From: Bacillus marasmi
GTDB taxonomy: Bacteria; Bacillota; Bacilli; Bacillales; Cytobacillaceae
Assembly: GCF_902168435.1 (NCBI RefSeq)
Contig: NZ_LR656169.1
Coordinates: 236,787-300,786, forward strand
Direction of reading: 5' to 3'
DNA: 64,000 nt
A program made the translations under genes and the position numbers. Every line of letters starts with the position of its first letter. Position 1 is the first letter of the stretch. A model generated the notes under the pieces. It made no database searches and was not told the DNA's origin. It was given only the letters and a program-made list of their open reading frames with translations. Shown here piece by piece: positions 1 through 64,000 of the stretch.

Positions 1-661
1 TTTTCATTGACATTTCTGGTGGATAAATATACGTATTACGCACCATGTATTCCTTTAAAATATCATTTTGAATTGTACCAGAAAGCTTTTCTTGGCTTAC
101 ACCTTGTTCTTCAGCAGTAACGATGTAAAAAGCCATAACTGGTAAAACGGCACCATTCATTGTCATTGATACTGACATTTGATCAAGTGGAATACCATTA
201 AACAATGTTTTCATATCTAAAATAGAATCAATTGCCACACCAGCTTTACCAACATCCCCAACTACACGAGGGTGGTCTGAATCATAACCGCGGTGGGTTG
301 CAAGGTCAAATGCAACAGATAGCCCTTTTTGACCCATTGCAAGGTTACGACGGTAGAACGCATTACTTTCTTCCGCAGTTGAGAAACCAGCGTATTGACG
401 AACAGTCCAAGGACGATTTACATACATTGTAGGATATGGTCCACGTGTGTATGGTGCTACCCCTGGTTTATCGTCAAGATGAGTCATGCCTTCTAAATCA
501 TCTTTCGAATAAAGCGGTTTAACTTTAATATATTCGTTTGTTTCAAACAAAAGATCATCGATTGATTTTGCAACCTCTGCTTCTGCTTTTTTTTGCCACT
601 CTTGTTTTGTTGCTTCTTGATCTTTTAAAATATCAACATTTTTAAAATCTGGTTTTGTCAT
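1..661 (-). CDS. mutB: Methylmalonyl-CoA mutase large (alpha) subunit, N-terminal part
   Basis: The first 220 residues are visible; the gene runs off the left edge. It starts at ATG 661, five bases beyond the mutA stop, so the pair is one transcription unit. The visible part contains the mutase N-terminal signature (TRGPYPTMY, then [13 protein letters not shown]) that begins the substrate-binding TIM barrel. The enzyme interconverts (R)-methylmalonyl-CoA and succinyl-CoA with adenosylcobalamin in the cytoplasm. The family's C-terminal B12-binding domain lies outside the window. Identification is firm from the motifs and from the adjacent small subunit. Confidence 0.95.
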
Positions 662-666
662 TGTTA

Positions 667-2499
667 TTACACCTCCATTTCATCAAGCAGCTGTGCTAAT
701 GTTTGGTAGCAGTTGCTCTTCACAGTGATAAAATCTCTAATACCGGCAGTTTTCCACTCAGTTTCATTTTCAAGAGCACCGGCAATGTAGAATGTCGCAG
801 CAGGATTTTGCTCCTTAAGCTTAGCAACTAGCTCTGCACCAAATTCATTGTATTGGTCATTGCTTCCGCAAATGCAATAATGACTAACTGGTGTACCACT
901 TACAAAAGCAACAGCTGATTCGATGGAATCGACTGCATCACTTTTTACTGTCTTAATTCCTCCAGGAGCAACAAAGCCAGTAATAAAATCAGCGCGTGCT
1001 TTATGATTTTTTAATTCGCCTAAGCAAATTAAGCCAATAGTAGGTTCTGCTACTAATTTTTCAGCACGGCTACGTAATACTTCATAAGGCTGTGCTAAAC
1101 GCTCTTGAGCAATGGTTTGGAAAGAACCATCTTGTTTAGCAGCGTTAGCTTCTTGTACTTGAAGTGGCTCTTCTGCAAGGTTAGCGTAAATATTTGTTCC
1201 GATAATACTTTGTTTGCGAGTGAAAATATCCTTTTGACGTTTTTCTTTAACTGCTTGAATTTGCTCTTGCAGCCAATTTGAACGTAACGCAGACACAAGT
1301 CCACCTTTTTCATCAATTTCAAGGAATAAGGCCCATGCTTTTTCTGCAAGCTCATTTGTTAATGATTCAATGTACCATGAGCCACCTGCTGGATCGACAA
1401 CATTTTTCAAATGTGCTTCTTCCTTAAGAACCAATTGAATGTTACGAGCAATCCGGTCAGAGAATCCATTCACTTTTCCTTCTGGCTCATTGAATGGACT
1501 TACATGCAAGTACTGGATGCCACCAAGGATTGCTGCAAATGCCTCATTACCTGCTCTTAGTAGGTTTACATATGGGTCATATTTTGTTTTTGTATATGGA
1601 GATGTTTCTGCTGAAATCACCAATTTACGCAACTCTGGAGCCACTGCATATGCCTCCGTTAATTTGCTCCATAGGAGTCTTGCAGCACGTAGCTTAGCCA
1701 TTTCCATGAAGAAATTTGAACCAATCGCAAACTTAAACACCATTTTTTCAAGAATGTGTTCGATGCTTAATCCTCGTTCAGATAGTTTCTCAATATGCTC
1801 AACACCTGTTGCTAAGCTGATAGCCAGTTCCTGAACTGCGTTTGCTCCACCATTATGATATGGAGTTGTGTCAACTAGAATTGTCTTTAGATTTGGTAAT
1901 TTTTCAGCATTGTAGCTGATTGTTTTCGCCCATTGATCATAAGCTGTATCGATATCAGCACCAGTTTCTACTGCAACTGCAATCGGGTCTAAACCAATAA
2001 AACCGCAAACATCTTCAATTTTCCCTTTTTCCTCAGCTAATTGTTGAACTAGAGTTAATAGGTCAGCCTGATAATGCTTTGCATTTACGCTGAATGGATA
2101 TGACGCAAAAACATCAGTTAGGATATTTGGGATTTCCAATAATACTTTTTCTGACAACTCAAATGAAATGGCAGTTTGCCCTTTCTGAAATGATGTAATT
2201 AACATCTCTTTCATTTCATCAACGTTTCCTGCTGGAATTGTCTGTGCTACCTTCCATTCATTTGTTGCATATCCAAGCGGATTAATACCGCGACGATAAT
2301 CTTCAAAACCTGGAATTTCTGAAACGACTTTGTTTTCTAAGTCTTCTTTTGTATAAAGTGGTTTTAAGCGAATGTCTTCATATGTACTTCTGGATAGTGA
2401 ATCGACAGACTTGCCTTTTAAGCTTTCTTCGGCTTTTTGTTTCCACTCATCTGTTGATACCGGTGGAAATACGACGCTTTTCATTTCATTCATACTCAT
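667..2499 (-). CDS. mutA: Methylmalonyl-CoA mutase small (beta) subunit
   Basis: A 610-residue mutase subunit that pairs with the downstream large subunit for propionate and odd-chain or branched-chain catabolism. It has the mutase barrel (for example [18 protein letters not shown] and [10 protein letters not shown]) and a degenerate C-terminal cobalamin-type domain that lacks the DxHxxG cobalt-ligand motif. This is usual for the structural small subunit. I chose ATG 2499. A longer frame exists from TTG 2538, but the strong purine-rich ribosome site at about 2526-2536 lies inside that extension and instead fits a 9-codon leader that overlaps ATG 2499. An alternative start is ATG 2493. Confidence 0.9.
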
Positions 2500-2525
2500 A
2501 AGCCGGCTGTCTCTGGGACAACCAT
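2496..2525 (-). other. Possible 9-codon leader peptide upstream of mutA
   Basis: ATG 2525 follows a GGAGGG ribosome site at about 5 nt spacing and encodes MVVPETAGL, ending in TGA 2498-2496, which overlaps the mutA ATG at 2499 (TTATGAGTATG). mutA itself has no ribosome site close to its ATG. This suggests translational coupling from the leader. The arrangement is read directly from the sequence; function is inferred. Confidence 0.4.
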
Positions 2526-2825
2526 CCCCTCCCTCCAATATTTGCTGAAACTAAATTTTAATAAAATTCTAATTATTCGGGCATCCCTTATTATTTTAGT
2601 ATATCCTGTCGAAACTGGCAATGTGAGAAACTCAGAAAGCAGAATTTTATTTTATTGTTTGTCAAATATTGGATAATAATGTAGACATATATTATATAGA
2701 AGAACTTCAATGACCGCTTTAATTATTGCAAAATTTTACCAGTAATACATTTGTGATTTTTACAAATTCTAAAACTGATATTCAAATTTTGAATATCTCA
2801 TCCATCCTAACCACGAGGTGATAGT

Positions 2826-2978
2826 ATGAGTTATAAAGATCATTTAGATCCACACTCTAAGCTTTTTCACCACACTTGGACACGGCCAAAACATTTAAAT
2901 TCGCAGGTAAATGGTCAAACAAAGCGAACGCTAAATACGATTATTGCGAGAAGTAATGCGAAAGCCCACCATTGGTAG
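2826..2978 (+). CDS. Small YpzG-like protein
   Basis: A 50-residue, His/Lys/Arg-rich protein (starts MSYKDHLDPHSKLFHHTW, contains SQVNGQT and ends NAKAHHW). It has a GAGGTG ribosome site 5 nt before ATG 2826 and a factor-independent terminator directly after the stop. The length and the central SQVNGxT motif match my memory of the uncharacterised Bacillus YpzG family. It has no signal peptide or membrane segment. It is the only plus-strand gene in this part and is transcribed convergently with the bkd operon. The function is unknown; the family assignment is moderately sure. Confidence 0.7.
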   Translation: MSYKDHLDPHSKLFHHTWTRPKHLNSQVNGQTKRTLNTIIARSNAKAHHW

Positions 2979-3006
2979 GATGCCCATGAATTGAATCAAT
3001 TGGGGG

Positions 3007-3043
3007 AAAGCTGGCTTTTCCATAGGAAAAGTCAGCTTTTTTT
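3007..3043 (+). terminator. Rho-independent terminator of the YpzG-like gene
   Basis: A near-perfect stem, AAGCTGGCTTTTCC with GGAAAAGTCAGCTT, has a 3-nt loop and runs into a T tract. It lies 28 nt after the small gene's stop. Confidence 0.85.
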
Positions 3044-3057
3044 AGTTAACGACAAAG

Positions 3058-3093
3058 AAAAGCTGTTGCGGACCAAATTCCGCAACAGCTTTA
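3058..3093 (-). terminator. Rho-independent terminator of the bkd operon
   Basis: A perfect 12-bp stem (AAGCTGTTGCGG at 3060-3071 with its complement at 3080-3091) lies just past the bkdB stop. It is followed on the minus strand by TTTTCTTTG. It faces the terminator of the convergent small gene, so the two units are insulated. Confidence 0.85.
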
Positions 3094-3096
3094 GTA

Positions 3097-4419
3097 TTAA
3101 TAAATGGATGTATTTTCCTTTGACATATTTTCAAGTATCCCTTTTAAATGTGCGAGGAATTTTCCACAAATCAGTCCATCAAGAACGCGATGGTCAAGCG
3201 ATAAACAAAGATTCACCATGTCGCGAATGGCAATCATATGATCGTGAAAGACCACCGGACGTTTGATAATGGATTCGACTTGTAAAATCGCTGCCTGTGG
3301 GTAGTTAATGATTCCCATTGACTGTACCGATCCAAATGAACCTGTATTATTAACAGTGAAGGTTCCGCCGCTCATATCATCAGTCGTTAATTTTCCAGAG
3401 CGAGTTTTGTTGGCAAACTCCGAAATTTCTCGAGCGATTCCCTTGATTGATTTTTCATCAGCATGTTTAATCACTGGGACGAACAATGCATTATCGGTCG
3501 CTACTGCAATTGAAACATTGATTTCTTTTCTCTGGATAATTTTATCCCCTGCCCAGGTTGAATTTAGCTCAGGAAAAGCTTTGAGGGCTTGGGCAATAGC
3601 TTTAACAAAAAACGCAAAAAATGTGAGATTAAAACCTTCCTTTTGTTTGAATTCGTCCTTAAGTGAGTTACGATATGCCACTACATTCGAAACATCAGCT
3701 TCAATCATCATCCATGCATGCGGGATTTCCTGCTTGCTGCGGACCATATTAGACGCTATCGCTTTTCGGATACTAGAAACGGGTAATTCAATGTCTCCTG
3801 TTGAAAATGTAGTAGGTTTTATTTTTTGCAGACCTTGTTGCTCGCTATCATTAGGCTGAACTGCGATTACATTTTCTCGAGTTTTAGTAGCGATGTGTGC
3901 TTCGTTTGGGGTTGTTCCCGCTTCAATGAGTTTTAAAATATCTTTTCTGGTAATTCGACCTTCGGCACCTGTGCCTTTAACTTGGTTCAAATCGATTCCG
4001 TGCTCCTGGGATAGCTTTAAGACAGCCGGTGAGTAGCGGACTTTTAAATTTTGTGTAGCTGCAGAAGCATTTGCTGGAGCAACTGCTAGTCGGGCGGCGA
4101 TTGTTTTTGCGGTTGTAGTGATTGAATCAGCCTTGGTATCATCGTTGCGCCTGTTGGAGGAAGAAGTTTCTGAAACTCCATCGACTTCAATCGTACAAAT
4201 GATTTCCCCGACAGAAAAGGTATCACCTTCAGCAGCGATTAACTCTTTAATGACACCTGCAAAGGAGGATGGGATTTCCGCATTTACTTTATCTGTCATG
4301 ACCTCTGCTAAAGGATCATACTTTTTGACATTGTCCCCCTCCTTGACCAGCCACCGACTAATCGTGCCTTCGGTGACACTTTCACCAAGCTTAGGCATTT
4401 TGATGTTTTCAATACTCAA
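3097..4419 (-). CDS. bkdB: Branched-chain keto-acid dehydrogenase E2 (dihydrolipoyl transacylase)
   Basis: A 440-residue E2 that carries acyl groups on lipoate to CoA in the branched-chain 2-oxoacid dehydrogenase complex. The N-terminal lipoyl domain has the acceptor Lys44 in MTDKVNAE. A peripheral subunit-binding domain lies near 127-163 (RYSPAVLKLSQEHGIDL, GTGAEGRITRKDI). The C-terminal catalytic domain ends with DHRVLDG (His410, Asp414). Translation starts at TTG 4419 behind an AAGGAGGAG site. It is the last gene of the bkd operon, separated from bkdAB by a 165-bp spacer of short tandem repeats. Lipoylation could depend on lipM, also in this window. Confidence 0.95.
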   Translation of the reverse strand: MSIENIKMPKLGESVTEGTISRWLVKEGDNVKKYDPLAEVMTDKVNAEIPSSFAGVIKELIAAEGDTFSVGEIICTIEVDGVSETSSSNRRNDDTKADSITTTAKTIAARLAVAPANASAATQNLKVRYSPAVLKLSQEHGIDLNQVKGTGAEGRITRKDILKLIEAGTTPNEAHIATKTRENVIAVQPNDSEQQGLQKIKPTTFSTGDIELPVSSIRKAIASNMVRSKQEIPHAWMMIEADVSNVVAYRNSLKDEFKQKEGFNLTFFAFFVKAIAQALKAFPELNSTWAGDKIIQRKEINVSIAVATDNALFVPVIKHADEKSIKGIAREISEFANKTRSGKLTTDDMSGGTFTVNNTGSFGSVQSMGIINYPQAAILQVESIIKRPVVFHDHMIAIRDMVNLCLSLDHRVLDGLICGKFLAHLKGILENMSKENTSIY

Positions 4420-4456
4420 GGATTGACTCCTCCTTTTACTAGCTCAAAATTGAGGT

Positions 4457-4575
4457 TTACTTGCCATTTTTTCGGATTACTTGCCAAAATGAAAGATTTA
4501 CTTGCCATTTTCCTGAACTACTTGCCAAAATGAAAGATTTACTTGCCAAAATGAAAGATTTACTTGCCAAATGAG
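4457..4575. repeat. Six tandem 20-21 bp repeats between bkdAB and bkdB
   Basis: The core TACTTGCCA (preceded by T, or C in one copy) recurs with unit starts near 4457, 4477, 4498, 4518, 4539 and 4560, giving periods of 20, 21, 20, 21 and 21. Three units share TTGCCAAAATGAAAGAT almost exactly. The array fills the gap between two genes of one operon, so it should be transcribed as repeated GGCAAGTA elements. Confidence 0.85.
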
Positions 4576-4584
4576 TGAATTCCA

Positions 4585-5568
4585 TCAAAATTCCGCAAGC
4601 TCTCGCATCGCTTTTTCCACTTTTTCAGGGTTCACCATAAAGAATTTTTCCATTGTTGGAGCATATGGCATCGCGGGCACATCAGGTCCAGCAAGACGTT
4701 TGATTGGCGCATCCAAATCAAATAGGCAATGCTCGGCAATAATTGCCGCCACCTCACTCAACACACTACCTTCCTTGTTATCCTCGGTAATAAGAAGCAC
4801 CTTCCCTGTTTTAGACGCCGCATCAATAATCGCTTCTTGGTCAAGCGGGTATACAGTGCGTAAATCTAAAATATGTGCTGATATTCCTTCACTGGCTAGA
4901 CGTTCAGCTGCTTGGAGAGCAAAATGAACACATAGTCCATAAGTGATGACGGTAATGTCTTCACCCTCACGCTTCACATCTGCTTTACCAATTGGCAATG
5001 TATAATCATGAGTTGGGACTTCTCCCTTAATCATTCGATAGGCTCGTTTATGCTCGAAAAATAAAACCGGGTCATTGTCACGAATGGCTGCTTTTAGCAA
5101 CCCTTTAACATCATATGGTGTAGACGGCATAACAATTTTTAAACCAGGTTGATTCGCAAAAACGGCTTCAACTGACTGTGAGTGGTAAAGGGCACCGTGA
5201 ATCCCACCACCATAAGGTGCCCGGATTACAATCGGACAGTTCCAATCATTATTTGAGCGATAACGAATTCTTGCCGCTTCGGAGATAATTTGATTGACAG
5301 CCGGCATAATAAAATCGGCAAACTGCATTTCGGCTATTGGCCGCATCCCGTACATCGCAGCGCCGATCCCCACCCCTGCTATCGCTGATTCAGCTAAAGG
5401 GGTATCAATGACTCGAGCCTCACCAAACTGTTCATATAATCCTTGAGTGGCTTTGAATACACCACCTTTTAGACCAACATCCTCCCCAAGAACAAACACT
5501 TTAGAATCCCGCTCCATTTCCTCACGGATCGCCATTGTGACTGCATCTATATATGAAATAATCGCCAT
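4585..5568 (-). CDS. bkdAB: Branched-chain keto-acid dehydrogenase E1 beta subunit
   Basis: A 327-residue transketolase-like beta subunit of the thiamine-dependent E1 decarboxylase. The pyrimidine-binding domain (MAIISYIDAVTMAIREEM, then GEDVGLKGGVFKATQGL) is followed by the C-terminal transketolase domain (ITYGLCVHFALQAAERL). Length and start match the family. It follows bkdAA by 12 nt and has a GGGGGAAGG ribosome site. With BkdAA it oxidatively decarboxylates the keto acids of valine, leucine and isoleucine, which supplies branched-chain acyl-CoA primers for membrane lipids. Confidence 0.95.
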   Translation of the reverse strand: MAIISYIDAVTMAIREEMERDSKVFVLGEDVGLKGGVFKATQGLYEQFGEARVIDTPLAESAIAGVGIGAAMYGMRPIAEMQFADFIMPAVNQIISEAARIRYRSNNDWNCPIVIRAPYGGGIHGALYHSQSVEAVFANQPGLKIVMPSTPYDVKGLLKAAIRDNDPVLFFEHKRAYRMIKGEVPTHDYTLPIGKADVKREGEDITVITYGLCVHFALQAAERLASEGISAHILDLRTVYPLDQEAIIDAASKTGKVLLITEDNKEGSVLSEVAAIIAEHCLFDLDAPIKRLAGPDVPAMPYAPTMEKFFMVNPEKVEKAMRELAEF

Positions 5569-5580
5569 CTTCCTTCCCCC

Positions 5581-6576
5581 TTACTCCTTCTCATATACGT
5601 ATTTCAAAGCATGCTCAGGTTCTGCATAAGGTGCGAGTTCTGCGTAATCCGTAGCCTTATCGACAACACTTATGATTTGGTCGTTGATCTCTCTTTCGAG
5701 AACATCATTGAGAACACCAACTGCTTTTAAATATGAACAGAAAGTTAAAAGTGGATCCTTTGTTTTCGCTTCGGCGACTTCGTCCTGAGCACGGTAAGCT
5801 CGGTCATCATCATCAGAGGAATGGGGAGTTAAGCGATAGGATACGGTTTCGATTAAGGTTGGTCCCTCGCCACGCCGTGCTCGATCTGCAGCGGCTTTTA
5901 CGACACGATAAACTTCAAGTGGATCATTGCCATCAACAGTATAACCTGGCATCCCATAGCCAATCGCACGGTCCGACACCCTTTCACAAGCTAATTGCTT
6001 TGAGAGCGGGACAGAAATAGCGTATTTATTGTTTTCGCACATAAAAATAACCGGAAGCTTATGCACACCCGCAAAGTTTGCACCTTCGTGAAAGTCACCT
6101 TGATTAGAGGAGCCTTCACCGAAGGTCACAAAGGTAACAAGGTCTCGCTGCTCCATTTTTCCTGCGAGAGCCACCCCAACTGCATGAGGTACTTGAGTTG
6201 TAACAGGAGATGAACCCGTTATAATTCTGTTTTTCTTTTGCCCGAAATGTCCCGGCATTTGGCGACCACCTGAGTTAGGGTCCTCAAGTTTCGCAAATCC
6301 AGACAGCATGATTTCAGTTGCAGTCATACCAAAGGTTAAAACAACACCAAGATCGCGATAATATGGAAGGATATAATCTTTATTTTTATCAAGTGCAAAG
6401 GCCGCACCTACTTGCGCCGCTTCTTGACCTTGGCAGGAAATAACAAATGGGATTTTCCCTGCACGGTTTAATAGCCACATCCGTTCATCTATTCGTCGTG
6501 CCAACAGCATCGTTTTATACATCTCCAAAACTTGCGCATCAGTTAAACCAAGTTCTTGATGACGTTTTCCGACCAT
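5581..6576 (-). CDS. bkdAA: Branched-chain keto-acid dehydrogenase E1 alpha subunit
   Basis: A 331-residue E1 alpha subunit. The thiamine diphosphate region is seen in FGEGSSNQGDFHEGANFA followed by ENNKYAIS, and the family loop in YRLTPHSSDDDD. The start ATG 6576 has a strong AGGAGGTAA site. It sits between lpdV (33-nt gap) and bkdAB (12-nt gap) and is read as part of the same operon. Confidence 0.95.
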   Translation of the reverse strand: MVGKRHQELGLTDAQVLEMYKTMLLARRIDERMWLLNRAGKIPFVISCQGQEAAQVGAAFALDKNKDYILPYYRDLGVVLTFGMTATEIMLSGFAKLEDPNSGGRQMPGHFGQKKNRIITGSSPVTTQVPHAVGVALAGKMEQRDLVTFVTFGEGSSNQGDFHEGANFAGVHKLPVIFMCENNKYAISVPLSKQLACERVSDRAIGYGMPGYTVDGNDPLEVYRVVKAAADRARRGEGPTLIETVSYRLTPHSSDDDDRAYRAQDEVAEAKTKDPLLTFCSYLKAVGVLNDVLEREINDQIISVVDKATDYAELAPYAEPEHALKYVYEKE

Positions 6577-6609
6577 AATTTTACCTCCTAAAACTCATTT
6601 TTCAATTGC

Positions 6610-8031
6610 TTAAGAATGCAGTGATTTCCCATCAACAGCAAGGGCTGCCTCAAACAGAGCTTCCGATAATGTGGGATGAGGATGGATGGTTTTGGCTACT
6701 TCCCAAGGCGTTGCATCCAAAACAAGCGCAAGCCCTGCCTCACTAATTAAATCCGTTACATGTGGACCAATCATATGGACACCTAAAATATCATTGGTCG
6801 TTTGATCGGCAATAATTTTAACAAAGCCATCGTATTCTCCGAAGACGAGCGCTTTGCCGATTGCTCGAAACGAAAACTTGCCAGTCTTCACCTCATGGCC
6901 ATTTTCTACACATTGAGCCTCGGTTAAGCCAACGCTCGCGACTTCGGGTTTGCTGTAAATACAGCGGGGTACAATTCTGTAATCCAGCGCCTCAGGTGTT
7001 AGACCTGCCATATGCTCCACGGCTATAATCCCTTCATTCGAGGCGACGTGGGCAAGTTGCAAACCTCCTATCACATCACCAATTGCATAAATATGTGATT
7101 CTTTCGTTTGAAAATGTGAATTTGTGGAGATGCAACCTTTTTCAATTTGGATTTCTGTATTTTCTAAACCAATCCCCTCGATATTCGCTTGCCTACCAAC
7201 AGATACAAGTAGCTTTTCCGCCTGAAAGGACTTTGTTTCTTGATTTATTTCAGCTGATATTTCGACCCCTTCCTCTTTCTCCAATGTTTCTGGAAGAACT
7301 CTAGCGTTCGTGACTATTTTTACCCCTTTTTTCTTCATGAACCGCTGCATTTCCCTTGAGATTTCTATATCCTCCGTCGGAAGAATTCGATCGGCGTATT
7401 CAATTACAGTTACTCCAACACCAAAATCAGATAACATTGATGCCCATTCAATCCCTATTACTCCACCTCCGACAATAATCATTGATTGGGGTAAAGCCTC
7501 CAACATTAGCGCTTCATCGGAAGACAGAACATAATGGCCATCAATGATAAGCCCTGGTAAAGAGCGAGGTCGTGATCCAGTTGCAATTAATACATGCTTT
7601 GGAAGGAGCATTTCGTTTTCTCTTCCATTTTTCATTTCAACAGAAATTGTACCAGGCATCGGCGAAAAAATAGATGGACCTAAAATACGCCCGAATCCTT
7701 CATAAACATCAATTTTTCCTTTTTTCATTAAATGCTGGATTCCTTTATATAATTGCTGAATGACGGCATTTTTTCGGGATTGGACCTTAGAAAAATCCAA
7801 GCTAACGCTGCTAGTAACGACACCATATTCCTCACTACGTTTCATTGTGGAATAGACCTCCGCGCTTCGTAAAAGCGCTTTACTAGGGATGCACCCAGAA
7901 TGGAGACAGGTCCCTCCAAGCTTCGCTTTTTCAACGATGGCAGTTTTTAAGCCAAGCTGCACGGCACGAATCGCGGCAACATAGCCGCCTGTACCTCCAC
8001 CTAAAACAACTAAATCATATTCTTCTGCCAA
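6610..8031 (-). CDS. lpdV: Dihydrolipoyl dehydrogenase (E3) of the bkd complex
   Basis: A 473-residue FAD disulfide reductase. It has an N-terminal FAD motif GGGTGGY (11-17), the redox pair Cys42 and Cys47 in GGTCLHSGCIPSK, an NAD-binding GGGVIGIEWASM segment, and the C-terminal HPHPTLSEA active-site dyad. It reoxidises dihydrolipoate on BkdB and passes electrons to NAD+. Its place between buk and bkdAA matches the B. subtilis operon, so I use lpdV rather than the pyruvate-complex paralogue. Confidence 0.94.
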   Translation of the reverse strand: MAEEYDLVVLGGGTGGYVAAIRAVQLGLKTAIVEKAKLGGTCLHSGCIPSKALLRSAEVYSTMKRSEEYGVVTSSVSLDFSKVQSRKNAVIQQLYKGIQHLMKKGKIDVYEGFGRILGPSIFSPMPGTISVEMKNGRENEMLLPKHVLIATGSRPRSLPGLIIDGHYVLSSDEALMLEALPQSMIIVGGGVIGIEWASMLSDFGVGVTVIEYADRILPTEDIEISREMQRFMKKKGVKIVTNARVLPETLEKEEGVEISAEINQETKSFQAEKLLVSVGRQANIEGIGLENTEIQIEKGCISTNSHFQTKESHIYAIGDVIGGLQLAHVASNEGIIAVEHMAGLTPEALDYRIVPRCIYSKPEVASVGLTEAQCVENGHEVKTGKFSFRAIGKALVFGEYDGFVKIIADQTTNDILGVHMIGPHVTDLISEAGLALVLDATPWEVAKTIHPHPTLSEALFEAALAVDGKSLHS

Positions 8032-8043
8032 AACGGTTCCTCC

Positions 8044-9159
8044 TTATCGCTCATGTACTGCTTTAAACGTTTCATCAGGATACTCTTTTGCTTCCTCTTC
8101 ACCGCGCAATACTCGTAATGCACCTTGTGCAAGGGACTGTAGCTCATTTTCACCAGGTACAACGAATACATCTGCAATCCATTTAATTCTATTGATAATC
8201 TCAGAAACTAAGCTTTCACAGACCGTTAAACCTCCAGTCAAAATAATCCCATCTATTTTACCTGCTAAAACCGTGCTTGCAGCTCCGATTTCTTTCGCAA
8301 TTTGGTAGGCCATTGCCGAAAAAATCAAGTTAGCTTGTTCATTACCATTTTTAATCAATTTTTCAACTTTTAATGCATCATTTGTCCCTAAATATCCTAC
8401 CAATCCACTCTGGCTAACCATTTTTTGATAAACCTCGTCTATGGAAACCTTATCCTTCGCGCATATTGCAATGAAATCACCAACCGGAATGGTACCTGCC
8501 CGTTCTAAACTAAATGGTCCTTCACCATTGAGAGCATTATTTACATCAATCACACGTCCCTGCCTATGAACCCCTACGGAAATACCAACACCTAAATGGG
8601 CCACGATTAGATTTACATCCTTGTATTCTTTGTCCATTTGCTTAGCAACCTTTCGTGCTGAAGCTTTTTGGTTTAGGGCATGAAAAATACTTTTGCGTTC
8701 GATTAATGGGAAACCGGAAATGCGAGCGATTGGTTCAAGCTCATCAACAACAACTGGATCAACGATAAAAGCAGGAATATTTAATCTCGAAGCTATCTCA
8801 TAGGCTAGAATTCCTCCCATATTAGAAGAATGCTGACCATTAAAGCCGTTGGATAAATCTTCGAGCATTCTCTTGTTCACGTTATAAGTGCCACCGTTAA
8901 TCGGTTTTAACAGCCCACCCCGTCCGCAAACAGCATCGAGCTTTGATAAATTTATTTCTCCATTGTCTAGTACTTCTAAAATACAATTAGTTCTTAATGA
9001 GATTTGTTCGATGAAAGAGTGAATTGGTTCAAAATCATATGATTCGTGGATAATTTTTTGTTCAAATAAGGGAACTTCATTTTCATAAATGCCAATGTTC
9101 GAGAATGTTGGCCCCGGATTAATGACAAGAATCCGATAACAATATTCATGTTTCATCAT
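8044..9159 (-). CDS. buk: Butyrate kinase (branched-chain fatty-acid kinase)
   Basis: A 371-residue acetokinase-family enzyme (N-terminal [15 protein letters not shown] phosphate-binding segment, [23 protein letters not shown]). It makes ATP from acyl phosphates released during branched-chain acid catabolism. It is the first gene after the sigma-54 promoter. In B. subtilis the order is bkdR-ptb-bcd-buk; here both ptb (phosphotransbutyrylase, which supplies the acyl phosphate) and bcd (leucine dehydrogenase) are missing from the locus. They may lie elsewhere. Start ATG 9159 or the adjacent ATG 9156, behind AGGAGG. Confidence 0.93.
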
Positions 9160-9201
9160 ATCCTCCTATAAAAGAGCCGCTGCTAAGTTTAACAAATATA
9201 T

Positions 9202-9217
9202 TGCAATTTTTATGCCA
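9202..9217 (-). promoter_or_regulatory. Sigma-54 (SigL) promoter of the bkd operon
   Basis: The minus strand reads TGGCATAAAAATTGCA, an almost ideal -24/-12 sigma-54 element (TGGCA-N6-TTGCA with the GG and GC spaced correctly). It lies 43 nt upstream of buk, directly downstream of the sigma-54 activator gene bkdR. This matches the known SigL/BkdR control of isoleucine and valine degradation in Bacillus. Confidence 0.88.
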
Positions 9218-9249
9218 TCGTTAAAATTGAGCTTTTGAGGTATAAAAGG

Positions 9250-9302
9250 AAAAATTGCCTGCAATATTTTGCAAAGCATGAAAAATATTGCAGGCAATTT
9301 TA
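9250..9302 (-). terminator. Long dyad overlapping the bkdR stop; terminator and possible activator site
   Basis: Arms of about 20 bp (AAAATTGCCTGCAATATTTT and its complement) flank a 10-nt loop, followed on the minus strand by TTTTTCC. It can terminate bkdR transcription. It also sits 33-85 bp upstream of the -24 element, where a sigma-54 activator would bind, so it could double as the BkdR upstream activating sequence. Confidence 0.7.
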
Positions 9303-10667
9303 TTCAAGGTTGTATTTTTTCAGCTTATAATATAGATTTCTTACGGAAACTTGTAAATGACTAGCAGCTAAAGTTTTGTTTCCATTACACTTTTCAATTG
9401 CATTCATAATAATGTACTTTTCATAGGCATCCAACATTTGAGTCAACGGCATTATCTCTTCTGTAGTTCTAGCTTGTCCGTTTTGAGTTTGGATTTGATT
9501 TCTATTATTCAGTTCTGGCAGGTGAAAAACATCAATGATCGTCTCATTTTTTTTCATAAAAATAATCGCACGACCGAGGATGTTTTCGAGCTCACGGACA
9601 TTTCCAGGCCAATCGTATTGAAGGAGGCGCTCGATTGCTAGGTCAGATACCCCCTCAATGTTACGACCATAATCTTGATTCATTTTTTGAATAAGGAAAT
9701 TACACAGTGACGGAATATCTTCTTTTCTTTTTCGTAATGGGGGAATCTGAATCGGCATTCGGTTTAAGCGATAATATAAATCCTCACGAAATCTTCCTTG
9801 AGAAATACTTTTTTCCAAATTCACATTCGTAGCGGTAATAATTCTAACATTGATTGAAATTGGCTTTGTACCACCGACTCGGACAATTTCCCGCTCTTGC
9901 AAGACACGTAAAAGCTTTGCTTGTATATTTAAAGTCAACTCTCCGATTTCATCTAAAAAAATGCTGCCATTGTTGGCCTCTTCAAAAAGTCCCTTTTTTC
10001 CCCCACGCTTTGCTCCTGAAAATGCCCCTTCCTCATATCCGAACAACTCACTTTCGAGCAATGACTCAGCAATGGCAGCACAGTTGACCCGAAGAAATTT
10101 GTTGAATTTTCGATCACTCGCGTTATGTATGGCATGTGCAAATAACTCCTTCCCTGTGCCAGATTCACCTCTTAGCAATACGGTAGCAGGGGTTTTCGCT
10201 CCTAATTTTGCCTGTTCGATCGCAATATTCATTTCATCAGATTGGGCGATAATATCCTCAAACGAATATTTTGCTTCAAGCGTACGGATTATTTGACGGG
10301 CTCTGTTGAGTTCATCGGTTAATTTGCGAATTTCCGAAACATCGTGAATGACGCCAACACTCCCTTTTAAGATGCCATTAACAATGATAGGGGCCACATT
10401 GACGATAACCTCTCGTTTATTTGGTCCGACACGCATGGAAACTCCACGAACTGGTCGACGTGTTTTGAGCACCTTTAAATGCATGCTTTCTCCTTCTGAG
10501 ATATCAGCTGTAGCTGGCTTGCCAATCACCTTATCCTCCATGAGACCCGTGATTCTTGTATAGGCTGGATTGATTAGTAAACCAACTCCATGCTCATCAA
10601 CAACAGAAATAGCTTCTTCACTGCATTGAATAATTGCTTCGAGCATTGTTTGAATTTCTGATTGCAT
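9300..10667 (-). CDS. bkdR: Sigma-54-dependent activator BkdR
   Basis: A 455-residue enhancer-binding protein. It has one N-terminal PAS domain (about 5-110), then a sigma-54 AAA+ domain with Walker A GESGTGKE (167-174), the sigma-54 contact loop GAFSGA (214-219) and Walker [12 protein letters not shown], then a C-terminal Fis-type helix-turn-helix ([22 protein letters not shown]). B. subtilis BkdR, as I recall, is longer, with an extra sensory region, so this is a compact form. It should activate the sigma-54 promoter at 9202-9217 just downstream. Confidence 0.92.
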
Positions 10668-10828
10668 GTCAGTACCATTCCCCTCTTGAAAAGTATTTCA
10701 TGATTTTTTTAAAAATCGTGCAGAACGTTTCAAAATTTAGTTTTCATTATATAGAATGCGGAAGCCTTGACAAATATTCAAATTGAATTATGATTTTTGT
10801 TAAAGGCAAACTGTGAAGGGAACCGATT

Positions 10829-11074
10829 ATGGATCGATTATTTGCACTTATTATCATGTTAATTCCCGGTTTTATCGCAGCATTAGGCATTAAATTAATG
10901 CGTGATATGGTATTTGGAATATTACAGCCACCTATTCCTTGGTTATGGCTGCAATTTATTCTAGGCGTACTGTTCTTTTTAGTAGGCTTAGGCTTTATAG
11001 CAGGTTTTATATTGCATAGGGACCGTAAGCGAAACAAGGTTCAAGGGAAATTTCAAAAAAAAGAAAGACCATAG
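10829..11074 (+). CDS. yqzF: DUF2627 membrane protein YqzF
   Basis: An 81-residue protein with two hydrophobic segments (about 5-27 and 38-62) and a basic, cytoplasmic C-terminus. The sequence pattern (IKLMRDMVFGIL, WLWLQF) is that of the DUF2627/YqzF family. It lies between bkdR and yqiK, as in B. subtilis, on the opposite strand to both. An AAGGGA ribosome site precedes ATG 10829. The function is unknown. It shares a bidirectional terminator with yqiK. Confidence 0.85.
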   Translation: MDRLFALIIMLIPGFIAALGIKLMRDMVFGILQPPIPWLWLQFILGVLFFLVGLGFIAGFILHRDRKRNKVQGKFQKKERP

Positions 11075-11089
11075 GGGTCTTTCTTTTTT
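11059..11089. terminator. Bidirectional terminator between yqzF and yqiK
   Basis: A perfect 12-bp stem, AAAAGAAAGACC at 11059-11070 with its complement at 11076-11087, has A and T tracts on both sides. It overlaps the end of yqzF and also serves the convergent glycerophosphodiesterase gene. Confidence 0.88.
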
Positions 11090-11828
11090 ATTGGGCCATT
11101 TGCTTTATTTTCACCGCAGCCTTAGGATCATCTGTGATAATCGCGGTACAGTTCATTGCAAAAAGACGCTTTATCGCAGCCTCTTTATTCACAGTATAAG
11201 GTCGTACAGCAAACCCGTTTGCCAAGCTTTGTGCATAGATATCCTCCATACCACGATAATATTTCGGATGAATCCCCTTTGCACCGATTGCTTTTGCATA
11301 AATCCACGGCATATAAATGGACTCAGACAATAGTGGGGCTGTTTCGATATGTGGAGCTAACCGATAGAAATGGACAAGGCTGTAATGATTAAAAGAAGAC
11401 ACAATAATCCGTTTGGCCAATTGATATTTTTCAATTAACGCAATGACTTTTTCCTCCATCCCTTCGTATCGATAAACCCCGTTCTTTAATTCAATATTAC
11501 ATACGATTTGGTTTGTTTGCATCCATTTGAATACTTCTTCGAGAGTTGGTATGGGCGTCTTTTCAGGAAGATTTTTAAACTTGTAACCCGCATTGTATTG
11601 ACGTAATTCTTTTAAGCTCAGGTTTTTAATTAAGCCAGTACCGTTTGTCGTTCTGTCGATTTTTTCATCATGGATAACAACTATTTCTCCGTCTATAGTC
11701 ATTTGAACATCTAGTTCTAGACCATCAGCGCCAGCTTTCTCTGCTTCTTTAAATGCGAGCATAGTATTTTCAGGGTATAACGCTGAATAGCCGCGATGGG
11801 CAAATATTTGAGTCATGGAAGAAATCAC
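11088..11828 (-). CDS. yqiK: Glycerophosphodiester phosphodiesterase family protein YqiK
   Basis: A 246-residue cytoplasmic GDPD enzyme with the family signature AHRGYSALYPENTMLAF, the acidic metal ligands ELDVQ and the catalytic His in VVIHDEKIDRTTNG. It hydrolyses glycerophosphodiesters to glycerol-3-phosphate and an alcohol. There is no signal peptide, unlike secreted GlpQ. The start is uncertain: GTG 11828 gives MISSMTQ, while ATG 11816 (MTQIFAHRG) begins closer to the conserved domain and sits about 11 nt from an AGGGAG site. Confidence 0.88.
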   Translation of the reverse strand: MISSMTQIFAHRGYSALYPENTMLAFKEAEKAGADGLELDVQMTIDGEIVVIHDEKIDRTTNGTGLIKNLSLKELRQYNAGYKFKNLPEKTPIPTLEEVFKWMQTNQIVCNIELKNGVYRYEGMEEKVIALIEKYQLAKRIIVSSFNHYSLVHFYRLAPHIETAPLLSESIYMPWIYAKAIGAKGIHPKYYRGMEDIYAQSLANGFAVRPYTVNKEAAIKRLFAMNCTAIITDDPKAAVKIKQMAQ

Positions 11829-11883
11829 TCCCTATCCCTGTTATATGAAACAAAGCTTAATCCACGGGCGACGATAAATTAAA

Positions 11884-11965
11884 AAATGAGCCGCTCCCGA
11901 TAATCAGTCGAAAGGCACATTTACTATGTGTCTTCTAACTGATTATCGGGTATATGGCCCATTTA
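11884..11965 (-). terminator. Large terminator hairpin after spo0A
   Basis: A 13-bp perfect stem (CCCGATAATCAGT at 11896-11908 with 11938-11950) encloses a second stem (GGCACAT/ATGTGTC). Outer pairs join ATGGGCC with GGCTCAT, and TTTTTT follows on the minus strand. It ends the spo0A transcript. Confidence 0.85.
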
Positions 11966-11975
11966 TTTTCTTACA

Positions 11976-12773
11976 TTATGATGCTTTATGCTCTAATCTT
12001 AGTTTATCAGCAACCATCGCAATAAATTCCGAATTTGTTGGTTTTGCTTTTGTCATGCTGACAGTGTAGCCGAATAATGATGAAATCGAGTCAATATTTC
12101 CACGGCTCCAAGCAACTTCAATCGCATGGCGGATAGCCCTCTCAACACGTGAAGCCGTTGTGTTATATTTCTTCGCAATATCTGGATATAATACCTTCGT
12201 AATTGAACCAAGTAATTCAATATCATTATAAACCATAGAAATCGCTTCTCTTAAGTACATATATCCTTTGATATGTGCTGGAACGCCAATCTCATGAATA
12301 ATACTTGTAATGCTAGCGTCCAAATTCTTTGGCTTCTGTTCTTGTTGAACTGGACGATACGATGTTTGTGAACTTGACTTACGCAAAACAGAACTTCCAT
12401 TTCCACTCACTTGGCGAATATGATTAGCTAAATTTTCCATATCAAATGGTTTTAGAATGAAATATGAAGCACCAAGTTCAACAGCTTTCTTAGTTACATC
12501 TTCCTGTCCAAAAGCAGTTAACATGATAACATTTGGGAAGCTTGTTCGGTTGGATTCACGAAGCTTTTCTAATACGGCAAGTCCGTCTAAATGAGGCATA
12601 ATAATATCTAAAACAAGAACATCTGGTGTAGTATCCGCTAAAATATCCAGGCAATCCTGACCATTATGAGCGACCCCGACTACTTCCATATCCTCTTGCG
12701 AAGAAATATATTCCTCTAAAAGTCCAACTAATTCTCTATTGTCATCTACAACACACACTTTAATTTTTTTCAC
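11976..12773 (-). CDS. spo0A: Stage 0 sporulation response regulator Spo0A
   Basis: The master regulator of sporulation, 265 residues. The receiver domain (1-125) has the acidic pocket Asp10/Asp11, phosphoacceptor Asp56 ([13 protein letters not shown]) and a conserved FILKPFD lysine. The C-terminal effector domain has the DNA-reading helix [14 protein letters not shown] near the end. I take GTG 12773 as start: it has GAGGAGG 9 nt upstream and gives the family N-terminus [14 protein letters not shown]. The longer frame from 12851 runs through the promoter. spoIVB is the upstream neighbour, as in other Bacillus. Confidence 0.97.
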
Positions 12774-12834
12774 TAATTGTTTCCTCCTCAGCCCTTTGTA
12801 AGTCGATCCATCTAATTTATATTCTAATGGAGAA

Positions 12835-12862
12835 ATTCGACAATGCAACAAAAATTCCTTTC
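12835..12862 (-). promoter_or_regulatory. Sigma-H promoter of spo0A overlapped by a 0A box
   Basis: The minus strand has AAAGGAATTT (-35) and GTCGAATTT (-10); AGGA to GAAT spacing is 17 nt, the same as in the known sigma-H promoter of spoVG. A perfect 0A box, TGTCGAA (12842-12836), overlaps the -10. Initiation would fall about 50 nt before the GTG. This fits the established sigma-H/Spo0A~P feedback on spo0A. Confidence 0.75.
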
Positions 12863-12925
12863 GATTTTTTTGAAATTTTCTAAAAAATCTGCAATATCTA
12901 ATTTTTTCTCGTTTTTTCTAATGGA

Positions 12926-12975
12926 TTCGACTTGTTTCGGCAGTTGACAAATAGCAAAATCTTCGATTTGTCGAA
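12926..12975. promoter_or_regulatory. Upstream 0A-box cluster of spo0A
   Basis: A perfect TGTCGAA at 12969-12975 forms the dyad TTCGA-tttg-TCGAA with 12963-12967. A near match, TTCGACT, lies at 12926-12932. They lie 150-200 bp upstream of the spo0A start and are candidate Spo0A operator sites. Confidence 0.6.
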
Positions 12976-13022
12976 AAATATTTAAGCGTCATTAAAAATA
13001 TTCTACCATATTTATTCGATAA

Positions 13023-13048
13023 AAAATAGGCGAGTGATCGCCTATTTT
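13023..13048 (-). terminator. Terminator of spoIVB
   Basis: A perfect 11-bp stem (AAAATAGGCGA at 13023-13033, complement at 13038-13048) with a 4-nt loop is followed by a T run on the minus strand. Confidence 0.88.
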
Positions 13049-13093
13049 GAAAATTACTATTCGGTGGATAATATTCAATCAACATTGACGATG

Positions 13094-14383
13094 TTATGAT
13101 GCTTTACTTTTTCCTTTTTCATAAATATCAATGCCAGCCTCATTTAACATCCATTCGATATGAACACCATAGCCACTCGTCGGATCGTTTACAAAAACAT
13201 GAGTTACAGCCCCGATTACTTTTCCGTTTTGAATAATTGGACTTCCACTCATCCCTTGTACAATTCCGCCCGTTTTCTCAAGGAGCTTTGGGTCTGTCAC
13301 TTTAATGACCATTCCCTTTGTAGCAGGAAATTTCTGCGGAATAGTACTAACGATTTCAATATCGAAGAGGTCAACCTTATCATTATCCACAACTGTCAGT
13401 ATCTGTGCAGGTCCTTCTTTAACCTGATGAGACAAAGCAATTGGCAGTGGTTTATCCATAACTCCATTCTGAATATCCTTATTTAATTCACCAAAAATCC
13501 CAAATGGACTGTTTCGATTAATATTTCCTATTACTTCGCGATCGGTGGAGAAGCGCGCTAACTTCTCGCCAGGATCTCCATTACTGCCTTTTTCAATCGA
13601 AGTAACAGTCGATCTGACAATTTGACCATCCTCCACAACAATTGGTTTCTTGGTGTCCATGTCGGAAATGACATGGCCTAAAGCACCATATTTATGTGTT
13701 CCAGGATGATAAAACGTCATTGTCCCTATTCCAGCTGCAGAATCGCGAATATATAAGCCAAGCTTATAGGTTTGTTCGTCCTTATCCCTCATGGGCTTAA
13801 GCTGAGTATTAATTTTTTCATTTTCACGATTAACGACAATATCTAATGGTAAACCCGATTTTCCTGAGTCTTGAACATACGGAGCGACATCCGTCATTTT
13901 CTCAATCGGCTTTCCATTAATTTGGGTAATAATATCACCAACTTTAATTCCTGCTAGTTCACCCGGAGACACTTTTCCTGTTTGTGTGTCAACCTGATGG
14001 TGCCCTACCACAAGAACACCAACAGTATTTAGTTTTACACCGATTGATTGCCCGCCAGGTATAACCCGAAAATTTTTCAATACATTGACATCAACCTTTT
14101 TTATCGGGATTCCTGCGAGATGCAGTACCATTTCATCGTTTCCTTGTTCATTGGCTTCTAATGTCAATGAATGATTTTGATGGTTTAATTCGACCGATGA
14201 ATCGTTTGTGGCAATGGTTGCTGTTACAGGAGCAGATGTTGGTAGCGAATAATGCTCACCTTCAAAAAGAGTAAGTTGGTTTGGAATTGTAATATATTGT
14301 TGAAAAGGTTCATATAACCCAAGAGAAATTAATGAAACAAGGAGAATTCCACCAATTATTTTTCTAAGCTGATCAAAATCCAT
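13094..14383 (-). CDS. spoIVB: SpoIVB serine peptidase (sigma-K checkpoint)
   Basis: A 429-residue forespore-secreted peptidase of family S55. An N-terminal membrane/signal segment (about 11-30) is followed by a PDZ domain (about 105-195, [23 protein letters not shown]) and the SpoIVB peptidase domain with the catalytic His in YGALGH and Ser381 in GMSGSP. It cleaves SpoIVFA to activate the SpoIVFB protease and so pro-sigma-K processing. Length is close to B. subtilis (426). It lies between recN and spo0A as expected. Confidence 0.95.
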
Positions 14384-14477
14384 TTTTTCACTCTCCTCGC
14401 TTCTAGTCTACACACTTTTTAATTGGCTACACCTTTAATTTTGCCTCCAATAGAAGCATTTATAACTGCCAACAATA

Positions 14478-14507
14478 TAAAAAAGCTACCCAGTTTGGAT
14501 AGCTTTT
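14478..14507 (-). terminator. Terminator of recN
   Basis: The stem AAAAGCTATCC/GGGTAGCTTTT (one wobble) with a short loop runs into TTTTTT on the minus strand. It overlaps the recN stop and ends the dxs-tlyA / argR-recN stretch. Confidence 0.85.
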
Positions 14508-16198
14508 CATGTTATGACTTTCATTTTCTCAGCAAGGTGTAGTAATTCCTCTGCATGTTGCTTCGTTAAATCAGTTAATTCAGCACCTGAAATCATTCTG
14601 CCAATTTCACTAATTTTTTCTTCTGCTGCAAGAGGTGTTAAAGTTGTAGTAGTTCTTCCATCTTTAATTTTTTTGGCAATGAATAAATGAGTATCAGCCA
14701 TAGCAGCAACTTGTGGTAAATGGGAAATACATAGCACTTGTGAATTATTGGAAATTTTATGGATTTTTTCACCTATCGCTTGAGCAACTCGACCACTTAC
14801 CCCAGTATCCACCTCATCAAAAATAATGGATGTAACACCTTGGTGAGCAGAAAAAATACTTTTTAGAGCAAGCATGATCCGTGACATTTCTCCGCCTGAT
14901 GCAATTTTCGCAAGCGGCTTTACCGGTTCTCCCGGATTAGTTGATATGTAAAATTCAACAGCATCTTTGCCTGTTTTAGAAAACCCGTCTATGTCGGTAA
15001 AAATTATTTCAAAGACCGTTTTCTCCATATAAAGTTCCTTTAGTTCACGATGAATCAGTTTAGTTAAAAGTTTTGCGGATTTTTTCCGTAAATCACTTAC
15101 CTGTTTCGCCTCTAGAGTTAGATCTTTTGTCAATGAAGATAACTCAATCTCTAATTGATGAATATGTGTTTCTTTATTTTGAATCGTTTCGATTTCTTCT
15201 TCAATTTTAGCCCCATACTCGAGGATTTCTTCAATTGTTTTTCCATATTTACGTTTTAATTGGTTGATTTCTGTCAATCTTTCCTCAATTTCATTCATTC
15301 GCCCTGGATCATATTCCATTTCATCTAGCTTATTGCGAATTGTACGAGCTGTATCTTCCAACACATAAAAACTATTCGATACTTGCTCAAGCATATCTCG
15401 ATATTCGTCATCTAATTCGGCAACATCTTCGAGGTGACCCATGGCCATGCCAATCCAATCCAAGCCTGTCTGCTCGCTAGACAATGAAGAATAGCTCGAT
15501 TTTAACGAAGAAAAAATTCGTTCAAAGTTAGATAGCTTTTGCTTTTCGTTTTGTAGCTCTTCATCCTCATTTAATTTTAACTCAGCGTTTTGAATTTCAT
15601 CCAATTGAAACTGTAGTAAATCCAGACGATGTGCCATTTTTTGTTCATTTTCACTTAACGCCTTTAGTCGAAGCTTCGTTTCCTCGTACCTTTTAAAAAC
15701 ACGCTGATATTCAATATGGGCAACTACTAGCTCTTCTCCGCTAAATTGGTCCAATAAAGCCAAGTGTCTTGTTTCATTCATTAAATCCTGATGCTCATGC
15801 TGACCATGAATATCAATTAATGTGGAACCAAATTCTCGTAAAACAGCAATGGTCACTAATTTCCCGTTCACGCGGCACACACTTTTTCCGGTTCTCGTCA
15901 TATCACGGCGAAGAACTACCATGCCATCCTCGTCTATTTCAATACCAAATTCCTTTGCTTTTTCGAAGACACGATGTCTAGTATCATCTACGATAAATAA
16001 CCCTTCAAGCTCAGATTTTTCTTCCCCATGCCGAATAAACTCCGATGAGCCTCTACCACCTGCTAATAAATGAATTGCATCAATGATAATTGATTTACCT
16101 GCACCAGTTTCTCCCGTTAATACCGTTAAACCTTTTTCAAAAGATACCGTTAAAGCTTCGATAATTGCAAAATTACGAATAGATAATTCACTTAGCAA
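14507..16198 (-). CDS. recN: DNA repair protein RecN
   Basis: A 563-residue SMC-like ATPase acting early at DNA double-strand breaks. Walker A GETGAGKS lies at 29-36. A long coiled-coil middle (about 150-360) and the C-terminal ABC signature LASGGEMSRIMLALK with Walker B SIIFDEVDTGVSG follow. Translation starts at TTG behind GAGGTGAGGAC. It follows argR by 17 nt; the argR-recN pair is conserved in Bacillus. Confidence 0.95.
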   Translation of the reverse strand: MLSELSIRNFAIIEALTVSFEKGLTVLTGETGAGKSIIIDAIHLLAGGRGSSEFIRHGEEKSELEGLFIVDDTRHRVFEKAKEFGIEIDEDGMVVLRRDMTRTGKSVCRVNGKLVTIAVLREFGSTLIDIHGQHEHQDLMNETRHLALLDQFSGEELVVAHIEYQRVFKRYEETKLRLKALSENEQKMAHRLDLLQFQLDEIQNAELKLNEDEELQNEKQKLSNFERIFSSLKSSYSSLSSEQTGLDWIGMAMGHLEDVAELDDEYRDMLEQVSNSFYVLEDTARTIRNKLDEMEYDPGRMNEIEERLTEINQLKRKYGKTIEEILEYGAKIEEEIETIQNKETHIHQLEIELSSLTKDLTLEAKQVSDLRKKSAKLLTKLIHRELKELYMEKTVFEIIFTDIDGFSKTGKDAVEFYISTNPGEPVKPLAKIASGGEMSRIMLALKSIFSAHQGVTSIIFDEVDTGVSGRVAQAIGEKIHKISNNSQVLCISHLPQVAAMADTHLFIAKKIKDGRTTTTLTPLAAEEKISEIGRMISGAELTDLTKQHAEELLHLAEKMKVIT

Positions 16199-16215
16199 AA
16201 GTCCTCACCTCAAGC

Positions 16216-16665
16216 CTATAGCATTTCCAAGAAGCGTTTTGAAATAATCTCTGTATTTTCAGGTGAACGACAAATAATTAAAATGGTATCGTCACCACAA
16301 ATGGTTCCCATAATTTCTTCCCAATCTAAATTATCAATTAATGCCCCAATCGCCATTGCGTTTCCTGGTAATGTTTTCATCACAATCAAATGACTTGCGG
16401 CATCAATCTTCACAAAAGCATCTAATAAAGTACGCTTTAATTTCTGCAATGGATTAAAGCGTTGATCAGCCGGTAAACTATATTTATATCTCCCATCCGG
16501 TAAAGGGACCTTAACTAAATGAAGCTCTTTGATATCCCTTGAAACGGTTGCCTGTGTAACGTTATAACCGTCACCTTTAAGTCGGTCAACTAATTCATCC
16601 TGTGTTTCGATATCATTATTAGCAATAATATCGCGAATTTTGATATGGCGTTGGCCTTTATTCAT
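16216..16665 (-). CDS. argR: Arginine repressor ArgR/AhrC
   Basis: A 149-residue arginine-dependent regulator. The N-terminal winged helix (about 1-70, [23 protein letters not shown]) binds ARG boxes. The C-terminal hexamerisation and arginine-binding domain contains [17 protein letters not shown] 16665 has a GGTGA site at 9 nt and gives the family length; an in-frame TTG at 16671 is a weaker alternative. It represses arginine synthesis and activates catabolism in Bacillus. Confidence 0.94.
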
Positions 16666-16796
16666 ATTCAATAATCACCCCGAAATTTCTCAAATTACGC
16701 ACTATATGTAGTATTTTATATTAATATGGTAGCCGATTTTCCTGCACATGTATACCCTTCTAACAAAAAGTGACAGAACTGTTGCATGATAATAGT

Positions 16797-16825
16797 GAAA
16801 AAGGAATAAGCACAAAGCTTATTCC
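16797..16825 (-). terminator. Terminator after tlyA
   Basis: The stem GGAATAAGC/GCTTATTCC with a 5-nt loop is followed on the minus strand by TTTTTC. It overlaps the 3' end of tlyA and separates it from argR. Confidence 0.85.
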
Positions 16826-17664
16826 TCTGTTTTTTTTGATTTTAAGTCAAGATGCGCTTCTGAAACGATTTGCTCCGGAGTTTTTGATAATAACATATCG
16901 CCGCTTTCGGTCTCATCATTACCACCCCAATGTAAATGGAGTAGAAATTCAATATTTCCATCTCCCCCAGTAATAGGTGAATACGATAAATCAGCGATGG
17001 TAAATCCTATTCCTTGTGCAAAGGTTATCATTTCCTCGAGAACACTAATGTGCACCTTCGCATCTCGAACAATGCCTTTTTTACCAACCTGTTCGCGCCC
17101 CGCTTCAAACTGCGGTTTCACGAGAGCGACAACGTCACTACCAGGAACCAACAAGGTTTTTAACACCGGTAATATAAGCTTTAAAGAAATAAATGAGACA
17201 TCGATTGAGGCAAAGGTGGGCATTCCTTTTTCCAAATCAGCAGGTGTCATATACCGAAAATTAGTTCGCTCCATTACAACAACCCGTTCATCCTGTCTAA
17301 GCTTCCAGGCGAGCTGATTATAGCCAACATCTACGGCATAAGACATTTTAGCTCCATTTTGCAAGGCACAGTCAGTAAAGCCACCTGTGGATGAGCCAAT
17401 ATCAATTAGGATTTTATCTTTCACTTCAAGGTTAAATTCCCTCAATGCCTTCTCAAGCTTTAATCCGCCACGACTAACATATGGGAGCGCATTACCTTTA
17501 ACCGTTATTTCAATATCTCCATTTACCTTCTCACCAGGCTTATCCAATCTCATTTCATTACTGTATACAAGTCCAGCCATAACGGCTCGTTTAGCTTTTT
17601 CTCTCGTTTCAAAAAAACCTCTTTCCACGAGCAAAACATCAATTCGTTCTTTTTTCATTTTCAT
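16819..17664 (-). CDS. yqxC: TlyA-family rRNA methyltransferase / S4-domain protein YqxC
   Basis: A 281-residue protein with an N-terminal S4 RNA-binding domain (about 1-65, [21 protein letters not shown]) and a FtsJ/TlyA Rossmann methyltransferase domain with the SAM motif [18 protein letters not shown]. Family members 2'-O-methylate ribosomal RNA in some bacteria; activity here is inferred. ATG 17664 overlaps the dxs stop (ATGA), which implies translational coupling. The dxs-tlyA order is conserved in Bacillus. Confidence 0.9.
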
Positions 17665-19559
17665 GAGCAATGACCTTTACTTTTTTCTCCAACTAATAAT
17701 TGGAGCTTTTGAATAACACTTTCGGTAGTGAATTCAATTTCTCTTAATAATTCGTCAACATCTCCATGTTCGATAAAGCGATCAGGTATACCGATACGGT
17801 CGATAACAGTAGAATAGTACTCATTATCATGAGCAAATTCAATTACTGCACTGCCAAATCCACCTTGAAGTATCGCCTCTTCAATCGTTAACACTGGAAT
17901 ATCTTCTGCGAAGATGTTTAAAAGCATTTTTTCATCAAATGGTTTAATAAATCGAGCATTAACAACCCTAATTGAAAGCCCTTCTTTTTCTAGGTAATTA
18001 GCTGCCGCTAATGCCATTGGAATCGTTGTTCCGAATGTTAAAATAACAGCATCCTTACCTTCTTTAAGTACTTCCCAAGTGCCGATTTCGATCGTTTTTA
18101 AGTCTTTATCCATCGGTACACCAAGACCATTTCCACGCGGGTAACGTAAAGCGATTGGTCCATCATCATATTGAACAGCAGTATTGACCATATGCTGGCC
18201 TTCATTTTCATCCTTTGGCATCATCAGCACCAAATTCGGTAAATGGCGGAGGAAGGCAATATCAAATACACCTTGATGGGTTTCTCCATCTGCACCAACT
18301 AAGCCCGCCCGATCAATTCCAATGAATACGTTTAAATTTTGCCGACAAATATCATGAACAACCTGATCATAGGCTCTTTGCAAAAAGGTTGAATAAATTG
18401 CAAGGAATGGCTTCATGTTTTGGGTCGCTAATCCTGCAGCAACTGTTGCGGCATGCTGTTCAGCAATCCCAACGTCAAACATGCGATCTGGAAACTCCTT
18501 AGCGAACCCTTCAAGTTTAGAGCCAACTGGCATTGCCGGAGTAATTGCCACAATACGAGAATCCTCTCTCGCTAACTTCCTTACGGTTTCACTCACTAAT
18601 GAGCTCCATGCAGGCGGGGCATGATCTGGCTTAACGAAGTCGCCTGTATCAATTTTATAAGGACCGGTACCATGCCAAGTTCCTATTTTATCAGATTCAG
18701 CAGGATGATATCCTTTTCCTTTTTTAGTAATGACATGTAGAAGGACTGGTCCCTCTGTTTTTTTGGCGTAGGTGAAATTTTCAAAAAGCTCTTCAAAATT
18801 ATGACCATCTACTGGACCTAAATACGTAAAGCCTAGTTCTTCAAAAAACATGCCAGATACAAATAAATATTTTAAACTATCTTTAATTCGTTCAGCTGTT
18901 GCAGCTAGTTTCCCACCAACAGCAGGTACCTTTTTTAGTAATAACTCCAACTCATCTTTTACCCAATTGTATTTGCCTGCAGTTCTTAAGCGTCCTAGGA
19001 CACTATGCAAGGCACCAACATTAGGAGCAATTGACATTTCATTATCATTTAAAATCACAATAATGTTCTTCTTTTCATGACCAATATGGTTTAACGCTTC
19101 TAACGCCATTCCACCGGTTAATGCACCATCACCAATAACAGGGAGAATATGTGAATTCTCTTTTTTTAAGTCCCTAGCAATCGCCATTCCCATCGCTGCT
19201 GATAGAGAGGTCGAACTGTGACCAGTTTCCCATACATCATGCTCACTTTCGACCATCTTCGGGAAACCACTTAAACCGTGAAATTGTCGTAAGGTATGAA
19301 ACTCTGAAGCACGACCAGTCAAAATTTTATGAACATAAGCTTGATGACCCACATCCCAAATGATTTTATCCTTTGGACTGTCAAAGCACTTATGAAGTGC
19401 GATGGTTAATTCGACTACGCCTAAATTAGGTCCGATATGCCCTCCAGTTTTTGATAATTTTTCAATCAAAAAATTACGGATTTCTCGGCTGAGTTTTTCC
19501 AATTCTTCATTGGATAGGTTTTTAAGAAATGAAGGGTCTTTAATCGATAATAGATCCAT
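17661..19559 (-). CDS. dxs: 1-Deoxy-D-xylulose-5-phosphate synthase
   Basis: The first enzyme of the MEP isoprenoid pathway; it condenses pyruvate and glyceraldehyde-3-phosphate with thiamine diphosphate. The TPP motif [20 protein letters not shown] and the transketolase middle domain with [12 protein letters not shown] are intact. I chose ATG 19559 ([11 protein letters not shown], 632 residues), which matches the usual N-terminus and has GAGTGAT 6 nt upstream. GTG 19574 would add five residues. It lies just downstream of ispA, which uses its products. Confidence 0.94.
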
Positions 19560-19660
19560 ATACGGATCACTCACTTTCGTTTCTAAGTTCTGACGATAGA
19601 TAGTGGTGTTACGAAAGGGACTAAATATAATGAATTCGAAATTTATTTTACTTTTATGCT

Positions 19661-19695
19661 GAAAAAAGAGCCGCTAACACATATGTGATAACGGC
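19661..19695 (-). terminator. Probable terminator between ispA and dxs
   Basis: The imperfect stem GCCGTTATCACA/TGTGTTAGCGGC with a 2-nt loop is followed by CTCTTTTTTC on the minus strand. It lies in the 270-bp gap between ispA and dxs. Confidence 0.7.
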
Positions 19696-19845
19696 ATCCG
19701 TATGTCCATCAACAGAACAAATAATGATTCCCAACTATCGCCTACAGTATATTACTTCGTATTAATACATGCATAAATACATACTTCGGCTAGATTATAT
19801 CATAAATAGTCTGACCTCTCAAACCTCTTATAAATTGACATAATT

Positions 19846-20739
19846 TTAAGATTCTCTTAATACTACAAGGTCTGTTATTTCTTCGAGGATCAACGTGTCT
19901 AATCCAGTGGATTGAAGATGGTATTTAGCTGCTTCAAAGTGCTTCTGCATGGCCTCTTTTGCGCCAGCCATCGTTAACAAGACTGGATAAGTACTTTTTG
20001 AATTTTCTATGTCACTTCCAAGTGGCTTACCAATAAGTTCTTGATTTCCTTCGACATCAAGGATGTCATCGCGAATTTGAAAAGCCATGCCGAGATGCTG
20101 AGCAAATTTTTCTAATGCCTGCAGTTGTTCTCCACTTGCTTTAGCGATTATTGCCGCTGACATGACACTGCACACTAAGAGTTTGCCAGTTTTATGTAAG
20201 TGGATATACTCCAGCTCTTCTAGCGTTAACTGTTTGCCTTCTCCTTCAATGTCAGCAACCTGTCCGCCGACCATTCCCTCAGCGCCAGCAGCAGTTGCTA
20301 ACAATGAAATAAGAGCAATTTTAGTTTTGGAATCGCTATGTTCTTCCGGCATGTTTGCTAACACCTGGAAACTGTATGTTAATAAACCATCTCCTGCTAA
20401 AATGGCGAGTGCCTCGCCAAACACTTTATGATTTGTCGGTTTTCCTCTCCGCAAATCATCATCATCCATGCTTGGAAGATCATCATGAATTAACGAATAT
20501 GTATGAATCATTTCAATTGCGGTTGCTGGATATAAACCTTTTTTAGTATCTATTCCAAAGGCCTCCAGCGTTGCGAATAATAGCAATGGGCGAATTCGCT
20601 TGCCTCCTGCTTTTAACGAGTACAGCATCGATTCCTTTAAATGTATTGGAGCTTGCAATTCTTCTATAAAGGCTTCAAGTCGATTCTCCAATAGGAGCTT
20701 ATGCTCCCCGGAAAAAGATGCTAAGGTTTGATTTGACAC
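19846..20739 (-). CDS. ispA: Farnesyl diphosphate synthase (polyprenyl synthetase)
   Basis: A 297-residue prenyltransferase with both aspartate-rich motifs: DDLPSMDDDDLRRG (first) and DDILD (second). It makes geranyl and farnesyl diphosphate for undecaprenyl and menaquinone synthesis. The start is GTG 20739 with GAGGAGG 7 nt before it, 3 nt after the xseB stop. Cotranscription with xseA and xseB is indicated by the overlaps and short gaps. Confidence 0.94.
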   Translation of the reverse strand: MSNQTLASFSGEHKLLLENRLEAFIEELQAPIHLKESMLYSLKAGGKRIRPLLLFATLEAFGIDTKKGLYPATAIEMIHTYSLIHDDLPSMDDDDLRRGKPTNHKVFGEALAILAGDGLLTYSFQVLANMPEEHSDSKTKIALISLLATAAGAEGMVGGQVADIEGEGKQLTLEELEYIHLHKTGKLLVCSVMSAAIIAKASGEQLQALEKFAQHLGMAFQIRDDILDVEGNQELIGKPLGSDIENSKSTYPVLLTMAGAKEAMQKHFEAAKYHLQSTGLDTLILEEITDLVVLRES

Positions 20740-20741
20740 AA

Positions 20742-20975
20742 TTATTCCTCCTCGTTTACGGCAAAGCTCTTAATCTGACCGTCATCAGTTAAAATTTGAG
20801 TAAGCTGTTCTTCCACTACTGTAAGCTTATCATGACACAGCTTAGATAACTCCATTCCTTCCTTATAAATGGAAATTGCCTCTTCAAGAGGAACATCCCC
20901 CTCTTCAAGTCGATCTACTAAGCTTTCTAGTTTTTCCATTGCTTCTTCAAAGGTTTGTGTTTGTTGTTCTGCCAT
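20742..20975 (-). CDS. xseB: Exodeoxyribonuclease VII small subunit
   Basis: A 77-residue subunit with the family core [26 protein letters not shown]. It forms a complex with XseA that degrades single-stranded DNA to oligonucleotides. Its start is immediately adjacent to the end of xseA, so the two are translationally linked. It is acidic, helical and of standard length. Confidence 0.95.
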
Positions 20976-22319
20976 TTATATACTCTCCTTTATGTCGACT
21001 ACCTTACATTGCAGATTACCATCGGACAATCTCACCGAAATTTCCTGTTCAGGATGTACTTGGGACGTTTTACTAATTAAATTCTGCTCTTCTGAAAAAA
21101 CAAGACTGTAACCGCGCTCCATTATTTTTAACGGGCTAAGTGCATCTAACTTTGAAAGCTGTTGGTGATATTCCGCTTTCTTTTTCGATAATATCACTTG
21201 CATTGCCCTGGTAAGGGATTTCTTTAAGCGCACCTGCATCGTTATTGCTTCTTGAATTTTCTTTTCAGGAGCGTTACGAATTAAACGATTATGTAAATGT
21301 TGATGCTCTAACCTTTTTAGTTCAACCATTTTATTCGTACTACGAACAAGCTGCTCTGTGCGTCGGTCTAATTGCTCTAGCTTTTGTTCATACAGTTTAT
21401 GTGGGTAACGAAAAGCATAAGACCGATTTATCCTCGTTAAACGAAGCCTTTGAGCATTCATTTTTTCCTTCATTGCCCGTAACATTCTTGCTTTGCGATT
21501 TAAGATACGCTCTAGTAAATCATCAATATGAGGAACCGCCAGCTCTGCAGCTGCAGTTGGGGTAGGTGCACGTAAATCAGCAACAAAGTCTGCAATCGTA
21601 AAATCGGTTTCATGCCCAACAGCCGAAATAATCGGGATGTTTGAGGTAAAAATCGCTCTAGCAACGACCTCTTCATTAAATGCCCATAACTCCTCAATAG
21701 AGCCCCCGCCACGACCTACAATTAATACATCTATAGCACCAATTGTATTGGCCTTTTCAATTGCCTTAGCAACAGAAGGGGCTGCTTGCTCACCTTGAAC
21801 TAATGCAGGTAATAACATGATATTAGCAATTGGATATCTTCGTTTTATTGTTGAAACAATATCGCGAATCGCAGCACCAGTAGGAGAAGTAATAACGCCC
21901 ACTGTGTTCGGAAATTTCGGCAAAGTTTTTTTATTGCTTTGAGAAAATAAACCTTCTTTTGTGAGCTTTTCCTTTAATTGCTCGTATGCAAGATATAGTT
22001 CTCCAATTCCATCAGGTTTCATTTCTTTTATGTAAATTTGATATTGACCGCTCTGTTCATAAACTGATAAATCGCCACGAATTAATACTTGCATCCCATT
22101 TTCCGGTTGAAATTTTATGTGACGATTCTCTCTTGCAAACATTACTGCGAGGATCCGCGCTTTTTCATCCTTTAATGTTAAATACATATGTCCGCTTGAA
22201 TGCTGCTTGAAATTAGAAATTTCTCCTTTAACATAACAATCTTGAAGATGGGGGTCCGCATCAAATTTTCGCTTTATGTATCGTGTTAAAGCTATAACCG
22301 TTAAGTAACGTTGCTCCAT
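20976..22319 (-). CDS. xseA: Exodeoxyribonuclease VII large subunit
   Basis: A 447-residue nuclease subunit: N-terminal OB fold (about 1-105, [23 protein letters not shown]), catalytic core ([58 protein letters not shown]), then a coiled-coil region that binds XseB. It acts in repair and mutagen tolerance. It is followed without a gap by xseB. Confidence 0.95.
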
Positions 22320-22505
22320 AAAGTACCCCTTTCAGTAAAATGCTTATGGTGATCATGTGAAAGCCCAACACACACTTATTAATAGATTTACAATTGCTAC
22401 ATATACAAAAACCCATCCCATCTATTATAAATTTAGAAGTACAATTCGTCACTTAAAGGGGACAAATTCATTTTCTAACATATAAGGATGGAACAGGCTT
22501 GTCAT

Positions 22506-23372
22506 TTATGCGTTTTGCAATTTTGCTAGTGCTTTTTTGGCAGATTTTAAAGTATTATACATGAGCATTGTAATCGTCATCGGCCCAACTCCACCAGGAA
22601 CTGGCGTAATATAGCTAGCTTTTTCTTTTACTTGATCAAAATCAACATCTCCGCAAAGCTTACCTTCACTATTACGGTTGATTCCAACGTCAATAACAAC
22701 TGCACCTGGTTTGATGAAATCCTCTGTTACAAAGTATGGTCTACCTACTGCTGCTACTAAAATATCTGCTTGTTTTGTAATAGATTTAATATCCACTGTT
22801 TTCGAGTGAACGTAAGTTACAGTTGCATTTTCGTTCAAAAACAATTGTCCTTGCGGTTTGCCGACAATATTGCTTCGGCCAATCACAACGACATGCTTAC
22901 CAGCAATTTCAATTCCCATTTCCTTCATCATAACCATTACCCCATATGGAGTACATGGTAAAAATGCATCTTGACCGGTCATCATTCGACCAACATTAAT
23001 CGGGTGGAAGCCATCAACATCCTTTTCAGGAGAAATCGCCTCAATAATACTTGTTTCATTAATGTGTTCTGGCACGGGTAACTGCACAAGGATACCATGA
23101 ATTTTTTCATCATGATTTAGTTCATCAATTTTATTAAGCAATTCTTGCTCAGTAGTCGTTTCTGGAAGCTCGATTAATACCGAATGCATGCCTAATTCCT
23201 TACAGGTTTTTTCCTTGCTTGTTACATAGGTTCTTGAAGCAGGATTATTTCCTACTAGAATTACTACTAAGCCTGGAGTTACTCCCGCTTGTTTTAGCGC
23301 TTCTACTTCAGCTGCAATTTCACTTTTCTTTTTATTTGCTATTTCTTTCCCACTAATGAGTGTAGCACTCAT
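22506..23372 (-). CDS. folD: Methylenetetrahydrofolate dehydrogenase / cyclohydrolase
   Basis: A 288-residue bifunctional folate enzyme that interconverts methylene-, methenyl- and formyl-tetrahydrofolate with NADP. The substrate region has [13 protein letters not shown] (catalytic Lys) and the family signature [12 protein letters not shown]; the nucleotide fold has [12 protein letters not shown] and the C-terminal [15 protein letters not shown]. It supports one-carbon supply, linking to the glycine cleavage operon elsewhere in the window. It lies 36 nt after nusB and may be cotranscribed. Confidence 0.95.
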
Positions 23373-23408
23373 TGTTTTTCCCCCTTTGTTCAGAAAGCTA
23401 GTTACTGT

Positions 23409-23801
23409 TTAAGCAATTTGTTCTTTAACTTTTGATAAGACTCCGTTTACGAAACGGCTAGATTGGTCATCGCCATAGAGCTTGGCAATCTCGATTGCTT
23501 CGTCTAACACAACATTGGCCGGAACAGATTCCTTGCAGAATAATAATTCAAACACGGCAATTCTTAACAAATTACGATCAACGGGTGCAAGTCGTTCCAA
23601 CGTCCAATTTTCTAGTTTACTTTTAATCATCTCGTCAATTTCCTGTTTATGTAAGACAACGCCTGTTACCAACTGGTTTAAGTAATCATCGTGTGGAAGG
23701 TCTTCCAAAACATGCTCAATCGCAGCATCTACCTCAGTTTGACTTAAATCAATCTGAAACAGGGCCTGTAGAGCCTTTTCTCTTGCTGTTCTTCTTTTCA
23801 T
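23409..23801 (-). CDS. nusB: Transcription antitermination factor NusB
   Basis: A 130-residue all-helical NusB (MKRRTAREKALQALFQID at the start, WTLERLAPVDRNLLRIAVFELL and VLDEAIEIAKLYGDDQSSRFVNGVL later). It binds boxA with S10 (NusE) to prevent premature termination in rRNA operons. Length and position between yqhY and folD match B. subtilis. Confidence 0.96.
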   Translation of the reverse strand: MKRRTAREKALQALFQIDLSQTEVDAAIEHVLEDLPHDDYLNQLVTGVVLHKQEIDEMIKSKLENWTLERLAPVDRNLLRIAVFELLFCKESVPANVVLDEAIEIAKLYGDDQSSRFVNGVLSKVKEQIA

Positions 23802-23881
23802 AAAAATACTCCTTTAGCACTAAATATCCAATATCCAATTTCCTATATAGATAATAGCACAACTCTGAGTAAAAGAGAAAA

Positions 23882-23918
23882 AAACCAAAGACACAAATAC
23901 TGTGCCTTTGGTTCTTTT
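23882..23918 (-). terminator. Terminator of the accB-accC-yqhY operon
   Basis: The stem AACCAAAGGCAC/GTGTCTTTGGTT, with one wobble, is followed by TTTTTC on the minus strand. It lies just after the yqhY stop. Confidence 0.88.
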
Positions 23919-23919
23919 T

Positions 23920-24324
23920 TTATATTTCTTGGTCGTATTCGTTTTCAGCTTTTTGCGTTTCGAATTGAATTCCGACAATATGAATATTGACTTCAACTGG
24001 TTCCAGTGCCGTCATATTCAGAAGTGCTTGGCGAATATTGTCTTGGATTTTTTGGGCAACAGTCGGAATTGAAATACCAAACTTCAGAATGCAATAAACA
24101 TCAACTTTAATGCCTTCCTCCGTTAGTTCAACCTTAACCCCTTTACCATGATTTTTCTTACCTAATCGTTCTACAACGCCTGAAGCAAAATTTCCACGCA
24201 TTTGTGATACGCCTTCCACTTCGCTAGCGGCAATTCCAGCAATGACTTCAATCACTTCAGGAGCAATTTCAACCTTCCCATGCCCATTGTTTTCTTGATT
24301 CATCTCCAAGATATTTTCACTCAT
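23920..24324 (-). CDS. yqhY: Asp23/Gls24 family protein YqhY
   Basis: A 134-residue Asp23-domain protein (VEIAPEVIEVIAGIAASEVEGV, then GIKVDVYCILKFGISIPTVAQKIQ). It follows accC by 18 nt, and the accB-accC-yqhY order is typical of Bacillus. In B. subtilis, YqhY has been linked to acetyl-CoA carboxylase control; that role is carried over by position and family. There is no transmembrane segment. Confidence 0.9.
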   Translation of the reverse strand: MSENILEMNQENNGHGKVEIAPEVIEVIAGIAASEVEGVSQMRGNFASGVVERLGKKNHGKGVKVELTEEGIKVDVYCILKFGISIPTVAQKIQDNIRQALLNMTALEPVEVNIHIVGIQFETQKAENEYDQEI

Positions 24325-24342
24325 CCAAAAAGCACCTCCGTA

Positions 24343-25698
24343 TTAATCTTCCTTCATCACATCATGCAATTCTAAAAACTTAGTGTTGAATTGCCCTTCT
24401 ACAAATGTTTCATTGTTAAGAAGCTTTAAGTGGAAAGGAATCGTTGTATGAACACCTTCAATAACGAATTCACTTAACGCACGTTTCATTTTTGCAATCG
24501 CTTCTTCACGAGTGTTTCCGTGAACAATTACTTTCGCAATCATGGAATCATAGAATGGTGGAATAGAATAACCAGGATAAGCAGCTGAATCCATACGCAC
24601 ACCATATCCACCTGGAGTTAAATACATATTGATTTTACCAGGTGAAGGCATAAAGTTTTTCGCAGGGTTCTCAGCATTGATCCGGCATTCAATAGACCAG
24701 CCATTAAATGTGATATCTTCTTGATCATATTGTAGATGTTCCCCGTTAGCAACTTTGATTTGCTCTTTAATTAAGTCGATTCCAGTTACCATTTCAGTAA
24801 CAGGATGCTCAACTTGAATACGAGTATTCATTTCCATGAAATAGAATTTACGATTGCGATAATCATAAATAAATTCTATCGTACCTGCACCAGTATAATC
24901 AACTGCTTTTGCAGCTTTTACTGCTGCTTCACCCATTTCTTTACGAAGTTCTCCGTCAAGAGCTGGTGATGGAGACTCCTCAAGAAGTTTTTGCAAACGT
25001 CTTTGAATTGTACAATCACGCTCACCTAAGTGAAGTACTTTACCATGTTGATCTCCAAGAACTTGAATTTCAACGTGGCGGAAATCTTCAATATATTTTT
25101 CAATGTAAACGCCAGGGTTTCCGAATGCAGCCGCAGCTTCTTGTTGAGTCATATTAATACCTTTAATAAGCTCTTCTTCGTCACGTGCTACACGGATACC
25201 TTTACCACCACCACCGGCAGTAGCTTTAATAATAACTGGATAACCCATGTCATTTGCTAAAGCGATTGCTTCTTCTACATCCTTAATAATTCCTTTAGAA
25301 CCAGGAACGATTGGTACTCCAGCAGCCTCCATCGTACGACGAGCCACGTCTTTTGTACCCATTTGGTTAATCGCTTCTGGAGATGGACCTACCCAGATAA
25401 TGTTAACTTCGCGGCATAGTTCAGCGAAATCAGCATTTTCTGCTAAAAATCCATATCCAGGGTGAATAGCATCACAATTAGCTTTTTTAGCTACACTAAT
25501 TATATTAGTTGTGTTTAGATAACTATCTTTTGATAGAGTTGGTCCAATACAATATGCTTCGTCTGCAATTTGAACATGAAGAGCATCTTTATCTGCTTCA
25601 GAGTATACTGCAACAGATTCGATTCCAAGCTCACGACATGCGCGAATTACACGAACTGCAATTTCTCCTCGGTTGGCAATAAGTAATTTTTTTATCAT
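24343..25698 (-). CDS. accC: Acetyl-CoA carboxylase, biotin carboxylase subunit
   Basis: A 451-residue ATP-grasp enzyme that carboxylates the biotin of AccB in the first step of fatty-acid synthesis. It has the N-terminal carboxylase fold ([21 protein letters not shown]), glycine-rich ATP lid [14 protein letters not shown], and catalytic region [14 protein letters not shown]. It follows accB by 14 nt. Length is that of stand-alone AccC. Confidence 0.96.
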
Positions 25699-25712
25699 TT
25701 TAGAAACGCTCC

Positions 25713-26228
25713 TTATTCAGGCTTAACCAAGAATAAAGGTTGGCCATATTCTACAAGTTGTCCGTCTTTTACTAGGATTTCTACGATTTCACCTTTTACT
25801 TCTGCTTCAATTTCGTTGAAAAGTTTCATAGCTTCAACGATACATACGATACTTTCGTCTGAAACTTGTTGACCAACTTTTACATATGCATCAGCATCTG
25901 GTGATGGAGCTGCGTAGAAAGTTCCAACCATTGGTGATGTAATCTTATGTAGATTTTCTACATCAGCAGTAGCAACTGGTGCTGGGCTTGGCGCAGCTTG
26001 TGGTGCTGGTGCGCTAACTGCAGCTGTTTCAACAGCTTTTGGAGCAGCTGGTGCACTAGCTACAGGTGCAGGTGCAGCAGTAACTACTGGTGCTGCTTCA
26101 GCAACGATAACCTTTTCAGCATTTTTTTTCATTTTAATTTTGTAATCATCATGCTCGTAAACAAACTCATTGATGCTAGAATTGTCAACCAACTTAATTA
26201 ATTCGCGAATTTCTTGTACTTTCAACAT
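25713..26228 (-). CDS. accB: Biotin carboxyl carrier protein of acetyl-CoA carboxylase
   Basis: A 171-residue carrier. A short N-terminal domain (1-40) is followed by an Ala/Pro-rich flexible linker (about 44-88) and the C-terminal biotinyl domain with acceptor Lys135 in [14 protein letters not shown]. It carries carboxyl groups between AccC and the carboxyltransferase. It is the first gene of accB-accC-yqhY, with a 330-bp AT-rich upstream region likely to hold its promoter. Confidence 0.96.
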
Positions 26229-26448
26229 TTTTTGACACTCCTTGTCCCACTATTTATATTATTTTTATTATGACTAGCTACTACTATCATACGATATTTA
26301 TCCAAAATATTTCAATATTGGAATCATCTCAGATTTTTTGTTGCTAATCAAATTACAATAATATAATAAACTTTTCTGAAAAGAAAGTGAATTTATTTTA
26401 TTCCAAATTTATAAAAATTTTTTATTTTTTTTATTAAAAACCACTAAA

Positions 26449-26483
26449 ACAGGGAAAACCAGCAGTGGTTTTCCCTGTTTTTT
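26449..26483 (-). terminator. Terminator of the spoIIIA operon
   Basis: A perfect 13-bp stem (ACAGGGAAAACCA at 26449-26461 with 26466-26478) has a 4-nt loop. It lies 75 nt past the spoIIIAH stop. T tracts occur on both strands. Confidence 0.85.
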
Positions 26484-26556
26484 CATAATTATTCCAAATT
26501 TTCCCGGTGGATTAAATCACCAAAAATATTATCTATCGTTCAAGTTTGGTATCTTT

Positions 26557-27102
26557 TTATTTTGTCGGCTGGAAATCTACGACAACATTCTCCAATTCCC
26601 CGATTTCTGTCCGAACAAGTTGAATTATGTCATTTGCGGCTGAAGCCGAATGGTCTTTTGATTTTACAGTAATTCTGACCTTTTCGCCATCTGCACGAAC
26701 TAGCGCATCATCATATCCCATTGTTTTAATTAATGTTTCTAAGACATTTTCCTTTTTAGCCAGCTCATCGAGGCTTTTCATTTGATCGTATGCCTCGCTT
26801 CTCTTTTCAGCAGAAAGGTCTGTTGATGCCATGATTTCGTTTAATTGTTCTTTCATTTCATTTCGTTGATCCTCTAATTCGAGACGTAAAGCTTCAAATA
26901 CCTCATCACTGGCAACTCCGGAAATAACAGTTTTTCCATCATCAGAGGTTGTAGTATCAGCTGATTTTTTCTCTTTTGCTTTCTCCTCGACATTTGCCAT
27001 ATTCGTGGCTTTTTGTTCAGGTGATGTAATGTAGTACACAGATAAAACTACCACTAAACTTAACATCGTTAACAGCCAAACTGTTTGCTTTTTCAATAAC
27101 AT
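26557..27102 (-). CDS. spoIIIAH: Stage III sporulation protein AH
   Basis: A 181-residue mother-cell membrane protein: cytoplasmic tip, one membrane helix (about 8-26, VWLLTMLSLVVVLSVYYI) and a charged ectodomain that pairs with forespore SpoIIQ to build the feeding-tube channel. I use ATG 27102 with AAGGGGG 8 nt upstream; the longer frame overlaps spoIIIAG. It is shorter than the B. subtilis protein (218), mainly in the linker between helix and ring-building domain. Confidence 0.93.
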   Translation of the reverse strand: MLLKKQTVWLLTMLSLVVVLSVYYITSPEQKATNMANVEEKAKEKKSADTTTSDDGKTVISGVASDEVFEALRLELEDQRNEMKEQLNEIMASTDLSAEKRSEAYDQMKSLDELAKKENVLETLIKTMGYDDALVRADGEKVRITVKSKDHSASAANDIIQLVRTEIGELENVVVDFQPTK

Positions 27103-27115
27103 TATATTAGCCCCC

Positions 27116-27772
27116 TTAACTTTTTTTCGGCATAACCGCAACTCGATGACTTGGTACATCAAGTGCACGAGTTACCGCTTCAATAATCCACTTTTTCACC
27201 TGAATATTATCAGCACCTTTAGCCACTACTAGCACACCGCGTATTTCTGGCTTTTTTGTCTCTACAATGATAGGAACTTCCTTTTCTCCCTCGCGAATAA
27301 TCACGAGATTTTGCTCTTGTTGCGAATCCTCAACCTTTCGCTTCCCACCTTCGCGATCAGTTTCATCAGTTGTTTGTGTTTGTGATTTGGAGTTTTTTTC
27401 CAACACTTGCTTTTCAGTTGAATCCACGTTGACAACAACTGTAACTTCTCCGACACCTTGTATTCCTTCTAACGCTTCTTTTAGCTGATTTTCATATGCC
27501 TCTTCATAGTTTTTTATAATGTCATTTTCCTTGGAACTTTTTTGACCAAAGGCTGGGACCTCTTCATTTTGCTGCTTTCCATTGTCACCATTAAACACTG
27601 GAACGTTTGAATTAGTGTTATGATCAATAAATAGATTGCTTAAGAGCATGATTGCTGCTCCAACCACCAATACTATTACTAAATATTGATATTTACCCGG
27701 TTTTTTGTTTGAGGAATCATCGTTTGAAAGGAGCCTTTTAATCCTTGCTATCGGGCCTTTATCTTTATCCAT
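27116..27772 (-). CDS. spoIIIAG: Stage III sporulation protein AG
   Basis: A 218-residue single-pass protein (helix about 28-50, YLVIVLVVGAAIMLLSNLFI) with a ring-building ectodomain (YENQLKEALEGIQGVGEVTVVVNVDS, KPEIRGVLVVAKGADN). In B. subtilis SpoIIIAG forms a large oligomeric ring in the intermembrane space. It overlaps the end of spoIIIAF by 8 nt. Confidence 0.93.
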   Translation of the reverse strand: MDKDKGPIARIKRLLSNDDSSNKKPGKYQYLVIVLVVGAAIMLLSNLFIDHNTNSNVPVFNGDNGKQQNEEVPAFGQKSSKENDIIKNYEEAYENQLKEALEGIQGVGEVTVVVNVDSTEKQVLEKNSKSQTQTTDETDREGGKRKVEDSQQEQNLVIIREGEKEVPIIVETKKPEIRGVLVVAKGADNIQVKKWIIEAVTRALDVPSHRVAVMPKKS

Positions 27773-28400
27773 TGTGATCCGATTTCCCCCCTTCTACCAT
27801 TTCTACCTCAATGGTGTGCTGTGCAATATCCCATTTTTTTGAGAGAAATGAAGCGATCTCCACCTGCTCGCTTTCGTTCTTTGTCTTCGATGGAAGAGGT
27901 TCATGAGTGCTTATTTCGACTGTTTTAACAACTTCTATTGCTTCCTCTCGTGATTTCGGCTCCTCAACCGTTACAATGACCTTTTCCAAATTTTCCGGGA
28001 AGTTTAGCATTTGCTCTTCATCTATCAATAACTTGATATTAGAAATTTTCAATCCGTGCTTTTCCATCAACTCCTCTTTCGCATCCTTTTCAAGTTGGAC
28101 AGCCATTGTTTCTAAAATATATGCTTGTTGTGAGGTTTGTATTTCACTTTTCTTAGATTCTATTAAATTTTCCATCTTTTCTGTTTCATCGTTCTTCCAA
28201 AATGAAATCGTAGCAATTTGTTTTTCAAAATCGCTAGAGATTAACTTAAAAATTGGCGTTAATATAACGGCTATTAACAATAAGCCAGTGACCATTTTGG
28301 TATATTTTTGTAAATTTGTATTCGGTAAGAGCATGTCAATAACCGTTGCGAGCAAAACAAATAAAATAATATTGGTGATCCATTCTTTAAGAAATTCCAA
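27765..28400 (-). CDS. spoIIIAF: Stage III sporulation protein AF
   Basis: A 211-residue protein with two N-terminal membrane helices (about 8-26 and 36-54) and a soluble domain with a ring-building-like fold (ISNIKLLIDEEQ, ENLEKVIVTVEEP). It belongs to the spoIIIA channel complex that supports the engulfed forespore. Its start is 10 nt after spoIIIAE. Confidence 0.92.
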   Translation of the reverse strand: MEFLKEWITNIILFVLLATVIDMLLPNTNLQKYTKMVTGLLLIAVILTPIFKLISSDFEKQIATISFWKNDETEKMENLIESKKSEIQTSQQAYILETMAVQLEKDAKEELMEKHGLKISNIKLLIDEEQMLNFPENLEKVIVTVEEPKSREEAIEVVKTVEISTHEPLPSKTKNESEQVEIASFLSKKWDIAQHTIEVEMVEGGKSDHNG

Positions 28401-28410
28401 GTATGCTCAC

Positions 28411-29625
28411 CTACCTAACCATCATCGTCAAATTTCCAGCAGCAATGATGACGGTAATGCTTAAAAAAAACATTAATGAAACGATCGCCAATGCTGCAAA
28501 AACGTAAATTACATTCTTGGAAATGATATCCAAGCAAGATATAATGGGGCCTCCTCCTAAAGGCTGAAGGATTGCCGCGGCAAATTTGTATATAAACGCA
28601 ATGATTAATATTTTCAATGCTGGAAAAGCCACAATTAGCAAAAGTATCCCTACTCCTGCTATCCCAACTGTGTTTTTTAAAATAACCGAAGCACTAATCA
28701 CTGTATCGGTGGCATCTGTGAACATCCTTCCAATCACAGGGATAAAATTTCCCGTAATAAATTTAGCTGTTCGAATCGTAATACCATCTGTTACTGCTGT
28801 CGATGCTCCTTGAACAGAAATAACTCCTAGAAAAATGGTAATGAACAAGCCAAGAAGACCGATGCTCCAGTTCCTTAGAAGCTGAGCTAATTGAGTGACC
28901 TTATAATGCTCAGTCAGGATGCTGACAATGCTCAATAGCGTAGCAAGAAATAACATCGGCAGAATAACAGCTTGGATAAACAATCCGCTGACATTCATTA
29001 AAAATAAGATTACCGGGTGAAAAAATGCAGCCGATATTACTCCTCCAGAAGATGCAATTAACGCCAGCAACAATGGGATTAACGCTAGGATAAAGTCAAT
29101 CATCGCACCTATAGCATCATTGGTATATTGCATGGCAATATGAAAGCTATTTAAAGCGATAATCATCAGTACCATAAAGACGATCGCGTAAGCTACTTTG
29201 CTTACAGTCCCTTTCTCAAATGCGTTTTGCAAGGATTGGAGAAACATACTAAACACTGTTAATAGAATCAATGAACCAAGCAGCTTTCCATTGGATATCA
29301 ATTCGTGAAAGGCAAATTTCACCAAGCCAGAGGTCCATTCCTTTAGTGAGAAATCCTTACTTCCTTTGATAAAATCATATAAACTACCCTTTTGGCTCTC
29401 AGGTAAAAAGCCACCGTATTGATGAACAATATCATCCCAAAATTGTTTTAATTCATCGATTTCCAGTCCTTCCAATTGCGCATCGACAATCTTTTCTGTC
29501 GTAGTTTCTTCCTCATTTTCAACACTTTCGACAGCTTGTACATTGTGAGTGATACCAAAAATAAGACTGATTAATAGAATGATGATTGGAATTATCTGCA
29601 AATATTGCCTCATTTCTTGTTTCAC
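28411..29625 (-). CDS. spoIIIAE: Stage III sporulation protein AE
   Basis: A 404-residue polytopic membrane protein with an N-terminal signal-like helix, a short extracellular region (to about residue 105) and several helices thereafter. Length and hydropathy agree with B. subtilis SpoIIIAE (399). The gene sits 12 nt after spoIIIAD within the eight-gene operon required for late forespore sigma-G activity. Confidence 0.93.
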   Translation of the reverse strand: MKQEMRQYLQIIPIIILLISLIFGITHNVQAVESVENEEETTTEKIVDAQLEGLEIDELKQFWDDIVHQYGGFLPESQKGSLYDFIKGSKDFSLKEWTSGLVKFAFHELISNGKLLGSLILLTVFSMFLQSLQNAFEKGTVSKVAYAIVFMVLMIIALNSFHIAMQYTNDAIGAMIDFILALIPLLLALIASSGGVISAAFFHPVILFLMNVSGLFIQAVILPMLFLATLLSIVSILTEHYKVTQLAQLLRNWSIGLLGLFITIFLGVISVQGASTAVTDGITIRTAKFITGNFIPVIGRMFTDATDTVISASVILKNTVGIAGVGILLLIVAFPALKILIIAFIYKFAAAILQPLGGGPIISCLDIISKNVIYVFAALAIVSLMFFLSITVIIAAGNLTMMVR

Positions 29626-29637
29626 CTCTAGCCTCGA

Positions 29638-30027
29638 TTAATTAGGAATCAGCTTAATAATCGTTTCAATCATCACCGTTAATATGGGAATTGCCATTGC
29701 CAAAATAAGTATTTTCCCAGCAAGTTCAATCTTCGAGGCTATTGCTCCCTGCCCAGCATCTTTGGTGATTTGAGCTGCAAATTCAGCAATATAAGCAATT
29801 CCAATTATTTTTAAAATGGTCTCAACATAAATGAGGTTAACCTTGGCATTAATAGCAATTTTTTCAATCATTTGGATAATGCCGTAAATTTGATCGACCA
29901 GTATTAGAAAAATTGAACAACCAACAAATACAACTAGCAGGAAAGCAAAATTGGGCTTTTGCTCCTTTAAAATAAGGGCGAGGAAGGTGGAGACTAGGGC
30001 GATACCGATAATTTGAAGAATTTCAAT
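29638..30027 (-). CDS. spoIIIAD: Stage III sporulation protein AD, starting at ATT
   Basis: Reading the full frame gives 129 residues (MEILQIIGIALVSTF at the start, then LKEQKPNFAFLLVVF), matching the family from its first residue. B. subtilis has 133. The only possible initiator is ATT at 30027, which has GAGGAG 6 nt upstream; an in-frame TGA lies two codons before it, and no ATG, GTG or TTG occurs in frame until ATG 29871. Starting there would delete the first membrane helices. The product is a small polytopic membrane protein of the SpoIIIA complex. Confidence 0.85.
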   Translation of the reverse strand: MEILQIIGIALVSTFLALILKEQKPNFAFLLVVFVGCSIFLILVDQIYGIIQMIEKIAINAKVNLIYVETILKIIGIAYIAEFAAQITKDAGQGAIASKIELAGKILILAMAIPILTVMIETIIKLIPN

Positions 30028-30039
30028 CGCTCACTCCTC

Positions 30040-30246
30040 CTATCCTTGAAATAGAAAAACTGATTTAATTTTTTGAAAGAGATCATCTACAATCGAAGCC
30101 ACCATAAACAAAATATAGATAAATCCAAACAAGGTGACCCATTGGGCGTATTCCTTTTTGCCAACCTGATCAAGAATGGTGTGCAAAAATGCGACGACGA
30201 TACCAACTCCGGCAATTTTAAAAATAACATCTACTTCTAACCCCAT
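30040..30246 (-). CDS. spoIIIAC: Stage III sporulation protein AC
   Basis: A 68-residue protein of two membrane helices (about 8-24 and 36-55; FKIAGVGIVVAFLHTILDQVGKK between them). It is related in fold to SpoIIIAD. Its TAG stop lies 12 nt before the ATT start of spoIIIAD. Length equals the family norm. Confidence 0.93.
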   Translation of the reverse strand: MGLEVDVIFKIAGVGIVVAFLHTILDQVGKKEYAQWVTLFGFIYILFMVASIVDDLFQKIKSVFLFQG

Positions 30247-30305
30247 TTATTTCTCCTCCTACGTTTCCGCTAGTCTGAAAATCATATATGATTATATGGT
30301 TGTTT

Positions 30306-30821
30306 CTACAGGAGCAGAATAATTAGCAATAGACCTGATAGAAAACCAAGACTTTTCACCATTTTTTCGTATTTTGCCTGTCTTTCATATGCATCTAGCT
30401 CTTCTCTTTCCAAGTGACTAAGTGCCAGCAGGATTTGTTTTTGCTGTGAAATCCGATCATGACGACCCAGTGTTTCACCAAACTGTTTCATAATTTCGAA
30501 TTCTCCTTGCTTAAAAGCTGTCAATTTCCAAACTTCCTTTAAACTTTCTTCCCATGCCAGCTTTACCGTCGTGTCACCGCTCATTAGCTTTGTTGCGAAG
30601 CTTTCAAAAAACCATGACAGCGGTTTTGCCATTTGGGTTGATAGACGTTTTGAAGCTTCATGTAAAGGTGTATGACCATACATGATTTCAGCGTCTAAGG
30701 ATTGAAGCGCAGATTTTAACATACGGAGTTGTCTTGGTCGTTCACTTAGGTGTCGCGATGCCTCAAAACCTGTCCATGTAGTGGCGACAATAATAAAAGC
30801 TGCCCCAATAATTTTCATCAT
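30306..30821 (-). CDS. spoIIIAB: Stage III sporulation protein AB
   Basis: A 171-residue protein with an N-terminal and a C-terminal hydrophobic helix around a helical soluble domain (LRMLKSALQSLDAEIMYGHTPL; SLGFLSGLLLIILLL at the end). The fold resembles type II/IV secretion platform proteins of the GspF class. It begins immediately after spoIIIAA. Confidence 0.92.
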   Translation of the reverse strand: MMKIIGAAFIIVATTWTGFEASRHLSERPRQLRMLKSALQSLDAEIMYGHTPLHEASKRLSTQMAKPLSWFFESFATKLMSGDTTVKLAWEESLKEVWKLTAFKQGEFEIMKQFGETLGRHDRISQQKQILLALSHLEREELDAYERQAKYEKMVKSLGFLSGLLLIILLL

Positions 30822-30822
30822 A

Positions 30823-31743
30823 TTAAGTCACTCTCGCTTTAAGGAGGTCATAGCCGGATTGATCTTTAATCCTCGTTATCGTCCCAGGTCCATTACTTCG
30901 ACTTAGCTCAATAAAGCGCTGAAATTGTTCCGTTTCCAGTATAGGTTGAAGTGAAGGTCGTTTTTGGATTTCAGAAAGCGTACTACCATGAGTTGTCATG
31001 ATTAGGTTAATCCCAGCATTGATTGCTTCTATTACCGCTTCAGCGTCCTCCTTGCGACCAATTTCATCGACAATGAGCACGTCAGGACTCATGGAGCGAA
31101 TCATCATCATCATTCCTTCTGCCTTAGGACAAGCGTCTAATACATCTATTCGTGGACCAAAGCTGAGCTGTGGAATTCCGTTCATTGAGCCTGCTATTTC
31201 CGATCTTTCATCGACAATGCCAATTTTATTAGGCGGTCGACTTCTGTTTAAATCTCCGCTGGATATGATTCGAGCAATATCTCGAAGCAAGGTAGTTTTC
31301 CCAGTTTGAGGAGCACCAATGATGATTGTATTTAGCCATTTTTCTTTGTATAAATAAGGAATCAAAGGTTCGGCAATTCCGATTTTTTCTTTGGCTATTC
31401 TGATATTAAATGAGGAAATGTTTCGAATTGCCTTAACCTGTCCATTCTCTAAAATGACCTTACCTGCTAGTCCAATGCGATGGCCACCTTCAATCGTGAC
31501 ATATCCACGTTTTAGTTCCTCTTCCATCGCATAAATTGAAAACTGACTAATTTTATTTAATAAGGCAATGGCATCTTCAGCAGTTGCAATATAAGATAAA
31601 AAATTAGGTACTCCAGCGCATGTAACTTCAATAGGACGATTAATTCGCACCCTAATTTCCTCAATCTTGCTTTTCAGATTTGGAGGCATTGGCTGAATGT
31701 GTTCAGATATGGTTCTTGGTAAAAAGGCTAGAACGGTTTCCAC
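30823..31743 (-). CDS. spoIIIAA: Stage III sporulation ATPase AA
   Basis: A 306-residue secretion-type ATPase with Walker A GAPQTGKT (143-150) and Walker B PDVLIVDEIGR, the presumed motor of the SpoIIIA-SpoIIQ channel. It is the first gene of the operon; a sigma-E-like promoter lies 37-64 nt upstream. In B. subtilis efp lies close upstream; here the accessory block intervenes. Confidence 0.95.
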   Translation of the reverse strand: METVLAFLPRTISEHIQPMPPNLKSKIEEIRVRINRPIEVTCAGVPNFLSYIATAEDAIALLNKISQFSIYAMEEELKRGYVTIEGGHRIGLAGKVILENGQVKAIRNISSFNIRIAKEKIGIAEPLIPYLYKEKWLNTIIIGAPQTGKTTLLRDIARIISSGDLNRSRPPNKIGIVDERSEIAGSMNGIPQLSFGPRIDVLDACPKAEGMMMMIRSMSPDVLIVDEIGRKEDAEAVIEAINAGINLIMTTHGSTLSEIQKRPSLQPILETEQFQRFIELSRSNGPGTITRIKDQSGYDLLKARVT

Positions 31744-31779
31744 ATTTTTTCCCCCTTATGTGCACCTCTCATTATTTAA

Positions 31780-31807
31780 AATGTATGCCTGCTCGGACAA
31801 TATATGA
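31780..31807 (-). promoter_or_regulatory. Sigma-E promoter of the spoIIIA operon
   Basis: The minus strand reads TCATATA, 13 nt, then CATACATT, close to the sigma-E consensus (KMATATT, CATACAMT). Initiation would fall about 30 nt before spoIIIAA. Sigma-E control of this operon is established in B. subtilis. Confidence 0.75.
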
Positions 31808-31814
31808 CTAGAAA

Positions 31815-32173
31815 AGCGGAAGTGGCTTGGTCAGCCCCGACAAGCTTAAGACGAGCCGGCCGAAAGGTTGTTCTTTAACCTTTTGGACGGATTGGCTTAA
31901 GACCTCGAGGGGCTAGCCGCTGCAGCTAGACAATAAAAGCGGAAGAAGCTTGGTCAGGGGCGACAGGCACAAGACGAATCACGCAAGAGACGTTAGTCTC
32001 TGGAGGGATTTGGCTTGTGACCCCGAGCCCCTAGCCACTGCAGCTAGACAATAAAAGCGGAAGTGGCTTGGTCAGCCCCGACAAGCTTAAGACGAGCCGG
32101 TTGAAAGGTTGTTCTTTAACCTTTTGGGCGGATTGGCTTAAGATCTCGAGGGGCTAGCCACTGCAGCTAGACA
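31815..32173. repeat. Three tandem copies of a ~118-bp structured Bacillaceae repeat
   Basis: Copies lie at 31815-31932, 31938-32050 and 32056-32173, each from AGCGGAAG to GCAGCTAGACA and joined by ATAAA. Each unit folds on itself: AGCCCC with GGGGCT, CTTAAG with CTTAAG, and an inner AAAGGTT/AACCTTT. In the middle copy all three stems differ but stay paired: AGGGGC/GCCCCT, CACAAG/CTTGTG and AGAGAC/GTCTCT. A shortened relative lies at 59531-59595. Confidence 0.93.
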
Positions 32174-32180
32174 ATAAAAA

Positions 32181-32207
32181 AAACACAGCGCAAAGTGCAC
32201 TGTGTCT
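32181..32207 (-). terminator. Terminator of the ccm operon
   Basis: The stem ACACAG/CTGTGT with inner GC pairs is followed by eight T residues on the minus strand. It lies between the resA-like stop and the tandem repeats. Confidence 0.85.
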
Positions 32208-32219
32208 TGAATATTATTC

Positions 32220-32726
32220 CTATTGATATTTAGCTGCTAAATCATATAGGTCGCCTTTAGAAATAGGTCCGGTATAATGCTCACGGATAACGCCTTCTTT
32301 ATCGATAATAAAGGTTTCGGGTTGACCGACAACATTATATTCTTTAGACACCTTTCTGTTGAAATCAAATAGATAGGTGGAAGTTGTTTTATGCTCTTTA
32401 ACAAACTTCTTGACCCGATCCTGTGTTTCACCAAGATCGATTATGAGCAATTTAAATTGATCTCCATACTCTTGTTCAAATGCTTCTAGCTCAGGTGCCT
32501 CATCGACACAAGGACCACACCAAGTTGCGAAATAGTTTAATATTACTACTTGTCCACTATAGTCAGATAGCTTTGTCTTTTTACCATCTATATCTTCTAA
32601 TTCAAAAGCATAAGCTTTCTCACCAATACCTGTGTATTCACCTTTTGTTGCTAGAGAAATCCCAAAATAAACAAAAAGACCAATTACACCTGCTAAAATA
32701 AGAATTTTTATACCGCGTTTATTCAT
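32220..32726 (-). CDS. Membrane-anchored thioredoxin-like protein (ResA/CcmG type)
   Basis: A 168-residue protein: uncleaved N-terminal helix (about 8-26), then a TlpA/ResA thioredoxin fold with active site Cys70-Gly-Pro-Cys73 (YFATWCGPC) and the cis-proline loop VVGQPETFIID. It faces outside and should reduce apocytochrome CXXCH disulfides before heme attachment. It closes the ccm operon after a hairpin. By location it plays the CcmG role; by sequence it is closer to ResA of Gram-positive bacteria. Confidence 0.88.
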   Translation of the reverse strand: MNKRGIKILILAGVIGLFVYFGISLATKGEYTGIGEKAYAFELEDIDGKKTKLSDYSGQVVILNYFATWCGPCVDEAPELEAFEQEYGDQFKLLIIDLGETQDRVKKFVKEHKTTSTYLFDFNRKVSKEYNVVGQPETFIIDKEGVIREHYTGPISKGDLYDLAAKYQ

Positions 32727-32788
32727 TCAAACTTCCCCCGGTTCTTTCATGTAGATTCCTAAATGGATGATAGGTTTGGGTACCAGGA

Positions 32789-32815
32789 TAGGGCCTGCTA
32801 TATTAACAGGCCCTA
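32789..32815 (-). other. Intercistronic hairpin between ccmD and the resA-like gene
   Basis: A perfect 9-bp stem (TAGGGCCTG with CAGGCCCTA) has a 9-nt AT loop but no T tract after it. It is more likely an mRNA-stability or processing element than a terminator. Confidence 0.5.
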
Positions 32816-32822
32816 CTAATCA

Positions 32823-32945
32823 TTAATCTAATTGGTTTAAAAAATCAATTTCCTTTTGAAGCTTCTTTCGGCGTAAACTATGAAGAAGTACATAACCAAT
32901 AATTGCAACACTTGATATTACATATCCTGCTACCATGTATTCCAT
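32823..32945 (-). CDS. ccmD: CcmD-like small membrane protein
   Basis: A 40-residue protein: one membrane helix (about 5-23) followed by a basic stretch (LRRKKLQKE), which is the CcmD layout. ATG 32945 has a strong AAGGAGGG site. It follows ccmC by 12 nt, the standard ccmCD order. In system I, CcmD is needed to release holo-CcmE from the CcmABC complex. Sequence conservation in such a short protein is weak, so identity rests on layout and position. Confidence 0.8.
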   Translation of the reverse strand: MEYMVAGYVISSVAIIGYVLLHSLRRKKLQKEIDFLNQLD

Positions 32946-32957
32946 ATTACACCCTCC

Positions 32958-33713
32958 TTATCTAATCGATTCTCTGACCTGCTCTTTATATTGTTCAACC
33001 TTAATTTTTAGCTTCTCAAATGAAACTCCTCTAACAAGAAGGAATGAATAAAGGATAGTTGTAAATGCAATCATCGTAAGAAGCGCAACCAACATTTCAG
33101 GCTCTATTCCGCCACCTGACTGGTCTTTCCCCTCACCAAATACAACTGGATGGAATTTTGTATTCCACCATCTAATCGCCATAAATACAATTGGTACATC
33201 AGCAAAGCCAATAATGCCAAATACAGCTGCAAGTCTTGCTTTCTTTTCCCAAACTCCGTCCATTTGACGAATCATCACGTAGGCAACATAGATGAACCAA
33301 AGGATTAATGATGTAGTTAAGCGTGGTTCCCATGCCCACCATGTATTCCATGAAGATTTTGCCCAAATCATCCCAGTAAGTAGTACAAGGGTGATAAAAA
33401 CAACTCCTATTTCAGCAGATACATAAGCGTAAGTATCATATATTCTTTTTCTTTTTACTAAATAAAGAATACTAAAGACAAATGTTACAAAAAAGGCACC
33501 GAAGCCGATCCAGGCGATTGGAACGTGAACGAAAAAGATTTTCTGAACAAGCCCCATCACTTTTTCAGTTGGAGCATAGAAAAATACTAAATATAAACCA
33601 ACAATTAACGTTACGAGTGATGCCCACCCCAGAATCGTTTGTATTTTGGACGGTGGTTCAACTGTTGGAGGAACAGGCTTACTCGCCTTTTCCTTTTGTA
33701 GACTCATACTCAT
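32958..33713 (-). CDS. ccmC: Heme exporter/handling protein CcmC
   Basis: A 251-residue protein with six membrane helices and the WWD-type heme motif WWAWEPRLTTSLILWFIYVAY, flanked by conserved histidines (HVPIAWIG). CcmC loads heme onto CcmE at the outer face of the membrane. It is 2 nt from ccmB within the operon. The WAWEPR form distinguishes CcmC from CcmF and from ResC/CcsA (WAWD). Confidence 0.93.
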   Translation of the reverse strand: MSMSLQKEKASKPVPPTVEPPSKIQTILGWASLVTLIVGLYLVFFYAPTEKVMGLVQKIFFVHVPIAWIGFGAFFVTFVFSILYLVKRKRIYDTYAYVSAEIGVVFITLVLLTGMIWAKSSWNTWWAWEPRLTTSLILWFIYVAYVMIRQMDGVWEKKARLAAVFGIIGFADVPIVFMAIRWWNTKFHPVVFGEGKDQSGGGIEPEMLVALLTMIAFTTILYSFLLVRGVSFEKLKIKVEQYKEQVRESIR

Positions 33714-33715
33714 AT

Positions 33716-34399
33716 TTATACCTCCAGAACATATTCAATTAATAAGAAACAAAGAACAAAGAAGATGACATCATAAGCAGCAATTAATTGAATCCATGCT
33801 ATTGCATCTGGCAGCTTCTCAAGATTGGTAAGAATGATTCTTGTTGCTTGTACTGCACCGATTAAAATAGGAGCAGTTACCGGAAATAATAATAATGGCA
33901 GCAGCATTTCACTGCTTTTAGAATTTGCTGCAAGTGATGCTAAAAAGGTTCCGATACTTATAAAACCAAAGCTACCAATAAATAAGACAAAGATAAAATA
34001 AGGCAAACTACCAATGTATTTAAAATCAAACAAGAGGAATAAAAATGGAACAGCAACTAATTCCACAATAATCATCATTGAAAAATTCGCCAAAAACTTA
34101 CCTAAATAAATACTAGTTGGATCCATTGGCGAAATAAGTAATCCTTGCATCGTGTCATTTTTTTGTTCCGAAAGGAAAGAGCGATTTAAGCCTAGTATTC
34201 CAGAAAAAACGATAATTACCCATATGACTCCCGGAATAACAGCTTTTGTAGTGTTATTTGATGGATCAAAGGCAAAGCTGAATACTAATATTGTCAACCC
34301 TGCAAAAATAATCATCGTAGCCAATACTTGCTTAGTTTTTAACTCTGAATACAAGTCCTTTTGCGCAATATAGAGGGCATTTTTTAGTAAACTCATCAT
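33716..34399 (-). CDS. ccmB: Heme ABC exporter membrane subunit CcmB
   Basis: A 227-residue integral membrane protein with six predicted helices and the CcmB pattern (LNRSFLSEQKNDTMQGLLISPMDPTSIYLGKF, the coupling region). It pairs with CcmA. The start overlaps the ccmA stop (ATGA), so the two are translated together. Confidence 0.92.
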   Translation of the reverse strand: MMSLLKNALYIAQKDLYSELKTKQVLATMIIFAGLTILVFSFAFDPSNNTTKAVIPGVIWVIIVFSGILGLNRSFLSEQKNDTMQGLLISPMDPTSIYLGKFLANFSMMIIVELVAVPFLFLLFDFKYIGSLPYFIFVLFIGSFGFISIGTFLASLAANSKSSEMLLPLLLFPVTAPILIGAVQATRIILTNLEKLPDAIAWIQLIAAYDVIFFVLCFLLIEYVLEV

Positions 34400-35097
34400 T
34401 CACCCTCCGTATGTTCAAGATATTTTTCTAAAACAAATTCTATTTGGTTTTCAGAGATATTGAAGTCATCAACTATCTTTCCGTTTTTCACGATGATAAT
34501 GCGATCACATATCTCTGCAGCCTGTTTGAAATCGTGGGTAACCATTAAGGTTGTAGCACCTTTTTGCTTCATAGACACAATTACATCGTTTAAGATTGAA
34601 ATAGCCCCCTGATCTAAGCCAGTATGAGGCTCGTCCAACAGAAGGAGTTCTGGGTCATGAATGATGGCTCTAGCAATTGCAGTCCGCTGAATCATCCCTC
34701 TGGAAAAGTTTTTTACAGGCTCTTTTAAAAAGAAGGAAAGTCCAACATCTTTTACCAGTTTAATTGCTTTTTGTTCAACATCCTGCACACCATATAAATT
34801 ACCGAAAAAAACAAGGTTTTCAAGTGGGGAATAGTGTTCATATAACAAGCTAGAATGGGGCAAATACCCCATTAGCTTTTTTATATCGTTTCCGTTTTTC
34901 TTTAAATCAAGCCCGCTGATTTTCACTTCACCACTTGTTGGCTTGATAAGTGTGGCAATTACCTTCAACAGTGTGCTTTTCCCCGCTCCGTTTGGACCTA
35001 AAATTGCAACCGTTTCACCTTTTTCAATCGATAGGTCAATGCCTCGTAAAATTAGTTTTGTATCTGCTTGCTTTATGAGTTTTTTTATTTGAATCAC
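34396..35097 (-). CDS. ccmA: Heme ABC exporter ATP-binding subunit CcmA
   Basis: A 233-residue ABC ATPase: Walker A GPNGAGKST, signature NFSRGMIQRTAIARAI, Walker B LLLLDEPHTGLD, and the switch histidine in MVTHD. GTG 35097 follows GGGAGGG. With CcmB and CcmC it drives release of heme-charged CcmE. The signature FSRGM is a slight variant of LSGGQ and is typical of CcmA-like ATPases. Confidence 0.92.
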   Translation of the reverse strand: MIQIKKLIKQADTKLILRGIDLSIEKGETVAILGPNGAGKSTLLKVIATLIKPTSGEVKISGLDLKKNGNDIKKLMGYLPHSSLLYEHYSPLENLVFFGNLYGVQDVEQKAIKLVKDVGLSFFLKEPVKNFSRGMIQRTAIARAIIHDPELLLLDEPHTGLDQGAISILNDVIVSMKQKGATTLMVTHDFKQAAEICDRIIIVKNGKIVDDFNISENQIEFVLEKYLEHTEGE

Positions 35098-35122
35098 TTA
35101 GAGGCCCTCCCCATACCAGTTG

Positions 35123-36154
35123 TTACTCAACAAATTGATTTAGGCTCAACTTTACCTGGACTAGGTGTTGTTTGTAGGCCTCCAACTTGGCATGATAGTC
35201 ACTTTCTGATATTTGCCCTTTTTCTAGTGTTTCTTCTAGTTCTAAAATTTTATCGAGGATGGTTTTTTGTTTTGCCATCAAAAGTTTAAAAGCTTGCTCA
35301 TCTTTATCGTCAGCAGCATTTCTCGTTTTTACTCGGTGTTTCCATTGGAAGTAACTGAAATATCCAATACCAGCTATTAAAATAGCTCCCAATACAATCA
35401 TCAAGATATGTGGGTCAAACCCCTTTAAAGCTGATTGCTCCCACATCCGTAAATGACCTGGGTTATGGAAATCAGGAGATGCCTTCGTTACATTTCCAGC
35501 AGCACTATTTTGAGTACTATCAGTAGCGTCTGTTTGCTGACCTTCAGGTTGTGTCCCTTCAGGTTGTGTCCCTTCAGTAGAACTCGGTTGAACATCCTTG
35601 TTATATGCAAGTGTTATAGTTTGTTTAGCTTCGATATTTTGAACAACGTATGTCCAATATTCCTTTTCGTCGATGCTTAAGAAGCCTTGACTTTGGGCAT
35701 CAACATCTTTAAACTCGATGCTTCCCATGCCTTTAGGAACTAATACTTGATACATAGCCACAGGAAGATTAAAGTTCAATACAATATCCTGCCCTTTTGG
35801 CACTTGATAAGTAAATGGCAACGTAATGGAACCTTTAGGCTCGATTGGATCAGTCGAAACAAAGCCATTATCCGTTTTTTTGTAATTAATCGCTTCTTCT
35901 AACATTTTTAGGTTTTCGGCACCAGGAGGGAGAGTTACCGAAATAACCCCCTCCGATTGTCCTTCACCCTTATATTCCTCATCAGTCATGTTTTTATAAC
36001 TAACCATGTCCATAATTTGTGTTGATCCATCCTGTAAAGGAGATACAACAATGTATTGCATTTGAACACTCAGCTTGTCCGCTTCTTTAGCAAATGCCGT
36101 GAAATACGGAATTAACAGTAACACTAGGAGAGGAATAATGATTTTTTTAATCAT
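35123..36154 (-). CDS. Membrane-anchored protein of unknown function in the ccm operon
   Basis: A 343-residue protein with a signal peptide (1-22), a beta-rich extracellular domain (about 25-190), an acidic low-complexity linker with TQPEG repeats (about 190-225), one membrane helix (about 249-268, ILMIVLGAILIAGIGYFSYF) and a cytoplasmic helical tail that ends with LEKGQISESDYHAKLEAY. The domain order is the same as in the 349-residue protein at the head of the operon. The start overlaps the stop of the CcmI-like gene. I do not recognise the family; a role as scaffold in the maturation complex is inferred from context. Confidence 0.85.
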   Translation of the reverse strand: MIKKIIIPLLVLLLIPYFTAFAKEADKLSVQMQYIVVSPLQDGSTQIMDMVSYKNMTDEEYKGEGQSEGVISVTLPPGAENLKMLEEAINYKKTDNGFVSTDPIEPKGSITLPFTYQVPKGQDIVLNFNLPVAMYQVLVPKGMGSIEFKDVDAQSQGFLSIDEKEYWTYVVQNIEAKQTITLAYNKDVQPSSTEGTQPEGTQPEGQQTDATDSTQNSAAGNVTKASPDFHNPGHLRMWEQSALKGFDPHILMIVLGAILIAGIGYFSYFQWKHRVKTRNAADDKDEQAFKLLMAKQKTILDKILELEETLEKGQISESDYHAKLEAYKQHLVQVKLSLNQFVE

Positions 36155-36522
36155 TTCTTCCCCTCCTTTTTTCCGCGCTTGCGTTTAAGTGCTGCTTCAA
36201 TTTCACGCTCTACATCGGACATGACACTAGCATTCACATTCGTTTTAACATTTCTATCTTCAGATTTTAAGATTTTAGAAACTTCTGTTTCATACTGTTT
36301 CTTAAGATTTTTAAAATCAATTTCGGATAATTTACCCATCTTATATTCAAACTCTATTTCATTTAAGGTTGTTAATAATGCCTCTTTATCTGAAATTGTC
36401 TCTTGCTTACCCTCTGAAGTTGAAAGATAGGCATCCCATTTAAAAAATGGAGCTAATACTAGAAACAAGCAGCTTAGCACAAGAACGGCCGTTAAAACCA
36501 TCGAGATGATCGAAATCTCCAT
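36151..36522 (-). CDS. CcmI-like small membrane protein
   Basis: A 123-residue protein: one N-terminal helix (about 4-24), then a charged coiled-coil segment, DKEALLTTLNEIEFEYKM followed by GKLSEIDFKNLKKQYE. That segment resembles the N-terminal part of CcmI/CycH (membrane helix plus short helical domain). It lies directly after ccmH, where CcmI genes are often found. I use ATG 36522; GTG 36531 would add three residues. It lacks the TPR domain of full CcmI. Confidence 0.75.
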   Translation of the reverse strand: MEISIISMVLTAVLVLSCLFLVLAPFFKWDAYLSTSEGKQETISDKEALLTTLNEIEFEYKMGKLSEIDFKNLKKQYETEVSKILKSEDRNVKTNVNASVMSDVEREIEAALKRKRGKKEGKK

Positions 36523-36534
36523 ATTGATCACATC

Positions 36535-37047
36535 CTACAAATACTTTTTTCTTTCCTCTTCAATGATGCTAGACAAAATCTCTTCTTCGACTTCATCACT
36601 CTCTTGGTGGTCATCCACCATTTCTGCGCGACCAGCATTTTTGTTTACCCATTTACGAATCATGAAGAATATTCCTGTTCCAGCACCGCCAATTGCTGCA
36701 AACGGCAGAACCCAAGCAGCCAAGCTAAAACCTTTTTTTTCTGGCGCTGTCAATATTTCTTCTCCAAGTGCCTTCACGTAATATTCGCGGATTTCATCTT
36801 TGTCCATGCCTTTTTCCATCATGTCAACCAGTTCTGCTTTGAACGCTTCAGTATTCTTACAGCCGGCCATATCACAGGCATAGTGGTCTTGCCCACATCC
36901 GCAAGTACACATAAATTGGGAAGCTACAGCCTTAAATTCTTTTGATTTAATGTTAATACCTTTATTATTGTCTGCACCTAGAACGGCGAAAGCTCCCTGG
37001 AAAATAAACAAAATCATGAGTAGGCCAATCGAAAGTTTTTTATTCAA
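36535..37047 (-). CDS. ccmH: CcmH-like cytochrome c maturation protein
   Basis: A 170-residue protein: signal peptide (1-25), a Cys-rich domain MCTCGCGQDHYACDMAGC (Cys47, 49, 51, 58, 63), helix bundle KAELVDMMEKGMDKDEIREYY as in CcmH, then a membrane helix (about 107-127) and an acidic tail. Classic CcmH has LRCxxCQ; here a C-x-C-x-C cluster replaces it. TTG 37047 sits at the ccmF stop behind GAGGTGG. It probably presents or reduces apocytochrome thiols. Confidence 0.82.
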   Translation of the reverse strand: MNKKLSIGLLMILFIFQGAFAVLGADNNKGINIKSKEFKAVASQFMCTCGCGQDHYACDMAGCKNTEAFKAELVDMMEKGMDKDEIREYYVKALGEEILTAPEKKGFSLAAWVLPFAAIGGAGTGIFFMIRKWVNKNAGRAEMVDDHQESDEVEEEILSSIIEEERKKYL

Positions 37048-37048
37048 G

Positions 37049-39031
37049 TTAAGCCACCTCTTTCATTACTCCGGTATATCTTGGTGTAATATTGCCATGC
37101 TTTCCGTTCCATACAGCAAATATTGAACCAATAACGATTAAGAATGATCCAGCCCACATCCAGTTCATCATTGGATTAACTTTTACGATGAATGTTGCAC
37201 GACCATCATTTTCCCATGCGCTTAAAACAATATATAAATCTTCTAGTGCTGAGCTGTGAATTGCCACTTCAGTAGAAGGCTGTTCCCAGTTACCATAGAA
37301 AACTTTTTCAGGCTCGTAAGTGCCTAGCTTTTCACCATTTTTAAATACTGTTAAATCAGCATAAACGATATCATTAATCCCTTCACGGCGTTGATCAAGT
37401 TTTTCATAAACAAGCTTGTAATCTTTTATTTCAATTGAACCGCCGATTGGAACTGTTTTCATTGTTTCTAAATCATAGTTTTGTGAACCGATGATTCCCA
37501 TTGTAATGAAGGCAATTCCAAAGTGAACCATATAGCCACCGTAGCGTCTGCGATTTTTGGTCATTAAGCGATATAAGGCAATTAGTGGATTCTCGCCTGT
37601 CATTTTTCTTCTCGCTTTTACTCCGCGATAGAACTCTAAATAGTGCGTTACGAATAGAAGAATGATAACGCCGTATCCAATTACCGCCCATGCCTTTTGA
37701 ATTCCTAACACTACCATTAACACCATTCCAACAATTGCAATTGCAGCTGGAATTAAGAAGTTTTTCTTTAAATTTTTGATAGTGGACCTTTGCCATGCAA
37801 GCAATGGACAGACCGCCATCACAAACATCATTGATAAAAGAATAGGAGCTTGTACTTGGTTAAAGAATGGAATCCCAACTGTAACCTTAGTTCCACGAAC
37901 AGCTTCAGAAACTAGCGGGAAAATCGTTCCCCAGAAAACAGCAAATGCTGAACCAACCAGTAACAAGTTATTGATTAAGAAACTGCTTTCCTTTGATACA
38001 TAAGAAGTAAATTGTCCAGCACTCCGTTTAATTAAATTGTAGCGACTCATTAATACATACATTGCACCAATGACAGCTACACCCATAAAGATTAAGAAAT
38101 AAAGTCCTAAATTCGAATCCGCAAATGCGTGAACAGATGTTAAAACTCCGCTTCGTACTAAGAATGTTCCAAATAAAGTTAATGCATATGACAGAACAAT
38201 CAAGCTGATGTTCCATACTTTAAGCATGTTTTTACGTTCTTGAATCATTACTGAGTGTAGGAATGCTGTTGCTGTTAACCATGGCATAAACGATGCGTTT
38301 TCTACCGGATCCCATGCCCAGTATCCACCCCAGCCTAGCTCAACATAAGCCCATTGACCACCAAAGATATTTCCTAAGCTCAGGAACAACCATGCAATAA
38401 TTGTCCATCTTCTTGTCATTTTGATCCAGAAATCATCAGTATTTTTCAAGATAAGTGCAGCCATCGCAAAAGCAAATGGTACTGCTAATCCAACGTATCC
38501 GAGGTACAGAGTTACTGGATGGATAATCATACCCGGATTTTGAAGCATAGGGTTCAGTCCTCGTCCCTCAACAGGGATTTGAGCTGTTACTTCAAATGGA
38601 TTTGCCACAAATCCTAGAATAAAGAAGAAGAAAACTCCATTTGCTAGTAAAATCGACGCAATGTAAGGAACCATCGGATTCCCTTTCATCTTGCGTGAAA
38701 ATGTAACCATTACTGTGTAAAGTACTAAGAAGAATGTCCATAGTAACAGTGAACCACCGTTTCCTGCCCACAACGCTGTTAATTTGTAGATAAGCGGAAG
38801 ATCACTACTTGTATAATCAGCAACGTATTTATACTCGAATGCTGATGTTCCTAATAAATAAAACAGAGTAAGCATGGCTAGTGATGCTGTCACAAGAAGG
38901 GCGATAACTCCGCCCTTACCACTATTGATGAATTTTTGATTTTTCGTTGCAATCCCGTAAGTCATAATTAACAAAGCATAGATCGCTAGTGCAAACCCTA
39001 AATAAATCGTTGCGTTAGCAAATAAATACAT
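37049..39031 (-). CDS. ccmF: Cytochrome c heme lyase CcmF
   Basis: A 660-residue polytopic protein (about 15 helices) with the WWD heme motif GWGGYWAWDPVENASFMPWL (about 235-255) and conserved histidines in MIIHPVTLYLGYVG and LHSVMIQERK. It accepts heme from CcmE and, with CcmH, ligates it to CXXCH motifs outside the membrane. The large C-terminal extracellular loop (about 525-630) is present. It is the central enzyme of the system I operon. Confidence 0.95.
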   Translation of the reverse strand: MYLFANATIYLGFALAIYALLIMTYGIATKNQKFINSGKGGVIALLVTASLAMLTLFYLLGTSAFEYKYVADYTSSDLPLIYKLTALWAGNGGSLLLWTFFLVLYTVMVTFSRKMKGNPMVPYIASILLANGVFFFFILGFVANPFEVTAQIPVEGRGLNPMLQNPGMIIHPVTLYLGYVGLAVPFAFAMAALILKNTDDFWIKMTRRWTIIAWLFLSLGNIFGGQWAYVELGWGGYWAWDPVENASFMPWLTATAFLHSVMIQERKNMLKVWNISLIVLSYALTLFGTFLVRSGVLTSVHAFADSNLGLYFLIFMGVAVIGAMYVLMSRYNLIKRSAGQFTSYVSKESSFLINNLLLVGSAFAVFWGTIFPLVSEAVRGTKVTVGIPFFNQVQAPILLSMMFVMAVCPLLAWQRSTIKNLKKNFLIPAAIAIVGMVLMVVLGIQKAWAVIGYGVIILLFVTHYLEFYRGVKARRKMTGENPLIALYRLMTKNRRRYGGYMVHFGIAFITMGIIGSQNYDLETMKTVPIGGSIEIKDYKLVYEKLDQRREGINDIVYADLTVFKNGEKLGTYEPEKVFYGNWEQPSTEVAIHSSALEDLYIVLSAWENDGRATFIVKVNPMMNWMWAGSFLIVIGSIFAVWNGKHGNITPRYTGVMKEVA

Positions 39032-39056
39032 TACGTCACCTTCTTTTCTTGGCCTA

Positions 39057-39512
39057 TTATTCTTCGCTGGAAGGCTGATCTAATTTTTCTTTGTGTGTAT
39101 CTGGGTCATAGTTTTCCATATCCTGACCTTCATATTTTGATGGACAGCGAGTTTTCACAGTTTCTGCAACAAATGTGTCCTTCTCAGTTGGCGCACCTTG
39201 TAAAATGGTGATAACCCCTTCAGAGAAGTTATCAGGTTTTACACCATTGTGAATAACATGCATCACATTGCCATCGTTGTCTTTTACATCAAATTTTAGT
39301 TCAATTTTGTCAGCGTCCCATTTGATAGAATCTTCTATTAGTAATCCCTCAACCGTTACAAAATAACCATCTTGGTATTTTTCCTGGTTCTTAAGAAGCT
39401 CGTCCATTTTAAGCTCAACTCCACTTGAACCAGGTGTTGCAGCCATAAGAAGGAAAATAATCGCACCAGCAATAATAAAGCCACCAATCATGACAATTGT
39501 ATTTTTTTTCAT
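39057..39512 (-). CDS. ccmE: Heme chaperone CcmE, cysteine (CxxxY) type
   Basis: A 151-residue protein: N-terminal anchor (about 7-24) and an OB-fold heme chaperone domain. Near the C-terminus, where classical CcmE has the heme-linking histidine, it has TRCPSKYEG with Cys123 and Tyr127. This is the CxxxY form known from Desulfovibrio and archaea, in which cysteine binds heme. It lies 25 nt before ccmF in the operon. Confidence 0.9.
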   Translation of the reverse strand: MKKNTIVMIGGFIIAGAIIFLLMAATPGSSGVELKMDELLKNQEKYQDGYFVTVEGLLIEDSIKWDADKIELKFDVKDNDGNVMHVIHNGVKPDNFSEGVITILQGAPTEKDTFVAETVKTRCPSKYEGQDMENYDPDTHKEKLDQPSSEE

Positions 39513-39526
39513 TTTTCTTTTCCCCT

Positions 39527-40576
39527 TTACCCCAATTTTTCTATTTCTTTTTCGTACGTTTCTTCATCAATTTCCCCATTGATTAATTTTGCTCTTAGCT
39601 TCTTTTTATTTTCTGTTGCATCTTTTTTATTTACCTTTTGCGCAGGCTTTCCTACAGTTGGTTTTTTAATGTTGTTTTTACTTTTTGGTCCAGAAGATTT
39701 TGTGCTTCTGCTATTACCTTTTAGACCTAAAAATACAAATACACCGGCAATGATAACGGAAATACCAATAATGATTGCTCCACTTGTACCGATGATAGGC
39801 TGCTCAGATTTGTTATTATTCAATACTTGATCAGTTGCGGATTTACCGTCTACACCACTATGATTTTCATCATTAGGCGGAGTTTGTTCGCTAACCGTTT
39901 TCAAAGTTGAAGTATTGTCTTTTTTAACATACGTCGCAGCAATATTCACTGCTTCGCCTTGCTTCTTATTTTTGAATTGATAAATATGAAGCTTTTCGGC
40001 GTATTCACTATCTGATGTACTTGTCGCAGCTGGTTCAACTTTAAAGTCCTTTGACTTTAATGGGGCATAAACGATGATATCTAACACTTCTGTATCGGCC
40101 AGATTTTCATATTTAAAGTCAAACTTTTTTGTATCAGCTACTTGAATTGCACTTGTGTAGTATTCAACAACGAAGCTGTATGTTTTACCATTTTTAATTG
40201 GTTCTTGTGGCTTCCAGGTTACAACACCTTTTTCTTTGTTAATTTCAAACGGACGTTGTACTTCTGGATCTTTCTCATTTGGAAATTCTGCCACTAAATA
40301 AATTTCAAAATTTTTATCACTTACCGGTGCCGGAAATTCAATCTCCCCGTTGTAATCCGCACCTGTGTTATTTGTAAAGGTTCCATAATACCCTAGTAAT
40401 AAAGACGCTTGATCCTCTGGCCATTTCTCAGGGTAATCAAACTCTGGCATAACCTGGATTTGCATTTCTTTATATGGGAATTTCTCAGTTGGAAACCCTT
40501 CCGCAGCACTTGCACTTGGGATGAAAGCCGTTAATAGTAATACAGTAATGACAAATGATGCTAATCTCTTAAGCAT
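39527..40576 (-). CDS. Membrane-anchored protein of unknown function at the head of the ccm operon
   Basis: A 349-residue protein with a signal peptide cleaved near SASA-AEG (about 24), a beta-rich ectodomain (about 30-220; LLLGYYGTFTNNTGADYNGEI), a Ser/Asn-rich linker, one membrane helix (about 260-280) and a basic cytoplasmic tail ending RAKLINGEIDEETYEKEIEKL. It is built like the 343-residue protein further down the operon and probably shares ancestry. A GAGGAG site precedes ATG 40576. No enzymatic motif or CXXCH is present. Confidence 0.85.
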   Translation of the reverse strand: MLKRLASFVITVLLLTAFIPSASAAEGFPTEKFPYKEMQIQVMPEFDYPEKWPEDQASLLLGYYGTFTNNTGADYNGEIEFPAPVSDKNFEIYLVAEFPNEKDPEVQRPFEINKEKGVVTWKPQEPIKNGKTYSFVVEYYTSAIQVADTKKFDFKYENLADTEVLDIIVYAPLKSKDFKVEPAATSTSDSEYAEKLHIYQFKNKKQGEAVNIAATYVKKDNTSTLKTVSEQTPPNDENHSGVDGKSATDQVLNNNKSEQPIIGTSGAIIIGISVIIAGVFVFLGLKGNSRSTKSSGPKSKNNIKKPTVGKPAQKVNKKDATENKKKLRAKLINGEIDEETYEKEIEKLG

Positions 40577-40927
40577 TTTACTCCTCCTCGTGAAAACAAA
40601 TCTGTTTTTACTATAATCCCCTTAGAAAGACTATAATCTTTTCTTGATGTTTTGCGTCGATGCTCAGGTGAACATTTTGTTAAAAACATAAAACTTAAGG
40701 TTTTTGTCAAAAAAAAATCAAGAAATATTCACATTTACTATATTGATAACTTATTTTTCCATAAAACATTATCAAAAGTAAGATTTGTTCTAAGGACCAC
40801 AAAAGGAATATTAATATAATAAATCACTGTAATCACGGGTGATTTTCGAATATTTTATAACAAATGATTTTAGAAAAAATAATTAATTCAAAGTGGTAAA
40901 TTATCAACATCCTACTAAGCTTTATAT
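40577..40927. promoter_or_regulatory. AT-rich regulatory gap upstream of the ccm operon
   Basis: A 350-bp region without a credible gene. It holds a minus-strand TTGACA (40710-40705) that could serve as a -35 element for the ccm operon, although no good -10 follows. It also holds a perfect 14-bp palindrome AATCACGGGTGATT-like dyad (AATCAC/GTGATT at 40831-40844), a candidate operator. Both are weak evidence. Confidence 0.35.
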
Positions 40928-40973
40928 AACAAACAAAAAAGCTAACGTAATGACGTCAGCTCTTTTTGTTTGT
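40928..40973 (-). terminator. Terminator after the diheme cytochrome c gene
   Basis: A long hairpin: AACAAACAAAAA and AGCTAACGT pair with ACGTCAGCT and TTTTTGTTTGTT around AATG. It overlaps the gene's stop codon and separates the cytochrome unit from the ccm operon. Confidence 0.85.
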
Positions 40974-41626
40974 TATTTACTTGGAAGGGTTCTAATGTAA
41001 CTAATAATATCACTTATTTCTTGTTCACTAAGCTGTCTGATTCCATCTGCACCTTCAAGCGATGCCGCCATTCTGGTGTCTTCGCGACCATATGCTGTAC
41101 TTATCCACATCTGCTGATCAGTTGTATATTGTAATTTCTGCGGACTTATTAAAACAGTTCCCATCTTCTTCTTTCCAGCACCGTCAATCCCATGACAGGT
41201 TGCACAGAATAACTCGTAATGTTTCTTCCCATTTTCAGGGTCACCACTAATTTTAGCGGGAGCCTCGAGTTCAATTGATTTCTTTTGCCAATTTCTCATA
41301 AATGCAACTACATTGTTCAAATCTTCTTCACTTAGATTTGACCCATATGCTGGCATGACAGTACCTTCTCTTCCATATTTCACCTGATTGTATAGATCCT
41401 TGTCAGAATATGTATTCAGAAAGTGCTGATTGTTAATTGCAGTTCCTTCTTTTGCACCAGATCCTTTTCCGTTATCACCATGACAGGCAAAGCATTGCTG
41501 TTGATAAATCCGTTCCCCAGCCTCAATTGCCTTATGATCTTTTTTGGTTAATAAACTGCTATTGCTAATAATAATGATTATCCCAACCGTGACTAAAATA
41601 TAAACGCCAATTAAGATTTTTTTCAT
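40973..41626 (-). CDS. Membrane-anchored diheme cytochrome c
   Basis: A 217-residue protein: N-terminal anchor (about 4-21) and two class I cytochrome c domains with heme sites Cys45-Cys48-His49 (QQCFACHGD) and Cys141-Cys144-His145 (LFCATCHGI). Met91 in GTVMPAYG is a likely sixth ligand for the first heme. ATG 41626 has AAGGGG 6 nt upstream, placed over the stop of the selenoprotein gene, so both share one transcript. It is the likely client of the neighbouring ccm operon. Its redox partner is unknown. Confidence 0.9.
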   Translation of the reverse strand: MKKILIGVYILVTVGIIIIISNSSLLTKKDHKAIEAGERIYQQQCFACHGDNGKGSGAKEGTAINNQHFLNTYSDKDLYNQVKYGREGTVMPAYGSNLSEEDLNNVVAFMRNWQKKSIELEAPAKISGDPENGKKHYELFCATCHGIDGAGKKKMGTVLISPQKLQYTTDQQMWISTAYGREDTRMAASLEGADGIRQLSEQEISDIISYIRTLPSK

Positions 41627-41636
41627 ATCATTCCCC

Positions 41637-42080
41637 TTACTTAGGTGTAGGAGTAGGTGTTGGTTCACCAAAATCTTCATATTTCTTAATAATATAGCTA
41701 TTAATATCCTTTAAGCTTTTTCCATTCTTGTTCATCTCTACCGCCTCACGGGCGATGTCTACACAAACATCTCAAGCAATCCCCATTTGATCCCATTCAA
41801 CAACTGCGCTGTTCTTATCGAGTTCATCAACAAAACAGTCTAGATTACTAACGTGACCATCAGTACCGTAACAGCCGCAATAACATGGAACAGATGCCAA
41901 TACTTCCGGATAAGTTGCTGCCATGATATACGTTTCTTGAATTAACTCAGATGTATTTGTTACGTAGTTAGGTAATTCCTTGTGCTTCGAATCGAGTGTA
42001 AGCTTTTCATCCTTCCCACAGCCTACCAACACGAACATCGACACAATTCCAATTAACATTAAAAAAGTGAGTCGATTCAC
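41637..42080 (-). CDS. PCYCGC-motif lipoprotein, probable selenoprotein (UGA = Sec103)
   Basis: Read through one UGA (41774-41772), the frame gives 147 residues. GTG 42080 follows GAGGAGG; the lipobox LVGC puts the lipidated Cys at 21; PCYCGC lies at 65-70, Cys82 follows, then MGIA-U103-DVC106-VDIAREAVEM and a Thr/Pro tail. Codons after the UGA keep the family sequence (SLKDINSYIIKKYEDFG), so it is not a decayed tail. As I recall, relatives have Cys at this place, which gives CxxC; here it is UxxC. A SECIS-like hairpin follows the UGA. Most tools would call a protein ending at 41772. The role is probably thiol or metal redox at the outer membrane face, next to a cytochrome c gene. Confidence 0.82.
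41740..41756 (-). promoter_or_regulatory. SECIS-like hairpin after the in-frame UGA
   Basis: The transcript folds AUCGCC-CGUGA-GGCGGU: a six-bp stem with one U-G pair and a 5-nt loop that has G at its second position. The loop starts 21 nt after the UGA. Stem size, loop size, an early loop G and the 16-37 nt distance all fit the bacterial SECIS model. Confidence 0.7.
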
Positions 42081-42291
42081 AGTTGTCCTCCTCAAGTAAT
42101 ATGATATCCGATGCAAATACAATGATATTTTAACAACACAAAACTTACTAAAATCATTTTAATTATTACTATTTAGTGAAGAAATATACCAAAGACACAA
42201 AAATTTTCTAATATAATTTAATCACAAACATAAACTTTTATTTTAAAAAAGTAATAATGAGCGGTATTACATAACACATCCTAAATTTAGA

Positions 42292-42327
42292 TAAAAAAAA
42301 CCTCCAATGGTTTTAAACCACTGAAGG
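42292..42327 (-). terminator. Terminator of efp
   Basis: CCTCCAATGGTTT pairs with AAACCACTGAAGG (two mismatches) and is followed by eight T residues on the minus strand. Confidence 0.82.
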
Positions 42328-42347
42328 ATTTTAATTGAATAAATCAA

Positions 42348-42905
42348 CTATGCGCGTGACACGTAGCTTCCATCTGTAGTATTGATAATCAAGCGATCAC
42401 CTTGGTTAACAAAGAATGGAACCTGAACAATAAGACCCGTTTCAACAGTCGCAGGCTTTGTTCCACCTGAAGCTGTATCTCCTTTAATACCTGGCTCTGT
42501 TTCCGTTACTTCTAGTTCAACTGTATTCGGAAGTTCTACACCTAGAGTCTCACCATGATACATCATGATGGATACTTCCATATTTTCTTTTAAATACTTC
42601 AATTCATACTCAATTGTATTTCCTGGCAATTCGATTTGTTCGTATGACTCATTATCCATGAATACGTGTTGATCGCCGCTAGCGTAAAGATACTGCATTC
42701 TGCGGTTATCAATTTGTGCTTTTGCTACTTTTTCTCCCGCTCGAAATGTTTTTTCTTGGATAGCACCGTTTCTTAAATTCCGAAGCTTAGAACGAACAAA
42801 CGCTGCTCCCTTACCAGGCTTTACGTGTTGGAAATCCATAACACGCCAAATGCTCCCATCAACCTCAATAGTTAAACCAGTACGAAAATCATTAACAGAA
42901 ATCAT
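42348..42905 (-). CDS. efp: Elongation factor P
   Basis: A 185-residue three-domain OB/KOW protein that relieves ribosome stalling at polyproline. The N-terminal KOW domain has the modification loop KPGKGAAF, and the C-terminal OB domain ends with [26 protein letters not shown]. It follows papA by 23 nt, as in B. subtilis. Its downstream neighbour is the accessory block rather than spoIIIAA. Confidence 0.97.
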
Positions 42906-42928
42906 GCGAAAAATCCTCCTAAATTCAA

Positions 42929-43990
42929 TTAAAGAATCATTAGTTCTTTTGTAGAGTGCGTAAGCAGTTCATTATGATTATTTGTTATCACGATGTCATC
43001 TTCAATCCGTACCCCACCAAGTCCAGGAATATATATACCAGGTTCAACCGTAACCACCATACCTGGGACAAGCTTAAGGTCGGACCTAAAGGACAGTGCT
43101 GGTCCCTCATGAACCTCAAGTCCAATTCCATGTCCTGTCGAATGACCAAAATATTCACCGTAGCCCTTTTCGGTTATGTAATTCCGCGTTAAAGCATCTG
43201 CTTCTTTTCCAGTCATCCCCGGCTTGATTCCCTCAACCCCACGCATTTGAGCTTCATATACAATGTTATAAATCTCTTTTAATTTAGGATCAGGTTCACC
43301 ACAAGAAATAGTTCGGGTGATATCAGATACATACCCTTTGTAATATGCACCATAATCAAGTGTAATCATATCTCCTTTTTCGATTACTTTATCGCTTGCG
43401 ACACCATGTGGCAAAGCAGAACGATGTCCACTAGCGACAATCGTATCAAAAGAAGAAGAGGTTGCACCTGCTGCTCTCATAAAGAACTCTAATTCATTTG
43501 ACACCTCAAGCTCTGTAAGACCTGGGCGAATGAAATCCAATATGTGTTTAAATGCTGCATCAGCAATATCGGCAGCTTCCTTTAATATCTTAATCTCTGA
43601 TTCAGTCTTAATCAAGCGCAACTTTTCAATTATTCCTGAAATCGGAACCAAATCAGCCTTTATTGCTGCCTTATACTCGCTATATGTAGAAAACGAAACG
43701 TAATCTTGTTCAAATCCAAGCTTCTTTATTCCTAAACGCTCAGTTTGGCTTGCAATTTCCGCAATTAAAGATGGGCCGTGTTTAATTATCGTGAAGCCTT
43801 CGCATTGATTCGTTGCTTGTTCAATATAACGGAAATCTGTAATAAATAACGCAGCCTCCGCAGTTATCAAAACTACACCAGCAGTTCCGGTAAAATTGGA
43901 CATATAACGGCGATTATAGGAACTTGTAATCAGTAGTGCATCAATCCCCAGATTTTCAAAATGCGAACGTAATTTGTTTAGTTTATCCAA
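42929..43990 (-). CDS. papA: Xaa-Pro aminopeptidase (M24B family)
   Basis: A 353-residue metallopeptidase that removes N-terminal residues preceding proline. The creatinase-like N-terminal domain (1-125) is followed by the pita-bread catalytic domain with metal ligands in [32 protein letters not shown] and [19 protein letters not shown] use TTG 43990, which has AGAGGAAG at good spacing and gives the length of B. subtilis YqhT; ATG 44011 lacks a ribosome site. Confidence 0.92.
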
Positions 43991-44064
43991 TGGACTTCCT
44001 CTCCCTTTCATGCAAATCTGAACGTAAATCTATTCTAACATATTCAATAAACTACGATGTGAAT

Positions 44065-44580
44065 TTAGCTTTTCACTTCATTTTTCTGTCTTTCAACATT
44101 CCGAATTTCATTTTCCTCATAAGAAATGGAATAACCTACAAAAACTCCATATAAGATATATAAACAGACGGATGTAATGATTGTCATCCTGGACAATTCA
44201 GTAAATGGACTAATTCCTGGAAAAATAGGATTTAGCACAAGGAACACGAGCAAAAACAACAATATCCCGTAAATCAATCCCACAAACATGTTATTGAATT
44301 TTTTTAACGTCGAGTAATACAGGATTGCAGCTCCAATCGAAATAACACCATATAAAATGATCGAAATGACTGTTCCGAGCCACTGTTCCTTCCATGCCCC
44401 AATAGTCCATGGTTCAATTATCACATTCGGTCTAATCTCAGTAAAATTAAATAAGTATGCAAAGTAGGCGAGCGTGCTCCATATCAGCCCTCCGACAAAA
44501 CCAATGGTCATCACCATGGCAAAAAAAGATAATGGCTTTTCACGTTGTGATTGCTCCAATTTTGCTTGATCTTCTGCCAT
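44065..44580 (-). CDS. yqhR: YqhR family membrane protein
   Basis: A 171-residue protein of four predicted membrane helices (about 23-45, 71-90, 100-118 and 130-155) with charged ends. Sequence pattern and position upstream of papA match YqhR. ATG 44580 has GGAGGTG 6 nt upstream; the longer frame from 44595 would start inside this ribosome site. The aroQ gene found between yqhR and papA in B. subtilis is absent here. The function is unknown. Confidence 0.85.
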   Translation of the reverse strand: MAEDQAKLEQSQREKPLSFFAMVMTIGFVGGLIWSTLAYFAYLFNFTEIRPNVIIEPWTIGAWKEQWLGTVISIILYGVISIGAAILYYSTLKKFNNMFVGLIYGILLFLLVFLVLNPIFPGISPFTELSRMTIITSVCLYILYGVFVGYSISYEENEIRNVERQKNEVKS

Positions 44581-44595
44581 TTTCAACACCTCCAT

Positions 44596-45048
44596 TAACT
44601 ATTATGTCCACATGGATTTAATCCATTGCAACAGAGAAAAAAATTAATAAATTAAGTTTCCAATAATTTTTAAAAAAGAATTTCTTCCACCGTAGAGGTT
44701 TTATCGGTTTTTTAGTAGAATAAAATAGAGTAGGAAATGTTTTTCCTTTTTACAGAAAAGATTTCGATTGTGATCCAATTAATGGGTGCCTTTTTTAAAC
44801 CCCCAGCATAAATTAATTAATACCATTGTTTAAAATTATTCAATTTAATCCAGCATCATTTCTTTGGATGCATGACTGTCTGTTTATTCGTTTCAATTTT
44901 CTGACACTTACACGTGCAGATAAAGGCTGTTAGAGAGAGAATGCAACTTAAAAACACGAATGTTTCCGAAGAAATAAAATAAAGTATATGTCAACTTGGT
45001 TTAAAATTGGTAAATTATGCTTATTATGCTCTTAGGGAGGTGGCTTTC
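44596..45048. other. AT-rich gap without a recognisable gene
   Basis: A 450-bp divergent region between yqhR and yqhP. It should contain both promoters, but I see no convincing -35/-10 pair, RNA structure or short conserved gene in it. Confidence 0.5.
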
Positions 45049-45432
45049 TTGAAAAATCAAACTTCATTTATTATTGTGTTAGGACTCGTCATTTTGGCAG
45101 CAATCGGTGTAGCAAGTAGTTACATTTCCAATCCAACCGGATTTATTAAAGGTATAGCTGTCATCCTAGTCGTGGGTGTTGTAGTTTATTTTATCGTTAA
45201 AAGGTTTTACCATTCTAACCCTGAGAAGCGGGAGCAGCGGGCGTTTGTTAAAGCTGCAAAGCAATCTAAAAAGAGATTAAACCATAAGGATGTAGGGATG
45301 AGTCCGCGCCGTACTTCATCTGCCATTACTACCATCAAAAAAAATATTCGACCAAAAAAACATTCGAATGCACATTTAACAGTAATCGATGGAAAAAAAG
45401 GGAAAAATAAAAAAAATCGAGCCTCTTTTTGA
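45049..45432 (+). CDS. yqhP: YqhP / SA1362 family small membrane protein
   Basis: A 127-residue protein with two N-terminal membrane helices (about 6-24 and 31-49) and a long basic cytoplasmic tail (KKRLNHKDVGMSPRR, then a Lys-rich end KKGKNKKNRASF). TTG 45049 has GGGAGGTGG 5 nt upstream; the earlier GTG at 45007 lacks one. It lies opposite yqhO, as in B. subtilis. The function is unknown. Confidence 0.85.
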   Translation: MKNQTSFIIVLGLVILAAIGVASSYISNPTGFIKGIAVILVVGVVVYFIVKRFYHSNPEKREQRAFVKAAKQSKKRLNHKDVGMSPRRTSSAITTIKKNIRPKKHSNAHLTVIDGKKGKNKKNRASF

Positions 45433-45449
45433 CCTCGATTTTTTTTTTG
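45411..45449. terminator. Bidirectional terminator between yqhP and yqhO
   Basis: A perfect 11-bp stem, AAAAAATCGAG (45411-45421) with CTCGATTTTTT (45434-45444), is flanked by A and T tracts. It overlaps the end of yqhP. Confidence 0.87.
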
Positions 45450-45457
45450 CCTATTTA

Positions 45458-46342
45458 TTAATAGCTCCACTTTTTTAAAAAGGTTGCTGCACTTTCTCGA
45501 CCAAGCTCCATCAGTTTCTCCTTTTCTTTTTTCGAAAGTTCAAATTTTATTCCGGATATACCCTCAGTTGGTATAAATATAATATCTTTGACTATTTTTC
45601 TAGAAATATATCTTGCATCATGAGCCGTCATCATGGTTTCAAATAAGGCTTCAAGCAAATTTATTGGATTATTAACATTATTTTTTTGCAACTCACTAAT
45701 GTTACTGGTTAATTTAATTCCGAGAACTGGTCTTCGCTTTGATACGTGTTCTTGGTCAAACAACCACATAGGAAAATTACTCAAAACTCCACCATCGACA
45801 ATGACATTAACCCCATTGCTAGTCTTGAGTTTTACCGGCTCAAAAAAGTAAGGAATACCACAACTCATCCTAATTGCTCTAGCAATAGGAAAAGTATCTG
45901 GATTCACTCCATATTTCGGCAAATCATCAGGCAAAATAAGCATTTGACCATTTGTTAAATCTGAGGCAATGACCCGCAGAGTTTTGGGGGGCAAATCCGC
46001 GAAGGTTCTCAAGCCCTTTTGAGCAAGTACTTCAGTAAGCCACTTCTCTAATTGATTGCCTTTATATAATCCCATTCTCCAAAAGAAAAGGAACCACTTT
46101 AACAAACCGAAAGGAATCAGACTTTTTCCAGTATCCATAAACATTTTTAAATCCAATTCTTCAAAAAGTTTGTAAATCTGTTGACTAGAATACCCTGCAG
46201 CCACTAATGCAGCAATGATCGAACCAGCACTCGTTCCGGCTACTCGTTTGAAAACTAACCCCTGCTTCTCTACCTCTTCGAGTGCACCTACCAACGCAAA
46301 TCCTTTGATTCCACCACCAGAAAAAACACCGTCTATGAACAT
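45458..46342 (-). CDS. yqhO: Patatin-like phospholipase family protein YqhO
   Basis: A 294-residue serine hydrolase-like protein with the patatin motifs: oxyanion loop GGGIKG (9-14), nucleophile elbow GTSAGS (Ser38) and catalytic Asp in VDGGVLSNFP. It is predicted cytoplasmic. Family members are acyl hydrolases; the substrate is unknown. It lies alone between splB and the yqhP terminator. Confidence 0.9.
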   Translation of the reverse strand: MFIDGVFSGGGIKGFALVGALEEVEKQGLVFKRVAGTSAGSIIAALVAAGYSSQQIYKLFEELDLKMFMDTGKSLIPFGLLKWFLFFWRMGLYKGNQLEKWLTEVLAQKGLRTFADLPPKTLRVIASDLTNGQMLILPDDLPKYGVNPDTFPIARAIRMSCGIPYFFEPVKLKTSNGVNVIVDGGVLSNFPMWLFDQEHVSKRRPVLGIKLTSNISELQKNNVNNPINLLEALFETMMTAHDARYISRKIVKDIIFIPTEGISGIKFELSKKEKEKLMELGRESAATFLKKWSY

Positions 46343-46420
46343 AAAAGTCCCCCTATCGATGTACTTCCTTGTTACATCTTTAAGCGGCTTTTAATAAAAA
46401 TAGTACGGTGTACATGTTAA

Positions 46421-47446
46421 TTAAGTAAAATATTCAATTTTTGCATTAGGAAAAAATTTTAAGATATAACCACGGATACTTTGCTCTAAGTCCTGTGCCT
46501 CGTCCGTTGGATATACATATTTTCCAATTCCATATCTCCCCCATTTATATTTTCGCTTCTCTTCATCCATTTCAAGCTTCGTTTTTGGATATCTCTTTTC
46601 AATCACTTTTTTTGCTGGTTTTGTAAAGCGATGCTGTATGAGTTCAAAGGTTAAGTCCGGTATGTCGACACCTTCTAGGGCATGGTTAAGTCGTTCAAAC
46701 AATTCAAAATAGCCCTCCTGCCACCCGTCATGCATGTAAATAGGCGCAACAATAAAACCGAGTGGATAGCCGGCATTTGCCACCTTTTTGGCTCCCTCGA
46801 GCCTTTCGTCAAAGGTAGAGGTTGCAGGTTCAAAATTATTAATGACATATCGTGAATTAACACTAAAGCGAAAACGGGTTTTGCCATTGTGTTTCGCATC
46901 CAATAGGTGGTCGACATGATGGAATTTTGTCACAAATCGCAATCGACCAAGCTCGGTTCCACCGATAAATTCAATCGTTTTTTTGAGCGAATGGGTTAAA
47001 TGATCAAGTCCCACAATATCTGATGTACAAGCAGCCTCAAACCGGGTAATTTCCGGTTTCCTTTCATCAATATATTTTTGGGCTTGGGCAAAGATTTCAT
47101 CCAAATTGACGTACGTACGGATGTATGGCTTACTACCTAAGGTTGTTTGCAAATAACAGTAATGGCAGTGACCCATGCAGCCTGTTGCTAATGGAATCGC
47201 GTATTCAGCTGAGGGCTTTGATGTATCAAATTTTAGTGTTCTTCTTATGCCAACGACAAGGGTAGATTTAGCGTTTCGGTATTGCTGAAGTTCATTGTCC
47301 CCAGGAATGCCCCTAACCTGGTTGTGGGATGTCGTTTCTCTGATTTCAATCCCCATGTCGGTGAACTTTTGTTTCAATTCTCTGCCGAGCGGGTATTCTA
47401 GTGCTTGGGGTTCGATAAATACGAGTTGTGGGATGAATGGTTCCAT
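46421..47446 (-). CDS. splB: Spore photoproduct lyase
   Basis: A 341-residue radical-SAM repair enzyme that reverts spore photoproduct thymine dimers in germinating spores. The iron-sulfur cluster is held by Cys90, Cys94 and Cys97 (TGCMGHCHYC), and the conserved catalytic Cys140 (FEAACTSDIVG) corresponds to Cys141 of B. subtilis. The small upstream regulator splA of B. subtilis is absent. A sigma-G-like -10 lies about 50 nt upstream. Confidence 0.96.
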   Translation of the reverse strand: MEPFIPQLVFIEPQALEYPLGRELKQKFTDMGIEIRETTSHNQVRGIPGDNELQQYRNAKSTLVVGIRRTLKFDTSKPSAEYAIPLATGCMGHCHYCYLQTTLGSKPYIRTYVNLDEIFAQAQKYIDERKPEITRFEAACTSDIVGLDHLTHSLKKTIEFIGGTELGRLRFVTKFHHVDHLLDAKHNGKTRFRFSVNSRYVINNFEPATSTFDERLEGAKKVANAGYPLGFIVAPIYMHDGWQEGYFELFERLNHALEGVDIPDLTFELIQHRFTKPAKKVIEKRYPKTKLEMDEEKRKYKWGRYGIGKYVYPTDEAQDLEQSIRGYILKFFPNAKIEYFT

Positions 47447-47490
47447 TGATGTATGCCCTCTTTTCGTTTGAGTTGCATTTTTTATGTTTG

Positions 47491-47497
47491 TAGTATG
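47491..47497 (-). promoter_or_regulatory. Sigma-G-like -10 element of splB
   Basis: The minus strand has CATACTA, a perfect sigma-G/F -10, 45 nt before the splB start. A clear -35 is not visible at the expected distance. Forespore sigma-G expression is known for spl in B. subtilis. Confidence 0.5.
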
Positions 47498-47619
47498 GGC
47501 AAAAGATGTGAAATTAGCTGTGGGGAAATTTTACCTTTTTGAAGTGATTCACGTAGGATGGAAGGTTATGGATATTTAGTTAGAGATAAATCTGAAATGA
47601 TGAATTATTGAGTTATTCA

Positions 47620-47767
47620 CACCACCTAGGCCGTTTTTTCGGCAGCTAGGTGGTGCGATTAGTGCTTATTCGATACATCTAGCCTGAATAATTCCACGCT
47701 AGATGGTGCGATTAGCTTCTAATCGTTACCCTAAATGGTTTTATTATTAACTAGATGGTACGATTAT
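47620..47767. repeat. Intergenic repeats with CTAGrTGGTrCGATTA core
   Basis: Three near-identical 17-bp cores lie at 47646-47662, 47699-47715 and 47751-47767 (period 52-53 bp), with a decayed fourth near 47731. The first core also forms the right arm of a hairpin (CACCACCTAG at 47620-47629 with CTAGGTGGTG at 47646-47655, plus inner GCCG/CGGC). Confidence 0.75.
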
Positions 47768-47804
47768 CTCGATTGAACCAGTAAACATAAACAAGACATT
47801 ATAA

Positions 47805-47828
47805 AGAGGAGGAAACATTGTTCCCTCC
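47805..47828 (-). terminator. Probable terminator of nrdJ
   Basis: The stem GGAGGGAA/TTTCCTCC with a short loop lies 16 nt past the nrdJ stop, followed by TCTTTATAA on the minus strand. The T tract is weak. Confidence 0.55.
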
Positions 47829-47843
47829 CCTAGTTTAATCAAA

Positions 47844-50408
47844 TTATAGACCGCATTTCAATTGAGCGCCACAGTTCGTACATGTGTTGCAACCGCCCAT
47901 TTCTTCAACTGTTCCTTTACGACAAACCGGGCAAGTGTTGCCAACTTCCGAGCCAATTGTCACGTTTGTTTTACGGAGTTCAATTACCGTATCAACAAGG
48001 ACAACATGTTGGTGTTTAGCTTTTGTTTTTAACATTTCTTTTGATTCTTCGAAACTGTTTTCTTCAGCTTTTAAAGTTAATACTTGGCTATCACGTGAAC
48101 CATCTACATAAACGGTACCACCTTTAGCGCCACCTTTGTAAAGACGCTCATACACCTTTTCAACTTGCTCAACGCTATATCCTTTTGGTGCATTAACCGT
48201 TTTACTGATAGATGAGTCAATCCAGCGTTGAATGATACATTGCACATCAGCATGGGCTTCAGGTGCAAGTTCCATTGCTGTTACAAACCAATTTGGTAAG
48301 TTATCTGGGTCCGCTTCTGGATGTTTATCTAAATATTCTTGGACAATATCTGCTTTAACCTCAATAAATTTACCTAATCGACCGCTGCGGTAATAAGAAA
48401 AAGAAAAATATGGTTCCAATCCTGTTGATACCCCAACCATTGTCCCAGTGGATCCTGTAGGAGCAACAGTCAGTAAGTGTGAATTTCGAATTCCATGCTC
48501 TAAAATCGATTCACGAACATCTTCAGGCATTTTTTTCATGAATCCTGTGTTTATGAAGGCTTCACGAAGACGATTGGTGTCTTCATCTGTATTACCGACT
48601 AAATATGGGAAGCTTCCTTTCTCTTTTGCTAATTCTACAGAAGTTCGGTAAGCAGTTGTGGCGATTGTTTCGAACACTTTGTCAACAAGCTTGTTTCCGT
48701 CTTCTGAACCATATTCAGTTTCACAATAGATTAATAAGTCATGTAAGCCCATAACACCAAGGCCAACACGGCGTTCGCTTAAAGCTTGCGTCTTATTCTC
48801 ATCAAGGAAGTATGGCGTCGCTTCAATAACGTTATCTTGCATACGAACACCAACTTCTACCGTGCGTTTTAATTTTTCGTAGTTAACAGTTTTTGTTTCT
48901 TTATCAGCCATCTCAGCAAGGTTAACTGCTGCAAGGTTGCAGACTGAATAAGGAGCAAGGGGTTGCTCACCACACGGATTTGTTGCAACAACCTTTTGAC
49001 CGTATGCTTGAGCGTTGGTCATGTCGTTTGCATTATCAATAAAGAAAATTCCAGGCTCTGCTGAGTATGTTGCACAAATATTGATCAAATTCCAAAGTTC
49101 TTTGGCTTTAATCTTTTTGTAAGTGCGAACCTTGTAACCAAGTTTCTCCCACTCACGAACATCCCCAACTTTGTGCCACTCTTCGTTGTAGATTTTCATT
49201 CCTTCAGCATCATAACTTTCAACATCTGGGAAACGAAGCTCATAATCTCCGTCTTTTTCAACGGCTTCCATGAATTCTTTTGTTAAAGTAACAGAAATAT
49301 TTGCTCCAGTTAAGAATTCAGAATTATGAACGCTGTACGTTCCACCTTCACTTAGCTTTTCCTCAGCATCAGCAATAATTTCTAAACTAAAGCCACCAAA
49401 GCCAGGGATGTTTTTATAATTGATGATGCTTTGGTACATTGCTTTTTCTTGCTCGGTTAATGGAGTGAATTTTAGCTTATCTTTTGCTATTTTTTTTATT
49501 GCTTCTTCATTTGTATTTTCAATCAAGAAACGCAAAATTCTTGGGTTTTGCATTTTCGAAATGATGAATTCAATGATATCAGGATGCCAGTCCGCTTGCA
49601 TAATCATCTGTGCGCCACGTCTTGATCCACCCTGCTCAACAAGATGAGTCAATTTTGCAATGTCATCCAACCAGGACACTGATCCAGATGATTTGCCGTT
49701 TACGCCTTTTGCAAGTGTGTTGCGTGGGCGTAATGTAGAACCATTCGTTCCAACACCACCACCGCGGCTCATGATTTCCATGACCTGTTTGCGGTGTTCA
49801 GAGATTCCTTCACGAGAATCCGGTACAAACGGCATTACGTAGCAATTAAAGAAGGTTACTTCAGTTCCTGCACCTGCACCGTACAATACGCGACCAGCTG
49901 GAATGAAGTTTAGGTTTACGAGCTCTTGGTAAAACTTATCGAACCATTCTTGACGCTTTTCTTCCGTTGTTTCAACAGATGCAAGTCCAGTCGCATTACG
50001 CTTCGCAATTTGCTCATAGTAAATCTCAAGCGGCTTTTCGATTACATCAAGTGGACGTCTAATCACACCAGTAGAAGCTTCCTCCGGGTCATCGAGTACG
50101 CCACGGAATTCTTCATCTACTAAAACTTGAGCTGTTTTCTTTTCCCAATCAATATCTAGAATGAAACCAAGTCCGCGTGCCGGGAATTTTGGATCTTCCT
50201 TAATGGTGAGAACGACGAAGTCTCCTGCTGTGAGGGTAATTTTTTCTGTATCTTTAAACGTGTACCGATCAAGCATTACTAGCCTTGATACTCCCTTATG
50301 CGTTAAGTGCATATCCGGGGTAATAGGGTGAACTGCCGGAAATAATCGGATATCCTCGTTCAGTCTCTCAATGTTCATATTCATTTTTTTTGGTAGCACA
50401 ACAGACAT
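47844..50408 (-). CDS. nrdJ: Adenosylcobalamin-dependent ribonucleotide reductase (class II)
   Basis: An 854-residue class II reductase that makes deoxyribonucleotides with B12, independent of oxygen. Visible features: the catalytic barrel with GTNGSTLRPRN, NPCGEQPLAPYSVCNL (active-site and radical-relay cysteines), APTGSTGTMVGVSTGLEP, and a C-terminal zinc-ribbon-like tail (CPVCRKGTVEEMGGCNTCTNC) with the final redox cysteines. ATG 50408 has AAGGAG at 8 nt. With mutAB it shows dependence on cobalamin. Two NrdR boxes lie upstream. Confidence 0.94.
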   Translation of the reverse strand: MSVVLPKKMNMNIERLNEDIRLFPAVHPITPDMHLTHKGVSRLVMLDRYTFKDTEKITLTAGDFVVLTIKEDPKFPARGLGFILDIDWEKKTAQVLVDEEFRGVLDDPEEASTGVIRRPLDVIEKPLEIYYEQIAKRNATGLASVETTEEKRQEWFDKFYQELVNLNFIPAGRVLYGAGAGTEVTFFNCYVMPFVPDSREGISEHRKQVMEIMSRGGGVGTNGSTLRPRNTLAKGVNGKSSGSVSWLDDIAKLTHLVEQGGSRRGAQMIMQADWHPDIIEFIISKMQNPRILRFLIENTNEEAIKKIAKDKLKFTPLTEQEKAMYQSIINYKNIPGFGGFSLEIIADAEEKLSEGGTYSVHNSEFLTGANISVTLTKEFMEAVEKDGDYELRFPDVESYDAEGMKIYNEEWHKVGDVREWEKLGYKVRTYKKIKAKELWNLINICATYSAEPGIFFIDNANDMTNAQAYGQKVVATNPCGEQPLAPYSVCNLAAVNLAEMADKETKTVNYEKLKRTVEVGVRMQDNVIEATPYFLDENKTQALSERRVGLGVMGLHDLLIYCETEYGSEDGNKLVDKVFETIATTAYRTSVELAKEKGSFPYLVGNTDEDTNRLREAFINTGFMKKMPEDVRESILEHGIRNSHLLTVAPTGSTGTMVGVSTGLEPYFSFSYYRSGRLGKFIEVKADIVQEYLDKHPEADPDNLPNWFVTAMELAPEAHADVQCIIQRWIDSSISKTVNAPKGYSVEQVEKVYERLYKGGAKGGTVYVDGSRDSQVLTLKAEENSFEESKEMLKTKAKHQHVVLVDTVIELRKTNVTIGSEVGNTCPVCRKGTVEEMGGCNTCTNCGAQLKCGL

Positions 50409-50526
50409 GATCACATCTCCTTCAAAAAATAGTTCTACTTAGTCTGCTATTAAAAAATATCTTAGATTTGTCTGGAAATCTAGCTGTTTTTTAATTCAAA
50501 CTAAAGTTATCACAACTAACAAACGA

Positions 50527-50575
50527 ATTCAATATATAGTGTTATTTTTATTTTCGACACCACTACATATTGTGT
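50527..50575. promoter_or_regulatory. Pair of NrdR boxes upstream of nrdJ
   Basis: Two 16-bp elements, 50527-50542 (ATTCAATATATAGTGT) and 50560-50575 (CCACTACATATTGTGT), each match 14 of 16 positions of the NrdR palindrome ACACwATATATwGTGT. Their starts are 33 bp apart, about three helical turns, as is typical for NrdR operators. They lie 119-167 bp before the nrdJ start. Confidence 0.75.
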
Positions 50576-50755
50576 TTAATTCAAAAAACCATTATTTTGT
50601 CAAACCTAAAAAATTCTAGTTTTACGAGAATAAAAGAGATATGCACCGATTATCTGCAAAAAACATAAAATTTCAACAAAATTTCGGTGTTGCACAAATT
50701 GTTGTCAGAAAATTAACGTGCAAACAAAAAAAGCAGTATCCGCTTTTCTCTTACA

Positions 50756-51592
50756 TCACCTCATATAATTCCATTCTTTGCTTTCATACCTTGTTTCCGC
50801 TAGTTTATGTACGTTTTCAAGCTGCTCCGGCGTTAATTCATATGGCTTAAGACTGATATTTAATCCTTCTGAAAAGCCTTTCTTAAATGCTGCCTTTGCC
50901 TCATCTAATGTAATCGGTCGTCGACTAATGTCGTTTATCGCCACAGCTTTATTTTTAAAAGCAAGCTGCATCCGCTCTTTAACTCTATCATTGGGATACT
51001 GGAAAAGAGAGAATAATTTGTCTTCATCGAGGTCTAATAAAATCGAACCATGTTGAAGGATAACATCCTTTTGCCGGGTTTGAGCACTTCCAGCTACCTT
51101 CCGCCCTCCAACAACTAATTCATACCAGCTCGGAGCATCAAAACAAACAGCTGAACGAGGATTTTTTAATGCTTCCTTTTCTAACTCACTGCGTGGAACA
51201 GCAAAATCAGCCTCTAAGCCTAGTAAATGAAATCCTCTTAATATGCCTTCTGAAATAAAGCGGTATGCTTCTGTTACGCTTTTTGGAATATTTGGATAGT
51301 CCTCCTTAACAATCACGCTATAAGTGAGCTCATGTTCATGAAGAACCCCCCGTCCACCGGTTGGGCGACGAACAAAACCAAGACCATATTGATTAACAGC
51401 TTCCATATTTATTTCACGTTCAACCTTTTGAAAATAGCCAATTGACAGACTAGCTGGATTCCAGCCGTAAAATCGGATGATGGGCGGAATTATTCCTTCA
51501 CTATGCCAGGTTAGTAGCGCTTCATCCATTGCCATATTAAATGCTGGAGAACAATCTCCTGAATCAATGAAACCCCAGACTGTTTTTTCCAT
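50756..51592 (-). CDS. lipM: Octanoyl-[GcvH]:protein N-octanoyltransferase / lipoyl transferase LipM
   Basis: A 278-residue lipoate-ligase-like transferase that moves octanoyl from acyl carrier protein to GcvH to start lipoate synthesis. It has [20 protein letters not shown], the conserved Lys loop [12 protein letters not shown] and the catalytic Cys150 in [10 protein letters not shown], at the same position as in B. subtilis. It lies near the glycine cleavage operon and the rhodanese gene yqhL, as in B. subtilis. Confidence 0.95.
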
Positions 51593-51774
51593 CTAAACAT
51601 CACCTTTATATTAAATAACCACCGTTATATCAGTGTATCAAATTTATGTCCCTTCACAAAACTTTGCGAGATTGGACAATTTCCACTAAGTTTTTTAGCG
51701 ATTTTCTTTACTACATTACACTCACAACTATATAATAATATATGGCTTATGAAAGCTTGAAAGGAGCAGAAGCA

Positions 51775-52158
51775 TTGGATACACTTTATTTCCTATTGAT
51801 TTTGATTGGAGCCTTCCTTATTTACTCTGTGATCACTTGGCTCTATCAACGAAAAATTGTTAAAGCACTAACTGAAGAAGACTTTCGTGCCGGATACAGA
51901 AAAGCACAATTAATCGATGTTCGCGAACCAAACGAGTTTGATGCAGGCCACATCCTTGGCGCACGAAATATTCCATTATCGCAGTTAAAAATGCGCCTAA
52001 AGGAAATTCGTCCGGATAAACCGGTCTATCTGTATTGCCAAAGTGGAACACGCAGTGGTCGTGCTGCACAATTATTATATAAAAAAGGTTACAAGGACCT
52101 TTCCCATCTACAAGGTGGCTTCAAGAAATGGTCTGGTAAAATTAAAGCAAAAGGCTGA
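51775..52158 (+). CDS. yqhL: Membrane-anchored rhodanese-like protein YqhL
   Basis: A 127-residue protein with an N-terminal membrane helix (about 4-24) and a rhodanese domain with active-site Cys88 in YCQSGTRS. It may transfer sulfur from persulfides; the substrate is unknown. TTG 51775 has AAAGGAG 8 nt upstream; the longer frame from ATG 51742 would include the ribosome site. It is the neighbour of lipM on the opposite strand, as in B. subtilis. Confidence 0.9.
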   Translation: MDTLYFLLILIGAFLIYSVITWLYQRKIVKALTEEDFRAGYRKAQLIDVREPNEFDAGHILGARNIPLSQLKMRLKEIRPDKPVYLYCQSGTRSGRAAQLLYKKGYKDLSHLQGGFKKWSGKIKAKG

Positions 52159-52182
52159 TTCGACAACGATCAGCCTTTTTTA
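52153..52182 (+). terminator. Terminator of yqhL
   Basis: The stem GGCTGAT/ATCAGCC with a 9-nt loop and TTTTTT lies at the yqhL stop. Confidence 0.87.
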
Positions 52183-52319
52183 TTTGCAAAATTTCATTTT
52201 TTAAGGTAAATTATCAGTAAATTCTACAATATTCGATAATGTTTGATTTTTCGTAATATTTACGTTATTCAAAAAGTCAATTATTTTGCTATACTTTGCA
52301 TATAGGGAGGTGATGAACA

Positions 52320-52466
52320 ATGAAAAGAAAAGTACGTAAAAATTTTCAACAGCTCATTATTCAAAATCGACTTGAAATAAAAAACAATTCATATGAAATG
52401 GATCGTATTGAAAGAAAAATTGAAGATCGACATGTAAAAGACATGTTTGATAGCCAATCAAATTAA
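52320..52466 (+). CDS. FbpB-family small basic protein
   Basis: A 48-residue basic helical protein (MKRKVRKNFQQLIIQNRLEI, then ERKIEDRHVKDM). The pattern is that of the FbpB family of small basic proteins; B. subtilis FbpB assists the iron-sparing small RNA FsrA. A strong AGGGAGGTGAT site precedes ATG 52320, and a terminator follows. I see no clear Fur box upstream, so an iron role is not supported by the sequence itself. Confidence 0.78.
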   Translation: MKRKVRKNFQQLIIQNRLEIKNNSYEMDRIERKIEDRHVKDMFDSQSN

Positions 52467-52476
52467 CAAAACCGTT

Positions 52477-52517
52477 AAAAAGCATTTTCTAAAAAGTCAT
52501 ATTTGAAAGTGCTTTTT
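52477..52517 (+). terminator. Terminator of the FbpB-family gene
   Basis: AAAAAGCATTTTC pairs with GAAAGTGCTTTTT (one wobble) 11 nt after the gene's stop. Confidence 0.8.
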
Positions 52518-52549
52518 ATAATTGGGAGAATTTATGATAAAACAATAGC

Positions 52550-52589
52550 AAAAAGCCAGTCGCGAATTTAATCTGCTAACTGGCTTTTT
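52550..52589 (-). terminator. Terminator of the glycine cleavage operon
   Basis: A perfect 11-bp stem (AAAAAGCCAGT with ACTGGCTTTTT) and an 18-nt loop lie 15 nt past the gcvPB stop. On the minus strand the right arm ends in TTTTT. Confidence 0.85.
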
Positions 52590-52603
52590 ATTAAGCGCTC
52601 AAT

Positions 52604-54061
52604 TTACTTTTGATACCTTAGCACTGGCTTTCGGGCTGCAAGCGCTTCGTCCAAACGACCTACCACTGTGGTGTACGGGGCCTCCTGAACAATTTCTGGA
52701 CACTCCTCTGCTTCCTTAGCAATCTTTATCATTACTTCGATAAATGCATCAAGTGTTTCTTTTGATTCCGTCTCCGTTGGTTCAATCATGATGCATTCCT
52801 CAACATTCAACGGAAAATAAATAGTAGGCGGATGATAGCCAAAATCCAGCAAGCGTTTCGCAATATCCAAAGTCCTAACTCCAAGTTTTTTCTGTCTTCT
52901 TCCGCTTAAAACAAATTCATGCTTACAATGCTTATCAAAAGGTAAATCATAATGCTCCGAGAGACGTCTCATCATATAATTAGCATTTAGGACAGCGTAT
53001 TCTGTCACGGATTTTAAACCAATGGCCCCCATTGATCGAATATAAGCGTAGGCTCGGACATTAATTCCAAAGTTTCCATAATACGGCTTAACCCGACCGA
53101 TTGACTGTGGTCGATTGTAGTCCAAGATATATTCTTCTCCATTTTTTGCAATAACTGGCTTTGGTAAAAAAGGGATAAGCTCTGCTTTTACACCCACTGG
53201 ACCAGATCCTGGTCCACCGCCACCGTGCGGACCAGTGAACGTCTTATGCAGATTCAAATGGACAACATCAAAGCCCATATCACCTGGACGAGCTTTCGAA
53301 AGTACAGCATTAAGGTTTGCTCCATCGTAATAAAGCTTACCTCCGGCTCCATGAACGATTTCAGCCATTTCTACTATGTTTTCCTCAAATAATCCAAGCG
53401 TATTCGGATTCGTCAGCATGAGCGCCGCTGTATCCCCACCAACAACTCGTTTTAAATCCGCCAAATCTACAAGTCCGCGATCATTAGATTTCACCGTGAT
53501 GGTTTCAAAGCCTGCGACTGATGCTGAGGCTGGATTTGTACCATGTGCCGAATCTGGAACGATGACCTTCGTTCGCGCGGCATCGCCATTTGCCTCATGA
53601 AAGGCGCGGATTAGCATTAATCCAGTCCATTCTCCATGAGCTCCTGCTGCAGGCTGCAAGGTCACTTCATCCATTCCGGTAATTTCCTTTAGATGCTCCT
53701 GTAAATCATACATTAGTTCTAATGCACCTTGCACCGAGCTTTCATCCTGAAGCGGATGGAGGTGGGCAAATCCGTTTAATCGGGCAACTGATTCATTGAT
53801 TTTTGGATTGTATTTCATCGTACAGGAGCCAAGCGGATAAAATCCAGAATCCAAGCCGTGATTGCGCTTTGATAACGCTGTATAATGACGAATGATATCA
53901 AGCTCTGAGACTTCTGGCAGTTCTGCGGGTTCTTCTCGTAAATAACCCTGTGGAATCAATTCATTCACATTCACTTCGGGGATATCCATTTCCGGCAAAC
54001 TATAACCAATTCTACCTGGTTTACTACTTTCAAAAATGAGTGCTTGATCTTGTTTATGCAC
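52604..54061 (-). CDS. gcvPB: Glycine dehydrogenase (decarboxylating) subunit 2
   Basis: A 485-residue PLP subunit of the glycine cleavage P-protein. The PLP lysine lies in [18 protein letters not shown], and the motif [16 protein letters not shown] is intact. It transfers the methylamine group of glycine to lipoyl-GcvH with release of CO2. It starts at GTG 54061, overlapping the gcvPA stop by 8 nt. Confidence 0.96.
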
Positions 54062-55400
54062 GGTAATCCCCCATTTCCTTTACAAACTCATCTATCTCGG
54101 TTTTTGTACGCAATTCTGTAATAGCAATTAACATATGCTGAGTAAGTTCAGGAAAGTCGCGACCGAGATCATAACCACCGATAACCCCTTTTGCTAGTAA
54201 GCTCTGATTGATATCCTTTATCGGATGATTCAGCTTAATAACGAATTCATTAAAGGCGGGGCCGTTAAAAATCAATTCAAAGCTTGCGTTAGCAAAGGCT
54301 TGCTTAGCGTAATGGGCTTTTTGGATGTTGGCAAGCGCCATTTCTTTAACCCCTTGTTTACCTAATGCAGTCATCGCAACAGAAGCTGCTAGGGCATTTA
54401 ACGCTTGGTTTGAACAAATATTGGAAGTAGCCTTGTCGCGACGAATATGCTGCTCTCGAGCCTGCAGCGTCAGCACAAAGCCACGACGCCCCTTTTCATC
54501 AACAGTTTGCCCAACAAGCCGGCCCGGAACTTTACGCATCAACTTGTTTGTCACAGCAAAAAAGCCACAATGCGGACCTCCAAACGCTGTCGGAATACCA
54601 AAAGGCTGTGCATCACCCACTACGATATCAGCACCAAACTTACCAGGTGGTGTTAGTGCACCTAATGCAAGTGGGTTACTAGACACGACAAACATCGCTT
54701 TATGAGCGTGGACAATTGGTTCAATTTCCTTTAAGGGCTCGATGCTTCCGAAAAAATTAGGATACTGAACAATGACCGCTGCAACTTCATCATCAATTAA
54801 TTCGTCAAGCTCAGTCATATCGGTTACACCATTGTGATAAGGTATTTCAACTATCTCGATATTCTGTCCCCTCGCATAGGTACGGAGCACATCCTTTGCT
54901 TCAGGGTGCACAGCCCTTGAAACCAGCACCTTTTTACGTCGGGTTTGACCAGCAGCTAACATTGCCGCCTCCGCCAATGCCGTTCCCCCGTCATACATTG
55001 AGGAATTGGCTACTTCCATCCCAGTTAATTCGCAAATCATTGTCTGAAATTCAAAGATTGCTTGCAGTTCACCTTGAGATATTTCTGGCTGATATGGTGT
55101 ATATGCTGTATAAAACTCAGAGCGTGATATTACATGGTCGACAATGGTGGGAATGTAATGATCATACACGCCAGCTCCTAAAAAAGATGAATGTGTTTTT
55201 AGGTCGGCATTCCTTCCTGCCATTCGCGTCATTTCTTTTAATAATGACGATTCTGATAAGTGAGGTTTTAGCTGATAGTCTCCCTTAAAGCGGATTGATT
55301 CAGGAATATCACTGAACAACTCATCAATCGAATTAACGCCAATAGCTGCGAGCATTTCGGTTTGGTCTTGTTCTGTCATTGGTAAGTAGCGATGCTTCAT
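54054..55400 (-). CDS. gcvPA: Glycine dehydrogenase (decarboxylating) subunit 1
   Basis: A 448-residue PLP-fold partner of GcvPB ([17 protein letters not shown] start, [32 protein letters not shown]). Split P-protein subunits are the norm in Bacillus. It lies 23 nt after gcvT in the gcvT-gcvPA-gcvPB order. Confidence 0.96.
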
Positions 55401-55423
55401 CCCTTTTCCTCCTTAAAAAATCA

Positions 55424-56530
55424 TTACTTCGATGCACTTTTATAAAAAGGTGTAGCCACAATTTTAGCCTTTAAGCGTTTTCCGCGAATTTCTATGTCTA
55501 CTTCATTGTCCATGCCTGTATGCTCTACATTTAATAACGCCAATCCAATATTTCTTTTTAAAGTTGGAGATTGAGTTCCAGTCGTTATGAAGCCAATTTT
55601 CACATTATCCTTGTAAACAGGATACCCATGTCTAGGAATACCTCGGTCAATCATTTCGATCCCGACAAGTTTACGAGTTACTCCTTGTTCCCGCTGACTT
55701 TTCAGCACAGCTTTTCCGATGAAATCCTCTTCCTTATTCACCTTAACAGCGAAACCGATTCCTGCTTCGAGCGGCGAAATTTCCGGGGACAGCTCCTGAC
55801 CATATAATGCGAGCATGGCTTCAAACCTTAAAGTGTCCCTTGCACCTAGCCCACAGGGGACGACCCCCTCCTCCTTGCCAGCTGCTAAAATATCATTCCA
55901 TAGCTTAATAGCCTTCGCTGAATCACAGTATATTTCAAATCCATTTTCACCGGTATAGCCTGTTCTTGACACTAATGCTTTTACACCACTAAGCTGTACA
56001 TCGCCTTGAAATCTATATGAGCCAATTTCAGCTAAGCTAAAATCAGGACATAGCTTTTGGAGAACTTGTTCAGCCATAGGACCTTGCAAAGCAAGCTGAG
56101 CGGTTTGTGCAGACAAATTAACCAGTTTTACGTCACCTTCTATATGGTCGTTCAACCATTTGAAGTCTTTATCGATATTTGAAGCGTTTACAACTAGCAA
56201 AAAATGCTTTTCTGCTAGTTTGTAAATCAGCAAATCATCAACTGTGCCACCATTTTCATAACACATCGCTGTATATTGTGCCGCACCATTAGTAACCTTT
56301 GAGACATCATTCGTCATCATCTTTTGCAAAAATTTTAGGCTGTCATGTCCTGTTACTTCAATTTCACCCATATGTGACACATCAAACAACCCAGCAGCTG
56401 TTCTCACAGCATGGTGTTCTTCTTTTATACTAGAAAATTGGACAGGTAGCTCCCAACCACCAAAATCAATTGTTTTTGCACCATATTGCTTATAAACCTC
56501 AAAAATAGGTGTCCGTTTCAACTGTGTCAT
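55424..56530 (-). CDS. gcvT: Aminomethyltransferase (glycine cleavage T-protein)
   Basis: A 368-residue folate-dependent enzyme that makes methylene-tetrahydrofolate and ammonia from the aminomethyl-lipoyl H-protein. N-terminal [41 protein letters not shown] and [11 protein letters not shown] are family signatures. ATG 56530 has GAGGAGG 6 nt before; the longer TTG frame starts inside that site. It is the first gene after the glycine riboswitch. Confidence 0.95.
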
Positions 56531-56613
56531 TACGTTCCTCCTCAAGAAAGTTTTTTCGTCTTACCAACTTGATTATCTTTTGTTAAAGCCGGCCTTTTAT
56601 GAGAAAACAAAAA

Positions 56614-56820
56614 AGGACAGACACCTCCCGTTGTTCAAACGGGTGGTCTCTGTCCTGGCACCTGAAAGTTTACCTAAAAAAACGGCTTTCCCCTTTGGTG
56701 GCTCAATAATTAGAGCACTCTCCAGAGCTGTGTCCTATATGAGTTCTTTTGCCTGAGAGATTCGCATTTTGCTTGCTCCTTCGGCGCTACATATGTAGTC
56801 TCTCCCCATATAATCATCCA
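56614..56820 (-). ncRNA. Tandem glycine riboswitch with terminator
   Basis: On the minus strand the first aptamer runs from GGGGAGAG (about 56813) through GCGCCGAAGGAGCAA and AATCTCTCAGGCAAAAG to GGACACAG and CTCTGGAGAG. The second has GCCACCAAAGGGGAAAGCC, ACTTTCAGGT and CCAGGACAGAG. The 3' end can form a strong terminator (GGACAG...CTGTCC then TTTTTT, 56614-56655). Glycine binding should favour read-through into gcvT. The glycine operon context agrees. Confidence 0.93.
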
Positions 56821-56988
56821 CATTAATTATTTTTTCGCATTTGGGTATCATAATACCCAAAAACATTTTGAAAAACCAATTTCTAGATTAATTAATATGT
56901 AAAAATGTAAAACTTTATTATATATTTTCATCCTACCATTTATTGGCTTAAATGAGCAATATATAGATTAAAAAAGGAGCTGTAAACA

Positions 56989-58677
56989 ATGTCGGTGCAA
57001 ATAAATTTTGATTCCTCCTGGAAGGATGAATTTTTACAAAGGATGGGAACTGATGGTCCATGGGCAAATTGGGAGTTATTTAAACTAGCTGTTGAAGTGG
57101 AAGCACACACCATCATTCCTGAATTCGAAGGGTTGCAGGCTCCAAAGCATCTGTCTGACTTAACACCATTACCACATCAGCTCGAAGTCGCAAAACAGGT
57201 AGTAGAAAATATGAACGGTAAAGCGATTTTGGCTGATGAAGTTGGACTTGGGAAAACAATTGAAGCTGGATTAATTTTAAAGGAATACATGATTCGTGGT
57301 TTAGTTAAGAAGGTATTAATTCTTGTACCAGCCTCATTGGTGACGCAATGGGTACAAGAGCTCAATTCTAAGTTCTATATCCCGGCTGTTTCGCAGCGAA
57401 AAAGCTATGTTTGGGAACAGTATGATGTGGTTGTATCATCCATTGATACCGCAAAACGAAGTCCGCATCGTGAAATTATTTTTGAACAGAATTACGATCT
57501 AGTTATTATTGATGAGGCACATAAGCTAAAAAATAATAAAACAAGAAACTATGAATTTGTTCAAAATTTGAAAAAGAAATTTTGTTTATTGCTAACTGCA
57601 ACTCCGATTCAGAATCGAATTGAAGAAATCTTTAATTTAGTTTCCTTGTTAAAACCTGGACATTTAGGGAACGAATCGGCCTTTTATGAAAAGTATAAGC
57701 GAGACAGCCGCTCCGTCAACGATGATCAGCATTTAAAAGAACTTGTTAACAAGGTTATGATTCGCAATCGACGAGCTGATACCGGAATCGAGTGGACGAA
57801 GCGGCATGTTGAAACGATTCCAATTGACCTTACAGAAGCCGAACGGGATTTATACAACTCGATTTTAGAACTACGCACAGAAGGTGATTGGCTCACAAAA
57901 AGCCAGTTTTCCTTAATGACCCTGCAGCGTGAAGCCTGCAGCAGCCGTGAAGCCGTTTATCTGACGCTAAAAAACATGCTTGCTAAACAAGAGGAACCTT
58001 CATCGTATTTTTCTGAAACGATACAGAGACTGATTGAAAAAGTTAATGCAGTCCAAACCAATTCTAAAGCCCAAAAGGCGCTTGAACTAATTCAATCAAT
58101 CAATGACAAAGTGATTATTTTTACTGAATATCGCGCCACGCAGTTATACCTCCAATGGTTTTTAAGGCAATATGGCATTACCTCTGTTCCATTTCGGGGC
58201 GGCTTTAAGCGTGGTAAGAAGGACTGGATGCGTGAGTTATTCCAAAAAAACGCGCAAGTACTAATCGCTACAGAAGCTGGTGGAGAAGGGATTAACCTTC
58301 AATTCTGCAATCATATTATCAACTTTGACCTTCCGTGGAATCCGATGAGGCTCGAGCAAAGGATTGGACGGATTCATCGGCTTGGACAGGAAAAGGATGT
58401 CATGATTTATAATTTTGCGACAAAGGATACTCTCGAAGAGCATATATTAAAACTCCTATATGAAAAAATCCACCTTTTCGAAAAGGTAATAGGAGAATTA
58501 GACGATATATTAACAAAATTAGAGTTTGGAAATTTCGAAGAGCATTTAGTCGATATTTTTGGCCACTCCTCCTCTGAAGGAGAAATGCGCATCAAAATGG
58601 AAAATTTGACTTCCATGATTCAATTTGCCCAACAGATGAAAGAAGGTGACATGAGTGCAGCAGCAGGAAATTCATAA
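56989..58677 (+). CDS. yqhH: SNF2-family helicase YqhH
   Basis: A 562-residue Swi2/Snf2 ATPase: Walker A region LADEVGLGKTIEAGL (motif I, 82-95), DEAH box (motif II, VIIDEAHKLKN), TATPIQNRIEEI (motif III) and C-terminal helicase motifs VLIATEAGGEGINLQFCNHIINFDLPWNP (shown in part) with QRIGRIHRLGQ. It resembles RapA-type remodelers that act on nucleoprotein. It is divergent from the gcv operon and overlaps yqhG, as in B. subtilis. The target is unknown. Confidence 0.93.
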   Translation: MSVQINFDSSWKDEFLQRMGTDGPWANWELFKLAVEVEAHTIIPEFEGLQAPKHLSDLTPLPHQLEVAKQVVENMNGKAILADEVGLGKTIEAGLILKEYMIRGLVKKVLILVPASLVTQWVQELNSKFYIPAVSQRKSYVWEQYDVVVSSIDTAKRSPHREIIFEQNYDLVIIDEAHKLKNNKTRNYEFVQNLKKKFCLLLTATPIQNRIEEIFNLVSLLKPGHLGNESAFYEKYKRDSRSVNDDQHLKELVNKVMIRNRRADTGIEWTKRHVETIPIDLTEAERDLYNSILELRTEGDWLTKSQFSLMTLQREACSSREAVYLTLKNMLAKQEEPSSYFSETIQRLIEKVNAVQTNSKAQKALELIQSINDKVIIFTEYRATQLYLQWFLRQYGITSVPFRGGFKRGKKDWMRELFQKNAQVLIATEAGGEGINLQFCNHIINFDLPWNPMRLEQRIGRIHRLGQEKDVMIYNFATKDTLEEHILKLLYEKIHLFEKVIGELDDILTKLEFGNFEEHLVDIFGHSSSEGEMRIKMENLTSMIQFAQQMKEGDMSAAAGNS

Positions 58678-59458
58678 TTTTTTAGAAAAATATTTCCAAT
58701 CCAACCAATGCGAAATACTTGAAAACAATCGTGGCTACATGGTGATTCAGCTGACGAAGGAGCTTGATAAAGCATTAATGAACCGTCCGTTTTATTGGCA
58801 CTATCTTGAAAAAACGGGCGGAACACCGAATCCAATGAAGCTTACTTTCATTACCAATACTCAGTTAGCCCCAAAGGATTTGAAGGGAGAAAATATTCAC
58901 TTCGGTTCACCGCGCCTTCATCAAATCTTTAAATCAACCAAAAGTTTAGCCGGTTACATCCGCTTATACGAGGATCACAACCTTTCGAGTGGACAAAATA
59001 CCGCATTATATCCATGGCTTGGTTTAAATATTAAGATTTCCTATCAATGTGATCGAAAACGAGATATCTTCCAATCAATTGGTCTACAACTGATTAACGG
59101 TATGATGGTCACCGATTTCCATCAATTACTATTAAAATTGTCGTTAACGCCGAAGATTCCGGATTATTCGTTTACGCTATCACCGTTAGTCATGCCCAAA
59201 AGCGGAATTAATCGAATTGAACAGTATATAAGAAAAATGGTGGATTCTGACAATCACAATTGGGCAGATGAAGCAAGAACACGCTGGAAACAAGATTTAG
59301 ACTTACTTGAGCATTTTTATGAGGATGTTGAAAATAAAGAAGCGTTTGAAACAGAGAAACAAGCTCTGCAAGAACAATACGAACCAAAAATCAATGTTTC
59401 AATTGTGAACGGAGGTTTATTTTATTTAACTGAAAAAGCAATTGGGCTAAAAAATTAA
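58655..59458 (+). CDS. yqhG: YqhG family protein
   Basis: A 267-residue soluble protein with the conserved YqhG pattern (MNRPFYWHYLEKTGGTPNPMK; TALYPWLGLNIKISYQCD). GTG 58655 overlaps the yqhH end by 23 nt, with AAGGTGA just before it, so translation is coupled to the helicase. The pair is conserved in Bacillus. The function is unknown; a helicase accessory role is inferred. Confidence 0.88.
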   Translation: MQQQEIHNFLEKYFQSNQCEILENNRGYMVIQLTKELDKALMNRPFYWHYLEKTGGTPNPMKLTFITNTQLAPKDLKGENIHFGSPRLHQIFKSTKSLAGYIRLYEDHNLSSGQNTALYPWLGLNIKISYQCDRKRDIFQSIGLQLINGMMVTDFHQLLLKLSLTPKIPDYSFTLSPLVMPKSGINRIEQYIRKMVDSDNHNWADEARTRWKQDLDLLEHFYEDVENKEAFETEKQALQEQYEPKINVSIVNGGLFYLTEKAIGLKN

Positions 59459-59498
59459 TTAAAAAATACAACTAAAATTTCTTTCATGTTAATAAAAT

Positions 59499-59524
59499 GG
59501 AGACCAGCCGAATGGCGAGTCTCC
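59499..59524 (+). other. Hairpin downstream of yqhG
   Basis: The stem GGAGAC/GTCTCC (59499-59504 with 59519-59524) with an inner CC/GG pair has no T tract. It may be a weak terminator or the edge of the repeat that follows. Confidence 0.4.
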
Positions 59525-59530
59525 AAGGAT

Positions 59531-59595
59531 AGCGGAAGCGCCTTGTTCAGGGGCTTGTGCCCCCGAGCCCCTATGCGCGATAGCTAGCGCTTCCG
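59531..59595. repeat. Short version of the structured Bacillaceae repeat
   Basis: CGGAAGCG (59533-59540) pairs with CGCTTCCG (59588-59595), and inner AGGGGC pairs with GCCCCT. The start AGCGGAAG and the GAGCCCCTA block are shared with the tandem copies near 32 kb; the middle stem is shortened. It lies between convergent yqhG and yqzE and includes the last codons of yqzE. Confidence 0.82.
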
Positions 59596-59763
59596 TTTGA
59601 ACATGGTATATAGAGCGTAAGGAATTACCCCAAACCAGTGATATAGAAATGGTTCCTTTGTTCCCTTACGATCAGTCTTATGTTTTTTTCGAACATCCTT
59701 CGGTTGGTCGATATATTTTACAAAGGTTTGGGTAATATATTTAACATAATCATTTGTCTTCAT
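59584..59763 (-). CDS. yqzE: YqzE family protein
   Basis: A 59-residue basic protein (MKTNDYVKYITQTFVKYI; PFLYHWFGVIPYALYTMF) with one amphipathic or membrane-associated C-terminal segment. Sequence and position next to the comG operon match YqzE of B. subtilis. ATG 59763 follows GGAGGAATGTCCT. The last four residues (KRKR) and the stop are encoded within the repeat at 59531-59595. The function is unknown. Confidence 0.88.
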   Translation of the reverse strand: MKTNDYVKYITQTFVKYIDQPKDVRKKHKTDRKGTKEPFLYHWFGVIPYALYTMFKRKR

Positions 59764-59816
59764 AGGACATTCCTCCGTTATCTACTTCCGCTAACAGTAT
59801 GTCCAATTTTCTCTAC

Positions 59817-60311
59817 TCAAAACCGAGCAATGATTTCTTTTACGATGGTAGTTACATCCTTACTAGTTGTATCAACCTTTATATGACAACTTGCTTCATA
59901 AAGTGGAAGTCGCTCGTTATACAGATCATAAAGTGCTGTTCGCTTATCCTCTTTTAGCAATGGTCTTGACTGATCATTTTGCAATCTTTCAAGTATTTCA
60001 TCAGGATTTGCATCTAAATAAACAACAAAACCATGTTCCTTCATCCACTCTTGATTCGCCTCATTTAAGATGATTCCACCACCAGTCGTAATAATGACGT
60101 TCTCTAGTGGAAGCTCTTTAATTAGCTTTGCCTCCAAGCTCCGAAAAAAAGACTCACCTTTCACAGCAAAAATATCATTGATGGTAGTTCCTTGCTGCTT
60201 CACAATTTCAGCATCCATATCGATGACCGAAATACCTAACTCAGCAGCCAATTCCTTACCAACTGTTGTTTTCCCTGCTCCCATTAATCCGATTAAATAA
60301 ATCGCTTGCAC
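59817..60311 (-). CDS. aroK: Shikimate kinase
   Basis: A 164-residue P-loop kinase that phosphorylates shikimate in aromatic amino-acid synthesis. It has GLMGAGKT (8-15), the DMDAEI and FRSLEAKLI substrate-binding segments, GGGIIL and the lid region NDQSRPLLK. It starts at GTG 60311 behind GGGGAT. It follows the comG genes in the same direction by 15 nt, an order also seen in B. subtilis. Confidence 0.94.
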   Translation of the reverse strand: MQAIYLIGLMGAGKTTVGKELAAELGISVIDMDAEIVKQQGTTINDIFAVKGESFFRSLEAKLIKELPLENVIITTGGGIILNEANQEWMKEHGFVVYLDANPDEILERLQNDQSRPLLKEDKRTALYDLYNERLPLYEASCHIKVDTTSKDVTTIVKEIIARF

Positions 60312-60326
60312 TATTCTATCCCCTGT

Positions 60327-60704
60327 TCACTTCTTTTCCACCCATTTTACCATCTTTTTTGTATTTTTGTTATAGTATGCAATCCCGATTGCCTTTTCAC
60401 CCGTGCTCAAAGTTAAGTTAAAGGTCATTTTGAGCGTTGCTCCCGTATCCTCTTTTACATAATTCACGACACCATCCTGTAGCAGAAACTCACCACCAGA
60501 CATATTAGGCTCCTCAGTTTGGAGCTTGACCTCAAGCTTTCTTGCACAGTATAAAAAGTAATACTCCGTTTTTAACACTGTTTCGGCTTCCTTCAACATT
60601 CTTTTCTCCGCCAAATATTGCTCAGTGTAAATTAACAAAAAAGTCGAAGTCAACAACAGCATACAGAGTGACAGTGGATACATAAATCCATGTTGATTTA
60701 GCAC
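60327..60704 (-). CDS. comGG: Competence pseudopilus protein ComGG
   Basis: A 125-residue protein with a hydrophobic N-terminal helix (about 8-26, YPLSLCMLLLTSTFLLIY) without a clear prepilin peptidase motif, as known for ComGG. Identity rests on its place as the last gene of the comG operon and on length. GTG 60704 lies 2 nt after comGF. Confidence 0.85.
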   Translation of the reverse strand: MLNQHGFMYPLSLCMLLLTSTFLLIYTEQYLAEKRMLKEAETVLKTEYYFLYCARKLEVKLQTEEPNMSGGEFLLQDGVVNYVKEDTGATLKMTFNLTLSTGEKAIGIAYYNKNTKKMVKWVEKK

Positions 60705-60706
60705 TT

Positions 60707-61180
60707 TTAAAACACCACATCTCTTAGTATCAGGCGAATTTCCTCCCGATAATCATGACCGTAAGTATCAGTAACCTGAACTAACACACCGTTTAAAAGA
60801 CGTTGGAATTGAAAAGCACGGACCTGCTGCAATATAATTTCGTGTCCTTTGTAATCCACACGTCTCCGAAGATTTGTGCCATACTTTTCATAAATAATAA
60901 TCGAACCATCTTTTTCGAGCAGTAAGCTTTGATTGTTGATTGTCACTTTTTGACTCATCCTGATTTCCTTTTTTATTTGACTAATAAAAACCTCCCATTC
61001 CAGTCGCTGTACCCTTCTTTCAAGCGGCTGTTCTCGGCTTAATGTTGATATCAGCATAGGTAATAAACCGATTATGATACTAAAAATTGAAAATGCCACA
61101 AGCATTTCAACAAGTGTGAAGCCCTTATTATTGTTCCGGACTGCGACATTTTTGAAAAACAGTGGTGTTTTTATCTTCAT
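60707..61180 (-). CDS. comGF: Competence pseudopilin ComGF
   Basis: A 157-residue type IV pilin-like protein: the prepilin motif KGFTLVEMLVAFSIFSIIIG begins about residue 19, then a C-terminal domain (EWEVFISQIKKEIRMSQKVTI). It is a minor pseudopilin for DNA uptake. It overlaps the end of comGE by 53 nt. A later start (GTG at about residue 12) is possible. Confidence 0.87.
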   Translation of the reverse strand: MKIKTPLFFKNVAVRNNNKGFTLVEMLVAFSIFSIIIGLLPMLISTLSREQPLERRVQRLEWEVFISQIKKEIRMSQKVTINNQSLLLEKDGSIIIYEKYGTNLRRRVDYKGHEIILQQVRAFQFQRLLNGVLVQVTDTYGHDYREEIRLILRDVVF

Positions 61181-61460
61181 ATTTCACACACACCTCTAAT
61201 AGTGGCGTCCCCTCTTTCCAAATAATTTCAAAATTTGTTCCATTCACCTGCACGGTTCTGCTTCCGGTTGTAACTCCCTCATCAATACCACGTTCTAATT
61301 CATCATAGAGCAGATGTGTGGCTACATTGTCTAAAGAAAGCTGAGACGCCTGATTCCATACAAAATATACAAAAGGAAGTAACGTACTAGTAATCACAAG
61401 CCAAGTTGATAATGACAAAAGCAATTCTGCAAAAAAATATCCTTCATTCCTTCTCAACAT
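61128..61460 (-). CDS. comGE: Competence minor pseudopilin ComGE
   Basis: A 110-residue pilin-like protein with one N-terminal helix (about 8-33, FFAELLLSLSTWLVITSTLLPFV, in which the glutamate is present at the pilin position). ATG 61460 lies within the end of comGD; TTG 61478 is an alternative. Identity is by operon position and topology. Confidence 0.83.
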   Translation of the reverse strand: MLRRNEGYFFAELLLSLSTWLVITSTLLPFVYFVWNQASQLSLDNVATHLLYDELERGIDEGVTTGSRTVQVNGTNFEIIWKEGTPLLEVCVKYEDKNTTVFQKCRSPEQ

Positions 61461-61878
61461 ATACTCGTCCACTTCCAATCAAGAACACCATCCGATATTT
61501 GTCCGTGCCAATGGTAATGAAATATGTTCCAAAATAATTGAGATTTCCATTTGCTGATATTTCAAAATAAAGTGGCATTGATCCTGGAGTAACTTTGACA
61601 TCCATTGGAAATTCCCTCTCGAGAACAAGCTGGCCATCAAATTTTTCACGAATGTAGTAATAATTTCTATCCGAAATAATATTGACCCTAATGACTGTTT
61701 GATGTGAGATGGCATATTGCTGTGCGTAAAATAAATCGGATTTGAATTGAGAAAAGAACAATTGCTTTGTGAAATAGGTGGACTGGGGCTTCAAATTTAT
61801 GAGTGTAATGGAAGCAATGATTAGGAAGATAGAGAAAACAAATAAAGTTTCTGTTAATGTAAAACCTTTTTCATTCAT
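61444..61878 (-). CDS. comGD: Competence pseudopilin ComGD
   Basis: A 144-residue pseudopilin with the prepilin signature MNEKGFTLTETLFVFSIFLI at its start. ATG 61878 lies 4 nt after the comGC stop and gives the length of B. subtilis ComGD; the longer frame overlaps comGC. It ends with GSGRVYVEKE, like its B. subtilis counterpart (GSGRVNVERK). Confidence 0.88.
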   Translation of the reverse strand: MNEKGFTLTETLFVFSIFLIIASITLINLKPQSTYFTKQLFFSQFKSDLFYAQQYAISHQTVIRVNIISDRNYYYIREKFDGQLVLEREFPMDVKVTPGSMPLYFEISANGNLNYFGTYFITIGTDKYRMVFLIGSGRVYVEKE

Positions 61879-61882
61879 GCTT

Positions 61883-62194
61883 TTATAGCTCAGGATCAGT
61901 AATGACCTCACCATTTGCTCCGATCGTAATCGTGACATCTGCTGAACAAGCTGTTTTATCTCCTTTTAAATATCCACCAGATTCTAACTCAGCAAGGTCC
62001 GTTGGATATTTGTTATTTTCCATTTTATAGGCCTGAACCTGGGCTTCGACCATCTTGATATAAGCCTCGCAGCCTTTTTTATCGATATTGGCACTGTGAT
62101 TCGCGATATTAGGAATCGTAATGATCAACAACACAGAGATAATTAACAAGACAATCATCATTTCAATTAACGTAAAACCTTTTTCATTCTTCAT
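61883..62194 (-). CDS. comGC: Major competence pseudopilin ComGC
   Basis: A 103-residue pilin-like protein: prepilin motif KNEKGFTLIEMMIVLLIISV, then a compact domain with two cysteines (KKGCEAYI, KTACSADV) that form the known intramolecular disulfide. It is the main subunit of the competence pilus. ATG 62194 has GGAGGCG upstream. Confidence 0.95.
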   Translation of the reverse strand: MKNEKGFTLIEMMIVLLIISVLLIITIPNIANHSANIDKKGCEAYIKMVEAQVQAYKMENNKYPTDLAELESGGYLKGDKTACSADVTITIGANGEVITDPEL

Positions 62195-62218
62195 TGTGAC
62201 GCCTCCATTAAAAAATTT

Positions 62219-63247
62219 TTATAAACCTTTTAGCATATGAAACATTGGTAGCATGATCGCTAAATACAACGCGACAACAACCAAGCCAATTCCCACATAT
62301 AAGCAGGGCTGGACAATTTTTAATACATTTTCCGTTTTTATTTCTAAGTATTTAATACAATGCTTGCTATAGAAAGCAAGCTCTTGTGGTAACTTTCCGC
62401 TTTCCTGCCCATGTTTTACAATCAAGGCCAATTCCGCTTCAAATACTGTGTGCTTAGCCAGAATGTCCTCAAGCCTATCTCCTTTTGATAAGTTACTCCG
62501 CAACTCTCTACAAACACTTGCATAAAATGGTTGCTGCTGATAATCCTCAAACATTCGTAACGCCTCTAATACAGATAATCCTCCCGATAACAAATAGCTC
62601 AATTGGACAGCAAAATATTGGGTAAACCAAAGTTTACAAAACGAACCTACGAACGGGAGCTTAACAATTTTACTCCTTCTTTCATAAACCGAAAACTTAC
62701 GGAAGTGAACATAATAATATAAAAAAATAAGGAGTAATATAACTAACACTGCATAAAGGAAATAAGGAAATAAATTACTGAATTGAAGAATCAGTTTTGA
62801 GAAAATATTTGGCGGAAGATTCATTGACTCAAACATGGCGGTAAAACGCGGTAGTAACACACTTTCAACAAAAAAGAACAATAGCCCGGTGATTACCATT
62901 AGCACAACCGGATAATTTAACATTTTCAAAAATCGTTTTACATCCTGATTACGTTTAAACATAAAGCTACTTCCATCAAGAAGTGCTTGGGCTAAATCCC
63001 CATGCTGTTCAGCAAAATAAACGTAGCCGACTAAACTTCGATTAAACTTAAGATTCGTTAAGATTTGATGAAACGGATACCCCTCCTTTAATTGAAATAT
63101 ACAGTAATCAATTGCTGCCTTATTTTCATCTGGAAAATAATAAGCTAAGCTTTCGATGGCTTCAGAAAGTGAAAAGCCATGAGAAAGTAGTTCACCGGTT
63201 CGTTGCAAAAACAATGCCTGTTGCCCGTTACTCCATTTCTTATTCAT
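62219..63247 (-). CDS. comGB: Competence pilus platform protein ComGB
   Basis: A 342-residue GspF-family inner-membrane protein with two repeated T2SS-F domains (LSLSEAIESLAYYF and LSGGLSVLEALRMFED) and three membrane helices (about 115-135, 175-200 and 315-340). ATG 63247 overlaps the comGA stop, so coupling is expected; the longer frame runs back into comGA. Confidence 0.92.
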   Translation of the reverse strand: MNKKWSNGQQALFLQRTGELLSHGFSLSEAIESLAYYFPDENKAAIDYCIFQLKEGYPFHQILTNLKFNRSLVGYVYFAEQHGDLAQALLDGSSFMFKRNQDVKRFLKMLNYPVVLMVITGLLFFFVESVLLPRFTAMFESMNLPPNIFSKLILQFSNLFPYFLYAVLVILLLIFLYYYVHFRKFSVYERRSKIVKLPFVGSFCKLWFTQYFAVQLSYLLSGGLSVLEALRMFEDYQQQPFYASVCRELRSNLSKGDRLEDILAKHTVFEAELALIVKHGQESGKLPQELAFYSKHCIKYLEIKTENVLKIVQPCLYVGIGLVVVALYLAIMLPMFHMLKGL

Positions 63248-64000
63248 CCTGATACACCCAACGATTGTACTCATTCTCCTTAATAAAACCCAATGCAATT
63301 CCCTTCACCATATAGTCCCTCAATGTCCGATAAGGGATATTTGGACATTTCTTTTTTCCACTTACATCCATCATTACAGCCCTCAAAGCCTTCCCACTCA
63401 AAAGCTCCATAATATTTGCACGCTTCCATCGCCCGGATGAAAAGCAATACGGGGAGCAATCATCCTGACAAAACGGACATTTTAGCTCCACCAATCTTTG
63501 GGCTGTTATAGCCACAAGAGTTTGTTCGATTTCTTGCCAACTAACCCCGAATTCCTGTAAACGATAGATTGCGCCCATTGCATTCCGTGTATGGAGTGTG
63601 CTTAATACGAGATGGCCTGTTAACGCGGCTCTTACCGCTATTTGCGCTGTTTCTTTATCCCGTATTTCCCCAACCATAATGATATCCGGATCATGCCTGA
63701 GAATAGCCTTTAAACCAGTGGTATAGGACACACCGGCTTTTTCATTCACTTGTACCTGGAGAACCTGGTCATATTGTTTTTCGATGGGATCTTCTAATGT
63801 AATAACATTGCGATGAAATAAATGAGAGGTTTCGTTCAGAAGTGAATAGAGTGTTGTTGTTTTACCTGAGCCGGTAGAGGACGGCACATAAAAACAACTA
63901 AACAAAACGAGGAATTATATAGCATTTCCGACTTGCTTGAGGATGTTTAAGATTAAAGGCGATAGCTGGATGAGAACATATCCTAATCCGCAATTCATCA
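63240..64000 (-). pseudogene. comGA: Competence ATPase ComGA, 5' region disrupted (runs off the window)
   Basis: The C-terminal 220 residues are intact and clearly ComGA: TGSGKTTTLYSLL, Walker B/Asp box ILRHDPDIIMVGEIRD, and the zinc cysteines CPFCQDDCSPYC. Upstream the frame fails. The P-loop reads VPSSTGSGKT instead of GPTGSGKT, and an in-frame TAA lies at 63917-63915. The preceding ComGA-like stretch (QLSPLILNILKQ) seems to continue in another frame (DELRIRICSHPA). About 140 N-terminal residues of a normal ComGA are not available in this frame. It is either a pseudogene or an assembly error cluster. Confidence 0.65.

Follow-up and report, generated by a model that had tools for sequence, protein, structure and literature searches.

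A putative PCYCGC lipoprotein gene in Bacillus marasmi with an in-frame UGA codon predicted to encode selenocysteine

Organization of the Locus

The DNA considered here is a 64,000-nucleotide stretch of the Bacillus marasmi genome (hereafter, the window), whose minus strand carries a gene for a predicted lipoprotein of the PCYCGC/CYCXC family (41637..42080) that spans 147 residues plus a TAA codon when translated through one UGA. Read in this way, the protein matches the Pfam model PF13798 with 117.4 bits, compared with a gathering score of 25. The gene starts with a GTG codon at 42080, ahead of which a ribosome binding site, GAGGAGG (42087..42093, minus strand), was recognized by eye, as was a putative lipobox (LVGC) with its cysteine, Cys21, encoded at 42018..42020 (minus strand). 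The PCYCGC motif occupies residues 65-70 (41871..41888, minus strand) and is invariant in alignment A1, as is Cys106 (41763..41765, minus strand). Translation bore out what a sequence-only reading of this locus had claimed for codon 103: it is an in-frame UGA (41774-41772), here read as selenocysteine (Sec), that occupies the first position of U-D-V-C, with Cys106 as the second position of this U-x-x-C site, and it is followed by 44 uninterrupted sense codons and the terminal TAA at 41639-41637. The distance from this TAA to the next gene had been given as 11 nt and is in fact 10 nt, the cytochrome c ATG lying at 41626.

This downstream gene encodes a cytochrome c with two CXXCH sites (40973..41626, minus strand; Pfam). 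A consensus scan found two terminator-like hairpins, compared with a mean of 0.8 in shuffles, one separating the EF-P gene from the lipoprotein gene (42301..42327, minus strand) and the other following the cytochrome c gene (40935..40966, minus strand). Genes of System I cytochrome c maturation lie farther along the same strand (32220-39512). Pfam matches in this ccm cluster include CcmE (39057..39512; PF03100), CcmF (37049..39031; PF16327 and PF01578), a CcmH that carries a CTCGC motif and is a distant profile match of the lipoprotein (36535..37047; PF03918 and profile comparison), and a group comprising a thioredoxin-like protein, a CcmC-type protein, CcmB, and an ABC ATPase (32220..35097). 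The CcmE sequence contains TRCPSKYE, which we take to be a Cys-type rather than a His-type haem site. Three further proteins of the cluster (35123-36154, 36151-36531, and 39527-40576, minus strand) gave no Pfam match at E 0.001.

A UGA Codon That Alternates with Cysteine

The stretch of protein encoded past the UGA is under purifying selection. Comparison of the window's gene with 74 UGA-containing relatives gave pN/pS values of 0.286 up to the UGA, 0.154 across the SECIS, and 0.368 for the remainder past the hairpin, and the frame stays open for at least 36 codons past the UGA in all 109 UGA-containing open reading frames (ORFs) of the main set; because of this pattern and these 109 open frames, the continued frame lies far beyond chance. 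Both observations bear on a rival reading of the codon, in which UGA is an ordinary stop, as translation table 11 prescribes, and the working product is a 102-residue CYCGC lipoprotein whose tail has decayed or is reached by rare read-through. Selection on a tail that is open in every one of these ORFs argues against termination, as do cysteine-containing homologues that run on through the UGA site, and we regard an ordinary stop as very improbable.

Homologues were taken from 193 genomes of the host's taxonomic family and from 22 named loci. PF13798 was matched at E 0.001 or better in 112 of the 193 genomes (over the cut-off in 111), and many of these matches contain exactly one TGA; at least 87 of the genomes hold a UGA copy. 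Among the named loci, the nearest is from Bacillus sp. DNRA2 (84% identical), and the rest are mostly from Neobacillus or Bacillus. A search for the CYCxC motif yielded 140 distinct ORFs, 10 of which were left out because they lack [C/U]xxC at the expected distance. The sequence-only reading had turned to homologues for Cys or UGA at the place of residue 103, and these two alternatives are what the remaining 130 ORFs contain (109 UGA and 21 Cys). Fourteen further loci of the protein family had been missed by the motif, 12 of them carrying PCFC[GS]C instead of PCYCGC; when read against the profile, they proved to be 11 UGA copies (one of them frame-shifted), two Cys copies, and one degenerate copy, the broken copies among the 14 being L179 and L180. 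Outside the host's taxonomic family, two loci of the same phylum (L186 and L189) have UGA, and four loci (L184, L185, L188, and L190) have Cys. Unlike the window's protein, the best 13 PF13798 matches by score are free of stops and carry Cys at the Sec position.

A tree of 124 proteins, built on few columns and with many open forks, requires at least five Sec/Cys changes, two of which are forced by well-supported branches. Eight Cys copies that lack the SECIS hairpin lie near Sec copies on this tree (L079, L040, L087, L095, L052, L100, L110, and L129), and such neighbors would represent natural Sec/Cys exchanges.

The same column speaks to the notion that the UGA is a sequencing error or has been reassigned, for instance to Trp. 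An error is always possible in a single genome, and no specific support for one was found; however, 109 distinct ORFs, drawn from many assemblies, share the UGA at one place, and the homologues without UGA have Cys, with Trp in 0 of 130 (a pattern set by the [C/U]xxC filter, yet seen in the unfiltered list as well). With a hairpin that accompanies the UGA as well, error or reassignment has a negligible probability.

A SECIS Hairpin inside the Coding Sequence

In bacterial SECIS elements of the fdhF type, recoding follows rules on a short hairpin within the coding sequence, a G in the loop, and the distance from the UGA. The hairpin at 41740..41756 (minus strand) has the geometry described in the sequence-only reading: six pairs formed by the stems ATCGCC (41756-41751) and GGCGGT (41745-41740) enclose the five-base loop CGTGA (41750-41746). 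It begins 15 nt past the UGA, inside the coding sequence, with 21 nt between the UGA and the loop. In these respects, namely a short hairpin within the coding sequence, a G in the first two loop bases, and a loop 21 nt past the UGA, it is like the fdhF type; unlike that type, the hairpin of this family has a fixed five-base loop, reading CGGGA or CGTGA in each of the 97 distinct sequences taken from downstream of a UGA. An Rfam scan of positions 40500-42500 with E values up to 5 returned five matches, none of them a SECIS and none reaching its gathering score.

Conservation of the hairpin follows the UGA, which upholds the claim that it is a SECIS. All 97 of the UGA sequences form its inner five pairs and none of 21 Cys sequences does, whereas in 200 synonymous-codon shuffles these pairs formed in a mean of 11.56 sequences and a maximum of 22. 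Relative to synonymous shuffles, the mean folding z-score was -1.95 for UGA sequences and -0.04 for Cys sequences. The five pairs are also formed in all 11 UGA copies that the motif had missed, and in L186, L189, and the Thermomicrobium locus L217; 71% of the UGA sequences have the outermost A-T pair as well. That the hairpin is kept in UGA copies only is a further argument against an ordinary stop.

Covariation was measured on 26 sequences picked for diversity, with 500 shuffles that ignore relatedness. In this set, 94.9% of cells pair, both sides change in four of the six pairs, and the covariation score was 0.376 versus 0.151, with none of the 500 shuffles as high; pairing was far lower in slid versions of the hairpin alignment. 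One of the five measures was unremarkable, the number of further pair types being reached by 50 of the 500 shuffles. Of the pairs that change, 9-21 and 12-18 (numbered as in the 26-sequence alignment) fall at third codon positions; thus, protein constraint fails to explain them. In the Thermomicrobium hairpin, two pairs differ from those of the window and still form, and one pair type is unique among the 26.

Selenocysteine Machinery in the Host and Its Relatives

The sequence-only reading had left the presence of selA, selB, selD, and tRNA-Sec to a genome search, and every one of them is present in the window's assembly (4,638,330 bases in 46 contigs). A tRNA-Sec was found with 62.2 bits (gathering score 47) and was assigned by ARAGORN to SeC with anticodon TCA; SelA and SelB matched with 562.3 and 361.5 bits, respectively, and SelD, which has a single UGA of its own in GUGCK, matched with 392.5 bits. 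The assembly also holds likely further selenoproteins, namely a formate dehydrogenase alpha match (G000:C35:88224-90248) and a related match (G000:C37:109126-109875), each with one in-frame TGA. Because of this formate dehydrogenase alpha match, the lipoprotein gene is hardly the sole client of the Sec machinery.

Across the host's taxonomic family, of 172 genomes whose SelA passes the cut-off, 111 have a PF13798 match at E 0.001, as does one of the 21 genomes without such a SelA (Fisher p 8.6e-8, relatedness ignored). That exception, G171, has a UGA copy (L101) with an intact hairpin, yet no SelA, SelB, or tRNA-Sec over the cut-offs. It counts against Sec decoding and lends some support to an ordinary stop, since this genome may tolerate a shortened protein; possible explanations are that G171 lost Sec decoding only recently, or contamination (estimate 5%).

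Taken together, the Sec/Cys exchange, the hairpin conservation, the machinery, and the coding constraint past the UGA make it highly probable (roughly 95%, in our estimation) that UGA codon 103 of this lipoprotein is decoded as Sec. In such a mechanism, the SECIS hairpin within the coding sequence would direct SelB and tRNA-Sec to the codon. The protein would then be a surface selenoenzyme, as the sequence-only reading had suggested, its location being predicted from the VGC lipobox recognized by eye and its enzyme activity putative.

A Listed Family with a Branch below the Model Cut-off

The family to which the protein belongs has been noted before. A 2026 review places "CYCXC family protein (hypothetical protein OS_HP4), PF13798, UxxC" among high-confidence predictions (PMC13188914), and OS_HP4 is listed with UxxC in another paper (PMC9312934). 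The window's protein has both features of OS_HP4/CYCXC as described there, a PF13798 score over the gathering score and a U-x-x-C site (UDVC). A further study mentions a Parageobacillus PCYCGC lipoprotein of unknown function and does not contain the word "selenoprotein" (PMC13068155), and the terms HP4, CYCXC, and PF13798 are absent from the main text of two others (PMC5029168; PMC12013277). Among the titles and abstract openings retrieved, none ascribes a function to the PCYCGC/CYCXC family or connects it with CcmH; in these sources, its published status is that of a predicted selenoprotein without a function. The claim of a new selenoprotein made in the sequence-only reading thus stands for this gene and its branch and falls for the family, which, going by the 2026 review and the NCBIfam entry, was already listed (PMC13188914; NF041379). 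What is added for a known family is the spread of a large branch among Bacillus relatives, its likeness to CcmH, and its cytochrome and metal-gene contexts, which provide a first functional lead.

The window's branch shares with the NCBIfam model NF041379, "CYCXC family (seleno)protein", the CYC-x-C motif and the U-x-x-C site, with alignment over positions 12-89 of 90. It differs in scoring below the cut-off, in being a putative lipoprotein (lipobox by eye), and in its ties to cytochrome c genes in Bacillus relatives. The read-through protein reaches 73 bits (E 1.6e-20), short of the cut-off of 90, and three other members score 64.1, 74.4, and 72.1 bits; a curated selenoprotein model can therefore miss a large branch. 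Pfam, which the window's protein matches well, labels PF13798 PCYCGC a "protein of unknown function", and relatives in plasmid records bear the RefSeq name PCYCGC motif-containing (lipo)protein.

One RefSeq gene of the family is demonstrably cut at its own UGA. On the Thermomicrobium roseum plasmid NC_011961.1, TRD_RS14940 ends at locus position 4231, and the protein match runs to 4360. Translation (L217:3914-4360) identified the annotated stop as the UGA of codon 106, past which the frame continues with a SECIS-like hairpin; a second UGA, at codon 152, is probably the true end. Since the NCBIfam cut-off is missed and this relative is cut at its UGA, it is plausible that automatic annotation would end the window's protein at residue 102.

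Gene Neighborhoods and a Candidate Function

A cytochrome c gene lies directly downstream of the lipoprotein gene in 67 of 130 loci (61 UGA and six Cys), and none is seen downstream in the other 63. Among loci of at least 10 kb, 17 of 20 are cytochrome-linked, and CcmE is found in all 17. At the level of genomes, CcmE occurs in 113 of the 193; the main type and CcmE occur together in 76 genomes, the main type alone in two (G153 and G159), CcmE alone in 37, and neither in 78 (p 1.5e-22, relatedness ignored). Strict dependence of the PCYCGC gene on ccm was not adopted, in view of G159, which keeps the UGA gene and has no CcmE match, and of genus g14, where only G078 of 20 genomes with CcmE has PF13798 over the cut-off. 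The G159 gene (L145) is the same ORF as that of the Neobacillus thermocopriae locus L065, in which the UGA gene is flanked by EF-P and a sporulation gene, and neither a cytochrome nor a ccm gene intervenes.

CcmH (PF03918) is a thiol protein of System I cytochrome c maturation. Comparison of profiles built from 132 PCYCGC and 24 CcmH rows gave a probability of 92.9% and a score of 44.8, whereas 40 column shuffles reached at most 16.9, a reversed profile 11.9, and three other sets at most 14.4. A smaller clean pair of profiles gave 93.8%, and an earlier, smaller set containing one wrong CcmH row gave 78.2%. The CYCGC of the family aligns with the CTCGC of CcmH, and the last helices and C-terminal helix region match. 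Unlike CcmH, the family has its U-x-x-C stretch in or beside an insert, and it has a predicted lipid anchor in place of the membrane helix that follows the CcmH domain. The position opposite Sec varies, being a Cys of the window's CcmH in the 93.8% comparison and a gap in the 92.9% comparison. The Pfam CcmH model did not match the lipoprotein, for which PF13798 was the only match up to E 1, and a PDB sequence search returned CcmH 2kw0 weakly (E 0.28 and 0.19), with saposin A at similar values (E 0.61 and 0.09). A relation between PCYCGC proteins and CcmH is thus advanced here as a hypothesis.

If this relation holds, the mature protein would be a membrane-anchored, extracytoplasmic, CcmH-like thiol oxidoreductase whose Sec-x-x-Cys pair, perhaps together with the CYCGC cluster, reduces disulfides or passes on metal as cytochrome c or copper sites are assembled outside the cytoplasm. 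Such a role is proposed tentatively, at somewhat less than even odds, because of the CcmH profile match, the downstream cytochrome c in 67 of 130 loci, and the presence of CcmE in all 17 cytochrome-linked long loci; the missing Pfam CcmH match, the weak PDB match, G159, and the 63 loci lacking a downstream cytochrome were counted against it. A broader proposal, which we hold to be rather unlikely as a whole, is that PF13798 branched off within the CcmH superfamily as a divergent group with a lipid anchor, its chemistry having moved to an added Sec-x-x-Cys pair; Gram-positive System I bacteria would thus use a selenoenzyme, with repeated Sec/Cys exchange, to reduce apocytochrome c or load extracytoplasmic copper sites.

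A selenoprotein for extracytoplasmic copper or heavy-metal handling, with CYCGC and U-x-x-C binding or reducing the metal, would be a different solution from cytochrome c maturation. Motif searches of the 130 loci, whose flanks are mostly about 2 kb, found relatives near P-type ATPase (nine loci), DsbD_2 (seven), ArsR (six), YtkA (three), and SCO1 (one) genes, and Pfam was applied to example loci with such metal or redox neighbors. Of 17 matched plasmid records, six were examined for neighbors; heavy-metal ATPase or multicopper oxidase genes are nearby in four and not in the other two. The G159 gene, kept without a CcmE match, also fits metal handling. However, the links of the window's own branch are to cytochrome c and ccm genes, thiol redox chemistry could account for SCO1 and DsbD_2 as well, and on the four plasmids with metal genes nearby the copies carry Cys (one record having a second, altered copy); the Thermomicrobium plasmid copy has UGA and no adjoining metal gene. 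Metal handling is possible but somewhat doubtful as the main role.

Experiments on the function of PCYCGC proteins are made more accessible by their links to CcmH, cytochrome c, and metal genes, by the presence of the family in culturable Bacillus relatives, by the occurrence of both UGA and Cys copies among close relatives, and by genomes with multiple copies. Two or three UGA copies occur in 19 of 104 genomes, leaving aside the copies missed by the motif. The window's genome holds three; its second copy (G000:C11:41788-42129; L078) lies in a context of SCO1 and YtkA, and its third (G000:C27:133551-133889; L124) lies with a gene resembling the DsbD_2 of L057 and a response regulator.
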